From Thermodesulfovibrionales bacterium (GTDB taxonomy: Bacteria > Nitrospirota > Thermodesulfovibrionia > Thermodesulfovibrionales > UBA9159): a stretch of 47,261 nt of DNA. The stretch lies in the NCBI GenBank assembly GCA_035686305.1, contig DASRZP010000037.1, positions 1-47,261 of the forward strand. The letters run 5' to 3'. The notes under the pieces were generated by a model. The model was not told the DNA's origin and ran no database searches. It saw only the letters and a program-made list of their open reading frames with translations. Shown here in pieces: positions 1 through 47,261 of this stretch (its first letter is position 1; each line of letters opens with the position of its first letter). Made by a program: the position numbers and the translations under genes.

Positions 1-288
1 GAGCGGGAGTACTGTCTGTCGAGGAGAGACCCTTCTCTGCACCTTGCGAGCTGCTTTGCTGCAAAGGAGTCATATCTGAAGGCCATGGGAACCGGTTTCC
101 ACAGGACAGGCATAGATTACATCTTCCAGGAAATAGAGGTCTATGCCGCAAATTCGGGCAAGCCCGAGATCTTGATACACGGCTGGGCGGCGAGGATGGC
201 AAAGAAACGGAAGATTCGACACTGCGCTCTTTCGATCTCCCATGCGTCCCGGTACGCCGTGGCAGCGGTGCTTCTCGCAGGTGACTGA
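1..288 (+). CDS. acpS: Holo-[acyl-carrier-protein] synthase, C-terminal part (5' end outside window)
   Basis: The frame is open from base 1 to the TGA at 286-288, giving 95 residues of a phosphopantetheinyl transferase. These enzymes move the phosphopantetheine arm of CoA onto acyl carrier proteins. The family signature FAAKES-YLKA-GTG is visible (residues 20-33 of the fragment), then DIEV-like 'QEIEV', 'GKPEILIHG' and the C-terminal ALSISH-YAVAAVLL strand. The N-terminal metal-binding aspartate region is cut off by the window edge. An internal ATG at 85 would remove the catalytic FAAKE helix, so it is not the start. The next gene begins 20 bases downstream behind a strong GGAGG, which suggests the enzyme primes carrier proteins used by the following dehydratase and ketosynthase. 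Identity is from motif reading; confidence is high for a fragment. Confidence 0.85.
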   Translation, partial: EREYCLSRRDPSLHLASCFAAKESYLKAMGTGFHRTGIDYIFQEIEVYAANSGKPEILIHGWAARMAKKRKIRHCALSISHASRYAVAAVLLAGD

Positions 289-308
289 GATCGAGAATCG
301 GAGGAGAG

Positions 309-758
309 ATGCGATACCTACTCGTTGACCGTATCGTTGAAGTGAAGGCAGGGGAGAAGATCAGGGGCATAAAGAATATCTCCATGAGTGAGGATTTCCT
401 CGAATACCATTTTCCACGAAACCCCGTAATGCCGGGCATGCTGCTCATCGAGGCTCTGGTCCAGTTGACGGGATGGCTCGAGGCCTCGTCCTCTGACTTC
501 AGAAACTGGTTCCTCCTCTCCAGGGTGCGGTCATCGAGGTTTTATGGCTTTTCCCTTCCCGGAGACCAGGTTGAACTCGCCGTGGAACTCTCGTCTCAGT
601 CAGGGCCCGATAACAGGGTCTATAGAGGAACTGCAACAGTGGAAGGGAAGAAGAAGGCCTCTGCCGAGTTCGAGGGAGAGATCATTCCCCTGGAAGAGAT
701 CGAAGATATCGAAGGTCAGAGGCGATTCTTTTCCCTGCTGACAAGGGAGACGATATGA
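309..758 (+). CDS. FabZ/FabA-like 3-hydroxyacyl-ACP dehydratase (hotdog fold)
   Basis: This is a 149-residue hotdog-fold protein expected to dehydrate 3-hydroxyacyl-ACP. The FabZ active-site stretch HFPRNPVMPGMLLIEAL is present, with catalytic His34 and Glu48. Its length is close to FabZ (about 140-150). The ATG follows GGAGGAG at normal spacing. The stop overlaps the ketosynthase start as ATGA, so the two are translationally coupled. It sits between acpS and a ketosynthase rather than next to lpxA/lpxD, where housekeeping fabZ usually lies. I therefore infer a dedicated dehydratase of an accessory fatty-acid or polyene-like pathway. Substrate chain length cannot be read from sequence. Confidence 0.85.
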   Translation: MRYLLVDRIVEVKAGEKIRGIKNISMSEDFLEYHFPRNPVMPGMLLIEALVQLTGWLEASSSDFRNWFLLSRVRSSRFYGFSLPGDQVELAVELSSQSGPDNRVYRGTATVEGKKKASAEFEGEIIPLEEIEDIEGQRRFFSLLTRETI

Positions 759-2047
759 GCAGTAAGCGGGAAGTAGTTATTACCGGCACAGGACTTGTGA
801 CGCCCCTTGGTATCGGAGTGGAAAAGAATTGGAAGAACGTCCAGGCAATGAAGTCCGGCATCACAGGAATCTCCGACGACACCGTGCCTCGCTTCATGCA
901 GTACAAGGGCAGTATCCCGGCAATCGAGATCGACAGGGATGTGCCTTCCAGTCTCCAGCGCCAGCTGAAATTCCTCAATCGGGGTTCCCGCCTTGGATTC
1001 GCTGCTGTACGTGAGGCGTTCTTTCAGGCCGGGGCTGATCTTTCCGATGTAGAGCCGGCGAGAAGGGGACTCCACATAGCGTCGGGTGACCTGACGACAG
1101 TGGACTGTGTCTTCATGCACGAGGCTCTCAGAGACGCGACTAAGGGTGCCTGGAAGGAGATCGGCCAGGAAACGCTCAACCAGTCGACGCTTTACAAGGT
1201 CAATCCGTACTTCCTTCTCGAATCGATCATGAATAACTCCTTTACGTCCGTCTCGGCCTTCCTCGAATGTATGGGTTCAAATACCTCACTGGCGAGCCAT
1301 GCCCCTTGCGGGGCCCATGCTTTCGAGCTGGCCTTCCGGTCCATTGCGGACGGTCAGGCCGATGTCGCCTTCGCCGTGGGCTGCGGGAACTGGATAACCG
1401 AAATTCCCCTGTTCGAGATGAACAGTCTCGGAATGCTTTCATCCTGTCGTTTGGACGTACACTCCTACAGGCCCTTTGACGCTGCAAGGGATGGATTCAT
1501 CGCTGGAGAAGGCGGCGCCGCCCTTTTCCTCGAAAGTGCGGAACGCGCCGAGCAACGGGGAGCGCGAATACTCGGAAAGGTGATGGGCTTTGGAAATAGC
1601 ATCGCCCTGTGCGATGATGAAGGCCTCGGCATCCCTCCTGAGGTGAGTGCGGGGAGCATGAAGCTCGCCCTCGAAGAAGCGGGCAGTGATCTTGGAGATT
1701 ACGCCTTTGTCTGCGGCCATGGACTCGCCTCAGAGGAGGGAGACAGGTCGGAATTGAGGTCGGTCATGAAGGTCTTTGGAGGCAAGAGAGACGATATCCC
1801 CCTCTGCGGGCTGAAACCGTATACCGGTCACCTCGGCGCAGCGAGTGATATCGGAGAGATCATCCTCGGGATGGAGTCTGTGAGAGGAGGGATAGTGCCC
1901 GCCACCCTGAACTTTGTTGAGGCGGAGCGGGAATACAGCGATCTCAGGATATCGGGTTCTCACCAGCCCTGTCAGGGCTCCTGCTTCATGACTGTGAGCT
2001 ACGGCATAGGAGGACAGTCCTGTGTTGCTGTGGTTCAAGTTCCTTAG
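755..2047 (+). CDS. Beta-ketoacyl-ACP synthase (FabF/KAS II-like condensing enzyme)
   Basis: This 430-residue thiolase-fold enzyme is expected to perform decarboxylative Claisen condensation of malonyl-ACP. The Cys-His-His triad is intact: Cys185 (HAPCGAHA), His322 (CGHGLASEEGD) and His359 (KPYTGHLGAA), with Lys354 also kept. The N-terminal GTGLVTPLG strand and the YRPFDAARDGFIAGEG block (238-253) are typical. The active-site surround (SHAPCGAHA instead of the usual ACATG) and the His322 loop diverge from housekeeping FabF, which points to a specialised branch, as in aryl-polyene or secondary-lipid clusters. It overlaps the dehydratase by 4 bases and is followed 42 bases later by an acyltransferase. 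Family is sure; the product is not known. Confidence 0.88.
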   Translation: MSSKREVVITGTGLVTPLGIGVEKNWKNVQAMKSGITGISDDTVPRFMQYKGSIPAIEIDRDVPSSLQRQLKFLNRGSRLGFAAVREAFFQAGADLSDVEPARRGLHIASGDLTTVDCVFMHEALRDATKGAWKEIGQETLNQSTLYKVNPYFLLESIMNNSFTSVSAFLECMGSNTSLASHAPCGAHAFELAFRSIADGQADVAFAVGCGNWITEIPLFEMNSLGMLSSCRLDVHSYRPFDAARDGFIAGEGGAALFLESAERAEQRGARILGKVMGFGNSIALCDDEGLGIPPEVSAGSMKLALEEAGSDLGDYAFVCGHGLASEEGDRSELRSVMKVFGGKRDDIPLCGLKPYTGHLGAASDIGEIILGMESVRGGIVPATLNFVEAEREYSDLRISGSHQPCQGSCFMTVSYGIGGQSCVAVVQVP

Positions 2048-2089
2048 TTTCACAGAGGGCCCTGCCTTCTCCCCTTTGGTGTCGTAACG

Positions 2090-3046
2090 GTGGCAGAGAG
2101 TCACAGGAAGAAGAGGGAAAAAGGGCTTGTCATACAGGTCGTGGAATATGTATCGATCTACGGCCTCCTCCTGCTTTCCCGCGTCATCCCCATCCCTGCG
2201 ATCCACGTTATCAGCCGTTTTCTCGGGCGACTCTTCTTTCTCCTGGTCAAGAAGCGAAGGACCATCGCTATAGAGAACCTCAGGAATGCCCTCGGCAGCG
2301 AAAAGAGCGACGAGGAGATTCGGGTGATCGCACGCGAAAGCTGCGCCTCTTTTTTTCTGACCTTTCTTGAGATCGCAAAGTTCCGGCGCCTTTTCAGGAA
2401 TCCTGAAGCCTTCGAGGCGTTGAGAAGATCATCGGAGGGATTGGATGCGCTCTTCAGGAAGGCTAAGCAGACACACGACGAAAGCGGTGGCTGCATATTC
2501 GTGACGCCTCACATAGGTAACTGGGAGGTTCTACCCCACGTGAGCGCCATGGTGGGCATCCCCCTTGCTGTTGTGGTGCGGCCTCTCGATAACCGTTACC
2601 TCGAACGGTTGATATTTGGGGACCGTGCCACAAGCGGTCAGGTCATCATCCCGAGGAAGAACTCGCTCTTTGTCCTTCAGAAGACACTCCAGCAGGGGAG
2701 ATCGATAGGGATGCTTCCCGATCAGAGTACGATGCGCGGCATCCTCGTCGATTTCTTCAATCGAAAGGCAACGACCACACCCGTCCCCGCCCTGCTGGCT
2801 ATTACGTACAAGAGACCGATCGTTGTTGTCGCTTGCTGCCGGAAGCGCGAAGGCTATGGGTTTGAGGGATTCGTCTCCGACGCCCTCTGGCCAGGGAAAT
2901 TCACGAGCGAGAAAGAAGAGCTCTTCCGTCTCACAGAAGCGATGAACAGGGAGATGGAGAAGGTCGTTCGAAAATATCCTGAGCAGTACCTCTGGATGCA
3001 CAACCGATGGAAGCGATATGAGGGCAAAAGGGAATTCATGACGTGA
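2090..3046 (+). CDS. Lysophospholipid/lipid A-type acyltransferase (LpxL/HtrB family)
   Basis: This 318-residue inner-membrane acyltransferase of the LpxL/HtrB family moves an acyl chain from ACP to a lipid acceptor. An N-terminal hydrophobic anchor spans about residues 20-52. The catalytic HX4E box is His141-Glu146 in TPHIGNWEV; a LPDQ block and the C-terminal WMHNRWK signature follow. The start is a GTG at 2090 with a poor ribosome site; no better in-frame start was seen before the first conserved block. It is placed directly after AcpS, a dehydratase and a ketosynthase, so it may attach the chain made by those enzymes to a membrane lipid. A housekeeping lipid A role is the alternative. Confidence 0.82.
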   Translation: MAESHRKKREKGLVIQVVEYVSIYGLLLLSRVIPIPAIHVISRFLGRLFFLLVKKRRTIAIENLRNALGSEKSDEEIRVIARESCASFFLTFLEIAKFRRLFRNPEAFEALRRSSEGLDALFRKAKQTHDESGGCIFVTPHIGNWEVLPHVSAMVGIPLAVVVRPLDNRYLERLIFGDRATSGQVIIPRKNSLFVLQKTLQQGRSIGMLPDQSTMRGILVDFFNRKATTTPVPALLAITYKRPIVVVACCRKREGYGFEGFVSDALWPGKFTSEKEELFRLTEAMNREMEKVVRKYPEQYLWMHNRWKRYEGKREFMT

Positions 3047-3155
3047 CTGGTCTCATACACGCCCTGCGCTTATCTCAATCGATTCCAGAATTCCGGCGGC
3101 ACGGCAATGGGTCATTCCTTCGTGAGAAACCACGGGCGCGCAGGCATCGCTGATT

Positions 3156-3164
3156 TGGTATACT
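3156..3164 (+). promoter_or_regulatory. Extended -10 promoter for the DUF72 gene
   Basis: TGG-TATACT (TG-N-TATAAT type) lies 34 bases before the ATG at 3199. No recognisable -35 is 17 bases upstream, as is common for extended -10 promoters. A transcript start near 3171 would leave a roughly 28-base leader, which supports ATG 3199 over the TTG at 3169 as the start of the next gene. Confidence 0.4.
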
Positions 3165-3198
3165 GACATTGAACAGAGCACAGCGTACGGGGCCCCTG

Positions 3199-3963
3199 AT
3201 GAAGATCTATGTCGGCACAAGCGGCTACGGGTACAGCGAATGGAAAGGAACATTCTACCCTGAAACGATCTCGCCCAAGGAAATGCTCCGCTTCTATTCG
3301 GAACGCCTCAGCGCTGTAGAGATCAATAATACCTTTTATCGCATGCCCACCGAAGGCATCCTCGCGTCCTGGGCGGAACAGGTCCCCGGCAATTTTCTCT
3401 TTGCCATCAAAGCGCCCCAGGTCATAACGCATCTGAAGCGTTTGCGAAATGTGGCAGAGGAGACCGAGTACCTCTTCAGGTCGCTCTCAGTCCTGGACAG
3501 GAGACTGGGGCCGGTCCTTTTTCAGTTTCCCAAGAGTTTTCGTGAGGACCGTCTTGCACTGGAAGCGTTTCTCTCTCTTATTCCCGGACATATCTCCTGC
3601 GCATTTGAGTTCCGCAGTCCGTCCTGGCTTGATGGTGAAATCCCGGTCCTCCTTTCCAAAAGGGGATACAGCCTGTGCGTCACTGATGGAGATGAGAATC
3701 CGGCAGCGATCATCAATGCTGCTCCCTGGGGGTACCTTCGCCTGCGCCGTCCCGACTATACGGATGCCGATCTGTCTCAATGGATGGAACGAATCCTTGT
3801 GCAAACATGGGAGAGGGCCTTCGTCTTTTTCAAACACGAGGAAGGGGCCAGGGGGGCCGAAATGGCGATATGGTTTCGTGAGCTTGCCGATTCGAGGACG
3901 AGGGAAGATGTCAGGACCAGAAGGAAAAAACGTTCAACCGGTGCGAAATTGAAGGGAGAATGA
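3199..3963 (+). CDS. DUF72 (YecE-like) family protein
   Basis: This 254-residue protein opens with KIYVGTSGYGYSEWKGTFYP, the hallmark of DUF72/YecE, a TIM-barrel family whose biochemical role is unsettled. Further family features are EINNTFYRMP (about 41-50), FAIKAP-ITH (about 67-76), 'GPVLFQFP' and the 'AFEFRSPSW' stretch. A basic tail (RTRRKKRSTG) ends the protein. I start at ATG 3199 because family members begin at this motif and a promoter-like element lies just upstream; a TTG at 3169 would add ten non-conserved residues. It converges on the LOG-family gene and shares no obvious pathway with its neighbours. No function is assigned. Confidence 0.85.
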   Translation: MKIYVGTSGYGYSEWKGTFYPETISPKEMLRFYSERLSAVEINNTFYRMPTEGILASWAEQVPGNFLFAIKAPQVITHLKRLRNVAEETEYLFRSLSVLDRRLGPVLFQFPKSFREDRLALEAFLSLIPGHISCAFEFRSPSWLDGEIPVLLSKRGYSLCVTDGDENPAAIINAAPWGYLRLRRPDYTDADLSQWMERILVQTWERAFVFFKHEEGARGAEMAIWFRELADSRTREDVRTRRKKRSTGAKLKGE

Positions 3964-3966
3964 ACG

Positions 3967-3982
3967 GCAAGGGCAGCCTTGC
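3967..3982. terminator. Stem-loop between convergent genes
   Basis: GCAAGG-GCAG-CCTTGC forms a perfect 6-bp stem with a 4-base loop in the 36 bases between the DUF72 and LOG stop codons. The position suits a bidirectional transcription end. There is no T run on either side, so intrinsic termination is doubtful. Confidence 0.3.
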
Positions 3983-3999
3983 AGGGGAATGGCAGTGAG

Positions 4000-5034
4000 T
4001 CACCCACTGTTTATCGCGTCGATAAGACTCCTCAGTCTTCCAAAATTCTTTCGGTCGAAGTCCATAACGAGCCTCGGCAGTGCTTCTATTTCAGGTTCAT
4101 CCCCTTCAGCCGGCAGGGGTCCGGACAGATGCATCTCGCCCTCCGGCGCGAGAATGTCGGAGAAACGCTCCCGCAAGGTCATGACCGATCCTGTATCGAG
4201 AGATGAAGAAAGTCTTATGACCAGCCGGCCTTCAACGTATCTGAGGCTATGATAGCGACGGTAGAAACGGTTGATCCTTTCCATGGCTTCTTGCACCGAA
4301 TCGACGAGTTCAAAGAGGTGGAAATCGGAATCACTGAGATACCCCTCGGTGAGGAGTTTTTCCCGGAAAAAACGGATGTACTCGGACCAATATGAACCTC
4401 CCGGCTCATCGACAAGAATGAGGGGTATGGGGTCACGCTTTCCCGTCTGCACGAGTGTCAGGGTCTCCATCGCCTCGTCGAGGGTGCCGAATCCTCCGGG
4501 AAAAAGCACAATTGCATCCGCCTCTTTGATGAAAGCCACCTTTCGGTTGAAGAAGTACTTGTAGACGATGAGGCGGGGGTTCCCCTCAAGGACCGGGTTC
4601 GGTCTCTGCTCAAAGGGAAGCCGGATATTAACACCGAAAGAGTGTTCAGATCCGGCCCCTTCGTTGACCGCCTGCATAATGCCGGGCCCTCCGCCCGTGA
4701 TCACCATATAGCCAGCCTCGGCAATCCTTTTTCCGAGAAGCCTCGCCATGCTATAAATATGCTCCACAGGCTGCGTCCTCGCTGAGCCGAAGACGGTGAC
4801 CTTTCTTATGTGCCTGTAAGGTCCGAATACCTTGGACGTGAACCGCATCTCTTTCAGCGTAGAGTTCATGAGCTTGAGGTCTGCCTTATCCTCTCTCTCC
4901 TCTTGAGCGGCCTTGAGTGCAGCAAGAATCATCTCACGAACCAGTTCCGGGCTATGGATATCACCCGCAAGCTCAATGAGCTGGTCTATCGCTTTGTCGA
5001 CAGGTCCGTTGCATCTGTTGAAACGTAATTGCAT
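4000..5034 (-). CDS. LOG-family protein (lysine-decarboxylase-like fold; predicted nucleotide N-glycosidase)
   Basis: This 344-residue protein has a central Rossmann-like LOG domain (about residues 75-260). The two LOG motifs are present: GGGPGIM at 114-120 and PGGFGTLDE at 179-187. LOG enzymes cleave nucleoside 5'-monophosphates, for example cytokinin ribotides in plants or purine/pyrimidine monophosphates in PpnN. The older label lysine decarboxylase is a misnomer. It is longer than minimal LOG proteins (about 190 residues): a helical N-terminal extension of about 75 residues and a C-terminal extension of about 80 are unassigned. It lies 82 bases after the cytochrome b subunit IV gene on the same strand, so it may be read through from that operon. 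Function is inferred from the fold only. Confidence 0.8.
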   Translation of the reverse strand: MQLRFNRCNGPVDKAIDQLIELAGDIHSPELVREMILAALKAAQEEREDKADLKLMNSTLKEMRFTSKVFGPYRHIRKVTVFGSARTQPVEHIYSMARLLGKRIAEAGYMVITGGGPGIMQAVNEGAGSEHSFGVNIRLPFEQRPNPVLEGNPRLIVYKYFFNRKVAFIKEADAIVLFPGGFGTLDEAMETLTLVQTGKRDPIPLILVDEPGGSYWSEYIRFFREKLLTEGYLSDSDFHLFELVDSVQEAMERINRFYRRYHSLRYVEGRLVIRLSSSLDTGSVMTLRERFSDILAPEGEMHLSGPLPAEGDEPEIEALPRLVMDFDRKNFGRLRSLIDAINSG

Positions 5035-5116
5035 GGGCTCTGAAGATTGCTTCCTTCTTATCTATCCCTTGAGATTATCTATCTTATCTAAGGTTCTTTC
5101 AAGCATCGTGTCTCAA

Positions 5117-5503
5117 CTACTGGCTTAACGCCGGAATCACGGTAAACAGGACAAAGGCCAGAAGAAGGAACATGCCCACGAGAGATGCCCTGAGTCTACC
5201 GTGCCTACCCCTGTCTATGTACGGAATAAGGATAAGCGCCAGAACGGCAAGGGAAGGGATGAGCACAGTCCCGATAAAGGTGGTGTTTCCCGGAAAGTAC
5301 CGGACGAGCTGGTATGACCATAGGAAATACCATTCGGGCTTTGGCTGGTACTGGGCCGAAAAATCTATCTGTCTTCCGATCTCCGGAGGATACAAGAGGG
5401 CGAGGGCCAGCGTAAGTTCTGTCACGAGAAAAACCACAAAGAGTATCTCGACAAGATAGTCGGGATAGAATCTTTTTCCCCTATCCCTTTCATGAGAAGC
5501 CAT
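5117..5503 (-). CDS. petD: Cytochrome b/b6 C-terminal domain protein (subunit IV-like)
   Basis: This 128-residue membrane protein corresponds to the C-terminal third of cytochrome b, encoded separately as in b6f-type complexes. Three hydrophobic helices are visible (about 18-38, 75-94, 105-124). The quinol-site PEWY motif is present at residues 56-59 (KPEWYFLWSY). It follows the b6-like gene after 3 bases, so the pair is co-translated and forms one split cytochrome b. It is shorter than plant subunit IV (about 160). With the Rieske gene upstream it forms the quinol-oxidising core of an electron-transfer complex in the cytoplasmic membrane. No c1 or cytochrome f gene is adjacent. Confidence 0.88.
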   Translation of the reverse strand: MASHERDRGKRFYPDYLVEILFVVFLVTELTLALALLYPPEIGRQIDFSAQYQPKPEWYFLWSYQLVRYFPGNTTFIGTVLIPSLAVLALILIPYIDRGRHGRLRASLVGMFLLLAFVLFTVIPALSQ

Positions 5504-5506
5504 TGC

Positions 5507-6154
5507 TTAGAGACCTCCAGAGATCCCCTGACGCTTCACCATGTGAGCGTGTGCCCAGAGAATGAGAGCCATCATAAGAGGCAGATACAGAACATGCATA
5601 CTGTAGAAGCGGATCAGTGTCGTCCCATCTACCTCAGGACCTCCCCTCAGGGCGTAGAGAAGGATACGTCCGATGGCAGGGAGAGTCCCGGCCATCGAAG
5701 TTCCCACGACCGTTGCCCAATAGGCCTTCTGGTCCCAGGGGAGGAGATACCCGGTAAAGCCCGAGGCCATGGAAAGGATAAATGTTAAGACTCCCGCTAT
5801 CCAGTTCAATTCACGGGGCGGCCGGTAAGCCTTGGATACAAAGACGCGGACAGCGTGAAGGATGACGAAGATGATCAGAAGGCTGGCAGACCACGTATGC
5901 ACGCTCCTGATCAGCCAGCCCAACCTCACCTCCTCCTGGATCCTCATAATACTCTTGTAAGCCTCCAGCTCCGAAGGGACATAGTATACCGAAAGGAGGA
6001 GTCCCGAGAATGCGGATATCAGGAAGAGGGCAAGGGCTGTACCGCCAAGGCAATAGGAGTAATTAAGGCCCTCCGGAACAGGTCTCTCGAGGAACCGACG
6101 ATGGGGATCCCTGACACCAAATCTGGTGTCTATCCAGTCAAAGAACCTTCCCAT
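5507..6154 (-). CDS. petB: Cytochrome b6-like diheme subunit
   Basis: This 215-residue, four-helix cytochrome b N-terminal half carries two b-type hemes. The four ligands are His86, His100, His187 and His202, with 13 residues between the first pair and 14 between the second. The 14-residue gap is the b6 pattern; mitochondrial-type b has 13. Cys35 in the sequence NYSYCLGG matches the cysteine that binds the extra heme c-n (c-i) in b6f complexes. The GYLLPWDQKAYWA block (135-147) lies in the quinol-site region. The length equals that of chloroplast b6 (215). It lies 78 bases after the Rieske gene and 3 bases before subunit IV. Confidence 0.92.
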   Translation of the reverse strand: MGRFFDWIDTRFGVRDPHRRFLERPVPEGLNYSYCLGGTALALFLISAFSGLLLSVYYVPSELEAYKSIMRIQEEVRLGWLIRSVHTWSASLLIIFVILHAVRVFVSKAYRPPRELNWIAGVLTFILSMASGFTGYLLPWDQKAYWATVVGTSMAGTLPAIGRILLYALRGGPEVDGTTLIRFYSMHVLYLPLMMALILWAHAHMVKRQGISGGL

Positions 6155-6232
6155 TGCAACCTTCGCCGAAGAGCATTCGGGGAACCGATACTCTGTGATT
6201 AATCCCTGTATCGGCCTTGTGACGAAAGAGCT

Positions 6233-6676
6233 TCATACTTTCATCCCTACATATGCCTTGCCATCCCTGATTTCGAAGGGCAACCTTCTCAACGGTTCAG
6301 GCGGAGGCCCTGCAATCACCTGACCATTCATGCCGTATCTGCCGCCATGACAGGGACAGAGGAATTCTTTCTTGTTATTGTCCCAGTTTACGAGGCATCC
6401 GAGGTGGCTGCAGACAGGGGAGAGGGCGATCATACCCTCCTCGGACACAACAACGAAGACCTTTGTATGGATCCTTCTTCCTCTGCTCTCATAGAAAAAC
6501 TCTGCCCTCCTCACCCCTTGCCGGGGGAGCTCATCCTCGTCAAGAACAGGGAAAAAGCTCACAGTTTTTTTCTTAATCCTTGATGGATAGAGAGAGAGGA
6601 CGGGGAGCACAAGAACAGCAGCGAGGAGAACAAAAAAGGATTTAATGATCCCCTTAAGAAAATCCCTTCTCTTCAT
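6233..6676 (-). CDS. Rieske [2Fe-2S] iron-sulfur protein
   Basis: This 147-residue Rieske protein transfers electrons from quinol to a c-type cytochrome. Cluster ligands are Cys89 and His91 (CSHLGC) and Cys107 and His110 (CPCHGG); Cys94 and Cys109 would form the stabilising disulfide. The N-terminus MKRRDFLKG plus a hydrophobic segment (about 12-29) is a twin-arginine-type signal anchor, so the protein is exported folded and stays tethered by its helix. It is first in the Rieske-b6-subunit IV operon. No clear Shine-Dalgarno precedes the ATG at 6676, and an inverted repeat lies 8 bases upstream of it. Confidence 0.92.
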   Translation of the reverse strand: MKRRDFLKGIIKSFFVLLAAVLVLPVLSLYPSRIKKKTVSFFPVLDEDELPRQGVRRAEFFYESRGRRIHTKVFVVVSEEGMIALSPVCSHLGCLVNWDNNKKEFLCPCHGGRYGMNGQVIAGPPPEPLRRLPFEIRDGKAYVGMKV

Positions 6677-6683
6677 GAATGGC

Positions 6684-6702
6684 GTGACTCGTATCGAGTT
6701 AC
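6684..6702. repeat. Inverted repeat just upstream of the Rieske start codon
   Basis: GTGACTCG-TAT-CGAGTTAC pairs over 8 positions (one G-T) around a 3-base loop. It lies between ihfB and the Rieske gene, immediately before the Rieske ATG. It could be a protein-binding operator or an RNA hairpin covering the ribosome entry site. No T run follows, so it is not a convincing terminator. Confidence 0.35.
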
Positions 6703-6751
6703 CCGCAACAGATCACGGGCGGATTTCTCATCACCGGTCACCTCTGACTCC

Positions 6752-7033
6752 CTATTGTGCGTTCAGGGCGTCCCTCAGTGCCTTTCCTACCTTGAAATGG
6801 AGAACGTTTTTCGCAGGGACCTCAACCTTGTCGCCGGTCTTGGGATTCCTTGCCGTCCTCGGCCGCCTCTGTTTCAGCCTGAAATTACCGAAGCCCCGGA
6901 TCTCGATCTTTTCTCCCTTTGAGAGCGCCTCTCTGATACTGTCGAACACGGTTTCGACGATGATTTCCGTCTGCTTCCTTGTGAGACCGTCGACGCGTTC
7001 TGAAATCCTGTCAATGAGAACTGATTTTGTCAT
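6752..7033 (-). CDS. ihfB: IHF-beta/HU-family DNA-bending protein
   Basis: This 93-residue histone-like protein has the family core EIRGFGNF (about 44-51), RNPKTGDKV (62-70) and the C-terminal HFKVGKALRD. It begins MTKSVLIDRI, and the IEIRGFG and HF-GK-LRD details are closer to IHF-beta than to HU. IHF bends DNA at specific sites and helps promoters, including those needing looped activators. In E. coli the order is cmk-rpsA-ihfB; here ihfB also lies downstream of cmk and rpsA (after sppA), which supports the name. The start ATG follows GAGGAGG closely. Whether it pairs with an alpha subunit or forms a homodimer cannot be seen. Confidence 0.82.
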   Translation of the reverse strand: MTKSVLIDRISERVDGLTRKQTEIIVETVFDSIREALSKGEKIEIRGFGNFRLKQRRPRTARNPKTGDKVEVPAKNVLHFKVGKALRDALNAQ

Positions 7034-7113
7034 ACAACCTCCTCTTCATCACTCTAGATTCAGTTTGGATAAGGTCAGGGTCTCTTCCAGGCCTTGACAC
7101 TCATCCTGTCCTC

Positions 7114-7962
7114 TTATGGCGCAAAGACATACTTGATCTTTACCGAAGGGAACAGATCAGACAGTTCCTTCGGAAGAGAGCCCCTAAGGAGATCCACCAG
7201 TGAGGTCTTTTCCTTTTTATCGATCACATCAGGTTCGCCCGGTATCCCGGAAAGCCTTGCAGCAACCTTGACCGCGTCCTCGATGTTTCCTAATTCATCG
7301 ACGAGACCGGCCTGCACTGCCTGTCTTCCCGTGAATATCCTGCCGTCGGCCAGCTTCTTCACATTTTCGGGCGTCATCTTTCTTCCCTCGGCAACGGCCC
7401 TTATGAACTGCTCGTGAACGTCGTCAAGCACCTCCTGGAGTATTATCCTTTCTTCCTTCCCGATACCCCTGAATGCCGATGCCATATCCTTGTGCTGTCC
7501 GCTCTTGATCACTTCGGTCTTGACGCCCACCTTACTCATGAGACCTTCCAGATTCGGGATCTCCATGATGACGCCAATGGACCCCGTAAGGGTCCCCGGG
7601 TTGGCAACGATCCTCGACGCCGGGGCAGAGACATAGTAGCCACCGGAAGCCGCCAGAGATCCCATCGATACAACCACCTTCTTCTTCGAGACCGCCCTTT
7701 TCACTTCTTCATAGATCTCCTGCGACGGAGCAACGGCCCCGCCGGGGCTGTCAACCCGCAGGACTATCGCCTTGACGGACTGGTTTTTGGTCTGCTCCTT
7801 TATCTCTTCTATTGCGTTCTTGGAGTCCAGGATGGGTCCTTCGATCCTGACAATGGCGACCTTTTCTCCTATGGGCACATTCTTTTCGAAGAGGGTAATC
7901 GCTGCGCTCAGCACCAGGAGCAGAACAAGAAGGCCTAAGAGTATGAGACATGCCTTCTTCAT
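7114..7962 (-). CDS. sppA: Signal peptide peptidase SppA
   Basis: This 282-residue, short-form (single-domain) SppA degrades leftover signal peptides in the membrane. An N-terminal anchor helix spans about residues 4-24. The Ser/Lys dyad is predicted as Ser106 (SLAASGGYY) and Lys158 (KSGQHKD); their spacing of 52 matches that in the Bacillus enzyme. The oxyanion DSPGG motif is at 71-75 and NPGTLTGSIG at 121-130. The gene starts in the ATGA overlap with the rpsA stop and is therefore coupled to it. Confidence 0.92.
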   Translation of the reverse strand: MKKACLILLGLLVLLLVLSAAITLFEKNVPIGEKVAIVRIEGPILDSKNAIEEIKEQTKNQSVKAIVLRVDSPGGAVAPSQEIYEEVKRAVSKKKVVVSMGSLAASGGYYVSAPASRIVANPGTLTGSIGVIMEIPNLEGLMSKVGVKTEVIKSGQHKDMASAFRGIGKEERIILQEVLDDVHEQFIRAVAEGRKMTPENVKKLADGRIFTGRQAVQAGLVDELGNIEDAVKVAARLSGIPGEPDVIDKKEKTSLVDLLRGSLPKELSDLFPSVKIKYVFAP

Positions 7963-9530
7963 GCCTTTTCACCCTTCACATGTTTCATGCTGAGTCCGAT
8001 CTTCTTTTCTTCGGCGTCGATCTTTATGATACGCGCCGTCACTTCGTCACCCTCCTGAAAGGGCTCCTCTCTCTTGATCACTTCAGAGGAGTAAATCAGG
8101 CCCTCAACCCCGCCCTCGATCTCAACAAAGAGACCGAAATCGGTCAGTTTCAATACCTTGCACGCAACTTCGTTTCCGAGCTTGAATTTCCCGGGTATCT
8201 CGTCGATCCATGGATCGGGATTGAGTTGCTTGAGCCCTAGGGATATCCGTTCCTTTTCAGGCTCGAGACTAAGGATCACTGCATCAACCTTCTGGCCCTT
8301 CTTGAGAATTTCAGACGGATGTCTTACGTGTTTTGTCCATGATATATCAGATATATGGATCAGCCCGTCCACACCCTCGGGGAGGCCGACAAAGGCACCG
8401 AATTCTGTGATGCTCCTTATCTTCCCGGTGATCGTCTGACCGACGGCGTACCTCTGTGATATCACTTCCCAGGGACTCGGCTTCAGCTGCTTCAAGCTCA
8501 GGGAAAGCCGCCTTTCCCCCTTATCCACCTTGATCACGAGGGCGTCGACGGTCTCGCCCACAGAAAGGTACTTGGAAGGATGCTTTGGCCTGAGCGACCA
8601 GTCTATCTCCGACACATGAACAAGACCCTCGACACCCAACTCGAGTTCGACGAAGGCGCCATAATCGGCTATGCTCACGACCTTGCCGCTAACCTTTTTC
8701 CCGACAGGATATTTCTCCTCAACCGTCAGCCAAGGGTCAGCCGTCTTCTGCTTGTAACCAAGCGTTACGCGTTCATGCTCAACGTCGTATTTGAGGACAG
8801 TGACCTCTATCCTGTCGCCGACAGCAAAGAACTCCGAGGGGTGAGTTATCCTTCCCCAGGAGATGTCGGATATATGGAGCAGTCCGTCGATCCCTCCAAG
8901 ATCCACAAAGACACCGTAATCGGTTATGTTCTTCACGATACCTTCGAGAAGGGCCCCTTCGACGAGCCTCGGAAGGGTCTCGATCTTCTTCTTCTGTCGC
9001 TCCTCTTCCATTGCAGCCCGGCGGGAAACAATGATGTTGGAACGCTTGTTGTTCAACTTGAGGATCTTGAAACTCATCGGTTTTCCGACGAGGGCGTCCA
9101 TATCTTTCACGGCCTTTGTGTCAATCTGGGAACCAGGCAGAAAAGCCTTTACCCCCATGAGATCAACGGTAAGGCCGCCCTTCGTCTTCCCTACGATCGA
9201 GCCTTCAATCGTCGCTCCTTTCTCGAATGCCGCTTCAAGGACGTCCCATGCCTTTACCTTTGAGGCCTTGTCCTTCGAAAGGGTTACAACCCCCTCAGAA
9301 TCCTGGATGTGCGCGACGTATACATCAAGGACATCACCGACCCTGAGGTTCGCAAACTCCTCGGGCGCAAACTCCTCTGCAGCGATAAACCCCTCTGACT
9401 TGTATCCGATGTCCACGATGACCCCGTCCTGCTTTACGGAAACGATCCTCCCGCTCAGAATCGATCCTTCGCGGATGTGACGGAAAGTCTCCGCGTAGAT
9501 TCTTTCCATCTCATTGTTCTTAAGTTCCAT
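7959..9530 (-). CDS. rpsA: 30S ribosomal protein S1
   Basis: This 523-residue protein contains six S1 (OB-fold) RNA-binding repeats, at roughly 20-88, 103-170, 190-260, 275-345, 362-432 and 447-516. S1 helps the 30S subunit bind and unfold mRNA. Repeats 3-6 keep the 'DGLxHISDISW' type of strand. The frame is open up to 9695, but I start at ATG 9530: it has AGGAGG about 10 bases upstream and overlaps the ispH stop by only 11 bases, whereas the longer start would overlap ispH by 176 bases with non-conserved sequence. The fusion-like proximity of ispH and rpsA recurs in several bacterial groups. Confidence 0.93.
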   Translation of the reverse strand: MELKNNEMERIYAETFRHIREGSILSGRIVSVKQDGVIVDIGYKSEGFIAAEEFAPEEFANLRVGDVLDVYVAHIQDSEGVVTLSKDKASKVKAWDVLEAAFEKGATIEGSIVGKTKGGLTVDLMGVKAFLPGSQIDTKAVKDMDALVGKPMSFKILKLNNKRSNIIVSRRAAMEEERQKKKIETLPRLVEGALLEGIVKNITDYGVFVDLGGIDGLLHISDISWGRITHPSEFFAVGDRIEVTVLKYDVEHERVTLGYKQKTADPWLTVEEKYPVGKKVSGKVVSIADYGAFVELELGVEGLVHVSEIDWSLRPKHPSKYLSVGETVDALVIKVDKGERRLSLSLKQLKPSPWEVISQRYAVGQTITGKIRSITEFGAFVGLPEGVDGLIHISDISWTKHVRHPSEILKKGQKVDAVILSLEPEKERISLGLKQLNPDPWIDEIPGKFKLGNEVACKVLKLTDFGLFVEIEGGVEGLIYSSEVIKREEPFQEGDEVTARIIKIDAEEKKIGLSMKHVKGEKA

Positions 9531-10368
9531 TACCCTGTCCTCCTCTATCCCTAATTCTTCTTTGCACATCATCGATGATCCACTCGGGTGTTGAAGCGCC
9601 GGCGGTGATACCGACTCTTTCGACGCCGGTAAACCAATCGCTATCGAGCTCGTCGGCAGTCTCAATGTGGTAGGTCCTGATCGGCAGGGCCGCACAGAGG
9701 TTCGCGAGCTGCGTTGTGTTGGCGCTGTTCTTCCCCCCCACGACGATCATCACATCGACGTTCCTCGCCATCTCCTCCGTCTCCTTCAGACGCAGAGCCG
9801 TTGAGTTGCAGATGGTATTATATACCTTTAGTTCTTTTGATTGCTCGACAACCCTGCTCACTAATTTCTTGAGGGTCATGACGGGTTTCGTCGTCTGCAC
9901 TACAATACCGACACGATTCTTCAGTTCAGGCAGTTCTTCCTCACCGTCGATCACAAGGGCGTCTTCTCCTGCATAGCTCATTAAACCCTTCACTTCAGGG
10001 TGTTCCCTGTCCCCGAGGATGATAACCTGATAGCCCTCCTTCTTGAGGAGTTGAGCATAATGCTGCGCCTTCTTCACGAAAGGACAGGTCTTATCGATTA
10101 TATCATATCCCCTTTTTGCTGCCTCTTCCAGAAGATGGAGGGGTATTCCGTGTGTTCTGATAATGAGGGCCCTGATATCGCCGTTGTATATATTGTCAGT
10201 CGGCATGATGCCCTTCTCCCGGAGTCTCTCAATGACCTGAGGGTTATGTATAATCGGTCCAAAGGTATAAAGGCCCTTATGCTCTTTTTCAGCGAGAGCG
10301 AATGTCGTATCGATGGCTCTTTTCACCCCGAAGCAGAAACCTGCAGTCTTTACAACCAAAATCTTCAC
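9520..10368 (-). CDS. ispH: 4-hydroxy-3-methylbut-2-enyl diphosphate reductase
   Basis: This 282-residue enzyme is the last step of the MEP isoprenoid pathway, reducing HMBPP to IPP and DMAPP with a [4Fe-4S] cluster. The three cluster cysteines are Cys12 (AGFCFGVKRA), Cys95 (DKTCPFVKK) and Cys187 (YNTICNST). His41 and His73 fit the conserved substrate-binding histidines. The start is GTG 10368, with GGGAGA upstream and the family N-terminus KILVVKTAGFC; an ATG 48 bases earlier adds unconserved residues. It follows plsC after 66 bases and overlaps rpsA by 11. Confidence 0.94.
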   Translation of the reverse strand: MKILVVKTAGFCFGVKRAIDTTFALAEKEHKGLYTFGPIIHNPQVIERLREKGIMPTDNIYNGDIRALIIRTHGIPLHLLEEAAKRGYDIIDKTCPFVKKAQHYAQLLKKEGYQVIILGDREHPEVKGLMSYAGEDALVIDGEEELPELKNRVGIVVQTTKPVMTLKKLVSRVVEQSKELKVYNTICNSTALRLKETEEMARNVDVMIVVGGKNSANTTQLANLCAALPIRTYHIETADELDSDWFTGVERVGITAGASTPEWIIDDVQRRIRDRGGQGNGT

Positions 10369-10434
10369 GATAATCTCCCTTTCCCTTCCGTAGACGCCCT
10401 GAATGATCCCGGACAAGTCGGGTTGAGAAACGGC

Positions 10435-11073
10435 TTAGCCTTTGTCTCTCTTCCTGTGTCCTTCAATACTTCTGCGTCTGAGCAGCTCTATAGCGTCCAT
10501 GACATTCTGCGTCACCTCTTCCCGAATACCCTTTCTTTCTGCCCTCTTTTTCACCTCGATCGGGTCACCGAAGGTGACCGTGATCTTCGCTGGCCTCACC
10601 AACTTCGCTCCCACAGGCAAGGCACGCTCGGTCCCGTCAAGAGCGACCGGAACGATCCGGCAACCGACCATGGAAGCGATCATACCCACACCCCCCTTGG
10701 CTTCGAGGCGGCTCCCGTCGGCAGTCAGTCCGCCTTCAGGAAATATTACAACAAGCTCGCCCTTCTCCAATCGCCGTACAGTCTCCTTGATCGTTGAAGG
10801 ATACGGACACTCCCGTCTCACGGGAAAGGCGAACAACCGAAGGGCCCTTCCCACAACGGGAATGGAAAATAAACTCTCCTTGGCCATATAGGTAGGTCGG
10901 CGTCTCAGCGCAGCTCCGATGACCGGAGGATCGAGATAACTGAGATGATTCGCTGCAACGATAACTCCGCCGCGCTCAGGGACCCTCTCTGCATCCATTA
11001 CCTCAAGCCTGTTTATTACCTTGAAAAACGCCCGAAAGACCGGCCTGAAAAACAGGCAGAGAAAATCCCTCAA
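10435..11073 (-). CDS. plsC: 1-acyl-sn-glycerol-3-phosphate acyltransferase
   Basis: This 212-residue PlsC-family membrane enzyme converts lysophosphatidic acid to phosphatidic acid. The catalytic NHX4D motif is His43-Asp48 (NHLSYLDPP); the acceptor-binding block is FPEGGLT (about 110-116), with GG in place of the usual GT. An amphipathic or hydrophobic N-terminus (1-20) gives membrane attachment. The start codon overlaps the cmk stop as ATGA. The cmk-plsC pairing is common and couples CMP recycling with phospholipid synthesis. Confidence 0.9.
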   Translation of the reverse strand: MRDFLCLFFRPVFRAFFKVINRLEVMDAERVPERGGVIVAANHLSYLDPPVIGAALRRRPTYMAKESLFSIPVVGRALRLFAFPVRRECPYPSTIKETVRRLEKGELVVIFPEGGLTADGSRLEAKGGVGMIASMVGCRIVPVALDGTERALPVGAKLVRPAKITVTFGDPIEVKKRAERKGIREEVTQNVMDAIELLRRRSIEGHRKRDKG

Positions 11074-11726
11074 GGGTCTGACCTTACAAGCTCCAGGATA
11101 TTTTCGAGGACCACTTCGGCACTCTTGTCTGTTGTATCTATTATAACAGCATCCTCGCCCTTCACAAGGGGAGCTATGCCTCTGCTCTGGTCCCTCCTGT
11201 CCCTCTCCACTACGTCTCGTTCAGCCTCGTCCTCTGTTATCGTAAGCCCCAGGTCCCTTAACTGGTCATGCCTTCTCCTCGTCCTTTCGGCCGTCGATGC
11301 ATCCAGATAGAATTTCTTCCAGGCCTTCGGAAAGACGACTGTTGTGGTATCACGGCCTTCGACAACCACGTTCTGACGAGAAGCAGCGCTCCTCTGCACA
11401 TCGAGGAGAAAGTCCCTCACAACCTTCCGGGCTGAAAAGACGGAGGAATAATGGCCAACCTCAGGCGTCCTGATCTCACCGGAGACATCCCTTTCCCCAA
11501 GGAAAACCTTTCCCCCGCTGAAGCGTATCCCCGACGAGTGGAGGGCCTCAACGAGGAGATCATCGCCGTCTTCCGGTCTGATTCCTCTCTCGAGGAAGAA
11601 GAGCGCCACTGCCCGGTAAATAGCGCCCGTGTCGAGATAATCAAATCCGAGCCTCAGGGCAAGAGACCGTGCAAGGGTGCTCTTCCCGGCGCCTGAAGGC
11701 CCGTCTATCGCGATGACCTTACCCAT
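11070..11726 (-). CDS. cmk: Cytidylate kinase
   Basis: This 218-residue P-loop kinase phosphorylates CMP/dCMP with ATP. The N-terminal IAIDGPSGAGKSTLA is the Walker A, and LDTGAIYRA (about 31-39) and VEGRDTTTVVFP (about 121-132) are family blocks. In the last, the usual GRDIGT is changed to GRDTTT. I choose ATG 11726; a TTG at 11741 would add five residues, and neither has a strong ribosome site. It lies 36 bases after aroA and overlaps plsC by 4 bases. Confidence 0.9.
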   Translation of the reverse strand: MGKVIAIDGPSGAGKSTLARSLALRLGFDYLDTGAIYRAVALFFLERGIRPEDGDDLLVEALHSSGIRFSGGKVFLGERDVSGEIRTPEVGHYSSVFSARKVVRDFLLDVQRSAASRQNVVVEGRDTTTVVFPKAWKKFYLDASTAERTRRRHDQLRDLGLTITEDEAERDVVERDRRDQSRGIAPLVKGEDAVIIDTTDKSAEVVLENILELVRSDP

Positions 11727-11762
11727 ATCGGGAACAGGCAAAAAACTATAAGATAAAAGATG

Positions 11763-13100
11763 CTAACCATCATTCCCCTTCAGACCAGAACCCTTTGCGA
11801 GGTTTTTCAGGCACTCATAGAACCCTGGAAAGGATACATCCGCGCAGGATGCGTTGTTAATGACTGTGGTTCCGTCTGCAATCAGTCCCGCCACGGAGAG
11901 GGACATTGCTATTCTGTGGTCACGGTAGCTCTCGGTTTCACAGCCACGCAAAGGACTCCTCCCTCTTATCGAAATTCCGTCAGGATGCTCTTCAAGTTCG
12001 ACGCCAAACTTCCTCAACTCTGTTGCCATCGCCCTTATCCTGTCAGATTCCTTCACCCTGAGTTCTTCTGCCCCCCGTATCTCTGTAATACCCTCAGCCT
12101 GCGTGGCCAGGACACAGAGTATGGGGAATTCGTCTATAATGGAAGGCACCATTTCCTTCCCGATCGTTGTCCCTTTGAGACCGCCTGCGGTCCTGCAGTA
12201 AAGGTCAGCCACAGGTTCGCCAGACACTTCCCGTTCATTACTCAGTCGAACGTCAGCGCCCATTCGCGCTATTACTTCAAGGATGCCTGTTCTTGTCGGG
12301 TTGATCCCTACGCCCCTGATCAGGATCTCTGAATCAGGGACGATGAGGGCTGCAGCAATGAAGAAGGCCGCCGAAGAAAAATCGGCAGGAACGGTCGTGT
12401 CACAGGATCTTAGCCTTGAACCGCCTTCTATCGTGACGGTCAGGTCTTCCACCTTGATCGCTGCGTCCATGGACCTGAGCATCCTTTCCGTGTGATCACG
12501 CGACTTGTACGGTTCCGTAATAACAGTCTTACCGTCGGCGTACAGACCCGCGAGGATCAGGCAGGATTTCACCTGGGCCGAGGCGACGGGCATTCTGTAC
12601 TGAACAGGTTTAAGCACCTTCCCCTTGATAGCAATCGGAGGGTATTTGTCTCCCCCCCTTCCCGAAATATCGGCGCCCATTTCTTTGAGAGGATTTATCA
12701 CCCTTCCCATGGGTCTCTGTTTCAGGGAATCATCTCCCGTCAGAACGGAGAAGAACGGGCTTCCGGCAAGGATGCCCGAGATGAGTCGTATTGTGGTGCC
12801 TGAATTGTCGCAGTTGATGACGTCAAAGGGCTCTTTCAGACCATACAACCCGTTACCATGGATGATGAGTTCATCCTCCAGTCCCCCCGTCCCTCCCCAC
12901 ACTTCTTCTATGTCTATGCCAAGCAGCCTGAAGGCATTTATGGTACTTATGGGATCTGCAGCCCGAAGGAAGTTCCTCACCCTGCTCGTACCTTCGGCCA
13001 GTGAAGCAAACATCACTGCCCTGTGAGAGATCGACTTATCCGCCGGGGGGGAAATCTCTCCATTCAGACTCTTCACTCTCTCTACCGTTCTACGATCCAT
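11763..13100 (-). CDS. aroA: 3-phosphoshikimate 1-carboxyvinyltransferase (EPSP synthase)
   Basis: This 445-residue two-domain enzyme joins PEP to shikimate 3-phosphate. Visible motifs are ADKSISHRAVM near the N-terminus, CDNSGTTIRL (around residue 91-100), VASAQVKS, DEFPILCV, RVKESDRIRAM and YRDHRIAMS. The start is ATG 13100, which gives the family-like MDRRTVERVKSL; a TTG at 13115 is possible. The gene lies 26 bases after tyrA. The product feeds chorismate synthesis, which the neighbouring pheA/tyrA gene products then consume. Confidence 0.94.
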   Translation of the reverse strand: MDRRTVERVKSLNGEISPPADKSISHRAVMFASLAEGTSRVRNFLRAADPISTINAFRLLGIDIEEVWGGTGGLEDELIIHGNGLYGLKEPFDVINCDNSGTTIRLISGILAGSPFFSVLTGDDSLKQRPMGRVINPLKEMGADISGRGGDKYPPIAIKGKVLKPVQYRMPVASAQVKSCLILAGLYADGKTVITEPYKSRDHTERMLRSMDAAIKVEDLTVTIEGGSRLRSCDTTVPADFSSAAFFIAAALIVPDSEILIRGVGINPTRTGILEVIARMGADVRLSNEREVSGEPVADLYCRTAGGLKGTTIGKEMVPSIIDEFPILCVLATQAEGITEIRGAEELRVKESDRIRAMATELRKFGVELEEHPDGISIRGRSPLRGCETESYRDHRIAMSLSVAGLIADGTTVINNASCADVSFPGFYECLKNLAKGSGLKGNDG

Positions 13101-13126
13101 CCGATCTCGACTCAAGACCTACTCTA

Positions 13127-13975
13127 TTACTCTATGCCCTTCCTCAATTCACGGGCCTCGGAAAAGGTCCTTTCGATGCCTGCGGCGTCCTTATTCTCAA
13201 GCATTGTCGCGATTCTGTCGAGATTCTCTCTCAGCATCCCTGTCAACCTTATGAGGTTGTCCCTGTTAAAGATCACAATGTCTCTCCACATTTCAGGGGA
13301 ACTCATTGCAATTCTTGTAGTGTCCTTGAAGCCCTGTCCTGCGTAACCGATACATCCCGGATCAAAGGTATCAACGGTATTGACAAGGGCATAGGCGACA
13401 ATGTGTGGCAGATGGCTTACCGCGCCAAATATCTCATCATGCCTATAAGGGTCCATAACCTCAACCCTGCCTTCGAGTCTCTCCCACAAGGAGATAATCC
13501 TGTCTCTTGCAAGACTGTCGGTGGTTTCGGTGGGGGTGACAACGCAGAGTGCCTGACGGAAGAGATCCGGCCTCGCATCATCGATACCTGACTTATCGCT
13601 TCCTGCTATGGGATGGGATCCGATGTAGTATGTTCCTTCACGGACAAGGCTCTCCAATTCATGGACCATGCTGCCCTTCACGCTCCCCACGTCCGTTATG
13701 ACCGCGCCCTTTTTGAGAGAGCCACGCACCTCTCCAATAATGGTATGAAAGGAACCCACAGGTGTCGCAAGGACGATAAGATCAGCATGGTCACATGCCT
13801 TGTCTGCATCCATGCTGTAATCATCTATTATCCCCCTCTCCCTGGCACGCCTCAGATTCTCCTCGGTTCTGCCATAACCATGGACAGATCTGCACAAGCC
13901 CTTGTTCCTTAAAGCAAGGGCCAGAGACGCACCGATGAGCCCGACACCGAGGATGGCGACCTTGTTGAAGAACAT
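13127..13975 (-). CDS. tyrA: Prephenate (or arogenate) dehydrogenase
   Basis: This 282-residue monofunctional TyrA makes 4-hydroxyphenylpyruvate (or tyrosine from arogenate). The NAD(P)-binding ILGVGLIGASLA is at 8-19. The GSHPIAGSDKSG and GAVSHLPHIVAYAL stretches carry the catalytic and substrate-binding histidines. No chorismate mutase or ACT domain is attached. It follows aroF by 7 bases. Arogenate versus prephenate preference cannot be decided by eye. Confidence 0.92.
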   Translation of the reverse strand: MFFNKVAILGVGLIGASLALALRNKGLCRSVHGYGRTEENLRRARERGIIDDYSMDADKACDHADLIVLATPVGSFHTIIGEVRGSLKKGAVITDVGSVKGSMVHELESLVREGTYYIGSHPIAGSDKSGIDDARPDLFRQALCVVTPTETTDSLARDRIISLWERLEGRVEVMDPYRHDEIFGAVSHLPHIVAYALVNTVDTFDPGCIGYAGQGFKDTTRIAMSSPEMWRDIVIFNRDNLIRLTGMLRENLDRIATMLENKDAAGIERTFSEARELRKGIE

Positions 13976-13982
13976 TGGGTCT

Positions 13983-15008
13983 CTATATCTCTCTTTCCAC
14001 TGCAGCGGCTACCGGCTTCAATTCCTCCATCAATTTCAGAAAGTCCCTTGGTTTTAGGGATTGCTCTCCATCGGACATCGCTTCTTCGGGGTTGGAATGG
14101 ACCTCCAGGAGCAAACCGTCAGCACCAGCCGCAATAGCGGCCTTCGCCATTGCCGGGACGAGATCCCACTTTCCGACGCCGTGGCTGGGGTCTACGACAA
14201 CAGGCAGATGGGTCAGCCCTTTCAGGACCGGGACTGCACTGAGGTCGAGGGTATTCCTCGTCGCTGTCTCGAAGGTCCTGATTCCCCTCTCGCAGAGGAT
14301 GACCTCATGGTTGCCTCGCGACATGATGTATTCAGCCGACATGAGCCATTCCTTGATCGTGGATGAGAGCCCCCTCTTCAGCAGGACCGGTTTCCTGACA
14401 GAGCCGACCTCCAGGAGCAGTCTGAAATTTTGCATGTTCCTTGCTCCGATCTGTATGACATCGGCATATTCGACCATAGTGCCGAGGTCCCTCGGGTCCA
14501 TCAATTCCGTCACAACGGGGAGACCGGTCTTTTCCCTTGCTTCCGCGAGATACCTGAGCCCCTCTTCGCCAAGGCCTTGAAATGCGTAAGGAGAAGTGCG
14601 CGGTTTAAATGCGCCGCCCCGTATGAATGATGCGCCCGCCGCCTTCACTTCCTCTGCTATGCTGACGATCATCGTCTCATTTTCGACTGAACAGGGTCCG
14701 GCGATAACGGCGACCTTCTTCCCACCGATAGTCCTTCCCCTCACATCGATGACGGTATTCTCTGACTGAAACTCCCTGCTCGCCAGTTTGTACGGCCTGA
14801 TGATCCTCATTACATTCTCGACGCCGGTCATCGCCCGTATGGCATCTTCCTCTTCCTCCGTGATCCTTGAGGTGTCACCGATAACGCCGACAATCGTCCT
14901 TTCCGTGCCCCTCGACACGTTCGCTGTCAGCCCTTTGCTTTCGAGTTTCTTAAGCAAATGTTTCAAGGCATCATCGGATGCCCCCGGCTTTAGTACTATA
15001 ATGTCCAT
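13983..15008 (-). CDS. aroF: 3-deoxy-7-phosphoheptulonate synthase (DAHP synthase, N-terminal ferredoxin-like domain)
   Basis: This 341-residue type I-beta DAHP synthase performs the first step of the shikimate pathway (PEP plus erythrose 4-phosphate). The N-terminal 68 residues form the ferredoxin-like regulatory domain known from the Thermotoga enzyme, where it mediates tyrosine/phenylalanine feedback. The barrel carries [40 protein letters not shown] and DGEQSL, typical of this subfamily. The start is ATG 15008 with GGAGG 5 bases upstream; the frame reaches 15053 but has no better start. It lies 7 bases before tyrA. Confidence 0.94.
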
Positions 15009-15046
15009 GGTTCCTCCGGATTTCAGGAGTAAGGAGTACGCAGTTA

Positions 15047-15119
15047 CTCCCAAGGGGAAGAGGGTGAGGGCATTATCCAGAGTCTCTTATCCCTACCTGG
15101 AGAAAGGGGTGGAGACCCC
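15047..15119. repeat. Possible degenerate intergenic repeat with hairpin between hisC and aroF
   Basis: The 129 bases between hisC and aroF are purine-rich on + and resemble the CTCCC-AAGGGGAAGAGGGTGAGGG type of dispersed element seen in many genomes. A 5-bp hairpin GGGGT-GGAG-ACCCC lies at 15106-15119; read on the - strand it is followed by TTTCT, so it could weaken transcription into aroF. No second copy was noticed in this window. Confidence 0.3.
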
Positions 15120-15137
15120 CCTCCTGCATACCACAAA

Positions 15138-16214
15138 CTACCTGGTGGTTATGATTTGTCTCAGTGCTTCTATAGCCCGCCTGTTCTCTTCAGGCAGTCC
15201 TATTGTCACCCGTAGTGCATCGGGTCCGATCGGTCTCACGATAACGCCGAGGCGGAGCAGTTTCTCATAAAGAGCCGGGGCGTCCTGAACGGGGAGGTAA
15301 ACAAAATTCGCCTCTGTCAGGACGTGGGGAAGTCCCAGATTCTCAAGCTCTCCGTAGAGATATCTCTTTCCCTCTTCGTTGATCCTTCGAGATTTTTCAA
15401 CGTGCCCGGTATCCCGCAACGCGTTCAGTGCCGCTACCTGTGAGATGGTGCTCGTGTTAAAAGGCGGTCTGAGCTTATTCATCTCGTTGATAATCTCGCT
15501 CCCGGCAATACCGTAACCGATCCTCAACCCTGCCAGGCCGTATATCTTCGAAAAGGTCCTCAGGATGAGGATGTCCTTTCCCCTGCCAAACCATTTCATG
15601 CTGTCGGCATATTCAGGATCGGAGACATATTCGTAGTATGCTTCATCCATCACCACGAGAACGTTGTCGGGCAGTTTTTCCATCATCCCGTCGAATTCCC
15701 CTTTTCTGTTCATCGTTCCCGTAGGGTTATTCGGGTTCGCGATAAAGACGATTCTTGTCTTCTCTGTGACCGCGTCAAGCATCGCAGTGAGGTCATGGGT
15801 ATAACTTCTCAGGGGGACCTTTATAGACTTTGCACCAAGGGCCTGGACTGCAAGGTGGTATACCACGAATGAAGGATGAGCCATAACAGCATTGTCCCCC
15901 GGCTTCATGAATGTTCGCACAACAATGTCGAGGAGTTCGTTGGAGCCATTTCCGAGGATGACATTCTCCTGCCTGACGGAGAGCATCTCAGCAAGTGCAT
16001 TCCTCAGATAATAACCGCTCCCGTCAGGGTATCGGTTCAGCTCTCCTGAAATGCCTCTTATGGCCTCCAGTGCCAGCGGCGAAGGCCCGACAGGGTTTTC
16101 GTTCGATGCAAGCTTTACCGAACCCCTGATGCCAAGCTCCCTCTCGAGTTCCTCTATGGGCTTTCCCGGCACATAGGGGTTAATTGCAGAAACGTATTCC
16201 GGCGGTCTAACCAT
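15138..16214 (-). CDS. hisC: Histidinol-phosphate / aromatic amino acid aminotransferase (HisC family)
   Basis: This 358-residue fold-type I PLP enzyme has the Schiff-base lysine in TFSKIYGLAGLRIGYG (Lys223), NPNNPTGT (about 160-167), a DEAYYEY block and an RVTIGLPEEN C-terminal block with the substrate-carboxylate arginine. Family members act on histidinol phosphate, but many also transaminate phenylpyruvate and 4-hydroxyphenylpyruvate. The position between pheA and aroF/tyrA suggests the last step of Phe/Tyr synthesis here. I start at ATG 16214, which has AGGTGAG upstream and overlaps pheA by 8 bases; a GTG at 16223 is possible. Confidence 0.88.
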   Translation of the reverse strand: MVRPPEYVSAINPYVPGKPIEELERELGIRGSVKLASNENPVGPSPLALEAIRGISGELNRYPDGSGYYLRNALAEMLSVRQENVILGNGSNELLDIVVRTFMKPGDNAVMAHPSFVVYHLAVQALGAKSIKVPLRSYTHDLTAMLDAVTEKTRIVFIANPNNPTGTMNRKGEFDGMMEKLPDNVLVVMDEAYYEYVSDPEYADSMKWFGRGKDILILRTFSKIYGLAGLRIGYGIAGSEIINEMNKLRPPFNTSTISQVAALNALRDTGHVEKSRRINEEGKRYLYGELENLGLPHVLTEANFVYLPVQDAPALYEKLLRLGVIVRPIGPDALRVTIGLPEENRRAIEALRQIITTR

Positions 16215-17283
16215 TGATCTCACCTGAAGGGTAGGAGCCGAGGATCTTCAGATAAAGGCAATGCTCTCTCACCCTCTCTATTGCCTTCTTCAGCTTCTTG
16301 TCAACCATGTGACCTTCAAGGTCGACAAAGAATATGTATTCCCATGCCTTTCGTTTTGACGGCCGTGACTCTATCTTCGTGAGATTTATCTTCGCCTCCT
16401 TGAAAGGTTCGAGGATATGGAAGAGGGCGCCGGGCCTGTCCTTCGTCGAGAACATGATCGAGGTCTTATCCTTGCCAGTCCTCTTCGACGGTTCCCGGCT
16501 GATAACGAGGAATCTGGTGTAGTTGTCCTTGGAGTCCTCAATGCTGTGCTCGACAAACCAGAGGTCGTATATCTTTGCTGCAAGCTCGCTGGCGATAGCG
16601 GCAGCGTCTTTCTCTCTTGAGGCGATTTCAGCAGCCTTCGCAGTACTTACTGTCTCATGGACGGGGATGGCAGGGAGGTTCTTCTCGAGCCATTTCCTGC
16701 ACTGTGCCGTCGCCTGGGGGTGAGAGTAGACCTTTCGTATCATTGCCTTGTCCCCGCTCTTTGAGAGGAGGTTATGGGAAATCTTGAGCATCACCTCACC
16801 GATGATTGTGAGCTCGAAATCCATAAACATGTCGAGGGTATAGCTCACAACGCCTTCATTCGAATTCTCGATCGGCACAACCCCATATTCAGCCTGTCCT
16901 GAATAGACCGCCTCGAAGACTTCCTTGATGCCTTCAACGGGTATGATGCTGGCTGAAGTGCCGAAATATCTCGTTGCAGCGAGGTGAGTAAAGGTGGCAA
17001 GGGGGCCGAGGCATGCGACCTTCAGTGGCTCTTCGAGGGAAAGTGAGGCTGAGAGAATCTCACGGAAGAGTATCCTGAGCGCATCATTCGGGAAGGGTCC
17101 CTTGTTTGTCGAGGTCAGTCGCTGAAGGATTTCGCTCTCTCTGAGGGGAGAATAGAAACTCGTACCCTCTCGCCTCTTGATCCGGCCGATCTCAAGGACA
17201 ATTTTAGCCCTCCTGTTGAGAAGGCTGAGCAGCCTGTCATCGATGCTGTCGATTTCGTCTCTGAGTCTTTTCAGATCACTCAC
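16207..17283 (-). CDS. pheA: Bifunctional chorismate mutase / prephenate dehydratase (P-protein)
   Basis: This 358-residue protein converts chorismate to phenylpyruvate. Domains in order are an AroQ-type chorismate mutase (about 1-85, with the helix LRDEIDSIDDRLLSLLNRRA), prephenate dehydratase (about 92-270, with GPLATFTHLAA and VVPIENSNEG) and a C-terminal ACT domain (about 275-350, with DRPGALFHIL and the ESRPS phenylalanine-binding motif), which should give feedback inhibition. The start is GTG 17283 with AGGA 7 bases upstream. It is the first gene of the long aromatic operon, with a promoter-like element and a hairpin upstream. Confidence 0.94.
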   Translation of the reverse strand: MSDLKRLRDEIDSIDDRLLSLLNRRAKIVLEIGRIKRREGTSFYSPLRESEILQRLTSTNKGPFPNDALRILFREILSASLSLEEPLKVACLGPLATFTHLAATRYFGTSASIIPVEGIKEVFEAVYSGQAEYGVVPIENSNEGVVSYTLDMFMDFELTIIGEVMLKISHNLLSKSGDKAMIRKVYSHPQATAQCRKWLEKNLPAIPVHETVSTAKAAEIASREKDAAAIASELAAKIYDLWFVEHSIEDSKDNYTRFLVISREPSKRTGKDKTSIMFSTKDRPGALFHILEPFKEAKINLTKIESRPSKRKAWEYIFFVDLEGHMVDKKLKKAIERVREHCLYLKILGSYPSGEING

Positions 17284-17307
17284 AGTACATTCCTGTTATC
17301 ACGGGAA

Positions 17308-17325
17308 ATGGTATCACGCTACCAT
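17308..17325. promoter_or_regulatory. Perfect stem-loop in the pheA leader
   Basis: ATGGTA-TCACGC-TACCAT is a perfect 6-bp inverted repeat around a 6-base loop, 25-42 bases before the pheA start and inside the predicted transcript leader. It could act as an operator or an RNA element controlling the aromatic operon. No leader peptide rich in Phe codons and no T-box features were seen. Confidence 0.35.
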
Positions 17326-17349
17326 CGTCGAATCCCTCACCAAAATAAT

Positions 17350-17379
17350 ACTATACAGCTCTTTTCTCAATTTTTTCAA
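17350..17379 (-). promoter_or_regulatory. Sigma-70-type promoter upstream of pheA
   Basis: On the - strand TTGAAA (17374-17379) and TATAGT (17350-17355) are separated by 18 bases in an A/T-rich stretch. A start near 17343 gives a leader of about 60 bases containing the 17308-17325 hairpin. This is the most promoter-like sequence in the 213 bases between pheA and the upstream gene. Confidence 0.45.
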
Positions 17380-17496
17380 GGAGTTTTATGTACTAATCTT
17401 CAGGCTGCTCAAAACGTATATCGCGGTACCTTTGAAGGTTGTCGACCATACGCCGTGCGCTCAACGCGGAAAGTCATTTTCTGAGATTCAGGCCCC

Positions 17497-18081
17497 TTAT
17501 TCTTGTGCGCATTCATCTATCCCCAAGGCAGGCCTGATGAGAACAGGTTCTACGATTGGAACAGGTTTGACCCTATTGCCCTTCAAGGAATTCTCAATGA
17601 TCCAGCATTTCTCAGACTTTTTGCTAGCAACGGAATTCTCGTGCATCTTCTCACCCGACGACCTGACATCATGTTCTTTGTTCGCTGTCCGCGAAGGCGG
17701 CTTATCTTCTCTCTGATCCGCCCTTGCAGGCACTTCAGTGCTTTTTGACGGTGCGTCATTGGTGTCAGCAGAATGCGTATCAACGCTCTTTTTGTCCGGT
17801 CCCTGGCGATTCTCTGTCTCGCGCTCTTTCTTAGGAGCAACGGACTTTCTCGTCTGAAGGGCAGCAAAAACGATCTTGTATGCCTGTTCAGGAGGAATGA
17901 CCTCTGAAAGCCTCTTGAGGGAATCAAGGGCCTTTGCTCGGTCTGCCTGAGAGACACCCTCGGCATCGGCGTATTCCAGGATCAGGTTTCTTGCCTCTTC
18001 CAGCGTTATGGCTGAAGCCCTTCCTGGACAAATCCACAACCATAACAGCACCATGGCAGCTATCAAAGGGATTTTTCTCAT
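17497..18081 (-). CDS. Secreted hypothetical protein with charged, low-complexity middle
   Basis: This 194-residue protein is not recognised. Residues 1-24 form a clear Sec signal peptide ending ASA before ITLEEARN. Residues 25-75 look folded and helical (LEEARNLILEYADAEGVSQADRAKALDSL-type helices). About residues 78-155 are rich in Lys, Glu, Asp, Ser and Thr and probably disordered. A C-terminal 40 residues follow with one Cys in KCWIIENSL and another near the end. It lies between typA and pheA on the same strand, with gaps of over 100 bases on both sides, so it is probably its own unit. The signal peptide and coding bias make it a likely real gene; no function is proposed. Confidence 0.6.
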   Translation of the reverse strand: MRKIPLIAAMVLLWLWICPGRASAITLEEARNLILEYADAEGVSQADRAKALDSLKRLSEVIPPEQAYKIVFAALQTRKSVAPKKERETENRQGPDKKSVDTHSADTNDAPSKSTEVPARADQREDKPPSRTANKEHDVRSSGEKMHENSVASKKSEKCWIIENSLKGNRVKPVPIVEPVLIRPALGIDECAQE

Positions 18082-18136
18082 TGCGATTCGATGCGTCTCT
18101 ATCTCTTATCGTCCCGAAGGGGAAGAACCTTTAACG

Positions 18137-18151
18137 TATATGATTCATATA
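18137..18151. promoter_or_regulatory. Perfect palindrome upstream of the secreted hypothetical gene
   Basis: TATATGA-T-TCATATA is a perfect 7+1+7 palindrome 56 bases before the start of the 17497-18081 gene. It is A/T-rich and of operator size. It may be a repressor site or overlap a -10 region; no matching -35 was found. Confidence 0.35.
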
Positions 18152-18208
18152 GTTCGGGGACCGGCTACAGACACTTCTCCAGGCAACAAAGCATAACAGC
18201 GGGATGCT

Positions 18209-20017
18209 TCAATCTCTCCTGACCTTTGGCCTCTTGTTCGCCTCCAGCACCTTCTTTCTCAGACGTATGGATTGCGGTGTCACCTCGACCAGTTCGTCTT
18301 CCTTGATGAATTCGATGGCCTGTTCAAGGCTCATGATGTGCGGCGGTATTAACTGGAGCGCCTCATCAGCATTGGCGGCACGGATGTTCGTCAATTTCTT
18401 CTCTTTAATGACATTCACATCAAGGTCGTTGTCCCTCGAGTTTTCTCCGATGATCATACCTTCGTAGACCTGGGTATTCTCCCTGATGAAGAGCGTGCCC
18501 CTCGGCTGGAGGTGGAAGAGGGCGTAGATCGTTGATTTCCCAGGTCTGTCTGCAACAAGGGCACCGGTCTCTCTCTTTGTAATCATCCCCTGCCAGGCCT
18601 CGTAACCGTCGAAGATATGATTGAGCAGGCCCGTTCCCCGCGTATCGGTAAGGAACTGAGACCTGAAGCCGATCAAGCCCCTTGAGGGTATCCTGAATTC
18701 GAGCCTCACCCTCCCATACCCGTTGTTCTGCATCTTCTGCATCTTCCCCCTTCTCATGCCCACCTGCTGGGTCACCACACCAACATACTCCTCGGGCACA
18801 TCGATCACGAGCACCTCCATGGGCTCCTGGATGACTCCATTGGCCTCCCTGGTGATGATCTCGGGCATCGAAACAGCAAGTTCATACCCCTCCCTCCTCA
18901 TCATCTCGATGAGGATCGCGAGCTGCAACTCTCCCCTCCCCATGACGGCAAAGGAATCGGTCCCTGAAAAGTCGACCTTTATGGCAACATTATAGAGCAG
19001 CTCCTTTTCGAGACGCTCCCTCAGGTTTCTCGATGTCACATATCTCCCCTCCCTTCCTGCAAAGGGAGACGTATTGACGAGGAAGACCATCGAGATGGTG
19101 GGCTCATCAACCTTGATGCGCGGAAGAGGTCTGGGAGTCTCGACGTCGGTAATGGTGTCTCCGATGGTTATACCTTCGATGCCTGAAAGAGCGATAATAT
19201 CGCCTGTTGAGGCCTCTTTGGTATCGACCCGTTCAAGACCCTGGAAGGTGTATAGTGAAGTCACCTTGGTCCTCGTAATCCCGGAATCGCTCTTTGCCAT
19301 GGCGACATAGTCACCGACCCTCACTGTGCCAGAGAAGATCCTGCCTATGGCAAGCCTTCCCACATAGTCGTCATAGTCTATGTTCGTCACAAGAAGTTGC
19401 AAAGGCCCCTCGCTGTCGCTGCCCGGCGGAGGTATGGTCTTTACGATCATCTCAAAGAGGGGCTGGAGGTCATCCGAATCGTCCTCCATGCGCAGTTTCG
19501 CAAAACCCTTCTTCGCGTTGGTATAAAGGACAGGGAATTCGAGCTGCTCCTCAGTGGCGTCGAGATCGATGAAGAGGTCGTAGACCTCGTTGAGGACCTC
19601 CTGTATTCGTGCATCGGATCTGTCAATCTTATTAATGACGAGGATCGGCGGAAGTCTGAGTTCGAGGGCCTTTTTCAAGACAAACCTCGTCTGGGGCAGG
19701 GGGCCTTCAGAAGCGTCGACGAGGAGAAGCACGCCATCCACCATCTTCAAAGTCCTCTCGACCTCACCTCCGAAGTCTGCGTGGCCGGGAGTATCTACGA
19801 TATTGATCTTGATGCCGTTGTATTGGATGGCGGTGTTCTTTGCCATGATCGTGATCCCCCGCTCACGCTCAAGGTCGATATTGTCCATAACACGCTCCTG
19901 CACCTTCTCATTGGAGCGGAAGATGCCGCCCTGTCTGAGCATCCCATCGACGAGGGTCGTCTTTCCATGGTCGACATGGGCGATAATAGCGATATTCCGT
20001 AAATCTTCACGTCTCAT
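18209..20017 (-). CDS. typA: Ribosome-associated GTPase TypA/BipA
   Basis: This 602-residue translational GTPase binds the 70S ribosome and supports subunit assembly and stress or cold adaptation. G1 is AHVDHGKT (13-20), G2/switch I lies in [14 protein letters not shown]3 is [14 protein letters not shown] and G4 NKIDRSDAR. Domain II, the EF-G-like domains III and V, and the BipA-specific C-terminal domain (about 480-600, with [10 protein letters not shown]) follow. Its length matches the family (about 600-610). The start ATG at 20017 has only a weak AGAGG upstream. Confidence 0.95.
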
Positions 20018-20378
20018 AACAGGACAATCCTCTCTTCATGGTCAATCAAGTGTTTTCCAAAGGCAATGTCTGTGGCAGGACAATGCAATACTGCTATTAT
20101 TGTAATCGAATGGCGAGCAGAAAAGCGAGTCGGCCGCAACCTTGGGTATGCCATATAATCCGTAAACTTCGGGGCAGATGTTCGATTCGCAGGCAAGAGT
20201 AGGAGTTATTGGACGGTCTGCCTGTGCGGACCGTAAGAGCCTCTTCATGATAGACTGTTATGAGGATTATGTGGTCGGAACAATCACACGGGGCTATTCT
20301 CATGCCGAGAAGTCGGTCCGGGGAGAAGACGGATAGGAGACGAGTTTACCCCCATCTCATTTCTTGCGGCTCCATATC
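20018..20378. other. 361-base interval between uvrB and typA with no recognised gene
   Basis: Short open frames on both strands (up to 68 codons) have no recognisable domains, and I do not call them. A 6-bp stem ACGGTC/GACCGT with a 10-base loop lies at 20213-20234 but lacks a T run. TATAAT appears on + at about 20154 with no -35 and no gene behind it. The typA promoter and uvrB transcript end must lie here, but neither is clear. Confidence 0.5.
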
Positions 20379-22415
20379 CTATTTCCCGTTCATCCTCTTC
20401 TTCCTCTTTCGTTTGTCAGGAGCAGACGATTCCTTTATGCCGAACTCAAGTAGCTTCTTCTTCCCCTCCTTGATCCTGTCCCTCAGCACAACAGCCCGCT
20501 CAAAGTCGAGTTTCTTGGCAGCTTCCTTCATCTCCTCTTCAAGCCTTTTTACGGTTTCTTCGCCGTAGCCGTAATCCATCGTCTCTTCTGAAACAGAGAC
20601 CGTCAGGTAATCCGATTCGTAGATGGAACTCAGGATGTCCTTTATGGACGACTGTACACTCTCAGGAGTGATCCCCATCTCCCGGTTGTATTCCTTCTGA
20701 AGCTTCCTCCTCCTGTCGGTCTCTCCAAGGGCCCTTTGTATGGAACCGGTCATCTGGTCGGCATAGAGAAGCACTTCACCGCTGATGTTCCTTGCTGCCC
20801 TGCCGGCTGTCTGTATCAATGACCGCTCAGACCGCAGGAACCCCTCCTTGTCAGCATCGAGGATTGCGACCAGCGAAACCTCGGGGAGGTCGAGTCCCTC
20901 TCTGAGAAGGTTCACCCCTACCAGCACATCGAATTTACCCTGCCGCAAGTCTCTTATCAATTCAACCCTCTGAAGGGTATCGATATCTGAATGGAGGTAC
21001 CGTGCCCGGACCCCGAGTTCGATATAATAGTCTGTGAGATCTTCAGCCATCTTCTTTGTGAGTGTCGTGACGAGAACCCGCTCACCCCTCGTTGCCCTCA
21101 GCCTGATTTCTCCGAGAAGGTCATCGACTTGCCCTGAGACCGGCCGCACCTTCATCTCAGGGTCTACGAGGCCTGTGGGCCTGATGATCTGTTCCACAAC
21201 CCTTCCCCGTGCTTTTTCGATCTCATAAGGACCGGGCGTTGCCGACACATAGACAACCTGATTCACCCTGTGTTCGAACTCCTTAAAGGTGAGGGGCCGG
21301 TTATCGAGGGCAGAGGGGAGCCTGAAGCCGAAATCAACGAGGGTCTGTTTCCTTGACCTGTCTCCTTCATACATTCCCCCTATCTGAGGGATGGTGGCAT
21401 GGGACTCGTCAATCATGATAATAAAGTCTTCCGGGAAATAGTCGATCAGGGTAAAGGGAGGCTCTCCGGGGGCTCTCCCGCTCAGATGCCGCGAGTAGTT
21501 CTCGATGCCGTGGCAGTAACCAAATTCCCTGAGCATCTCGAGGTCAAAGCGCGTCCTCTGTTCGATCCTCCGGGCCTCAACTATCTTGCCCTCTCTGAGG
21601 AAATACTCGACCCTTTCCTTCATCTCGCTCTCTATCCTCTTCAATGCCGGTTCAAGCCGCTCCCTCGGAGTGATCCAATGGCTGTTTGGGAAGAGGGCGA
21701 ACTTCTCGGTCCTTCTCATCCCCTCGCCGGTCAAGGGATCAAATTCGGCTATGGCATCGATCTCATCTCCGAAGAATTCAATTCTCACGGCCCTATTGAG
21801 AGAGAAGGAGGGATAGACCTCGACACTGTCCCCCCGCACCCTGAAGGCTCCCCTCCTGAAGTCCATGTCGGAACGGTTATACTGCATCTCGACGAGCCTG
21901 TTCAGGATATCATCCCTCTCTGTCCGCATCCCCTCTTCAAGGATGAGGTGCATATCCATGTAATCCTTCGGAGAACCGATCCCGTAAATGCAGGACACCG
22001 AGGCAACGACTATGGTATCCCTCCTCTCGAGGACGGACATCGTCGCTGCATGGCGGAGCCTGTCTATGTCATCGTTGATCATGGCGTCCTTCTCGATATA
22101 GGTGTCTGTTGTGGGTATGTAAGCTTCGGGCTGGTAATAGTCGTAATAACTCACAAAAAATTCAACGGCATTCTCGGGAAAGAGCTCCCTGAACTCGCCA
22201 TAGAGCTGTGCGGCTAGGGTCTTGTTATGCGCAATAACAAGGGCCGGCCTCTTCACATGCGCAACCACATTAGCGACGGTAAAGGTCTTCCCCGAACCGG
22301 TGACACCGAGGAGCACCTGGTGCCTCAGACCCCTTTCGAGGCCTTTAGTGAGTTCAGAGATGGCCCTCGGCTGGTCACCCTTGGGAACAAAGTTGGTCGA
22401 AAGTTGAAAATCCAT
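20379..22415 (-). CDS. uvrB: Excinuclease ABC subunit B
   Basis: This 678-residue damage-verifying helicase-like subunit of nucleotide excision repair receives DNA from UvrA and recruits UvrC. Walker A GVTGSGKT is at 37-44, the beta-hairpin region [12 protein letters not shown] follows near residue 90-101, then DESH, helicase motifs including TAGRAARN, and a C-terminal UVR coiled-coil (about 630-665, [22 protein letters not shown]) that contacts UvrC. It is full length. The ATG at 22415 has no strong Shine-Dalgarno. No SOS (LexA) box was recognised upstream. Confidence 0.96.
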
Positions 22416-22695
22416 CTATCAACAGATCAGTCTGAGACTGAGGCTTCGAGAGGCTTCCTCGACACAAGAATCGCCGCCGAAATCGAGGAGCACCATGGTT
22501 TCATCCTTGAGGCCGAAGAAAACAGAAACGAGACCCTCGCCAAGCTTGAAAAAGACCATAATCAAAGCACGAAGAGACGCCCTTTTATCGAGCCCTTCCT
22601 TTTCTCTGTCATGACTGAAGGAGATTAATACCATGACGATATGCTAACAGACTTCGGAAGGAAAAGTCCGGGACGATGCGGAAAGACAAAAGAAA
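22416..22695. other. Upstream region of uvrB, no confident gene
   Basis: A 71-codon frame on the - strand (22419-22634) ends next to the uvrB start. It has no ribosome site and no recognised domain, so I treat it as unsupported; a small leader protein cannot be excluded. The uvrB promoter should lie in this stretch but no strong -35/-10 pair was seen. Confidence 0.4.
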
Positions 22696-22891
22696 TCAGC
22701 TGGCCTTGCTCACCTTTGCCCCGTCTTCGAGCACAGGTATATCTTTCCCTTCCTTATCGGTAATGACAACCACTGTGGCGCCGGGATCAATACTCTTTAT
22801 CGTCCTTGACAGTCCTTTTCTCTTCTCCAAGCGCAAGACCGCTCAGGGTAGTCAAAGTAAAGCATACTTTCTCTCGCGGATCGCGTAAAAC
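22696..22891 (-). pseudogene. Frameshifted remnant of a small secreted protein gene
   Basis: Directly after the chemoreceptor stop, one frame reads ...LALGEEKRTVK and then meets a stop. From 22803 a second frame reads TIKSIDPGATVVVITDKEGK and continues through DIPVLEDGAKVSKAS to a TGA at 22696-22698. Joined, they resemble common small periplasmic proteins with a signal peptide followed by a 'TVKGTIKSID...VVVTDKEGK' beta-strand repeat. The two parts are offset by one base near 22804, and no proper start codon remains. A sequencing error is the alternative explanation. The family is inferred by resemblance only. Confidence 0.4.
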
Positions 22892-24568
22892 TCATGAAAG
22901 CGAATGTGGCCTCTTCTCTCCCGAACTCTTAAACCATTCGACGTATTCCCGTATCTCTGTGACTAAGCGTGCAAGGTCACGGGCAGCACCTTTAATATGA
23001 GTGGTTGACTCCGTAGTGTGAGTGATGACCTCAGAGGTTCTCTGCATATTTTGGGCGATCTCTTCAGCTGCTGACGATTGCTCCTCAGCTGCGGCAGCGA
23101 TGCGCTGGACCATATCCATTGCACTTGACGATGCATTTACGATGGTTTCGAGTGATTGTCGCGCCGTCTCTGCAAGTCGAACACCGCTGTTCACTTCTTC
23201 GCTCCCCTTCCTCATGGTCTCCACGAATCGCTTTGTTTCCCCCTGAATCTTTGATACCCGCTCTATGATATCTCCCGTTGCCTTTCCTGTTCGCTCAGCC
23301 AACTTTCTCACCTCATCAGCGACCACCGCAAAACCTCTTCCCTGCTCGCCTGCTCTTGCCGCCTCAATGGCCGCATTCAAGGCGAGGAGATTAGTCTGGT
23401 CCGCTATGTCCTTGATGACGGTCACGATCTCCCCTATCTGTGCCGAACTCTCATCAAGTTCGCCGATAGTCACTGTCGCCTCCTTCACACTCTCCGCAAT
23501 CTGAAGCATGCCGTGGACAGTCTGTTCGACCACCTCTTTTCCCTTGGCAGCTGTTTCAGAGGAGTTTTTCGAAGCGTCTGCGGCCTGAGAAGCATTCTTT
23601 GCAACATCCAAAACAGTCTGGGACATCTGGGTGGATGCCGCCACCACCTGCTGAGCCTGCAGGGCTTGCTCTTGCGCGCCTCTACTGAGATCCTCCGCCG
23701 TTGAAGAGAGCTCTTCTGATGAGGAAAGGATATGCTCCATTCCTCCCTTAATGCTCCGCACGATCGCCGTTATCTTTTCAGACATGACCCCAAAGTCATG
23801 TACCATCATCGCCAGTTCATCCTTCCCTTGAATTCCCGATTCAAAGGAGCTGAAATCACCTTCAGCCATGACTCTGGATTTCCCGGATATCACGAGGACA
23901 GGCTTGATCACAACTGATACCAGAAACTTGGCAATGAGGCCCAGGAAGAGGATGTACAGTGCTCCTAAGCCTATCAACCCCCATTTGATCACCTTCGATT
24001 CCTTTTGGATGCCTCCCACGATTGTTGGCACATAAGCCCTCACCTTGTCAACCAAATTCCTCGATGCTTCTAAGAACGCATCGTACCGTTCGGCCTGTAT
24101 CCCTCGTGTGATCTCCTGTGCCTTGTCAACCTTTTTCGCGAGGATGAGGGGAACCAGGTCTTTCTCCGTCGTACCCTTATAGGCGGTCCACGCTTCCTTT
24201 GCCTTTGCCGCTGAGGACGTATCAAATCCGCCGTCTTTTAAGGATTTCTCTATTTTATTCAGAAGCTCATCGATCCTGTCGGCAAAATCCTGAATCTCAT
24301 CTTGATACCCCTTGATCTTCTCCGGATCTTTTTCCAGCATCATGGTTAAGAGCGTTGCTTTCGTGAGGGTAAAATTAACCCTCGCCTTCGCTATATCATC
24401 GGCGGTCTGCATATTCTGTTCAATCTGCGCATAGACCGTTCCCCCCACCTGGACCCTCGTAAAAGCTATGAGCACCGATACGACAAATATCGCTGCTGTC
24501 ACTATCAATAACCCAAATAAGCCGTACAGTTTCTTCCGGAGTCCCATATCCCTGAGCACGTGAATCAT
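22892..24568 (-). CDS. Methyl-accepting chemotaxis protein
   Basis: This 558-residue transmembrane chemoreceptor has TM1 at about 14-36, a periplasmic sensor of about 160 residues (all helical, four-helix-bundle type), TM2 at about 196-218, a HAMP region and a long cytoplasmic hairpin. The conserved tip [20 protein letters not shown] and the following [18 protein letters not shown] bind CheA/CheW. The start is ATG 24568, with AGGAGG 7 bases upstream; the frame extends to 24592 without a site. A sigma-28-like promoter precedes it, so it is probably transcribed by FliA apart from the upstream receptor. The ligand is unknown. Confidence 0.93.
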
Positions 24569-24601
24569 GGCATAGCCTCCTTTCACAGTCATTTTTTATT
24601 C

Positions 24602-24628
24602 CTATCGGAACAATTTCGAAACTCTTTC
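24602..24628 (-). promoter_or_regulatory. Sigma-28 (FliA)-type promoter for the chemoreceptor
   Basis: On the - strand GAAA-N15-TCCGATAG matches the FliA pattern TAAA-N15-GCCGATAA at most positions, 34 bases before the ATG at 24568. Two better matches elsewhere in the locus support it. Confidence 0.5.
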
Positions 24629-24635
24629 ATCGTTC

Positions 24636-24652
24636 GGCGAAATAATTTCGCC
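24636..24652. repeat. Perfect inverted repeat upstream of the chemoreceptor promoter
   Basis: GGCGAAA-TAA-TTTCGCC is a perfect 7-bp inverted repeat lying 8 bases upstream of the sigma-28 -35 element. It could be an operator for a regulator or, read on -, a hairpin ending the upstream transcript; no clear T run follows. Confidence 0.35.
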
Positions 24653-24830
24653 TCGTATCCTGCGCCTAATGGTTCTCTCTCTTTCGTAATCCTGGGGAGA
24701 CGCGCATCAGCTCCCGGATCCCCAGTCTTTTATGGTGTTAATTCACTGAAGAACAGTCTTACAAATACCGGACACGACATGGGAGAAAAACGAGTCTCGA
24801 TACTGCAATGACTCGTGCTCCGCGCCGTTC

Positions 24831-26351
24831 TCAGGGCTGTCGGCATTCTCTCTTAATGCCGTCTAGAAGACTGCCGATTTGATCAGAGATCTGCTCCATC
24901 TCGTCGTAAATCTTCTCCGCCTTCTGCCTATCTCCACGGTTATAGTCCATAACCGCCTCCTTGGCCAGAGAGTGTATCCTTTCATGCGGAAGTCCTATGT
25001 TCTTGAAACTGACGAGGGTGCCGCACTGCTCTTTCCCCTCCCCGTCGTACCATGTGCCGAACCTGCAGGTATGGTGATTCGGAAGTTGAGACGGATCGAG
25101 CCTTGTGTCGCCGCTCAGACATGATCCGATCTTGTCCATGAATGTCCTATGGTCCGTCCTCGCAAGTTCGAGGATCAGCAATTCGCTGCCCTTCGTCTTG
25201 AAGCCGCCTGTGGCGTTCCTCAGTTCATCAGCCACGCCTGCCAGCTTATTGACCTCGTGCATGACGTCCTGGGAGATCTTTTCCATGTTCTTTGCTATGC
25301 CCGATGTCTTCTCGATATTCCTTGTAACCTCTTCGGATGCCGCAGACTGTTCATCCACTGCCGTTGCTATCTGCGTTATCTGGTCACGGACCTTCTGAAC
25401 CGCTGCCACGATCGACTGGAGCGAGTCACCAACATTCCTGATGTACTGAGTCGCTTTTGTCACTTCGTTCGAGGCCTCTTCCATGGACTTCGACGTCTGC
25501 TCAGACTCTCCCTGTACCGCGCCGATCTTCTCGGATATCTCTGCCGTCGCCTTGATCGTCCTCTCCGCAAGCTTCCTCACCTCGTCAGCAACAACAGCAA
25601 AGCCCCTTCCCTGCTCTCCTGCCCTCGCCGCCTCAATCGCCGCGTTCAAGGCTAGGAGGTTCGTCTGGTCCGCAATGTCCTTAATCACCGTTACGATGTC
25701 CCCGATCTCACCCACCCGGCCGTTCAGTTTCCCCACCATCGAGGCAAGTTCAACGGTGGATGTATAGACACTGTTCACCGTCTCCACAGCGCCGTCAGCA
25801 ACCTTGCTCCCCTCCGACGCCAGGTCCATCGCCTCAATGGACGTATCCGATGCTGTTGAGGCATTCTTCGCGATGTCCGTTATCGTTTGGCTCATCTCCT
25901 CGGAGGCTGTGGCGATCTGGGCAGCCTGCCCTGACTGCTCACGGGCGCCCTCTGCAGTCTTCTTCGTCCGCCTTCTGAGAATATCCACGGTCGATACGGC
26001 ATTATTTGCTGAGGCGAGGATGCCGTTTATCATATTGTCAAAGGTTCTGACCATCTTGCTCATATTCTGCGACAAAAGGCCTATTTCATCATCACTCTTG
26101 TAGTCTACGGTAGTACGGAGATCGCCGTTGGCAAGGCTCTCCACTTCCCTGTTCAGATCGGATAGGGGTTTTGCTATCTTGCGCTGGCTCGTTATCCAGA
26201 TGAATGCCAGGATGGCGAGATTCAGGAATACAAGGACAAGCTGTATCACCTTCAGGCTTCTCTGAAGCTGAGGGAAAACAATGATGACGCTGACCACGGT
26301 AAGGGTCAGCAGCACTGCCACCATCAGTCTCAGTTGACTCACAATCTTCAT
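24831..26351 (-). CDS. Methyl-accepting chemotaxis protein with C-terminal CZB (zinc-binding) domain
   Basis: This 506-residue receptor has two closely spaced membrane helices (about 8-26 and 37-54), so almost nothing is outside the membrane. HAMP (about 55-108) and the MCP signalling hairpin with [20 protein letters not shown] (226-245) follow. The C-terminal 110 residues form a chemoreceptor zinc-binding domain: His401, Cys429 ([13 protein letters not shown]), His456 and His460 are the likely Zn ligands. CZB receptors can sense zinc or oxidants such as hypochlorous acid from the cytoplasmic side. The gene follows cheW by 78 bases with a strong AGGAGGAG, and is probably in the same transcript. 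Confidence 0.92.
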
Positions 26352-26429
26352 GGAATTCTCCTCCTATATAAACGTAATCTCAGCACTCTTTGTCTTTTGC
26401 CTGAGTTCGTATTCCGGATAATGGCGAAG

Positions 26430-26909
26430 TTAGTTATTTGTTGTAAATGTTGTCACCGTGCCAATCTCCTCATGCCCGAGGAGTTTGTCGATGTCGAGGA
26501 GGATAAGAAGCCTATCTTTGAGTTTTCCTACACCCTTAATAAATTCAGAGCCCGCTCCTCCGGTCATAGGAGGAGGAGGTTCGACCGTGTCTGAGTTAAG
26601 CCGTAATACCTCAGAGACCGAATCAACAATGAGGCCCACGGTTGTGCCGACATCAACGACCATGATCCGCGATTGTGAATCCGCGCTCTTCGCATCAAGC
26701 CCGAATTTCTTCCTGAGGTTTATGACGGGTATGACCTTGCCCCGGAGATTAATAACGCCTTCCACATAGCTCTGGGTATTCGGAACCGACGTAATATCAA
26801 CCATCCGGTTAATCTCCTGGACCTTCAGGATATCAATAGCATACTCTTCACCTACGAGCTTAAAGGTGACCAACTGCAAGATCTCCGAACTTACTGCCAA
26901 AGCGTCCAT
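26430..26909 (-). CDS. cheW: Chemotaxis coupling protein CheW
   Basis: This 159-residue single CheW (SH3-like) domain links receptors to CheA. Family features are LVTFKLVGEEYAIDILKVQEI (about 13-33), INLRGKVIPVINLR (about 52-65) and a GLIVDSVSEVL strand (about 91-101). A proline-rich PPPPMTGG loop interrupts the later part. It is followed by a chemoreceptor gene and preceded by a sigma-28-type promoter at 26973-27000. Together with the CheW domain in the CheW-CheZ fusion, this locus encodes two CheW modules plus the one in CheA. Confidence 0.93.
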   Translation of the reverse strand: MDALAVSSEILQLVTFKLVGEEYAIDILKVQEINRMVDITSVPNTQSYVEGVINLRGKVIPVINLRKKFGLDAKSADSQSRIMVVDVGTTVGLIVDSVSEVLRLNSDTVEPPPPMTGGAGSEFIKGVGKLKDRLLILLDIDKLLGHEEIGTVTTFTTNN

Positions 26910-26972
26910 CTCTTCCTCCTTTGCGGGACGGGAGTTTTAGCTGCCACAAAACCGTCAAGCATCATGCCTATC

Positions 26973-27000
26973 TTATCGGACTCTGACGTCAAAAACTTTA
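26973..27000 (-). promoter_or_regulatory. Sigma-28 (FliA)-type promoter for cheW and the CZB chemoreceptor
   Basis: On the - strand TAAAGTTT begins the site and TCCGATAA ends it (TAAA-N16-TCCGATAA). It matches E. coli-type TAAAGTTT-N11-GCCGATAA with one base of extra spacing and one mismatch. It lies 13 bases past the cheB stop and 64 bases before the cheW ATG. Confidence 0.65.
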
Positions 27001-27012
27001 GGGAAGGACCGT

Positions 27013-28077
27013 CTAAACAGCGTTAATGATCTCTCCGGCCATCTCTTCAACAGAAAGGATCTTATCTGCTATACCGGCATCCACGACCGCCTTCGGCATG
27101 CCGTAAACAACGCAGGACTCCTCGTTCTGGGCAAAAATACGCCCCCCCGTCTTCTTCAGCGCCGTGAGCCCTTTCAACCCATCGTTCCCCATCCCCGTAA
27201 GGATCACGCCGAGGGACCTGCCTGGGAAATATTCCGCGACTGAAGACATCAGGGCATCCACAGACGGACGATAGATGAACTCCTCCTTCTCTTCCGAGAC
27301 ACTGATCACCGTCTCGATGCCTCTCCTCCTCGCCACCCTCATATGCCCACTGCCGGGAGCTATGAAGGCCACTCCCGCTTTCAGCGGCTCTCCATCCTCT
27401 GCCTCCTTGACGGTTATCTGGCTGAGTTGATTAAGCCTTTCGGCAAAGGGGCCGGTGAAGTTTGCCGGCATATGCTGGGCCACAACAACGGGGACAGGGA
27501 AGTCCTTTGGGAGTCTGGGAATGATCTCCTGAAGGGCACGGGGCCCTCCTGTCGAAGTGCCGATGGAGACGATGCTTATCCTACGTTCGCCGGTAGTCCT
27601 CACCTGCACTGGCTGGGAGACTTCGGCTGTCCTCGGCCTGTCCGATACCTTTGGAATTGCTCTTGTTGCCCTCCCCGGTATTCCCTTTCTTCCGAGATGT
27701 TTTACCTTTTCAATGAGTATTTCTTTCAGCTTCACAATGTTGATCGAGAGGTCCGAGAGGTTCTTTGGGATGAAGTCCACAGCCCCCAGATCAAGAGCAT
27801 CGAGCGTCACCTTTGCCCCTTCAGTGGTCAGGGAGCTGACCATAATCACAGGAAGGGGACTCGTCTCCATGATGTTCTTGAGGGCGGCGATGCCGTCCAT
27901 CCTCGGCATTTCCACATCCATGGTCACGATGTCCGGTTTCAGGCTCTTCACCTTTTCGATAGCCTCCATTCCGTCTCTCGCAGTCCCGATAATCGATATC
28001 TCGTGGTCCGACGACAGCATCGTGGAGAGGGCATTCCGCATAAAGGCAGAGTCATCGACAATAAGGACCTTTACCAT
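27013..28077 (-). CDS. cheB: Chemotaxis response regulator protein-glutamate methylesterase CheB
   Basis: This 354-residue protein removes methyl groups from (and deamidates) receptors for adaptation. The N-terminal receiver has the acidic pair Asp8/Asp9 and phosphorylation site Asp54 (TMDVEMPRMDG). A linker rich in Arg/Pro (about 130-165) leads to the methylesterase domain with the Ser-His-Asp triad in GTSTGGP (Ser), AQHMP (His) and GMGNDG (Asp). It starts at ATG 28077 with no visible Shine-Dalgarno; a perfect inverted repeat overlaps the start codon. It partners with cheR upstream. Confidence 0.95.
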   Translation of the reverse strand: MVKVLIVDDSAFMRNALSTMLSSDHEISIIGTARDGMEAIEKVKSLKPDIVTMDVEMPRMDGIAALKNIMETSPLPVIMVSSLTTEGAKVTLDALDLGAVDFIPKNLSDLSINIVKLKEILIEKVKHLGRKGIPGRATRAIPKVSDRPRTAEVSQPVQVRTTGERRISIVSIGTSTGGPRALQEIIPRLPKDFPVPVVVAQHMPANFTGPFAERLNQLSQITVKEAEDGEPLKAGVAFIAPGSGHMRVARRRGIETVISVSEEKEEFIYRPSVDALMSSVAEYFPGRSLGVILTGMGNDGLKGLTALKKTGGRIFAQNEESCVVYGMPKAVVDAGIADKILSVEEMAGEIINAV

Positions 28078-28090
28078 GTGATCGTCACAT
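28076..28090. promoter_or_regulatory. Inverted repeat overlapping the cheB start codon
   Basis: ATGTGA-TCG-TCACAT is a perfect 6+3+6 repeat; on the - strand its 3' arm includes the first bases of the cheB ATG. A hairpin here would hide the start codon in the RNA. The TGTGA/TCACA half-sites resemble CRP half-sites but the 3-base gap is too short for CRP. Confidence 0.35.
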
Positions 28091-28180
28091 TGAAAAGACC
28101 AATAATTGTATGGTTGATCCCTTCATTCCGCATTATCCCCCTATCCATTCTCTATCTCTTCGACCTTGAACCGTCCTGTC

Positions 28181-29377
28181 TTAAAACCCGAAGTCCTTCA
28201 AAAGGTCGTCGACATCAGACTGCGAAACTTGTTCGGGGTTGATCGCTTCCGCAGTCACTCCGTGCTCTATCTTGACGCCGAAGGTCGCTATCAGCTTCAC
28301 AAGCTCCTCCTCGATCTCGCTCACGAGCTTGATGACCTTCTTTATGGTCTGACCTGTCAGGTCCTGGAACGACTGGGTCGTCAGGATCTCGGTGAGATCA
28401 TCTTCGAGACTGTTCTTGAAGGTCTTCAGATAGGCAATCGCATCCTCAGGCTCCTTCAGTTTCCGTATCTGGGAGCTCAGTTCATCCATGCCGAGGGTGT
28501 ATTTTTCGACGATTCCCATCGTCTTATTTGCAGCATCCTCGGTCTTATCTATGACATACTTCAGCCTGTCGATGGCGCCCGGCATCTCAACATTCGCCAT
28601 GTCCTTGAGTCTCGGATCGATGGCCTCTTTGAAGCTCTTTATGGAGTCGTGCAATTTCCTCGTCACCCTGCCCACTTCGTTGAATATGCCGCTCTGTCCT
28701 TTTTTCAGGATATTTTCCATGGCATGATCGGCCTTTTCATAGTCACTGTTCCCAACAGCCTCTATGAAACTGACAAGGTCATCAAAGATCACATACCTCG
28801 GATCGCTCGAATCGATTCCCCTCTTCTCAAAAAAATCCCTGGCATCATGCAGCTCCTTTACTTTTATCTCTCCTGCCATGGTCTGGACGGTCTTGACAAC
28901 CTCGACCCTGTCGCTGCCGTCAGTCTCTTTCACGTCAATAACGACGTCCTCAAAGAGGCTCATGTCTTCTGATGGCAGGAGTTTCTTGGTATCGAGGAGC
29001 ACAACGAGTCTGTCCTCCAGCTTTGCGACACCCTCGATCTGCTCGACATTATCATTGAGGAACTTTTTCGGGTGCTCGATCGAAGATTCATCAATATTGA
29101 TAACACCCGTTATCCCGTCCACGAGTATGCCGAAGGTCATTCTGCCGCTCGCAACGACGATGATCTTGTTGCCCCTGTTCCCGTTGTCGCCAAGGTTGAC
29201 GAGCTTCTTGAGGTTGACGATCGGAATGACCGACCCCCTCAGGTTGGTGACTCCCTCGATATATTCCGGTGCCTGAGGCATTCTCGTTATGGCGGGCATG
29301 CTGACGATCTCCCGTACCTTCAGGATTGGTATCGTGTATTCGCTCGCATTGAGATGAAACCCTATATACTGCTCCAT
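28181..29377 (-). CDS. CheW-CheZ fusion protein (coupling domain plus CheY-P phosphatase domain)
   Basis: This 398-residue two-part chemotaxis protein begins with residues 1-140 as a full CheW domain (IGFHLNASEYTIPILKVREI; NLRGSVIPIVNLKKL; a later LLDTKKLL). Residues about 195-370 are a long helical CheZ domain containing SFQDLTGQTIKK; Asp339 and Gln343 in DLTGQ correspond to the E. coli CheZ catalytic pair Asp143/Gln147. The last residues SDVDDLLKDFGF match the CheZ C-terminal CheY-binding helix, joined by a flexible linker. The design would place CheY-P dephosphorylation at the receptor array. It starts behind AGGAGGAG, 11 bases after cheA. Confidence 0.85.
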   Translation of the reverse strand: MEQYIGFHLNASEYTIPILKVREIVSMPAITRMPQAPEYIEGVTNLRGSVIPIVNLKKLVNLGDNGNRGNKIIVVASGRMTFGILVDGITGVINIDESSIEHPKKFLNDNVEQIEGVAKLEDRLVVLLDTKKLLPSEDMSLFEDVVIDVKETDGSDRVEVVKTVQTMAGEIKVKELHDARDFFEKRGIDSSDPRYVIFDDLVSFIEAVGNSDYEKADHAMENILKKGQSGIFNEVGRVTRKLHDSIKSFKEAIDPRLKDMANVEMPGAIDRLKYVIDKTEDAANKTMGIVEKYTLGMDELSSQIRKLKEPEDAIAYLKTFKNSLEDDLTEILTTQSFQDLTGQTIKKVIKLVSEIEEELVKLIATFGVKIEHGVTAEAINPEQVSQSDVDDLLKDFGF

Positions 29378-29388
29378 GTCTCTCCTCC

Positions 29389-31152
29389 TTACAGGTTTTT
29401 TATTGCTCCGCTAACACTCCTCGCTATGCTCGCAAGATCGAGAATAAGGACTACTTTCCCTTCACCCGTTATCGTTGCGCCGAGGATATGAGAAGATGCC
29501 GTTTCAAGTCCGTCTATACTCTTTATCACAACCTCTTCTTGTCCGAGGAGCTCATCGACGGCAAGGCAGAACTGACTCTCCCCAATGGAAACGACCGTAG
29601 CGTAACGATATTCGGCGTCGGAGCCGGCAGGGTTGCCGAGGAGAGAGGACAATTCGAACAGGGGATTGACTCTCCCCCGGATGACAAGGACCTTCTGCCC
29701 CACAACATCATCGATCTCGCTCCTCGACACCTTCCGGATCTCCTCGACGGGTGCAAGGGGAATCGCGTAGTTCGACGTGCCGACCCGCACCATGAGGGCC
29801 TGCACGATCGCAAGGGTAAGAGGGATACTGATCCTGAAGGTGGATCCGGCATCCTTCTTCGATGCCACCTCGACATAGCCATTGAGCTTTGAAATGTTCG
29901 TCTTGACCACATCCATCCCGACGCCTCGGCCGCTCAGTTCTGTGGCGACATCGGACGTGGAAAACCCTGGCAGAAATATGAGGTTTATCGCAGACTCATC
30001 GGTCATCCTCTCGGCCTCTTCCCCGCTGATCAAAGCCTTTTCAAGGGCCTTCTTCTTCACCCTGTCTACATCGATACCCTTGCCGTCGTCAGAGACCTCG
30101 ATGACAATCTGGTTTCCCTTCTGGCAGGCGCTGATCGTGATCGTTCCCTTTTCAGGTTTTCCCTTGGCCAGTCTCACCTCTGTTGATTCGAGGCCGTGGT
30201 CTATCGCATTCCTGATGATATGCACCATGGGATCGCCTATCTGCTCAATGACCGTCTTGTCGACTTCTGTCTCTTCCCCGGAGATCAGGAGCTCAACCTG
30301 CTTGCCGAGGGGACCTGCAATGTCTCTTACGAGGCGGGGGAATTTGCCGAAGACCTTTTTGATCGGCTGCATCCTCATCCGCATGACGGCGAGCTGCATA
30401 TCAGACGTTACAAGATCAAGGAAGTTCACGGTATCCGTGAGGTTCTCGACGTGGACATCATCGGAGAATTTCGTCTCGAGGTAGTTCACAATATTGAGGA
30501 GTCTGTTACGGACCATGACGACCTCTCCCGTCAGGTCCATAACGTTGTCGATCCTGTTGATATCGACCCTCAGCGTCTGGAGCGATTCCTTTCGCTCAGC
30601 CACCGTCTTCTCACCACCAGTTTCGGCGGCCGGTTGCGGGGCCACCCCTTTCTTCGTTTCCACCGGGACGTCGACAAGCTCTCTCCCTTTCTCTTTTTCG
30701 ACTTCAGGGAGTATCTTCGCTGATCCGGGGGGATCAATGGTCTCAGGATGTCCGCCTGGCTCCTGGGCCTTCTTCAGAGCCTCTTCCAGTTCGTTAACCA
30801 GCGGTACCGTATCTTCCTCTATGCCGTCCTTCAGCTTGATATGCTGGATGAGGAGTCGCAGCATGTCTACACTCTTGAGGATCACATCCATGAGGTACCG
30901 CGACAGAGATATCTCGTTTTCCCTCAACTTTTTCATGATATTCTCTGCGCTGTGGGCAACATCGACGATATGCTGAAACCCGAGGAACCCGGCAGCACCC
31001 TTGAGCGTATGCATGCTCCTGAATATGTCATTGAGCATCTCTTTGTCGTACCCTTTTGTCTCAAACTCGACAAAGAGGGGATCTATCTTGTCGAGGGACT
31101 CTTCTGCCTCAGTGATAAAGTCGGCTATGATTTCTTCCATTTCATCCGGCAT
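29389..31152 (-). CDS. cheA: Chemotaxis histidine kinase CheA
   Basis: This 587-residue kinase autophosphorylates and passes phosphate to CheY/CheB. Domains are an Hpt/P1 (1-125, phospho-site His48 in MHTLKGAAGFLG), a Pro/Glu/Lys-rich linker (about 130-190), the P3 dimer helices (about 190-265), the P4 ATPase (N box with IIRNAIDHGLE, DDGKGI at 355-360, GRGVGMD at 408-414) and a P5 CheW-like domain (about 450-587). No folded P2 (CheY/CheB docking) domain is visible, so the protein is shorter than E. coli CheA (654). It follows cheY after 85 bases and precedes the CheW-CheZ gene. Confidence 0.95.
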   Translation of the reverse strand: MPDEMEEIIADFITEAEESLDKIDPLFVEFETKGYDKEMLNDIFRSMHTLKGAAGFLGFQHIVDVAHSAENIMKKLRENEISLSRYLMDVILKSVDMLRLLIQHIKLKDGIEEDTVPLVNELEEALKKAQEPGGHPETIDPPGSAKILPEVEKEKGRELVDVPVETKKGVAPQPAAETGGEKTVAERKESLQTLRVDINRIDNVMDLTGEVVMVRNRLLNIVNYLETKFSDDVHVENLTDTVNFLDLVTSDMQLAVMRMRMQPIKKVFGKFPRLVRDIAGPLGKQVELLISGEETEVDKTVIEQIGDPMVHIIRNAIDHGLESTEVRLAKGKPEKGTITISACQKGNQIVIEVSDDGKGIDVDRVKKKALEKALISGEEAERMTDESAINLIFLPGFSTSDVATELSGRGVGMDVVKTNISKLNGYVEVASKKDAGSTFRISIPLTLAIVQALMVRVGTSNYAIPLAPVEEIRKVSRSEIDDVVGQKVLVIRGRVNPLFELSSLLGNPAGSDAEYRYATVVSIGESQFCLAVDELLGQEEVVIKSIDGLETASSHILGATITGEGKVVLILDLASIARSVSGAIKNL

Positions 31153-31237
31153 ATCCTACTCCTCAGGAAGATCGAGACTACGGTCAAGTTAAGAATGGCT
31201 TCTTTCTGCCTTAACCGTACTTCTCAACCTTATTCCT

Positions 31238-31627
31238 TTATTTCCCCAGTTTCTCGAAGATCTTGTCCATCTTCTCCTTTAAGACCTCAGCGGTAAAGGG
31301 TTTGACGATATAATTGTTCACCCCTGCCTTGATAGCCTCGACGACCTTCTCTTTTTCGGCCTCGGCGGTGACCATGAGGACGGGGAGAGCCTTTAATTCA
31401 GGATCACTCCGTACCTTCTTGAGCAGTTCGAGTCCGTCCATGTTCGGCATGTTCCAGTCGGACACGACAAAGCCGAAGGCATCGTTCTTGAGCTTTGTAT
31501 AAGCCTGGAGACCGTCTTCCGCCTCTTCAATATTCTCGTACCCTAACTGTTTGAGGATGTTCTTCACGATCCTTCTCATCGTCGAAAAATCATCAATGAC
31601 AAGGATCTTCATTTTGAGATCAGGCAT
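31238..31627 (-). CDS. cheY: Chemotaxis response regulator CheY
   Basis: This 129-residue receiver-only protein has the same length as E. coli CheY. The phospho-site is Asp57 ([12 protein letters not shown]), acidic residues are Asp12/Asp13, the conserved Thr is in MVTAEA and the Lys in VKPFT. The SDWNMP sequence is the CheY hallmark. I start at ATG 31627, 7 bases after AAGGAGGT; it overlaps the preceding regulator gene by 8 bases. CheY-P should bind the N-terminal peptide of FliM encoded in the same window and be dephosphorylated by the CheZ domain at 28181-29377. Confidence 0.94.
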
Positions 31628-32012
31628 GGGAAGCACCTCCTTTTTCAAACAAGCTTTTCAGGATCTCTTTAATGTTTTGCGTAACCATATCTGCAGTGAC
31701 CGGTTTTACGAGATACCGATTTGTACCCGCTGCAAAGGCCCGCTCCCGTTCTTCGGGGTCTGCCTCTGTCGTGACCATGAGAATGGGAACGTCCTGCCAA
31801 TGGGGATCGGCCCTGAGGGACTTCACCAGCTCAATGCCGTCCATATACGGCATGTTTAGATCGGTTATGATCATATTGACGGCATTCGTCGCCAGTTTTT
31901 CAAGGGCATCAAGTCCATTTTCTGCAAAGACCATCTCGAACCCCTTTGACTTCAGATAGATACCGAGCAGCTTCCTTGTCGTCTGGCAGTCATCAACGAT
32001 CATGATCTTCAT
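31620..32012 (-). CDS. Single-domain response regulator (second CheY-like protein)
   Basis: This 130-residue receiver has Asp7/Asp8, phospho-site Asp51 ([11 protein letters not shown]), Thr in [12 protein letters not shown] and Lys in VKPVTADM. It lacks an output domain and differs from canonical CheY in the DLNMP motif. It is translated just before cheY (8-base overlap) and after cheR. It may act as a phosphate sink or have a separate target; the role is not readable from sequence. Confidence 0.9.
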
Positions 32013-32121
32013 GGCAGCACCTCAAGAACGAAGAAAGACTGGGCTGAAGTGATGGTTGAGGGCCAACTCCCCATTCCCCTTTGCACGCCCTCGTCCGTGA
32101 CTTTACCCTCTTCCTTCAGCA

Positions 32122-32937
32122 TTATATCCTCTGGTAAACGATCACTTTGTTGATAATGGTGGGCTTGAATGCCCGGGTCAGGTTATGGAGGCTCTCGGAC
32201 GCGCCGATGAAGAGAAAGCCGCCCGGCCTCAGGCTGTCGTATAACAGTGAAATCACCTTCTGCTTTGCCTTGTCGTCAAAGTAGATGAGAACATTCCGGC
32301 AGAATATGATGTCAAGGTTTCTCATGGACGGCAGTCTCTTTTCATCCGTAAGATTTATGTTCATGAACTTGACGGAATTCCTTATCGATGGTTCGAGTTC
32401 GTAGGACTGGCCATTCGCCTTGAAATATTTCTTGAGATAGGGCTCAGGCACATTTCTCACCGAGTAAGAGCCATAGACAGCCTTCCTGGCAGACATGAGA
32501 ACCCCGTCGCTGATATCAGAAGCAAAGATCTCTGCCCTGACGTCGGCTCTCTTCTCCCTGAGGAGGAGGGTAATGGTGTACGGCTCCTCTCCTGTCGAAC
32601 ATGCGGCAGACCATATCTGCAATCCCTTCGTACCCTTGTATTTCAGCACCTCCGGGATGACGACCTCGGTGAAGATATCGAATTGTTGTTGCTCCCTGAA
32701 GAAGAATGTCTCGTTCGTCGTTATCGCATCGTAGAGTCTCGCAAGCTCATCACCGCAGTTGTTATAGCGGATGCGATAGAGGTAGTCCTCAAAACTGTTG
32801 AGGTTGTTCTCTTGAACCCTTTTCAACAACCTGTTTTCAAGGAGATACTTCTTCATGTCGGGGACGTAAATGCCGCTTTTTTCATAGATGAAATCCCGCA
32901 GTTGCCTGAATGTCGTATCCTGAAGAACAATGTTCAT
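32122..32937 (-). CDS. cheR: Chemotaxis protein methyltransferase CheR
   Basis: This 271-residue SAM-dependent methyltransferase methylates receptor glutamates for adaptation. The N-terminal helical domain (1-75) ends in TTNETFFFRE (73-82). The SAM site is WSAACSTGEEPYT (109-121), then ASDIS, and DIIFCRNVLIYFD followed by LRPGGFLFIGASESL. No tetratricopeptide or extra domain is attached. The ribosome site is weak (AAGGG). It lies 36 bases after the HEAT-repeat gene and is presumably in the sigma-28-driven transcript. Confidence 0.95.
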   Translation of the reverse strand: MNIVLQDTTFRQLRDFIYEKSGIYVPDMKKYLLENRLLKRVQENNLNSFEDYLYRIRYNNCGDELARLYDAITTNETFFFREQQQFDIFTEVVIPEVLKYKGTKGLQIWSAACSTGEEPYTITLLLREKRADVRAEIFASDISDGVLMSARKAVYGSYSVRNVPEPYLKKYFKANGQSYELEPSIRNSVKFMNINLTDEKRLPSMRNLDIIFCRNVLIYFDDKAKQKVISLLYDSLRPGGFLFIGASESLHNLTRAFKPTIINKVIVYQRI

Positions 32938-32973
32938 AACCCTTGTTGTCTCAGCCTCGTCATGTCCTCTGAT

Positions 32974-34842
32974 CTAATCCCCCGCATACCGCAACCCTTG
33001 AATCGCCTCACAGGCCTTTTCTCGAACGGCTTCCACGCCGTGGTTTGTCAATGAACTGAGGATGCTGAACGCCTCTCTCCCGCCGATGCGGGATATGGCA
33101 GCGATGGCAGAGAGGACAACGGGTAGGCTTCCGTCTTCGACCATGGGGATGAGATTATTGATCATATCTTTCCTGAAGGACTCCCCTAAGGCATTGACTG
33201 CGGACATCCTTACCCACTGGTCATCATCGGCGAGAGCCGACTTGATCTCATCATGGTAGCAGTTGTGCTCGCTCATCGCCGCGATCGCCGCCTTCCTCAC
33301 CTCAGGTTCGGCGGCACGCATCGCCCAGGCGAGTCGGCCGCAAACCCTTTCGTCCTGTATCTTCCCAAGTCCGGTGAGAGCAGCCACCCTGACCGAAAGG
33401 TCTCTATCTTCCAATAATGAGAGAAGGATATCAACATCCTCTGAGCATTTCCCGATAACCTCCTTGACAAACCCGTCAAATTCATGAAGATGGCAAGAGA
33501 GGGCCGCCGGATCTATCATGAGGAGTGCCCTGACCGCCTCTTCTTTTACGTCCGCGTACCTTTCTGCAAGCAGGAGTTTCAGAATGGGTTCAAAGGAAGC
33601 CCTGTCACCAATCCTGCCGAGTGCGGCCACTGCCATCCTCCTGACGTGTCCATCATAATCATCGATAGCATCGACGAGCGTATCCTTTATCTCTTTCTCA
33701 CCTATCTCGAGGAGGGCCCTCATGCTTGCCCTCCTCACGTCCCTCACGTCTCCTTCAAAGAACCGTATAAGGTGAGGTACTGCTTCAGTGCACCTCAAAT
33801 CCCCTATCACCTCGATCGCTATGGCCTTTCCCCGGTATTTGAGCGACGGGTTGTTCAGAACAGCGATGAGGGATTCTGAACAGCCAAAGCTCCGAAGGGC
33901 TTCCTTGATATGGAGCAACCTCTCTTCATTCTCAGGCTCAGAGGGATCGAGGGAGCCGGCCATGTCGATCAGGGGATAGATGGCCCTCGTTTCCTGCAGC
34001 GCTACGAGACCTTTGAGGGCGATGCGTTTATCCTCCCAGTCTCCGGACGTGAACATTTCAAGGAGCATTTCCGGTCCCCCGGGCACGGAAGGAGTGACCC
34101 CTATCTGGATCAGACTCTTGAGCGTTGCCTCTTTTTCAAATCCTTCTGCCTTTGTCATGTGGTTGATGAGGGCATCGGCTGACCTTGTCATTCCTATCTT
34201 GCCTAGGGTCTCTATTGCAGCATATCTCAGGGCATCTGAAGGACTTTCGAGCAGCTTCTCGATGGACTCAAGGGACGACTCATGATACATCGCTGCCAGC
34301 GATTCTATGGCTGAGAAACATACCCATTCATCATCCCCCAGTGCGGCGATGAGTTGCGGCAAAGCGTCCCGATATTGGAGAACTCCGATCACCTTTGCAG
34401 CAGATGCCCGGACATTCGGATTGGGGTCATGTTGGAGAAGGTTGGCGATCTCAGGGCAATAATCACACTCCCTGATTTCACCGATAAGATCGAGGGCAAA
34501 TTTACGCACGTCAGGGTCCTTGTCCCTGAGGAAGGAGACAAAGAGGGGGACGGCAGGTGCGCCGATCTCCTTCAGGATGATTGTTGCCGTGTTCCTGAGG
34601 AATGCATCCTCCCTGAGGAGGGGCAGGACCATGTACGCCGTGACCTCGCCTCCCAGAGATATGAGAGAACGCATGGCAGCATCCTGGACTCCAGCGTTTT
34701 CATCCTTCAAGGCCTTGATCAAGGGATAAATCGCTCTTTCGTCACTTTTCGCCAGCGCCTCTGCAGCGGACCTCCTTTTTGACGCGTTGTGATGAGAAAG
34801 GTCCCTAATGAGTCGCACGAGTCTTTTGGATTGAATCATCAT
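32974..34842 (-). CDS. HEAT-repeat protein in the chemotaxis operon
   Basis: This 622-residue protein is made almost wholly of HEAT/PBS-lyase-type helical repeats of about 30-38 residues, from residue about 8 to the end (for example 'DERAIYPLIKALKDENAGVQ', 'DPDVRKFALDLIGEI', 'DDEWVCFSAIESLAAM'). There is no signal peptide and no membrane helix, so it is cytoplasmic. Such superhelices bind proteins. It is the first gene after a near-perfect sigma-28 promoter and leads into cheR, which suggests a role in chemotaxis or the motor; no function is established. Two ATGs are adjacent (34842 and 34839); GAGGAGA spacing favours the second. Confidence 0.85.
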   Translation of the reverse strand: MMIQSKRLVRLIRDLSHHNASKRRSAAEALAKSDERAIYPLIKALKDENAGVQDAAMRSLISLGGEVTAYMVLPLLREDAFLRNTATIILKEIGAPAVPLFVSFLRDKDPDVRKFALDLIGEIRECDYCPEIANLLQHDPNPNVRASAAKVIGVLQYRDALPQLIAALGDDEWVCFSAIESLAAMYHESSLESIEKLLESPSDALRYAAIETLGKIGMTRSADALINHMTKAEGFEKEATLKSLIQIGVTPSVPGGPEMLLEMFTSGDWEDKRIALKGLVALQETRAIYPLIDMAGSLDPSEPENEERLLHIKEALRSFGCSESLIAVLNNPSLKYRGKAIAIEVIGDLRCTEAVPHLIRFFEGDVRDVRRASMRALLEIGEKEIKDTLVDAIDDYDGHVRRMAVAALGRIGDRASFEPILKLLLAERYADVKEEAVRALLMIDPAALSCHLHEFDGFVKEVIGKCSEDVDILLSLLEDRDLSVRVAALTGLGKIQDERVCGRLAWAMRAAEPEVRKAAIAAMSEHNCYHDEIKSALADDDQWVRMSAVNALGESFRKDMINNLIPMVEDGSLPVVLSAIAAISRIGGREAFSILSSLTNHGVEAVREKACEAIQGLRYAGD

Positions 34843-34860
34843 ATCTCCTCGGTACTATAC

Positions 34861-34887
34861 TTATCGGCGTCTCATGAGAATTCTTTA
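34861..34887 (-). promoter_or_regulatory. Sigma-28 (FliA) promoter of the HEAT-cheR-cheY-cheA operon
   Basis: On the - strand TAAA-N15-GCCGATAA is a full match to the E. coli FliA core. It lies 52 bases after the fliA stop and 18 bases before the HEAT gene, whose ribosome site falls in the short leader. FliA made just upstream would drive this chemotaxis operon. Confidence 0.8.
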
Positions 34888-34939
34888 ACAGGCCATGGCT
34901 TGGAGAAAGGTCCCGGAACTATTGCCTTTCCCTTCTTTC

Positions 34940-35665
34940 TCACAGGTCTACCTTTGCCTTCAGCCTCATGAGTGCCTGATTGTGGATCTGCGACACCCTC
35001 CCCTCGGTAAGGTTCATCACATTTCCTATTTCCTTCATCGTCATCTCTTCCCAATAGTAGAGGGAGAGTATTATCTGTTCCTTCTCAGGGAGTTCGCTGA
35101 TGACCCGGGCTAGGGCCTCCTTTTTTCTGTTCTCTTCGCAGATCTCAAGCGGGGTTTTGGCGTCGGGATCGGATATGCATTCTATCACATCGAGGCCGTT
35201 TTCATCATTCGCCCTGTCCCCAAAATCCTCAAACCTCACGGACACCTTAACATTTGCACTCTGGAGTATCCGGTAGTACTCGTTGAGAGGAATCTCAAGT
35301 CTTTCCGCTACCTCTTCGCCCTCAGGAGAACGACCGAGCTCCCTTTCGAGGGTGAGATATGCTGACTTAACGCTGTCGATCTTCTTCTTCACGTTCTTGG
35401 GAATCCAGTCATGGGCCCGCAGTTCGTCGAGCATCGCGCCCCTTATGCGGTACTCGGCAAAGGTGCTGAGTTTCACCCCATTGTCCTTATATCTGCCCAG
35501 TGCATCGAGGAGCCCCATGACACCGACGCTGATGAGATCCTGAACGGTCAGCTGAGGGGGCAGCCTCCATGTGAGTCGATAGGCGGTATACTTGATGAAT
35601 GGGAGAAAGTCATTGATAATACGCTCCTTCTCCTCTTCCTTCAGTCTTTCCTTCGTTGCGACCAT
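34940..35665 (-). CDS. fliA: Flagellar RNA polymerase sigma factor FliA (sigma-28)
   Basis: This 241-residue sigma factor directs late flagellar and chemotaxis transcription. Region 2 (about 18-95, with DLISVGVMGLLDALGRY and FAEYRIRGAMLDELRAHDWIP) is typical FliA/WhiG; region 3 (about 95-155) and region 4 with EMTMKEIGNVMNLTEGRVSQIHNQAL (helix-turn-helix) follow. I start at ATG 35665, with GGTGAGG just before; a GTG at 35674 is possible. It follows flhG after 45 bases. A strong FliA promoter lies directly downstream. Confidence 0.94.
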   Translation of the reverse strand: MVATKERLKEEEKERIINDFLPFIKYTAYRLTWRLPPQLTVQDLISVGVMGLLDALGRYKDNGVKLSTFAEYRIRGAMLDELRAHDWIPKNVKKKIDSVKSAYLTLERELGRSPEGEEVAERLEIPLNEYYRILQSANVKVSVRFEDFGDRANDENGLDVIECISDPDAKTPLEICEENRKKEALARVISELPEKEQIILSLYYWEEMTMKEIGNVMNLTEGRVSQIHNQALMRLKAKVDL

Positions 35666-35710
35666 TTTCCTCACCTTCCTTGGTTATAGGGCATCGAATA
35701 TTGCCCTCGG

Positions 35711-36541
35711 CTATACGCTCGATGCGGACAGGAGATTCCCGATGAAGAACTGCAGCGTCCCCTTCACCTTGCTGCGGGGATCGAGAATCTTTGATGCAAT
35801 CTCCGTAACCTGCAGTGATGCAGGGCCGTCGGGATAGACATCAACAAAGGCTTTCTGGGAGCTCACTGCTTTCCGCACCGTTTCGTCAAAGGGGATATAC
35901 CCAAGATAGTTCAGAGAAATATTGAGGAATTTTTCTGCGGCAAGGGAGAGTCTCCTGAAGACTTCCATCGCCTCCCCGGAGTTCCTCACAGAATTGACAA
36001 GGATATTGAACTCCTTCTCCTGGTACCTCGTGAAGAGCACCTTCATGAGGGCATAGGCATCGGTGATTGCTGTTGGTTCGGGAGACGCCACGATAATGAT
36101 CTCCTGTGCCGCTATGCAGAAGAAGGCCACGTTCTCCGAAATGCCTGCCGCCGTATCAATAAGAAGGACATCCACATTCTCTTCGTACCTGTCGAAGGCC
36201 TCCAGAATCCTCAGTCTCTGAAATTCATCAAGGGACGTAAGCTCCTGTACCCCCGAGCTGGCGGGGAGGATCTTTATCCCGTGAGGACCCTCGACGACAA
36301 CGTCCCTGAGCCCCATCTCTCCGCTCAGGAGGTTCTGGATGTTCTGTCTCGGCGCCAGATGAAGGAGGACATCAATGTTGCTGAGGCCAAGGTCGCCATC
36401 AAGGATCATCACATCTTTACCGAGCCTTTTGACCGCTATGGCAAGGTTCGCCACAACATTCGTCTTCCCCACACCTCCTTTTCCGCTTGCCACGGCTATG
36501 GTCTTGACATGTTTCCTCTTGTCAGATTTTTTTTTCAGCAT
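35711..36541 (-). CDS. flhG: FlhG/YlxH MinD-like ATPase (flagellar number regulator)
   Basis: This 276-residue deviant Walker A ATPase (SGKGGVGKT at 19-27) has ILDGDLGLSNIDVLL and DTAAGIS. FlhG limits flagellar number, acts as activating partner of the FlhF GTPase and helps assemble the FliM/FliN C-ring in bacteria with polar flagella. It overlaps flhF by 7 bases; GGGGAG precedes the ATG. Codons 3-5 contain a run of nine A, a possible slippage site. The protein ends with a short FIGNLLSASSV tail rather than a membrane-targeting helix as in MinD. Confidence 0.92.
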   Translation of the reverse strand: MLKKKSDKRKHVKTIAVASGKGGVGKTNVVANLAIAVKRLGKDVMILDGDLGLSNIDVLLHLAPRQNIQNLLSGEMGLRDVVVEGPHGIKILPASSGVQELTSLDEFQRLRILEAFDRYEENVDVLLIDTAAGISENVAFFCIAAQEIIIVASPEPTAITDAYALMKVLFTRYQEKEFNILVNSVRNSGEAMEVFRRLSLAAEKFLNISLNYLGYIPFDETVRKAVSSQKAFVDVYPDGPASLQVTEIASKILDPRSKVKGTLQFFIGNLLSASSV

Positions 36542-37656
36542 CGAAAACTCCCCTTCGTCAGTATGAGGTTTGCAAGGCTCTGGTGATTCGTAAACTCAAG
36601 GTCGTCCGGTACGGTCTGTCCCGTCGTGATATAGGCAACCGGCTTCTGGTAAGTGAGCATGAGGTTGTAGAGTGAGCCGAATCTCACGGCCTCGTCGACT
36701 TTTGTGAAGGCGATGGAATCGATCGGCAATCTTCGGTATGATCGGTAAGCCTCTATCATGAATGCATCGTCTGCGCTGGCACTCATGAGGAGATGAAGCT
36801 CCAGGGGAAACTCTGACGACGGCTCCTCGCCGGATGATACCGAAAAGGTTTCGAGGATTCCGTCTATGTATGCTTCTTCCCGGGGATTTCTTCCCGTGGT
36901 ATCGATAAAGACGATATCCCTGGTCTTGGAGAAATTGTGGAGACTTCTCCTCAGTTCCGCGACACTCGAGGCCACGGCCAGGGGGATTCCCATGATCCTC
37001 GTATAGATCCTCATCTGTTCGACAGCTCCGATCCTGTAAGTGTCGAGGTTGATGACGGCGACCCTCCTGCCCTCTTTGAGAGCCCTAGCCGAGAGCTTCG
37101 CTATGGTCGTCGTCTTCCCAACTCCCGTCGGTCCGATGAGCATGACAGCCCTTCTGCTGTTCGTTCGTTCCTTCACCCTGATGTCTTCCGATATCAATGA
37201 AGCGATGTCGTTTACGTCCCTTGCCTTGTCGCAGAGACGCAGTGCAAACTCATCCCGCACCGATCTCTCCCTGAGGAAGTTCATCACCATCCTCTTTCTT
37301 ACCGGCAGCGCTATCTCATAACCGGTATTCCTCATCCCCTCGATGGCGCCACGGAGTTTCACAATCTCATCCTTTATTTCGTTGGTCATGATGTTCACAG
37401 GTCGGGGGGTATCAAGAGAGGGAGAGGAGTTGAGCGCCTTCCTATATATGATATCTCCATCTTGTCTCCGGCTTCCCTCCTCCGGCCTTTGCTGCAGACC
37501 GGGGCTGTCATAGTCAACGGCAGCCGTGACCTCGACAGAGGGCCTGATACCTTTCTTTTCTTCCGTGGAGAGGATGATCGCGTCCTCGCTCAGCTCTTTC
37601 TTTATGAGCTCCAGGGCCTCACTGAAACTCTTCGCTCTAAATTTCTTAATCTTCAT
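36535..37656 (-). CDS. flhF: Flagellar biosynthesis SRP-like GTPase FlhF
   Basis: This 373-residue protein is the third SRP-type GTPase and marks the site of flagellar assembly. The N-terminal basic region (1-90) begins MKIKKFRAKSFSEALELIKKEL, the family start. The N domain spans about 91-165. The G domain has G1 GPTGVGKTTT (175-184), DTYRIGAVEQ (205-214), DTTGR (252-256) and TKVDEAVRFG (late G domain). It overlaps flhA by 11 bases and flhG by 7, so flhA-flhF-flhG are translationally linked. Confidence 0.95.
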   Translation of the reverse strand: MKIKKFRAKSFSEALELIKKELSEDAIILSTEEKKGIRPSVEVTAAVDYDSPGLQQRPEEGSRRQDGDIIYRKALNSSPSLDTPRPVNIMTNEIKDEIVKLRGAIEGMRNTGYEIALPVRKRMVMNFLRERSVRDEFALRLCDKARDVNDIASLISEDIRVKERTNSRRAVMLIGPTGVGKTTTIAKLSARALKEGRRVAVINLDTYRIGAVEQMRIYTRIMGIPLAVASSVAELRRSLHNFSKTRDIVFIDTTGRNPREEAYIDGILETFSVSSGEEPSSEFPLELHLLMSASADDAFMIEAYRSYRRLPIDSIAFTKVDEAVRFGSLYNLMLTYQKPVAYITTGQTVPDDLEFTNHQSLANLILTKGSFRC

Positions 37657-39679
37657 ATCTCACTACCCCTGTTGTATAGAGTTTTGCCGATGGAGCTATT
37701 TCAGCATTCGAAAGGATGACAGCCGACGGGAGGAACCTCTCGGTGATCTTCCTGAGAAATCTCCTTACCTGTGATGAACAGAGGATTAACGGCTGCACGC
37801 CCTTGAAGGTGTCGGACGTGATCGCCTTCTCGATAGCGCGTATGAGCCTGCTCACTATGTCTGGGCTTATCGCACCTCCCGTCTCCATTGCCTGAGACAG
37901 GGTCATCTCGAATCTTGGGTCCAGTGTCAGCACATGGATGCCTCCGTCAGAGACCATATACTGCTTTGTAATGAACCGTGCCAATGCCTGCCTCACAACT
38001 TCCGTCAGCATCTCGATATCCTTGGTTGAAGGAGCGTAATCAAGGAGTGTCTCGAGGATCGTGACCAAATCGTTGATCGGCACCCGCTCCTTGAGAAGAT
38101 TCTGGAGCACCCTCTGTATCCCGCCCAGTGTCATCTGTGAAGGCACGAGTTCGTCAACGATCTTCGGATAGCTCTTCGCTACGTTGTCGAGGAGGCCCTG
38201 CACCTCTGTCCGGGTGAGAAGTTCCCAGGCATGGTTCTTTATAAGCTCCGTGAGATGCGTTGCAATCACTGTCGCCGGGTCCACAACCATATACCCCCTC
38301 GACTGGGCCTTCTCAACGTCGGCCTCACTGATCCAGTATGCAGGCAATCCGAAGGCGGGCTCCTTTGTCGGGATACCGTCCAGCTTTTCCGACTCACCCG
38401 AAGAGACGGCCAGATATTGGCCCATAACGATCTCACCCCTCCCGACCTCGATTCCCCGTATGAGGAAACTGTATTCATGGGGCCTGAGCTGAAGGTTGTC
38501 CTTGATATGGATGGAAGGGACAACGAACCCAAGTTCGGCGGCTAGCTGCCTTCTCATTCCCTTTACCCTGCTGAGGAGATCCGCCCTGCCTGACTCAACA
38601 AGCGGTATGAGACCGTACCCTATCTCAAAGGCGAGGGGGTCTATCTCCATGAAGGTCTCGATCGCAGGTTCAGCAGGCGCCGCGGCAACGGCTTCTTCCT
38701 TCACCGCCTCTGGTGGCTGCTTGGAAAATACATAGGCAAGGGCGCCGGATGCCGCTGAGAGGAGGAAGAAGGGAAAATGGGGAAGACCCGGCACAAGGCC
38801 GAGGACGACCATCACGCCGGAAGCGGTGCCGAGGGCCTTTGGATTAACAAGCATCTGGGAGGTTATATCCTTCCCGAGGTCTTTCTCGGTTCCGGCCCGG
38901 GTAACGACAATGCCGGCCGCCGTCGAGATGAGGAGGGCAGGCATCTGTGCTACGAGACCCTCACCGATGGTCAATATGGTATAGGTCTTTGCGGCTTCTG
39001 CGATGGGCATTCCCCTCTGGAGCGTCCCTATGATAAAACCGCCGAGAATATTGATCGCTGTTATGATCAGTCCTGCTATGGCATCGCCCCTGACAAACTT
39101 GCTGGAACCGTCCATTGCTCCGTAGAAATCGGACTCCTGTGAAACGACTGCACGCCTTCGCCGCGCCTCTGCATCATCGATAAGGCCAGCATTGAGGTCG
39201 GCGTCAATTGCCATCTGTTTGCCCGGCATACCGTCGAGGGTAAAGCGGGCCGCCACCTCGGCAATCCTTCCCGACCCTTTCGTGATGACGACGAAGTTGA
39301 TGACGACGAGGATGAGAAATACTGTGAAGCCGACTGCGTAGTTTCCGCCGACAACAAAATTGCCGAAGGACTGTATGACGTGCCCGGCCGCATCGATTCC
39401 CTCATTCCCCTTCAGGAGTATGAGCCTCGTGGATGCGATATTCAGTGCGAGCCGGTAGAGGGTCGTTATGAGCAGGACCGAAGGGAATACCGAGAAGTCG
39501 AGGGGCTTCTTGATATAGATGCCTGTCACGAGGATAACGATCGAGAGGGATATGGAGAGGGACAGAAGGATATCGAGAATAAAGGGAGGGATCGGGAGCA
39601 TCATGACGCCCAAAATGGCCACAACACTGATGGCTACGATAACATCCCCCCTCTTCTGGATGAAGTGAAGAAGATCCAT
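37646..39679 (-). CDS. flhA: Flagellar type III export apparatus protein FlhA
   Basis: This 677-residue export gate protein has an N-terminal part (1-320) with about eight membrane helices. The FHIPEP-family cytoplasmic loop includes ARFTLDGMPGKQMAIDADLN. The C-terminal cytoplasmic domain (about 340-677) forms the nonameric ring that docks chaperone-substrate complexes and carries IHIKDNLQLRPHEYSFLIRG. Its length is typical (about 690). The start codon directly follows the flhB stop. Confidence 0.96.
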   Translation of the reverse strand: MDLLHFIQKRGDVIVAISVVAILGVMMLPIPPFILDILLSLSISLSIVILVTGIYIKKPLDFSVFPSVLLITTLYRLALNIASTRLILLKGNEGIDAAGHVIQSFGNFVVGGNYAVGFTVFLILVVINFVVITKGSGRIAEVAARFTLDGMPGKQMAIDADLNAGLIDDAEARRRRAVVSQESDFYGAMDGSSKFVRGDAIAGLIITAINILGGFIIGTLQRGMPIAEAAKTYTILTIGEGLVAQMPALLISTAAGIVVTRAGTEKDLGKDITSQMLVNPKALGTASGVMVVLGLVPGLPHFPFFLLSAASGALAYVFSKQPPEAVKEEAVAAAPAEPAIETFMEIDPLAFEIGYGLIPLVESGRADLLSRVKGMRRQLAAELGFVVPSIHIKDNLQLRPHEYSFLIRGIEVGRGEIVMGQYLAVSSGESEKLDGIPTKEPAFGLPAYWISEADVEKAQSRGYMVVDPATVIATHLTELIKNHAWELLTRTEVQGLLDNVAKSYPKIVDELVPSQMTLGGIQRVLQNLLKERVPINDLVTILETLLDYAPSTKDIEMLTEVVRQALARFITKQYMVSDGGIHVLTLDPRFEMTLSQAMETGGAISPDIVSRLIRAIEKAITSDTFKGVQPLILCSSQVRRFLRKITERFLPSAVILSNAEIAPSAKLYTTGVVRYED

Positions 39680-40714
39680 TTACGCCGCTCCTCTCAACTT
39701 ATAGACATAGGCCAGGATCTTTGCCACCGCCTTGTAGAGTTCCTCAGGGATAAGTGAGTTGATGTCGAGTTTATAGAGGGCCCGTGCCAGGGGCTTGTCT
39801 TCCACGAGCGGTACGCCGTGTTTTCTTGCCGTCTCTCTCATCTTCTCTGCTATGATTCCGGCCCCCTTCGCAACGATCTTCGGCGCCGACATCTCATCAT
39901 TTTTGTAGCTCAGGGCAACAGCCAGATGCGTAGGGTTTGTAATGACCACCGTGGCCTTGGGCACCTCCTGCATCATGCGCCTCCTCGCCATCTCTCTCTG
40001 GAGGCTCCGTATCCTTGACTTGATATGGGGGTCTCCTTCGGACTCCTTAAACTCTTCCCTGATCTCTTCCTTTGTCATTCGCAGGGAACGCTCATGCTTC
40101 CACCGCTGATAGATATAATCGGCGAGGGCGATGACAAGGAACGTCATAAAGATCGAGAGGACCGATTTGGATATGAGGTTGGCGGCGACCTTCCGTATTT
40201 CCGTCAGGTCCATGGCCGCCGTCAACGGGACGATGACGATCGCCTTCTTGACGAGGAAATAGGAAACGACTCCACCGACCGCAAGTTTCAGAAGGCTCTT
40301 GACAAACTCCCCGAGGCCGGAGATTGAAAAGAGTCTCCGGAATCCCGCAATGGGACTGATCTTGTCGAGCTCCAGTGCAGGCGCCTTGAAGACGATGCCG
40401 CCCTGGGCGAAACCGGCGGCAAGGGCAAGGGTAAAGCTCATACCGAGGATAGGCATGAGGAGAAGAAAGAGTTCAGACGCCGCTGATTTCATGACCGCCA
40501 AAGGCTCCCTGCCGCACTGAAGCCCGAGGAGTCTTCCCATGAGTTCGGAAACGCGCGTCACGAAAGAATCTCCCGCAAAGTAAAAGAGAAGTATGGTTCC
40601 TGCCGCACCGGCCATGGTTGTGAGCTCACGGCTCCTGGCAACCTGTCCCTTTTCCCTGGCCTTTTCACGCCTTCGAGGCGTCGCTTGTTCAGTTCTCTCT
40701 TCGAGTTCAGCCAT
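39680..40714 (-). CDS. flhB: Flagellar type III export switch protein FlhB
   Basis: This 344-residue protein has a charged N-terminus (EERTEQATPRRREKAREKGQV), four membrane helices (about 35-205) and a cytoplasmic domain with the self-cleaving NPTH motif at 260-263. FlhB switches export from rod/hook to filament substrates. The short C-terminal tail ends soon after the SLIPEELYKAVAKILAYVYKL helix. It follows fliR by 2 bases and abuts flhA. Confidence 0.95.
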   Translation of the reverse strand: MAELEERTEQATPRRREKAREKGQVARSRELTTMAGAAGTILLFYFAGDSFVTRVSELMGRLLGLQCGREPLAVMKSAASELFLLLMPILGMSFTLALAAGFAQGGIVFKAPALELDKISPIAGFRRLFSISGLGEFVKSLLKLAVGGVVSYFLVKKAIVIVPLTAAMDLTEIRKVAANLISKSVLSIFMTFLVIALADYIYQRWKHERSLRMTKEEIREEFKESEGDPHIKSRIRSLQREMARRRMMQEVPKATVVITNPTHLAVALSYKNDEMSAPKIVAKGAGIIAEKMRETARKHGVPLVEDKPLARALYKLDINSLIPEELYKAVAKILAYVYKLRGAA

Positions 40715-40716
40715 AC

Positions 40717-41478
40717 CTAGCCCTTTGCCATCCCGATGATCCTGACCATTTCGTTCTCGATATCACTGAAGAAAGTCCCGCTCACCTGGGCGAAGACAGG
40801 GAGTCCGAGGATCATTACCGTAAACCCCACAACGACATAGACGGGAAAGCCGACAAAGAAGACGTTCATCTGGGGAGCTGCCTTGGACAAAAACCCGAGA
40901 AGGAGGTTTGTGAGGACCATGATGATCACAACGGGTGCGCTCAGTTTCATGGCGACCATGAAGATCCTGCCGGTTATTGCGATTGCCTCAGGAGCGAGGT
41001 TTCTCACCTCAATTGATCCCACGGGCGCTAATTCGTAGCTTCTCACAAAGATATAGATGAGGTCATGATGGGCGTCCATGGCGAGAAAGATGAGCATGGC
41101 AAGAATCCCATAGATGCTCGATACGGCGGTAGACTGGCCCATCTCAGGGTCAAAGCTCGTAGCGATTGACAGCCCCATGGCATTGCTCATGAGGTGACCG
41201 GCCATCTCTATTCCAAAAAATACAAACCTTGCTGCGAGCCCCAGGAGCAGGCCAAAGACGATCTCACGCATAACAAGGAAAGGTACCGCACCCTGGTGGA
41301 CGTCAAATTTCACGACTGGGGTAAGGACAACCGACAAAGCCACGATGAATCCGATCTTGAACTGGGCGGGCATGTTCTGGTTGCCGAAAAAGGGCAGGAG
41401 CATGAGGACAAGAGAGGCCCTCAGGAAGATGAAGAGGAACTTTGCCAGATAGGGTGAAACTATGTCGATGGCATTCAT
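40717..41478 (-). CDS. fliR: Flagellar export apparatus protein FliR
   Basis: This 253-residue, six-helix membrane protein of the export gate forms a helical complex with FliP and FliQ. Family features are the LPFFGNQNMPAQFKIG segment near 27-42, a GSIEVRN-type loop and a C-terminal LGLPVFAQVSGTFFSDIENEM. The ATG at 41478 has GGAGG upstream. It lies between fliQ and flhB, as in most flagellar operons. Confidence 0.93.
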   Translation of the reverse strand: MNAIDIVSPYLAKFLFIFLRASLVLMLLPFFGNQNMPAQFKIGFIVALSVVLTPVVKFDVHQGAVPFLVMREIVFGLLLGLAARFVFFGIEMAGHLMSNAMGLSIATSFDPEMGQSTAVSSIYGILAMLIFLAMDAHHDLIYIFVRSYELAPVGSIEVRNLAPEAIAITGRIFMVAMKLSAPVVIIMVLTNLLLGFLSKAAPQMNVFFVGFPVYVVVGFTVMILGLPVFAQVSGTFFSDIENEMVRIIGMAKG

Positions 41479-41515
41479 AGGTCGCGGCCTCCTCGTCTCC
41501 CTGCGTGACGGTTCT

Positions 41516-41785
41516 TCATCGTATGAGCACCGGTATCTTTTCTATGAGGTTCGTTGTGAAGGCCGTCAAGACCCTCGCGATCCATGGGAAGAAGACAAAG
41601 AGACAGATAAAGACCGCAACAATCTTCGGGACAAAGGTGAGGGTGAATTCCTGGATCTGTGTCACTGCCTGGAAGAGACTGACTACGAGTCCCACAAAAA
41701 GACTGACGAGAAGGATAGGCCCCGAGGCAAGGAGTATCGTCTTGAATACCTCGGCAGAGAGCGATTTTACGACATCCACGGTCAT
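41516..41785 (-). CDS. fliQ: Flagellar export apparatus protein FliQ
   Basis: This 89-residue protein has two membrane helices (about 15-38 and 50-72). The family stretch [22 protein letters not shown] is present across the loop and helix 2 start. The start is ATG 41785, 6 bases after AAGGAG and in ATGA overlap with the fliP stop; the open frame reaches 41824 but that start lies inside fliP. Four copies of FliQ wrap around the FliP-FliR core. Confidence 0.93.
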
Positions 41786-42414
41786 AGAAAACTCCTTACG
41801 ACTGAATTGATGACAAGGTTCCATCCGTCGACGAGCACAAAGAGGAGCAGTTTGAAGGGGAGTGATATGAGGACCGGGGGAAGCATCATCATGCCCATCG
41901 AAAGGAGTATGCTCGAAACGACGATATCGATGATGAGAAAGGGGATAAAGATGAGAAAGCCGATCTCAAAGGCGGTCTTCAGCTCGCTTATGGCAAAGGC
42001 CGGGACAACGACCCGGATAGGCAGTTCTTCAGACTTCGAAGGCGCCTTTTCCTTTGCAAGGTTCAGAAAGAGGGCGATGTCTTTCTGTCTTGTCTGTCTC
42101 AGCATGAAGCTCTTGATCGGCGGCTCTGCCTTCTTGAGGGCCTCCTGGATCGTTATCTGTTTGTCCATATAGGGACTTATCGAATCCTTCGTGATGGCGT
42201 CGAGCGTGGGGGACATGATGAAGAGGGTTAAGAATATCGCGAGACCGATAATAACCTGGTTCGGTGGTATCTGTTGGCCGCCGATGGCCTGACGGAGAAA
42301 GGAGAGCACGACGACTACTCGTGTGAAGGATGTGAACATCACAAGCACGGCGGGCAGCAGGGACAAGAAACTGACGAGAAAGAAGACTTCGACAGCAGGA
42401 TCAGTTATTTTCAT
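41782..42414 (-). CDS. fliP: Flagellar export apparatus protein FliP
   Basis: This 210-residue core export-gate protein (five copies in the gate) has the signatures [17 protein letters not shown] (about 26-42), [18 protein letters not shown] and the C-terminal [22 protein letters not shown] plus [20 protein letters not shown]. It is about 35 residues shorter than E. coli FliP because it lacks the cleavable signal peptide and starts just before the first membrane helix. AGGAG 7 bases before ATG 42414 supports this start. It overlaps fliO by 14 bases. Confidence 0.94.
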
Positions 42415-42721
42415 TGAGGTGCTCCTTGATGTTCCTCAATCGCTTGACCTTGTCGCTGATCTCCCTCACCGTGTCCGTCTCGATGTCGTTCTCGTCGAAG
42501 GCCTTCAAGAGCTTGATGTCTGACGTTGTCACGCCCACGAGGAGTATTTCCCTCCCGATCTTCATCGCCGCAATTCCCTTCCTCGGGCCGAAGGACTGGT
42601 AGGCGAGAACATTCATGAGTCCTGCTTTCCGCTGTCTTTTTCTCAGGAAAAAACCCATGAGAAAAATGAGCCCTACCACCGCTGCAAGGGCAGAGACCAT
42701 CTGAAGGTAGATCTCTGTCAT
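42401..42721 (-). CDS. fliO: Flagellar biosynthesis protein FliO
   Basis: This 106-residue protein has one N-terminal membrane helix (about 8-26) followed by basic residues (RKRQRK) and a small cytoplasmic domain with the FliO-like '[13 protein letters not shown]' strand. FliO helps the FliP ring form. The start overlaps the fliN stop as ATGA. Sequence conservation in this family is low; position between fliN and fliP supports the call. Confidence 0.88.
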
Positions 42722-43041
42722 TTCAGCTGCTTGAGCCTTTCCGTCGGGCTGACAATGTCCGTGAGCCTCACGCCGAACTTTTCGTTGACGACTACGACCT
42801 CGCCCCTCGCCACCAGTTTGTTGTTCACGAGGATCTCCATCGGCTCACCGGCAATCTTCTCGAGCTCCACAACAGACCCCTGACCGAGTTGGAGAAGATC
42901 CTTGATGAGCATCCTTGTCCTGCCCAATTCCACGGTTATTTCAAGAGGGATATCGAGAAGGAAATCTATGTCCCTCGAGGGCTGTCCCTTCCTTTCAGGG
43001 GTTAACTCTTCGAATTTCGCTTCCTCAGTTGCTTGGCTCAT
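42718..43041 (-). CDS. fliN: Flagellar motor switch protein FliN
   Basis: This 107-residue protein is mostly the SpoA (C-ring) domain, about 28-100: LLDIPLEITVELGRTRM, LGQGSVVELEKIAGEPMEI and NNKLVARGEVVVVNEKFGVRLTDIVSP. FliN forms the base of the switch complex with FliM. AAGGAGAG precedes ATG 43041. It lies 13 bases after fliM and overlaps fliO by 4. Confidence 0.95.
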   Translation of the reverse strand: MSQATEEAKFEELTPERKGQPSRDIDFLLDIPLEITVELGRTRMLIKDLLQLGQGSVVELEKIAGEPMEILVNNKLVARGEVVVVNEKFGVRLTDIVSPTERLKQLK

Positions 43042-43054
43042 AGCGCTCTCCTTT

Positions 43055-44023
43055 TCAGTGAATCTTTGTTATCTTTACGGCCTGGTTTCCCCTGCTGTTC
43101 CCCGGCACGCAGCTGAACTTCTCGATCTCCTCAACCCTCAGGGGAAGATTATCGGATACGCACTTGTCCAGACAGACTACGCTGCCCACTTCGAGCTTCA
43201 TCAACTCCTCCAGGGTGAGTTCGGTACTTCCCAGTTCTGCTGTGACTTCGACCTGGGAACCGAGGAGTATCTCTTTCAGCCGCGCGACCCATCTCTGGTC
43301 AGTCTCAAATTTTTCGTTCTGGATGCCGGAATAGAGTTTTTCCTTGATCGGTTCGATGAGCGAATAGGGAACGCAGAAGAAGAGTTTCCCGGTGAAGTTC
43401 TCGACTTCTATATTGATCTGAACTTTTATCACGATCTCGCTCGGCGTGACGATAGTGACGAACTGCGGGTTCATCTCTGAGCCCGCCTGTTCGGGGTTAA
43501 TAGGCACGAGAACAGACCAGGCATTCGCCATATCGGATAACCCCATGGTAACGACCTTCTTGATCACCCTCTGCTCTATCGAGGTGAATGATCTACCCTC
43601 TGATTTGACATGGAGCGCACCTTTACCCCCGAAGAAGAAATCCACAAAGGCGAATACAAGCGGTGCCTCGAGAACGAGGAGTGAGTATCCCTTGAGAGGC
43701 TCCATCTTGAAGATGTTGATGCTTGAGGGGAAGGGAATGGTCTTCATGAATTCGCCGAACTTTATGATCTCCACATTGTGGATAGCGACTTCAACATACC
43801 TCATGATGAGAGACGACACCGAATTTCTGAAAAACCGTGCAAACCGTTCGTTCGCAATCTCGAGACCCGGCATCCTTCCACGCACGATCCTTTCCTGGCT
43901 CGTCAGGTCGTAGGCCCTGGTACCCGATAGTATCTTTTCCTTGGCGCTCTCGGTGTCTATCTCACCCGACTGTACGCCCCTCAGTAGGGCATCGACTTCA
44001 TCCTGTGAAAGAATGTCGCTCAT
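43055..44023 (-). CDS. fliM: Flagellar motor switch protein FliM
   Basis: This 322-residue C-ring protein sets rotation direction. The N-terminal CheY-P-binding peptide is ILSQDEVDALLRGV (4-17). The middle CheC-like domain (about 45-230) and the C-terminal SpoA domain (about 250-315, with LGSTELTLEELMKLEVGSVVCLDK) follow. It starts in ATGA overlap with the fliL stop. Its length is typical. Confidence 0.95.
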   Translation of the reverse strand: MSDILSQDEVDALLRGVQSGEIDTESAKEKILSGTRAYDLTSQERIVRGRMPGLEIANERFARFFRNSVSSLIMRYVEVAIHNVEIIKFGEFMKTIPFPSSINIFKMEPLKGYSLLVLEAPLVFAFVDFFFGGKGALHVKSEGRSFTSIEQRVIKKVVTMGLSDMANAWSVLVPINPEQAGSEMNPQFVTIVTPSEIVIKVQINIEVENFTGKLFFCVPYSLIEPIKEKLYSGIQNEKFETDQRWVARLKEILLGSQVEVTAELGSTELTLEELMKLEVGSVVCLDKCVSDNLPLRVEEIEKFSCVPGNSRGNQAVKITKIH

Positions 44024-44505
44024 TGCATCACAAATTCAGTGAAGTAGAGGTTCTTAAATACATCCTTGCCTACTGCCTGATTTGCCCTGAGAAGAAGTTC
44101 ATCCTTCAGCTGAAATTTGCCCTCGGGACTTGAGACTGCCTCAGAAGACTTGCTGCTCACGAGGGTGATGATTGCGTCCCGCATTTGGGGGACCTTGTCG
44201 GCAACCATCGGCTGGTACGAGACATTACTTAGTTCGAACTGCATCGAGACCTTGAGGAATCTCCCCTGCTCTGCAAGATTCAGGACAAAGGGGTCAAGGG
44301 AGACGAGGGCAGTCTTGGCATCCTTCTCTTCTGCCTTGTGTCCATCTCCTGACTTGGTCTTTGCGATGACCTGGGTATATGTTATGAAGCCTGCTGCAAG
44401 GACAAGGACAACTGCGCCTGCAATAAGGAAGAGCATCTTCTTGCTCTTCGCAGGCGCCTTTTCTTTCGTCTCTTCAGGATTAACTTCCCCCTTTTCGTCA
44501 GCCAT
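44020..44505 (-). CDS. fliL: Flagellar basal-body-associated protein FliL
   Basis: This 161-residue protein has a charged, Lys/Glu-rich cytoplasmic N-terminus, one membrane helix (about 24-44) and a periplasmic FliL domain with VSLDPFVLNLAEQGRFLKVS and the C-terminal VFKNLYFTEFVMQ. FliL supports stator function. AAGGAGG precedes the ATG. It is the first flagellar gene of the block; the 170 bases upstream show no strong promoter (only a weak TACTAT with poor -35), so transcription control of the operon is unclear. Confidence 0.93.
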   Translation of the reverse strand: MADEKGEVNPEETKEKAPAKSKKMLFLIAGAVVLVLAAGFITYTQVIAKTKSGDGHKAEEKDAKTALVSLDPFVLNLAEQGRFLKVSMQFELSNVSYQPMVADKVPQMRDAIITLVSSKSSEAVSSPEGKFQLKDELLLRANQAVGKDVFKNLYFTEFVMQ

Positions 44506-44675
44506 ATGACATCCTCCTTTTTCATGCCGGGATGAAGCCCGTCACTGCGGGAATATTCAAATAGTATGCCTGCAATAACATGTTGAAATATAAGGTGATT
44601 TGTTTTATCATTTCCGTCAAAAGAATGACTATGGTGATGTTTTGTTGGCCTTCAGATCAAGGTGCCGATAGAGGC

Positions 44676-45467
44676 CTATTCCGCGGGATTCAGCTTTTCT
44701 ATGGGAGGGACAGGGGGGACTGTTCCAGGCTCTGGCAGGGGCTCGTCACTCTCCCACACTTCATGATATTCAGGGACGACGATACCCCTTTTCACCATAA
44801 TGGCAGAGATGAGACTTGAGCGGTTAAGCACATACCGCTGGTTGCCGGTGGGGTTATATTTCCTGGGGTTCGGAAGAACGGCGGCAAGCCTGGCTGCTTC
44901 TTCCGGGGAGAGTTGAGAAGAGGATTTTCCGTAGTAGTGTCGTGACGCGGCTTCAATCCCAAAGATGCCGTCACCCCATTCTATGACATTCAGATAGAGT
45001 TCGAGGATCCTTTTCTTGGAGAGGGCTCTCTCCATCCTCCAGGTGATAATCGCTTCAGCAATTTTGCGAACAGGATTCTTTGAAGGGGAAAGGTAGAGGT
45101 TCTTTGCGAGCTGCTGGCTTATCGTACTGCCGCCGAGTTTGAATTTCTTTGCCTTGATATCCCTTTCCATCGCCTTCTGGATCGCCTCATAATCAAAGCC
45201 TTCGTGCTTCCAGAACTTGTCATCCTCTGCAATGAGAACCGCCTTCACGACATAGGGAGAGACCTTCGAGAGGGGCACCCAGACTTGGGTGATCCTGTAT
45301 GGCTTACCCTTTCCCCTTGACTCTCTCTCTCGGTATTCCATGAAAGAGGTCTTTCCGGGATTTTCTTTCTTCATCCGCGAGATATCAGGCATAAGAAGGA
45401 AATAGAGGACGGCGAGAGAGAGGGTTACGAGTAAGACCAGGGAACAGAGCCCTTTAAGAGGCCTCAT
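44676..45467 (-). CDS. mtgA: Monofunctional biosynthetic peptidoglycan transglycosylase
   Basis: This 263-residue GT51-family enzyme polymerises lipid II into glycan strands. One N-terminal membrane helix (about 7-27) is followed by the GT51 motifs: AEDDKFWKHEGFD (catalytic Glu), GGSTISQQLAKNLYL, RKIAEAIITWRME, KKRILELYLN and the AARLAAVLPNP block. No penicillin-binding transpeptidase domain follows, which separates it from bifunctional PBPs. A proline-rich tail ends the protein. It lies 170 bases from fliL with no clear link to motility. Confidence 0.93.
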   Translation of the reverse strand: MRPLKGLCSLVLLVTLSLAVLYFLLMPDISRMKKENPGKTSFMEYRERESRGKGKPYRITQVWVPLSKVSPYVVKAVLIAEDDKFWKHEGFDYEAIQKAMERDIKAKKFKLGGSTISQQLAKNLYLSPSKNPVRKIAEAIITWRMERALSKKRILELYLNVIEWGDGIFGIEAASRHYYGKSSSQLSPEEAARLAAVLPNPRKYNPTGNQRYVLNRSSLISAIMVKRGIVVPEYHEVWESDEPLPEPGTVPPVPPIEKLNPAE

Positions 45468-45547
45468 CCTGGATATACCGGTCGGTTTCGGAAAATATAC
45501 ACGAAATTGTCAGACCGTTATCTCTTCATCACGAACGCTGCAAAGAC

Positions 45548-45827
45548 TCATTCGAGGGAGTGAATAAAGCCTCTCAGTTTACCCCTGTCTTCTTCTGACA
45601 TGTCGAGAAACTCTATGCCTATGTCTTACCGTTGAGGGTCTGTCCCGGATATCAAGAGGCATGAGGCAACCCTGCCCTGAAATCTCACGAGGTCACCTCC
45701 GGGAAGGGATTTTTCATCGATAACTTTCTTTCGATTTCAACTTCGCTCGTTGTCTCAATAAGCATGCCACCAAGACTGATCTGCTTTGCCCTGTATGCTT
45801 CATATACCTGATGACAGGTAAACAGTC
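45548..45827 (-). pseudogene. Decayed PilZ-domain (c-di-GMP-binding) gene
   Basis: Reading across two frames after argB gives a PilZ-domain C-terminal part: frame one contains YRAKQISLGGMLIETTSEVE and then a TGA at 45685-45687. Shifting one base near 45705 continues GGDLVRFQGRVASCLLISGT, then an in-frame TAA at 45626-45628, then DIGIEFLDMSEEDRGKLRGF and the end ...IHSLE before TGA 45548-45550. The TAA falls where a Tyr (TAC) would be expected before DIGIEF. The N-terminal RxxxR box is missing. So the gene is truncated, frameshifted and carries a nonsense codon. Two independent lesions make a single base-calling error unlikely. Confidence 0.65.
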
Positions 45828-46706
45828 CTAGGCCACGATTTCTGTGCCGATCCCTTTCCTGGTAAAGATCTCAAGGAGGAGGCAATGCGGAACCCTGCCG
45901 TCGACGATGTGAGTTTTGTTGACACCGCCATCGAGGGCTCTAATGCATGCCTGGACCTTCGGAACCATCCCGCCTGAGACCGTCCCGTCATCAATATATT
46001 TTTTCACGCTCTTTTTTAGAACCGTGGAGATCACCGTGTCTCTTTTGTCCTTAATCCCGGTGACATCCGTCAGGAGAATCAACTTCTCCGCCTTTAACGA
46101 TGATGCGACGGCAGACGCAACATAATCGGCATTGATATTAAAGGCCTCACCATTGTTCCCAACGCCTATGGGCGAAATGACCGGTATAAAACCGTCCCTC
46201 TGAAGGGAACAGAGAATTGTGGGATCGACGGCCTCAACCTCGCCCACGAGGCCGATATCGATGATCTCTTCTCGTCCTCTTTCCGCAGCCTTCCTTATGA
46301 GCTTCTTCTTCGCTCGTATGAGCCCTCCGTCTTTGCCACTCAGTCCTACCGCCTTGCCGCCGTGATTATTGATCAGCGCGACGATCTCCTTATTAATAAG
46401 ACCGCCAAGCACCATCTCGACAATGTCCATCGTCTCCCTGTCCGTCACCCGCTGTCCCTGGACAAAGGTCGGCTCCTTCCCCATCTTCTTCATCGTCTGA
46501 CTGATCCTTGGCCCGCCGCCGTGAACGATCACCGGCCTTATCCCGATATAGCTCAGGAGTACCACGTCCTGGGCAAAGGAATTCTTGAGCCCTTCTTCAA
46601 TCTGCGCAGCCCCGCCGTACTTGATGACGAGGGTCTTGCCGTAAAAGTTCTGAATAAACGGCAACGCCTCAATGAGGACATTTGCCTTCTCGACCAATTT
46701 TTCCAT
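45828..46706 (-). CDS. argB: N-acetylglutamate kinase
   Basis: This 292-residue amino-acid-kinase-family enzyme phosphorylates N-acetyl-L-glutamate, the second step of arginine synthesis. VIKYGGAAQ (about 28-36), [16 protein letters not shown] (about 61-76), [28 protein letters not shown] and [14 protein letters not shown] are typical. The N-terminal helix before the first strand is present in arginine-sensitive hexameric forms, so feedback inhibition is possible. It starts 3 bases after the upstream FmdE-family stop. Confidence 0.95.
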
Positions 46707-46709
46707 CTC

Positions 46710-47261
46710 CTATCCCCCCTCCAAACAGGGGATGCAGACAATCCTCCCGTCTTTCACCCTTGCCTTCGGTTCCGCCACCTTCTCGCCGCATATCGAACAG
46801 GGGATGCTTTGGTAAATTTCTGCCTCCTGGGGAAGAGCGATCTTCACCTTCGTCGTTCTGAGCAACTCAGCCTCTGGAGCATCGAGAATAGCCTTTGTCT
46901 TCCGTGCCTTTCTGCTGTGAACGACTCTTAAAACGTCTTCAGACCTGTCGCCCTGCAAGTACCGGGTCCACATCTCCTTCTCTTCTGCAGATTCTTCTGG
47001 CAGGGTGAAATCGATGGATATTCTCACTCCGTAACCCAGGGGTCTTTTCAAAAAGGTGTAGACCTGCTTACCATGGTCGCGAAATACAAGATTCCCCTTC
47101 CCGAAGGTACATCCCGTAAGAACCTGAATGGCATCCACGGCACAGGAATTGTTCTCGACAACAGCAACAAGCTCTTCGTCTTCGGAGATCCGCTCCATGG
47201 CGACCTCTCTCATGGCTGCACGTGCAACACGATAACCAAGGGCGAGACCGGGGCAGCTGTG
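46710..47261 (-). CDS. FmdE-family protein with C-terminal zinc-finger (5' end outside window)
   Basis: The frame runs open to the window edge (183 codons visible); the edge sequence HSCPGLALGYRVARAAM is the FmdE family N-terminal motif, so internal starts at 47213 and after are not the true start. The second signature VDAIQVLTGCTFGKGNLVFRD carries the conserved Cys. The last 30 residues have CSICGEKV and CIPCLEGG, a CxxC-x17-CxxC zinc-binding finger. FmdE was named as a subunit of formylmethanofuran dehydrogenase in methanogens; bacterial homologues are often linked with molybdoenzymes, with no settled function. It is adjacent to argB, probably co-transcribed. Confidence 0.85.
   Translation of the reverse strand, partial: HSCPGLALGYRVARAAMREVAMERISEDEELVAVVENNSCAVDAIQVLTGCTFGKGNLVFRDHGKQVYTFLKRPLGYGVRISIDFTLPEESAEEKEMWTRYLQGDRSEDVLRVVHSRKARKTKAILDAPEAELLRTTKVKIALPQEAEIYQSIPCSICGEKVAEPKARVKDGRIVCIPCLEGG

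Follow-up and report, generated by a model that had tools for sequence, protein, structure and literature searches.

The window (the whole 47,261-nucleotide stretch analysed here, from a Thermodesulfovibrionales bacterium) contains a chemotaxis and flagellar gene cluster with the transcriptional order flhA-flhF-flhG-fliA-(HEAT repeat)-cheR-RR-cheY-cheA-cheWZ-cheB-cheW-mcp-mcp. The gene denoted cheWZ encodes a single protein in which a CheW domain is followed by a CheZ domain. The genes and signals that surround it are as follows.

26430-26909, minus strand: stand-alone cheW (PF01584, 1.1e-40)
27013-28077, minus strand: cheB (Pfam and NCBIfam)
28181-29377, minus strand: cheW-cheZ fusion gene encoding 398 aa, with the ATG at 29377 and the TAA at 28183-28181
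29381-29390, minus strand: Shine-Dalgarno sequence AAGGAGGAGA, which shares bases with the TAA stop codon of cheA (29391-29389)
29389-31152, minus strand: cheA, with Hpt, dimerisation, ATPase and CheW domains
31238-31627, minus strand: cheY, E. coli-like (NCBIfam PRK10610 CheY, 198.1 bits against a cut-off of 189)
31620-32012, minus strand: second single-domain response regulator of CheY type, sharing 8 bases with cheY
32122-32937, minus strand: cheR (Pfam and NCBIfam)

The fusion gene starts 11 bases past cheA, within the che-flagellar operon. The stop codon of cheA and the strong ribosome-binding site of the fusion, TAAGGAGGAGAGACATG, overlap; therefore, co-translation of the fusion with cheA is plausible. 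Promoter and terminator scans of the operon gave scores no better than those of shuffled sequences. The gene neighbours are similar in the relatives, where cheA usually lies directly before or after the fusion. The product of cheY (31238-31627) is the likely substrate of the CheZ domain, judging from its sequence. The operon also encodes a separate CheW; the fusion is thus one more protein with a CheW domain and not the only adaptor.

Other features of the neighborhood were also recorded. A 622-aa HEAT-repeat protein (32974-34842 of the window) is encoded between cheR and fliA. A homologue of this protein adjoins cheR in six relatives (L033-L036, L041, L061), and a second HEAT protein adjoins the second che cluster of the genome (L174). 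Adjoining cheW is a HAMP-MCP (24831-26351 of the window) whose C-terminal domain is of the chemoreceptor zinc-binding (CZB) type. Paired single-domain CheY-like regulators resembling those at 31238-32012 also occur in four relatives (L033, L034, L036, L061).

The initial annotation had proposed a CheW domain at residues 1-140, expected a CheZ match at residues 195-398, and read the protein as a CheY-P phosphatase tethered to the chemoreceptor array. Both domains were recovered by profile searches, with the following layout.

28970-29371, minus strand: CheW domain, residues 3-136 (PF01584, E 9.3e-37; same coordinates in the genome-level search)
28688-28969, minus strand: linker region, residues 137-230 (AlphaFold: a beta-rich stretch followed by two short helices, at low confidence with block means of about 49-77)
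28184-28687, minus strand: CheZ domain, residues 231-398 (PF04344, E 3e-37 for the whole protein; pieces 28451-28687 and 28184-28426)
28349-28363, minus strand: catalytic motif DLTGQ with Asp339 and Gln343 (aligned to Asp143 and Gln147 of E. coli CheZ)
28184-28222, minus strand: putative C-terminal CheY-docking helix QSDVDDLLKDFGF (fits the C-terminal end of CheZ models)

The CheW domain scores 126.2 bits against a Pfam cut-off of 23.5 (PF01584) and the CheZ domain 128.9 bits against 30.7, the latter in two stretches over residues 231-398 (PF04344). The CheW and CheZ equivalogs are the top two NCBIfam matches to the fusion, both below their strict full-length cut-offs. The Pfam scan of the fusion protein gave no match to Response_reg, a trait of CheV, and no match to CheR, a trait of CheW-CheRlike. 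Residues 326-363 align to residues 130-167 of E. coli CheZ by phmmer (solved structure 1kmi), and the numbering first given to the DLTGQ residues, Asp339 and Gln343, agrees with the E. coli catalytic pair. The CheZ-type C-terminal helix read from the sequence (VDDLLKDFGF) is also present and aligns to the last part of the CheZ models.

An AlphaFold model of the 398-aa fusion has a mean pLDDT of 71 and a pTM of 0.38. Residues 1-140 form a CheW fold predicted with confidence; a linker of low prediction quality, a long helical hairpin (255-306/311-366) and a C-terminal helix follow. The CheW part compares well with CheW structures, with a VIA Z of 20.7 to 2qdl and 19.5 to E. coli 8c5v. For its CheZ part, the single-chain model gives a VIA Z of 8.6 to E. 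coli CheZ (1kmi) at 4% identity, in a register unlike that of the sequence alignment, and many unrelated helical hairpins score equally. Because this value is no better than that of unrelated hairpins, the fold comparison says little about CheZ. The CheZ assignment stands on sequence. A four-helix CheZ bundle would require a dimer of the predicted hairpin.

The CheZ half was compared residue by residue between 38 fusions and 100 CheZs that have no CheW. Every sequence of both sets has the catalytic Asp and Gln (38/38 and 100/100). Toward the C-terminus, Q386 and L393 are invariant in both sets, and V389, D390, G397 and F398 are nearly so. The hairpin tip marks the plainest structural departure from E. 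coli CheZ. In the clade of the window (13 sequences) it spans 17 residues between the reference columns; the median for CheZs that have no CheW is 38. The apical hairpin of E. coli CheZ is the binding site of CheA-short (PMC7750401). The E. coli segment RWDDWFADP, including the aromatics used to bind CheA-short, aligns to a gap in the window CheZ. The docking tip for CheA-short is thus absent from the fusion in the alignment to E. coli CheZ; the tip is a trait of enteric CheZs and not of the whole family. Its loss is not universal among the fusions either, about half of which have a longer, medium-length tip. Tip loss is thus a trait at the level of a clade and may postdate the fusion event. 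CheZs of alpha- and deltaproteobacteria are reportedly without CheA-short binding sequences (PMC7750401). Since these have no fused CheW, tip loss and the fused CheW are not strictly linked.

The conserved C-terminal helix also suits a different role, in which the CheZ part is mainly a docking site for CheY at the array that substitutes for a missing P2 domain of CheA, with phosphatase activity being secondary. A profile search recognised P2 neither in this CheA nor in the genome. The gap between the Hpt and dimerisation domains is 92 residues here and 93-113 residues in five close fusion-bearing relatives, compared with 230-280 residues in gammaproteobacterial CheAs that adjoin a stand-alone CheZ. 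However, the gap is also short (126-136 residues) in Nitrospirota with a stand-alone CheZ; therefore, a short CheA gap does not track the fusion and P2 replacement was rejected as its explanation. P2 is also missing from about half of all CheAs (PMC10542144), and an invariant catalytic pair is unexpected in a mere dock. A role limited mainly to docking is therefore unlikely.

The CheW half bears more directly on the proposed array tether. In a tree, the fused CheW domain clusters with stand-alone CheWs and apart from the CheW domains of CheA (support 100). The fusions carry the CheW-type residues N45, P34 and V92; at these positions most CheAs show Ile, a gap and Gln, respectively. The fused domain is CheW-type and not CheA-type by these sequence features. 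Residues E23, G42 and R47, which correspond to E38, G57 and R62 of E. coli CheW, are invariant in the 38 fusions; the CheA and stand-alone CheW rows likewise show no variation at the E38 and R62 positions and almost none at G57, so these matches are not specific. We infer that the fused CheW binds receptors and CheA from its fold and from residues of which CheA retains several too. Alternatively, the fused CheW may no longer bind the array and may be a leftover or an aid to dimerisation, which would make the protein a soluble phosphatase. The separate CheW of the operon means that array assembly may not need the fused one, and two Desulfobacterota proteins near the fusions (L124, L129) have no CheW, indicating that CheZ can exist without it. 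This loss of array binding seems quite improbable, as the fused domain retains both the CheW-type residues and the invariant E23, G42 and R47 in 38 sequences, and is itself retained across the class. The tethered reading fits the CheW-type domain, the non-specific E38/G57/R62 matches and the lost hairpin tip.

The first reading had found no other CheY-P phosphatase (CheC, CheX or FliY) in the window, and this extends to the genome. The draft assembly (3.23 Mb, 97.66% complete) has one CheZ, the fusion, in a genome-wide profile search. Neither the CheC family (PF04509) nor CheX (PF13690) had a match in this draft. Of the five CheW domains in the genome, two belong to the second che cluster on another contig, in which CheZ was not found. 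By profile search, the fusion is the only recognised CheY-P phosphatase of the draft genome, whose 97.66% completeness leaves room for a second. These counts also bear on whether the fusion is a structural part of the array with an inactive CheZ domain. There is precedent for such a part in CheW-CheRlike of Treponema denticola, an array-ordering protein whose CheW-fused chemotaxis enzyme domain has lost its catalytic residues (PMC7666581). No other phosphatase was recognised in the draft genome, and Asp339 and Gln343 are invariant in 38/38 fusions; both points argue against an inactive CheZ domain, which we regard as very unlikely.

A survey of the architecture across genomes, as the initial annotation had called for, found the fusion in about half of the genomes sampled from the class. 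The closest named relatives are Nitrospirota MAGs, with Thermodesulfovibrionales bacterium DeMMO2_13 at 70% identity and others at 59-66%; the homologue in Candidatus Magnetomicrobium cryptolimnococcus has 39% identity. Thermodesulfovibrio is a cultured member of the class. In a class sample of 200 genomes, a match to the fusion profile at E <= 1e-55 was found in 108 genomes and 53 of 108 genera. All but a handful of the 108 matches cover both domains within one frame. The sample includes five more genomes of the source's own family, all without a match, and some class genomes have two CheW-CheZ genes (G160, G290, G1008, G1024). The architecture is a lineage trait, typical of a Nitrospirota class as a whole and not a one-genome oddity. 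Identically laid-out homologues in about 100 independent genomes, some of them single-contig assemblies (for example G014, G079, G312), refute the joining of two genes by an assembly or frameshift artefact.

Elsewhere in the phylum, family f22 encodes remote CheW-CheZ proteins, and family f29 a stand-alone CheZ of the ordinary kind, about 220 aa long. The 297 sampled Desulfobacterota genomes yielded three CheW-CheZ proteins among the long CheZ frames that were examined. Two of these are nested inside the Nitrospirota clade, which suggests transfer. Most of the other long Desulfobacterota CheZs were rejected as fusions; they carry a different N-terminal extension or an insert, without CheW. Ten long-frame CheZs were examined from Pseudomonadota (299 genomes), and none of them was a CheW-CheZ. 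The fusions of family f22 and two further sequences (L061, L149) form long branches outside the main groups in trees from a short search. These trees are compatible with either a single or a multiple origin of the fusion.

Several unusual CheZs were observed in the same survey. The two Desulfobacterota CheZs without CheW (L124 and L129, 270-291 aa) branch inside a fusion group and have possibly lost the CheW domain after transfer. Another candidate for a CheZ without CheW, L039, was rejected as a truncation at a contig end. Thirteen deltaproteobacterial, mostly Desulfobacterota, CheZs (L049, L050, L090, L118-L123, L125-L128) have an N-terminal extension of about 230-310 residues, in which no CheW or confident Pfam domain was found, with a weak Hpt-like match in L050. 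The CheA adjoining L049, L050 and L090 also has a long N-terminal extension. In L134-L138 and L152, an insert of roughly 200-280 residues splits CheZ between the hairpin halves; the inserts that were scanned had no confident Pfam match. A divergent Nitrospirae CheW-CheZ (L061, 5923-7083) has a weak HAMP-like stretch between its domains (E 2.6e-4, below the cut-off).

The fusion is best explained as an array-tethered CheY-P phosphatase, a reading of location and activity from sequence to which we assign a probability of about 0.8. The fused CheW domain would occupy a CheW place in the lattice of receptors, CheA and CheW. Carried on a linker of about 95 residues, the CheZ domain would dock CheY-P by its C-terminal helix, and the aspartyl phosphate would be hydrolysed using Asp339 and Gln343, as their exact conservation suggests. 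The phosphatase would thereby be kept beside the kinase at a ratio fixed by array assembly, and CheA-short would not be needed for its placement. CheZ dimerisation of the E. coli kind, should it occur, would additionally let each phosphatase unit link two CheW domains. In E. coli, a phosphatase located at the array results in a uniform CheY-P level at the motors (discussed in PMC7750401). The covalent link could give the same uniformity at the motors together with a fixed number of phosphatases per array. Since the phosphatase belongs to a lattice subunit, it is conceivable that the receptor state controls it directly. The conformational change that lowers kinase activity could then also raise phosphatase activity, making the array a two-way kinase/phosphatase switch; we consider this addition doubtful.

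The tethered phosphatase can be compared with several known systems. E. coli CheZ with CheA-short has the same catalytic Asp/Gln pair, C-terminal CheY-docking helix and helical hairpin as the fusion, whose array placement is proposed here. In E. coli, however, CheA-short recruits CheZ, a separate protein, by way of the apical hairpin, whereas the fusion has a covalent CheW and, in the clade of the window, a shortened hairpin. The CheZ of Azorhizobium caulinodans has no CheA-short site and is polar nonetheless (PMC7750401), and the fusion of the window clade likewise lacks this site. The A. caulinodans protein has no CheW domain and localizes by its own N-terminal helices, whereas the fusion has CheW.

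CheV also joins a CheW adaptor to an output-modulating domain and has a proposed role in terminating signals at the array (PMC4742279). Its receiver domain, unlike the CheZ domain, acts as a phosphate sink or in adaptation and is not a phosphatase. CheV lies beside a stand-alone CheZ in Nitrospira-like families (f29, f32) and was not found in the source genome, which hinted that CheV and the fusion exclude each other. This was rejected since the two co-occur in families f3 and f7 (396 genomes searched); several relatives have both. CheW-CheRlike of T. denticola and other Spirochaetia similarly combines CheW with a chemotaxis enzyme domain, is conserved within its lineage and is located in the array (PMC7666581). 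Its CheR-like domain has lost catalytic residues, whereas those of the fusion are intact and belong to a phosphatase family. In the CheA-CheC/CheX proteins of Leptospirae, a CheY-P phosphatase domain is covalently part of the core signalling complex (PMC10542144), as is proposed here for the fusion. That phosphatase is of an unrelated family and is carried on the kinase, whereas the fusion has CheZ on CheW.

No mention of a CheW-CheZ fusion was found in the open-access literature searched; most subscription papers lie outside this scope and domain databases may list the architecture. Array proteins fused to output-modulating domains are well known (CheV, CheW-CheRlike and CheA-CheC/CheX), and CheW-CheZ adds a variant to this theme. 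The position of the CheY-P phosphatase sets how evenly the signal reaches the motors, and CheA-short is the E. coli solution. A class of Nitrospirota appears to solve the same placement by fusing the phosphatase to the CheW scaffold, with the off-switch probably wired into the array. This offers a natural test of whether array placement, fixed stoichiometry or direct receptor control is what matters. In addition, a protein annotated as CheW or CheZ alone can be both, which affects the counts of adaptors and phosphatases in genome surveys.
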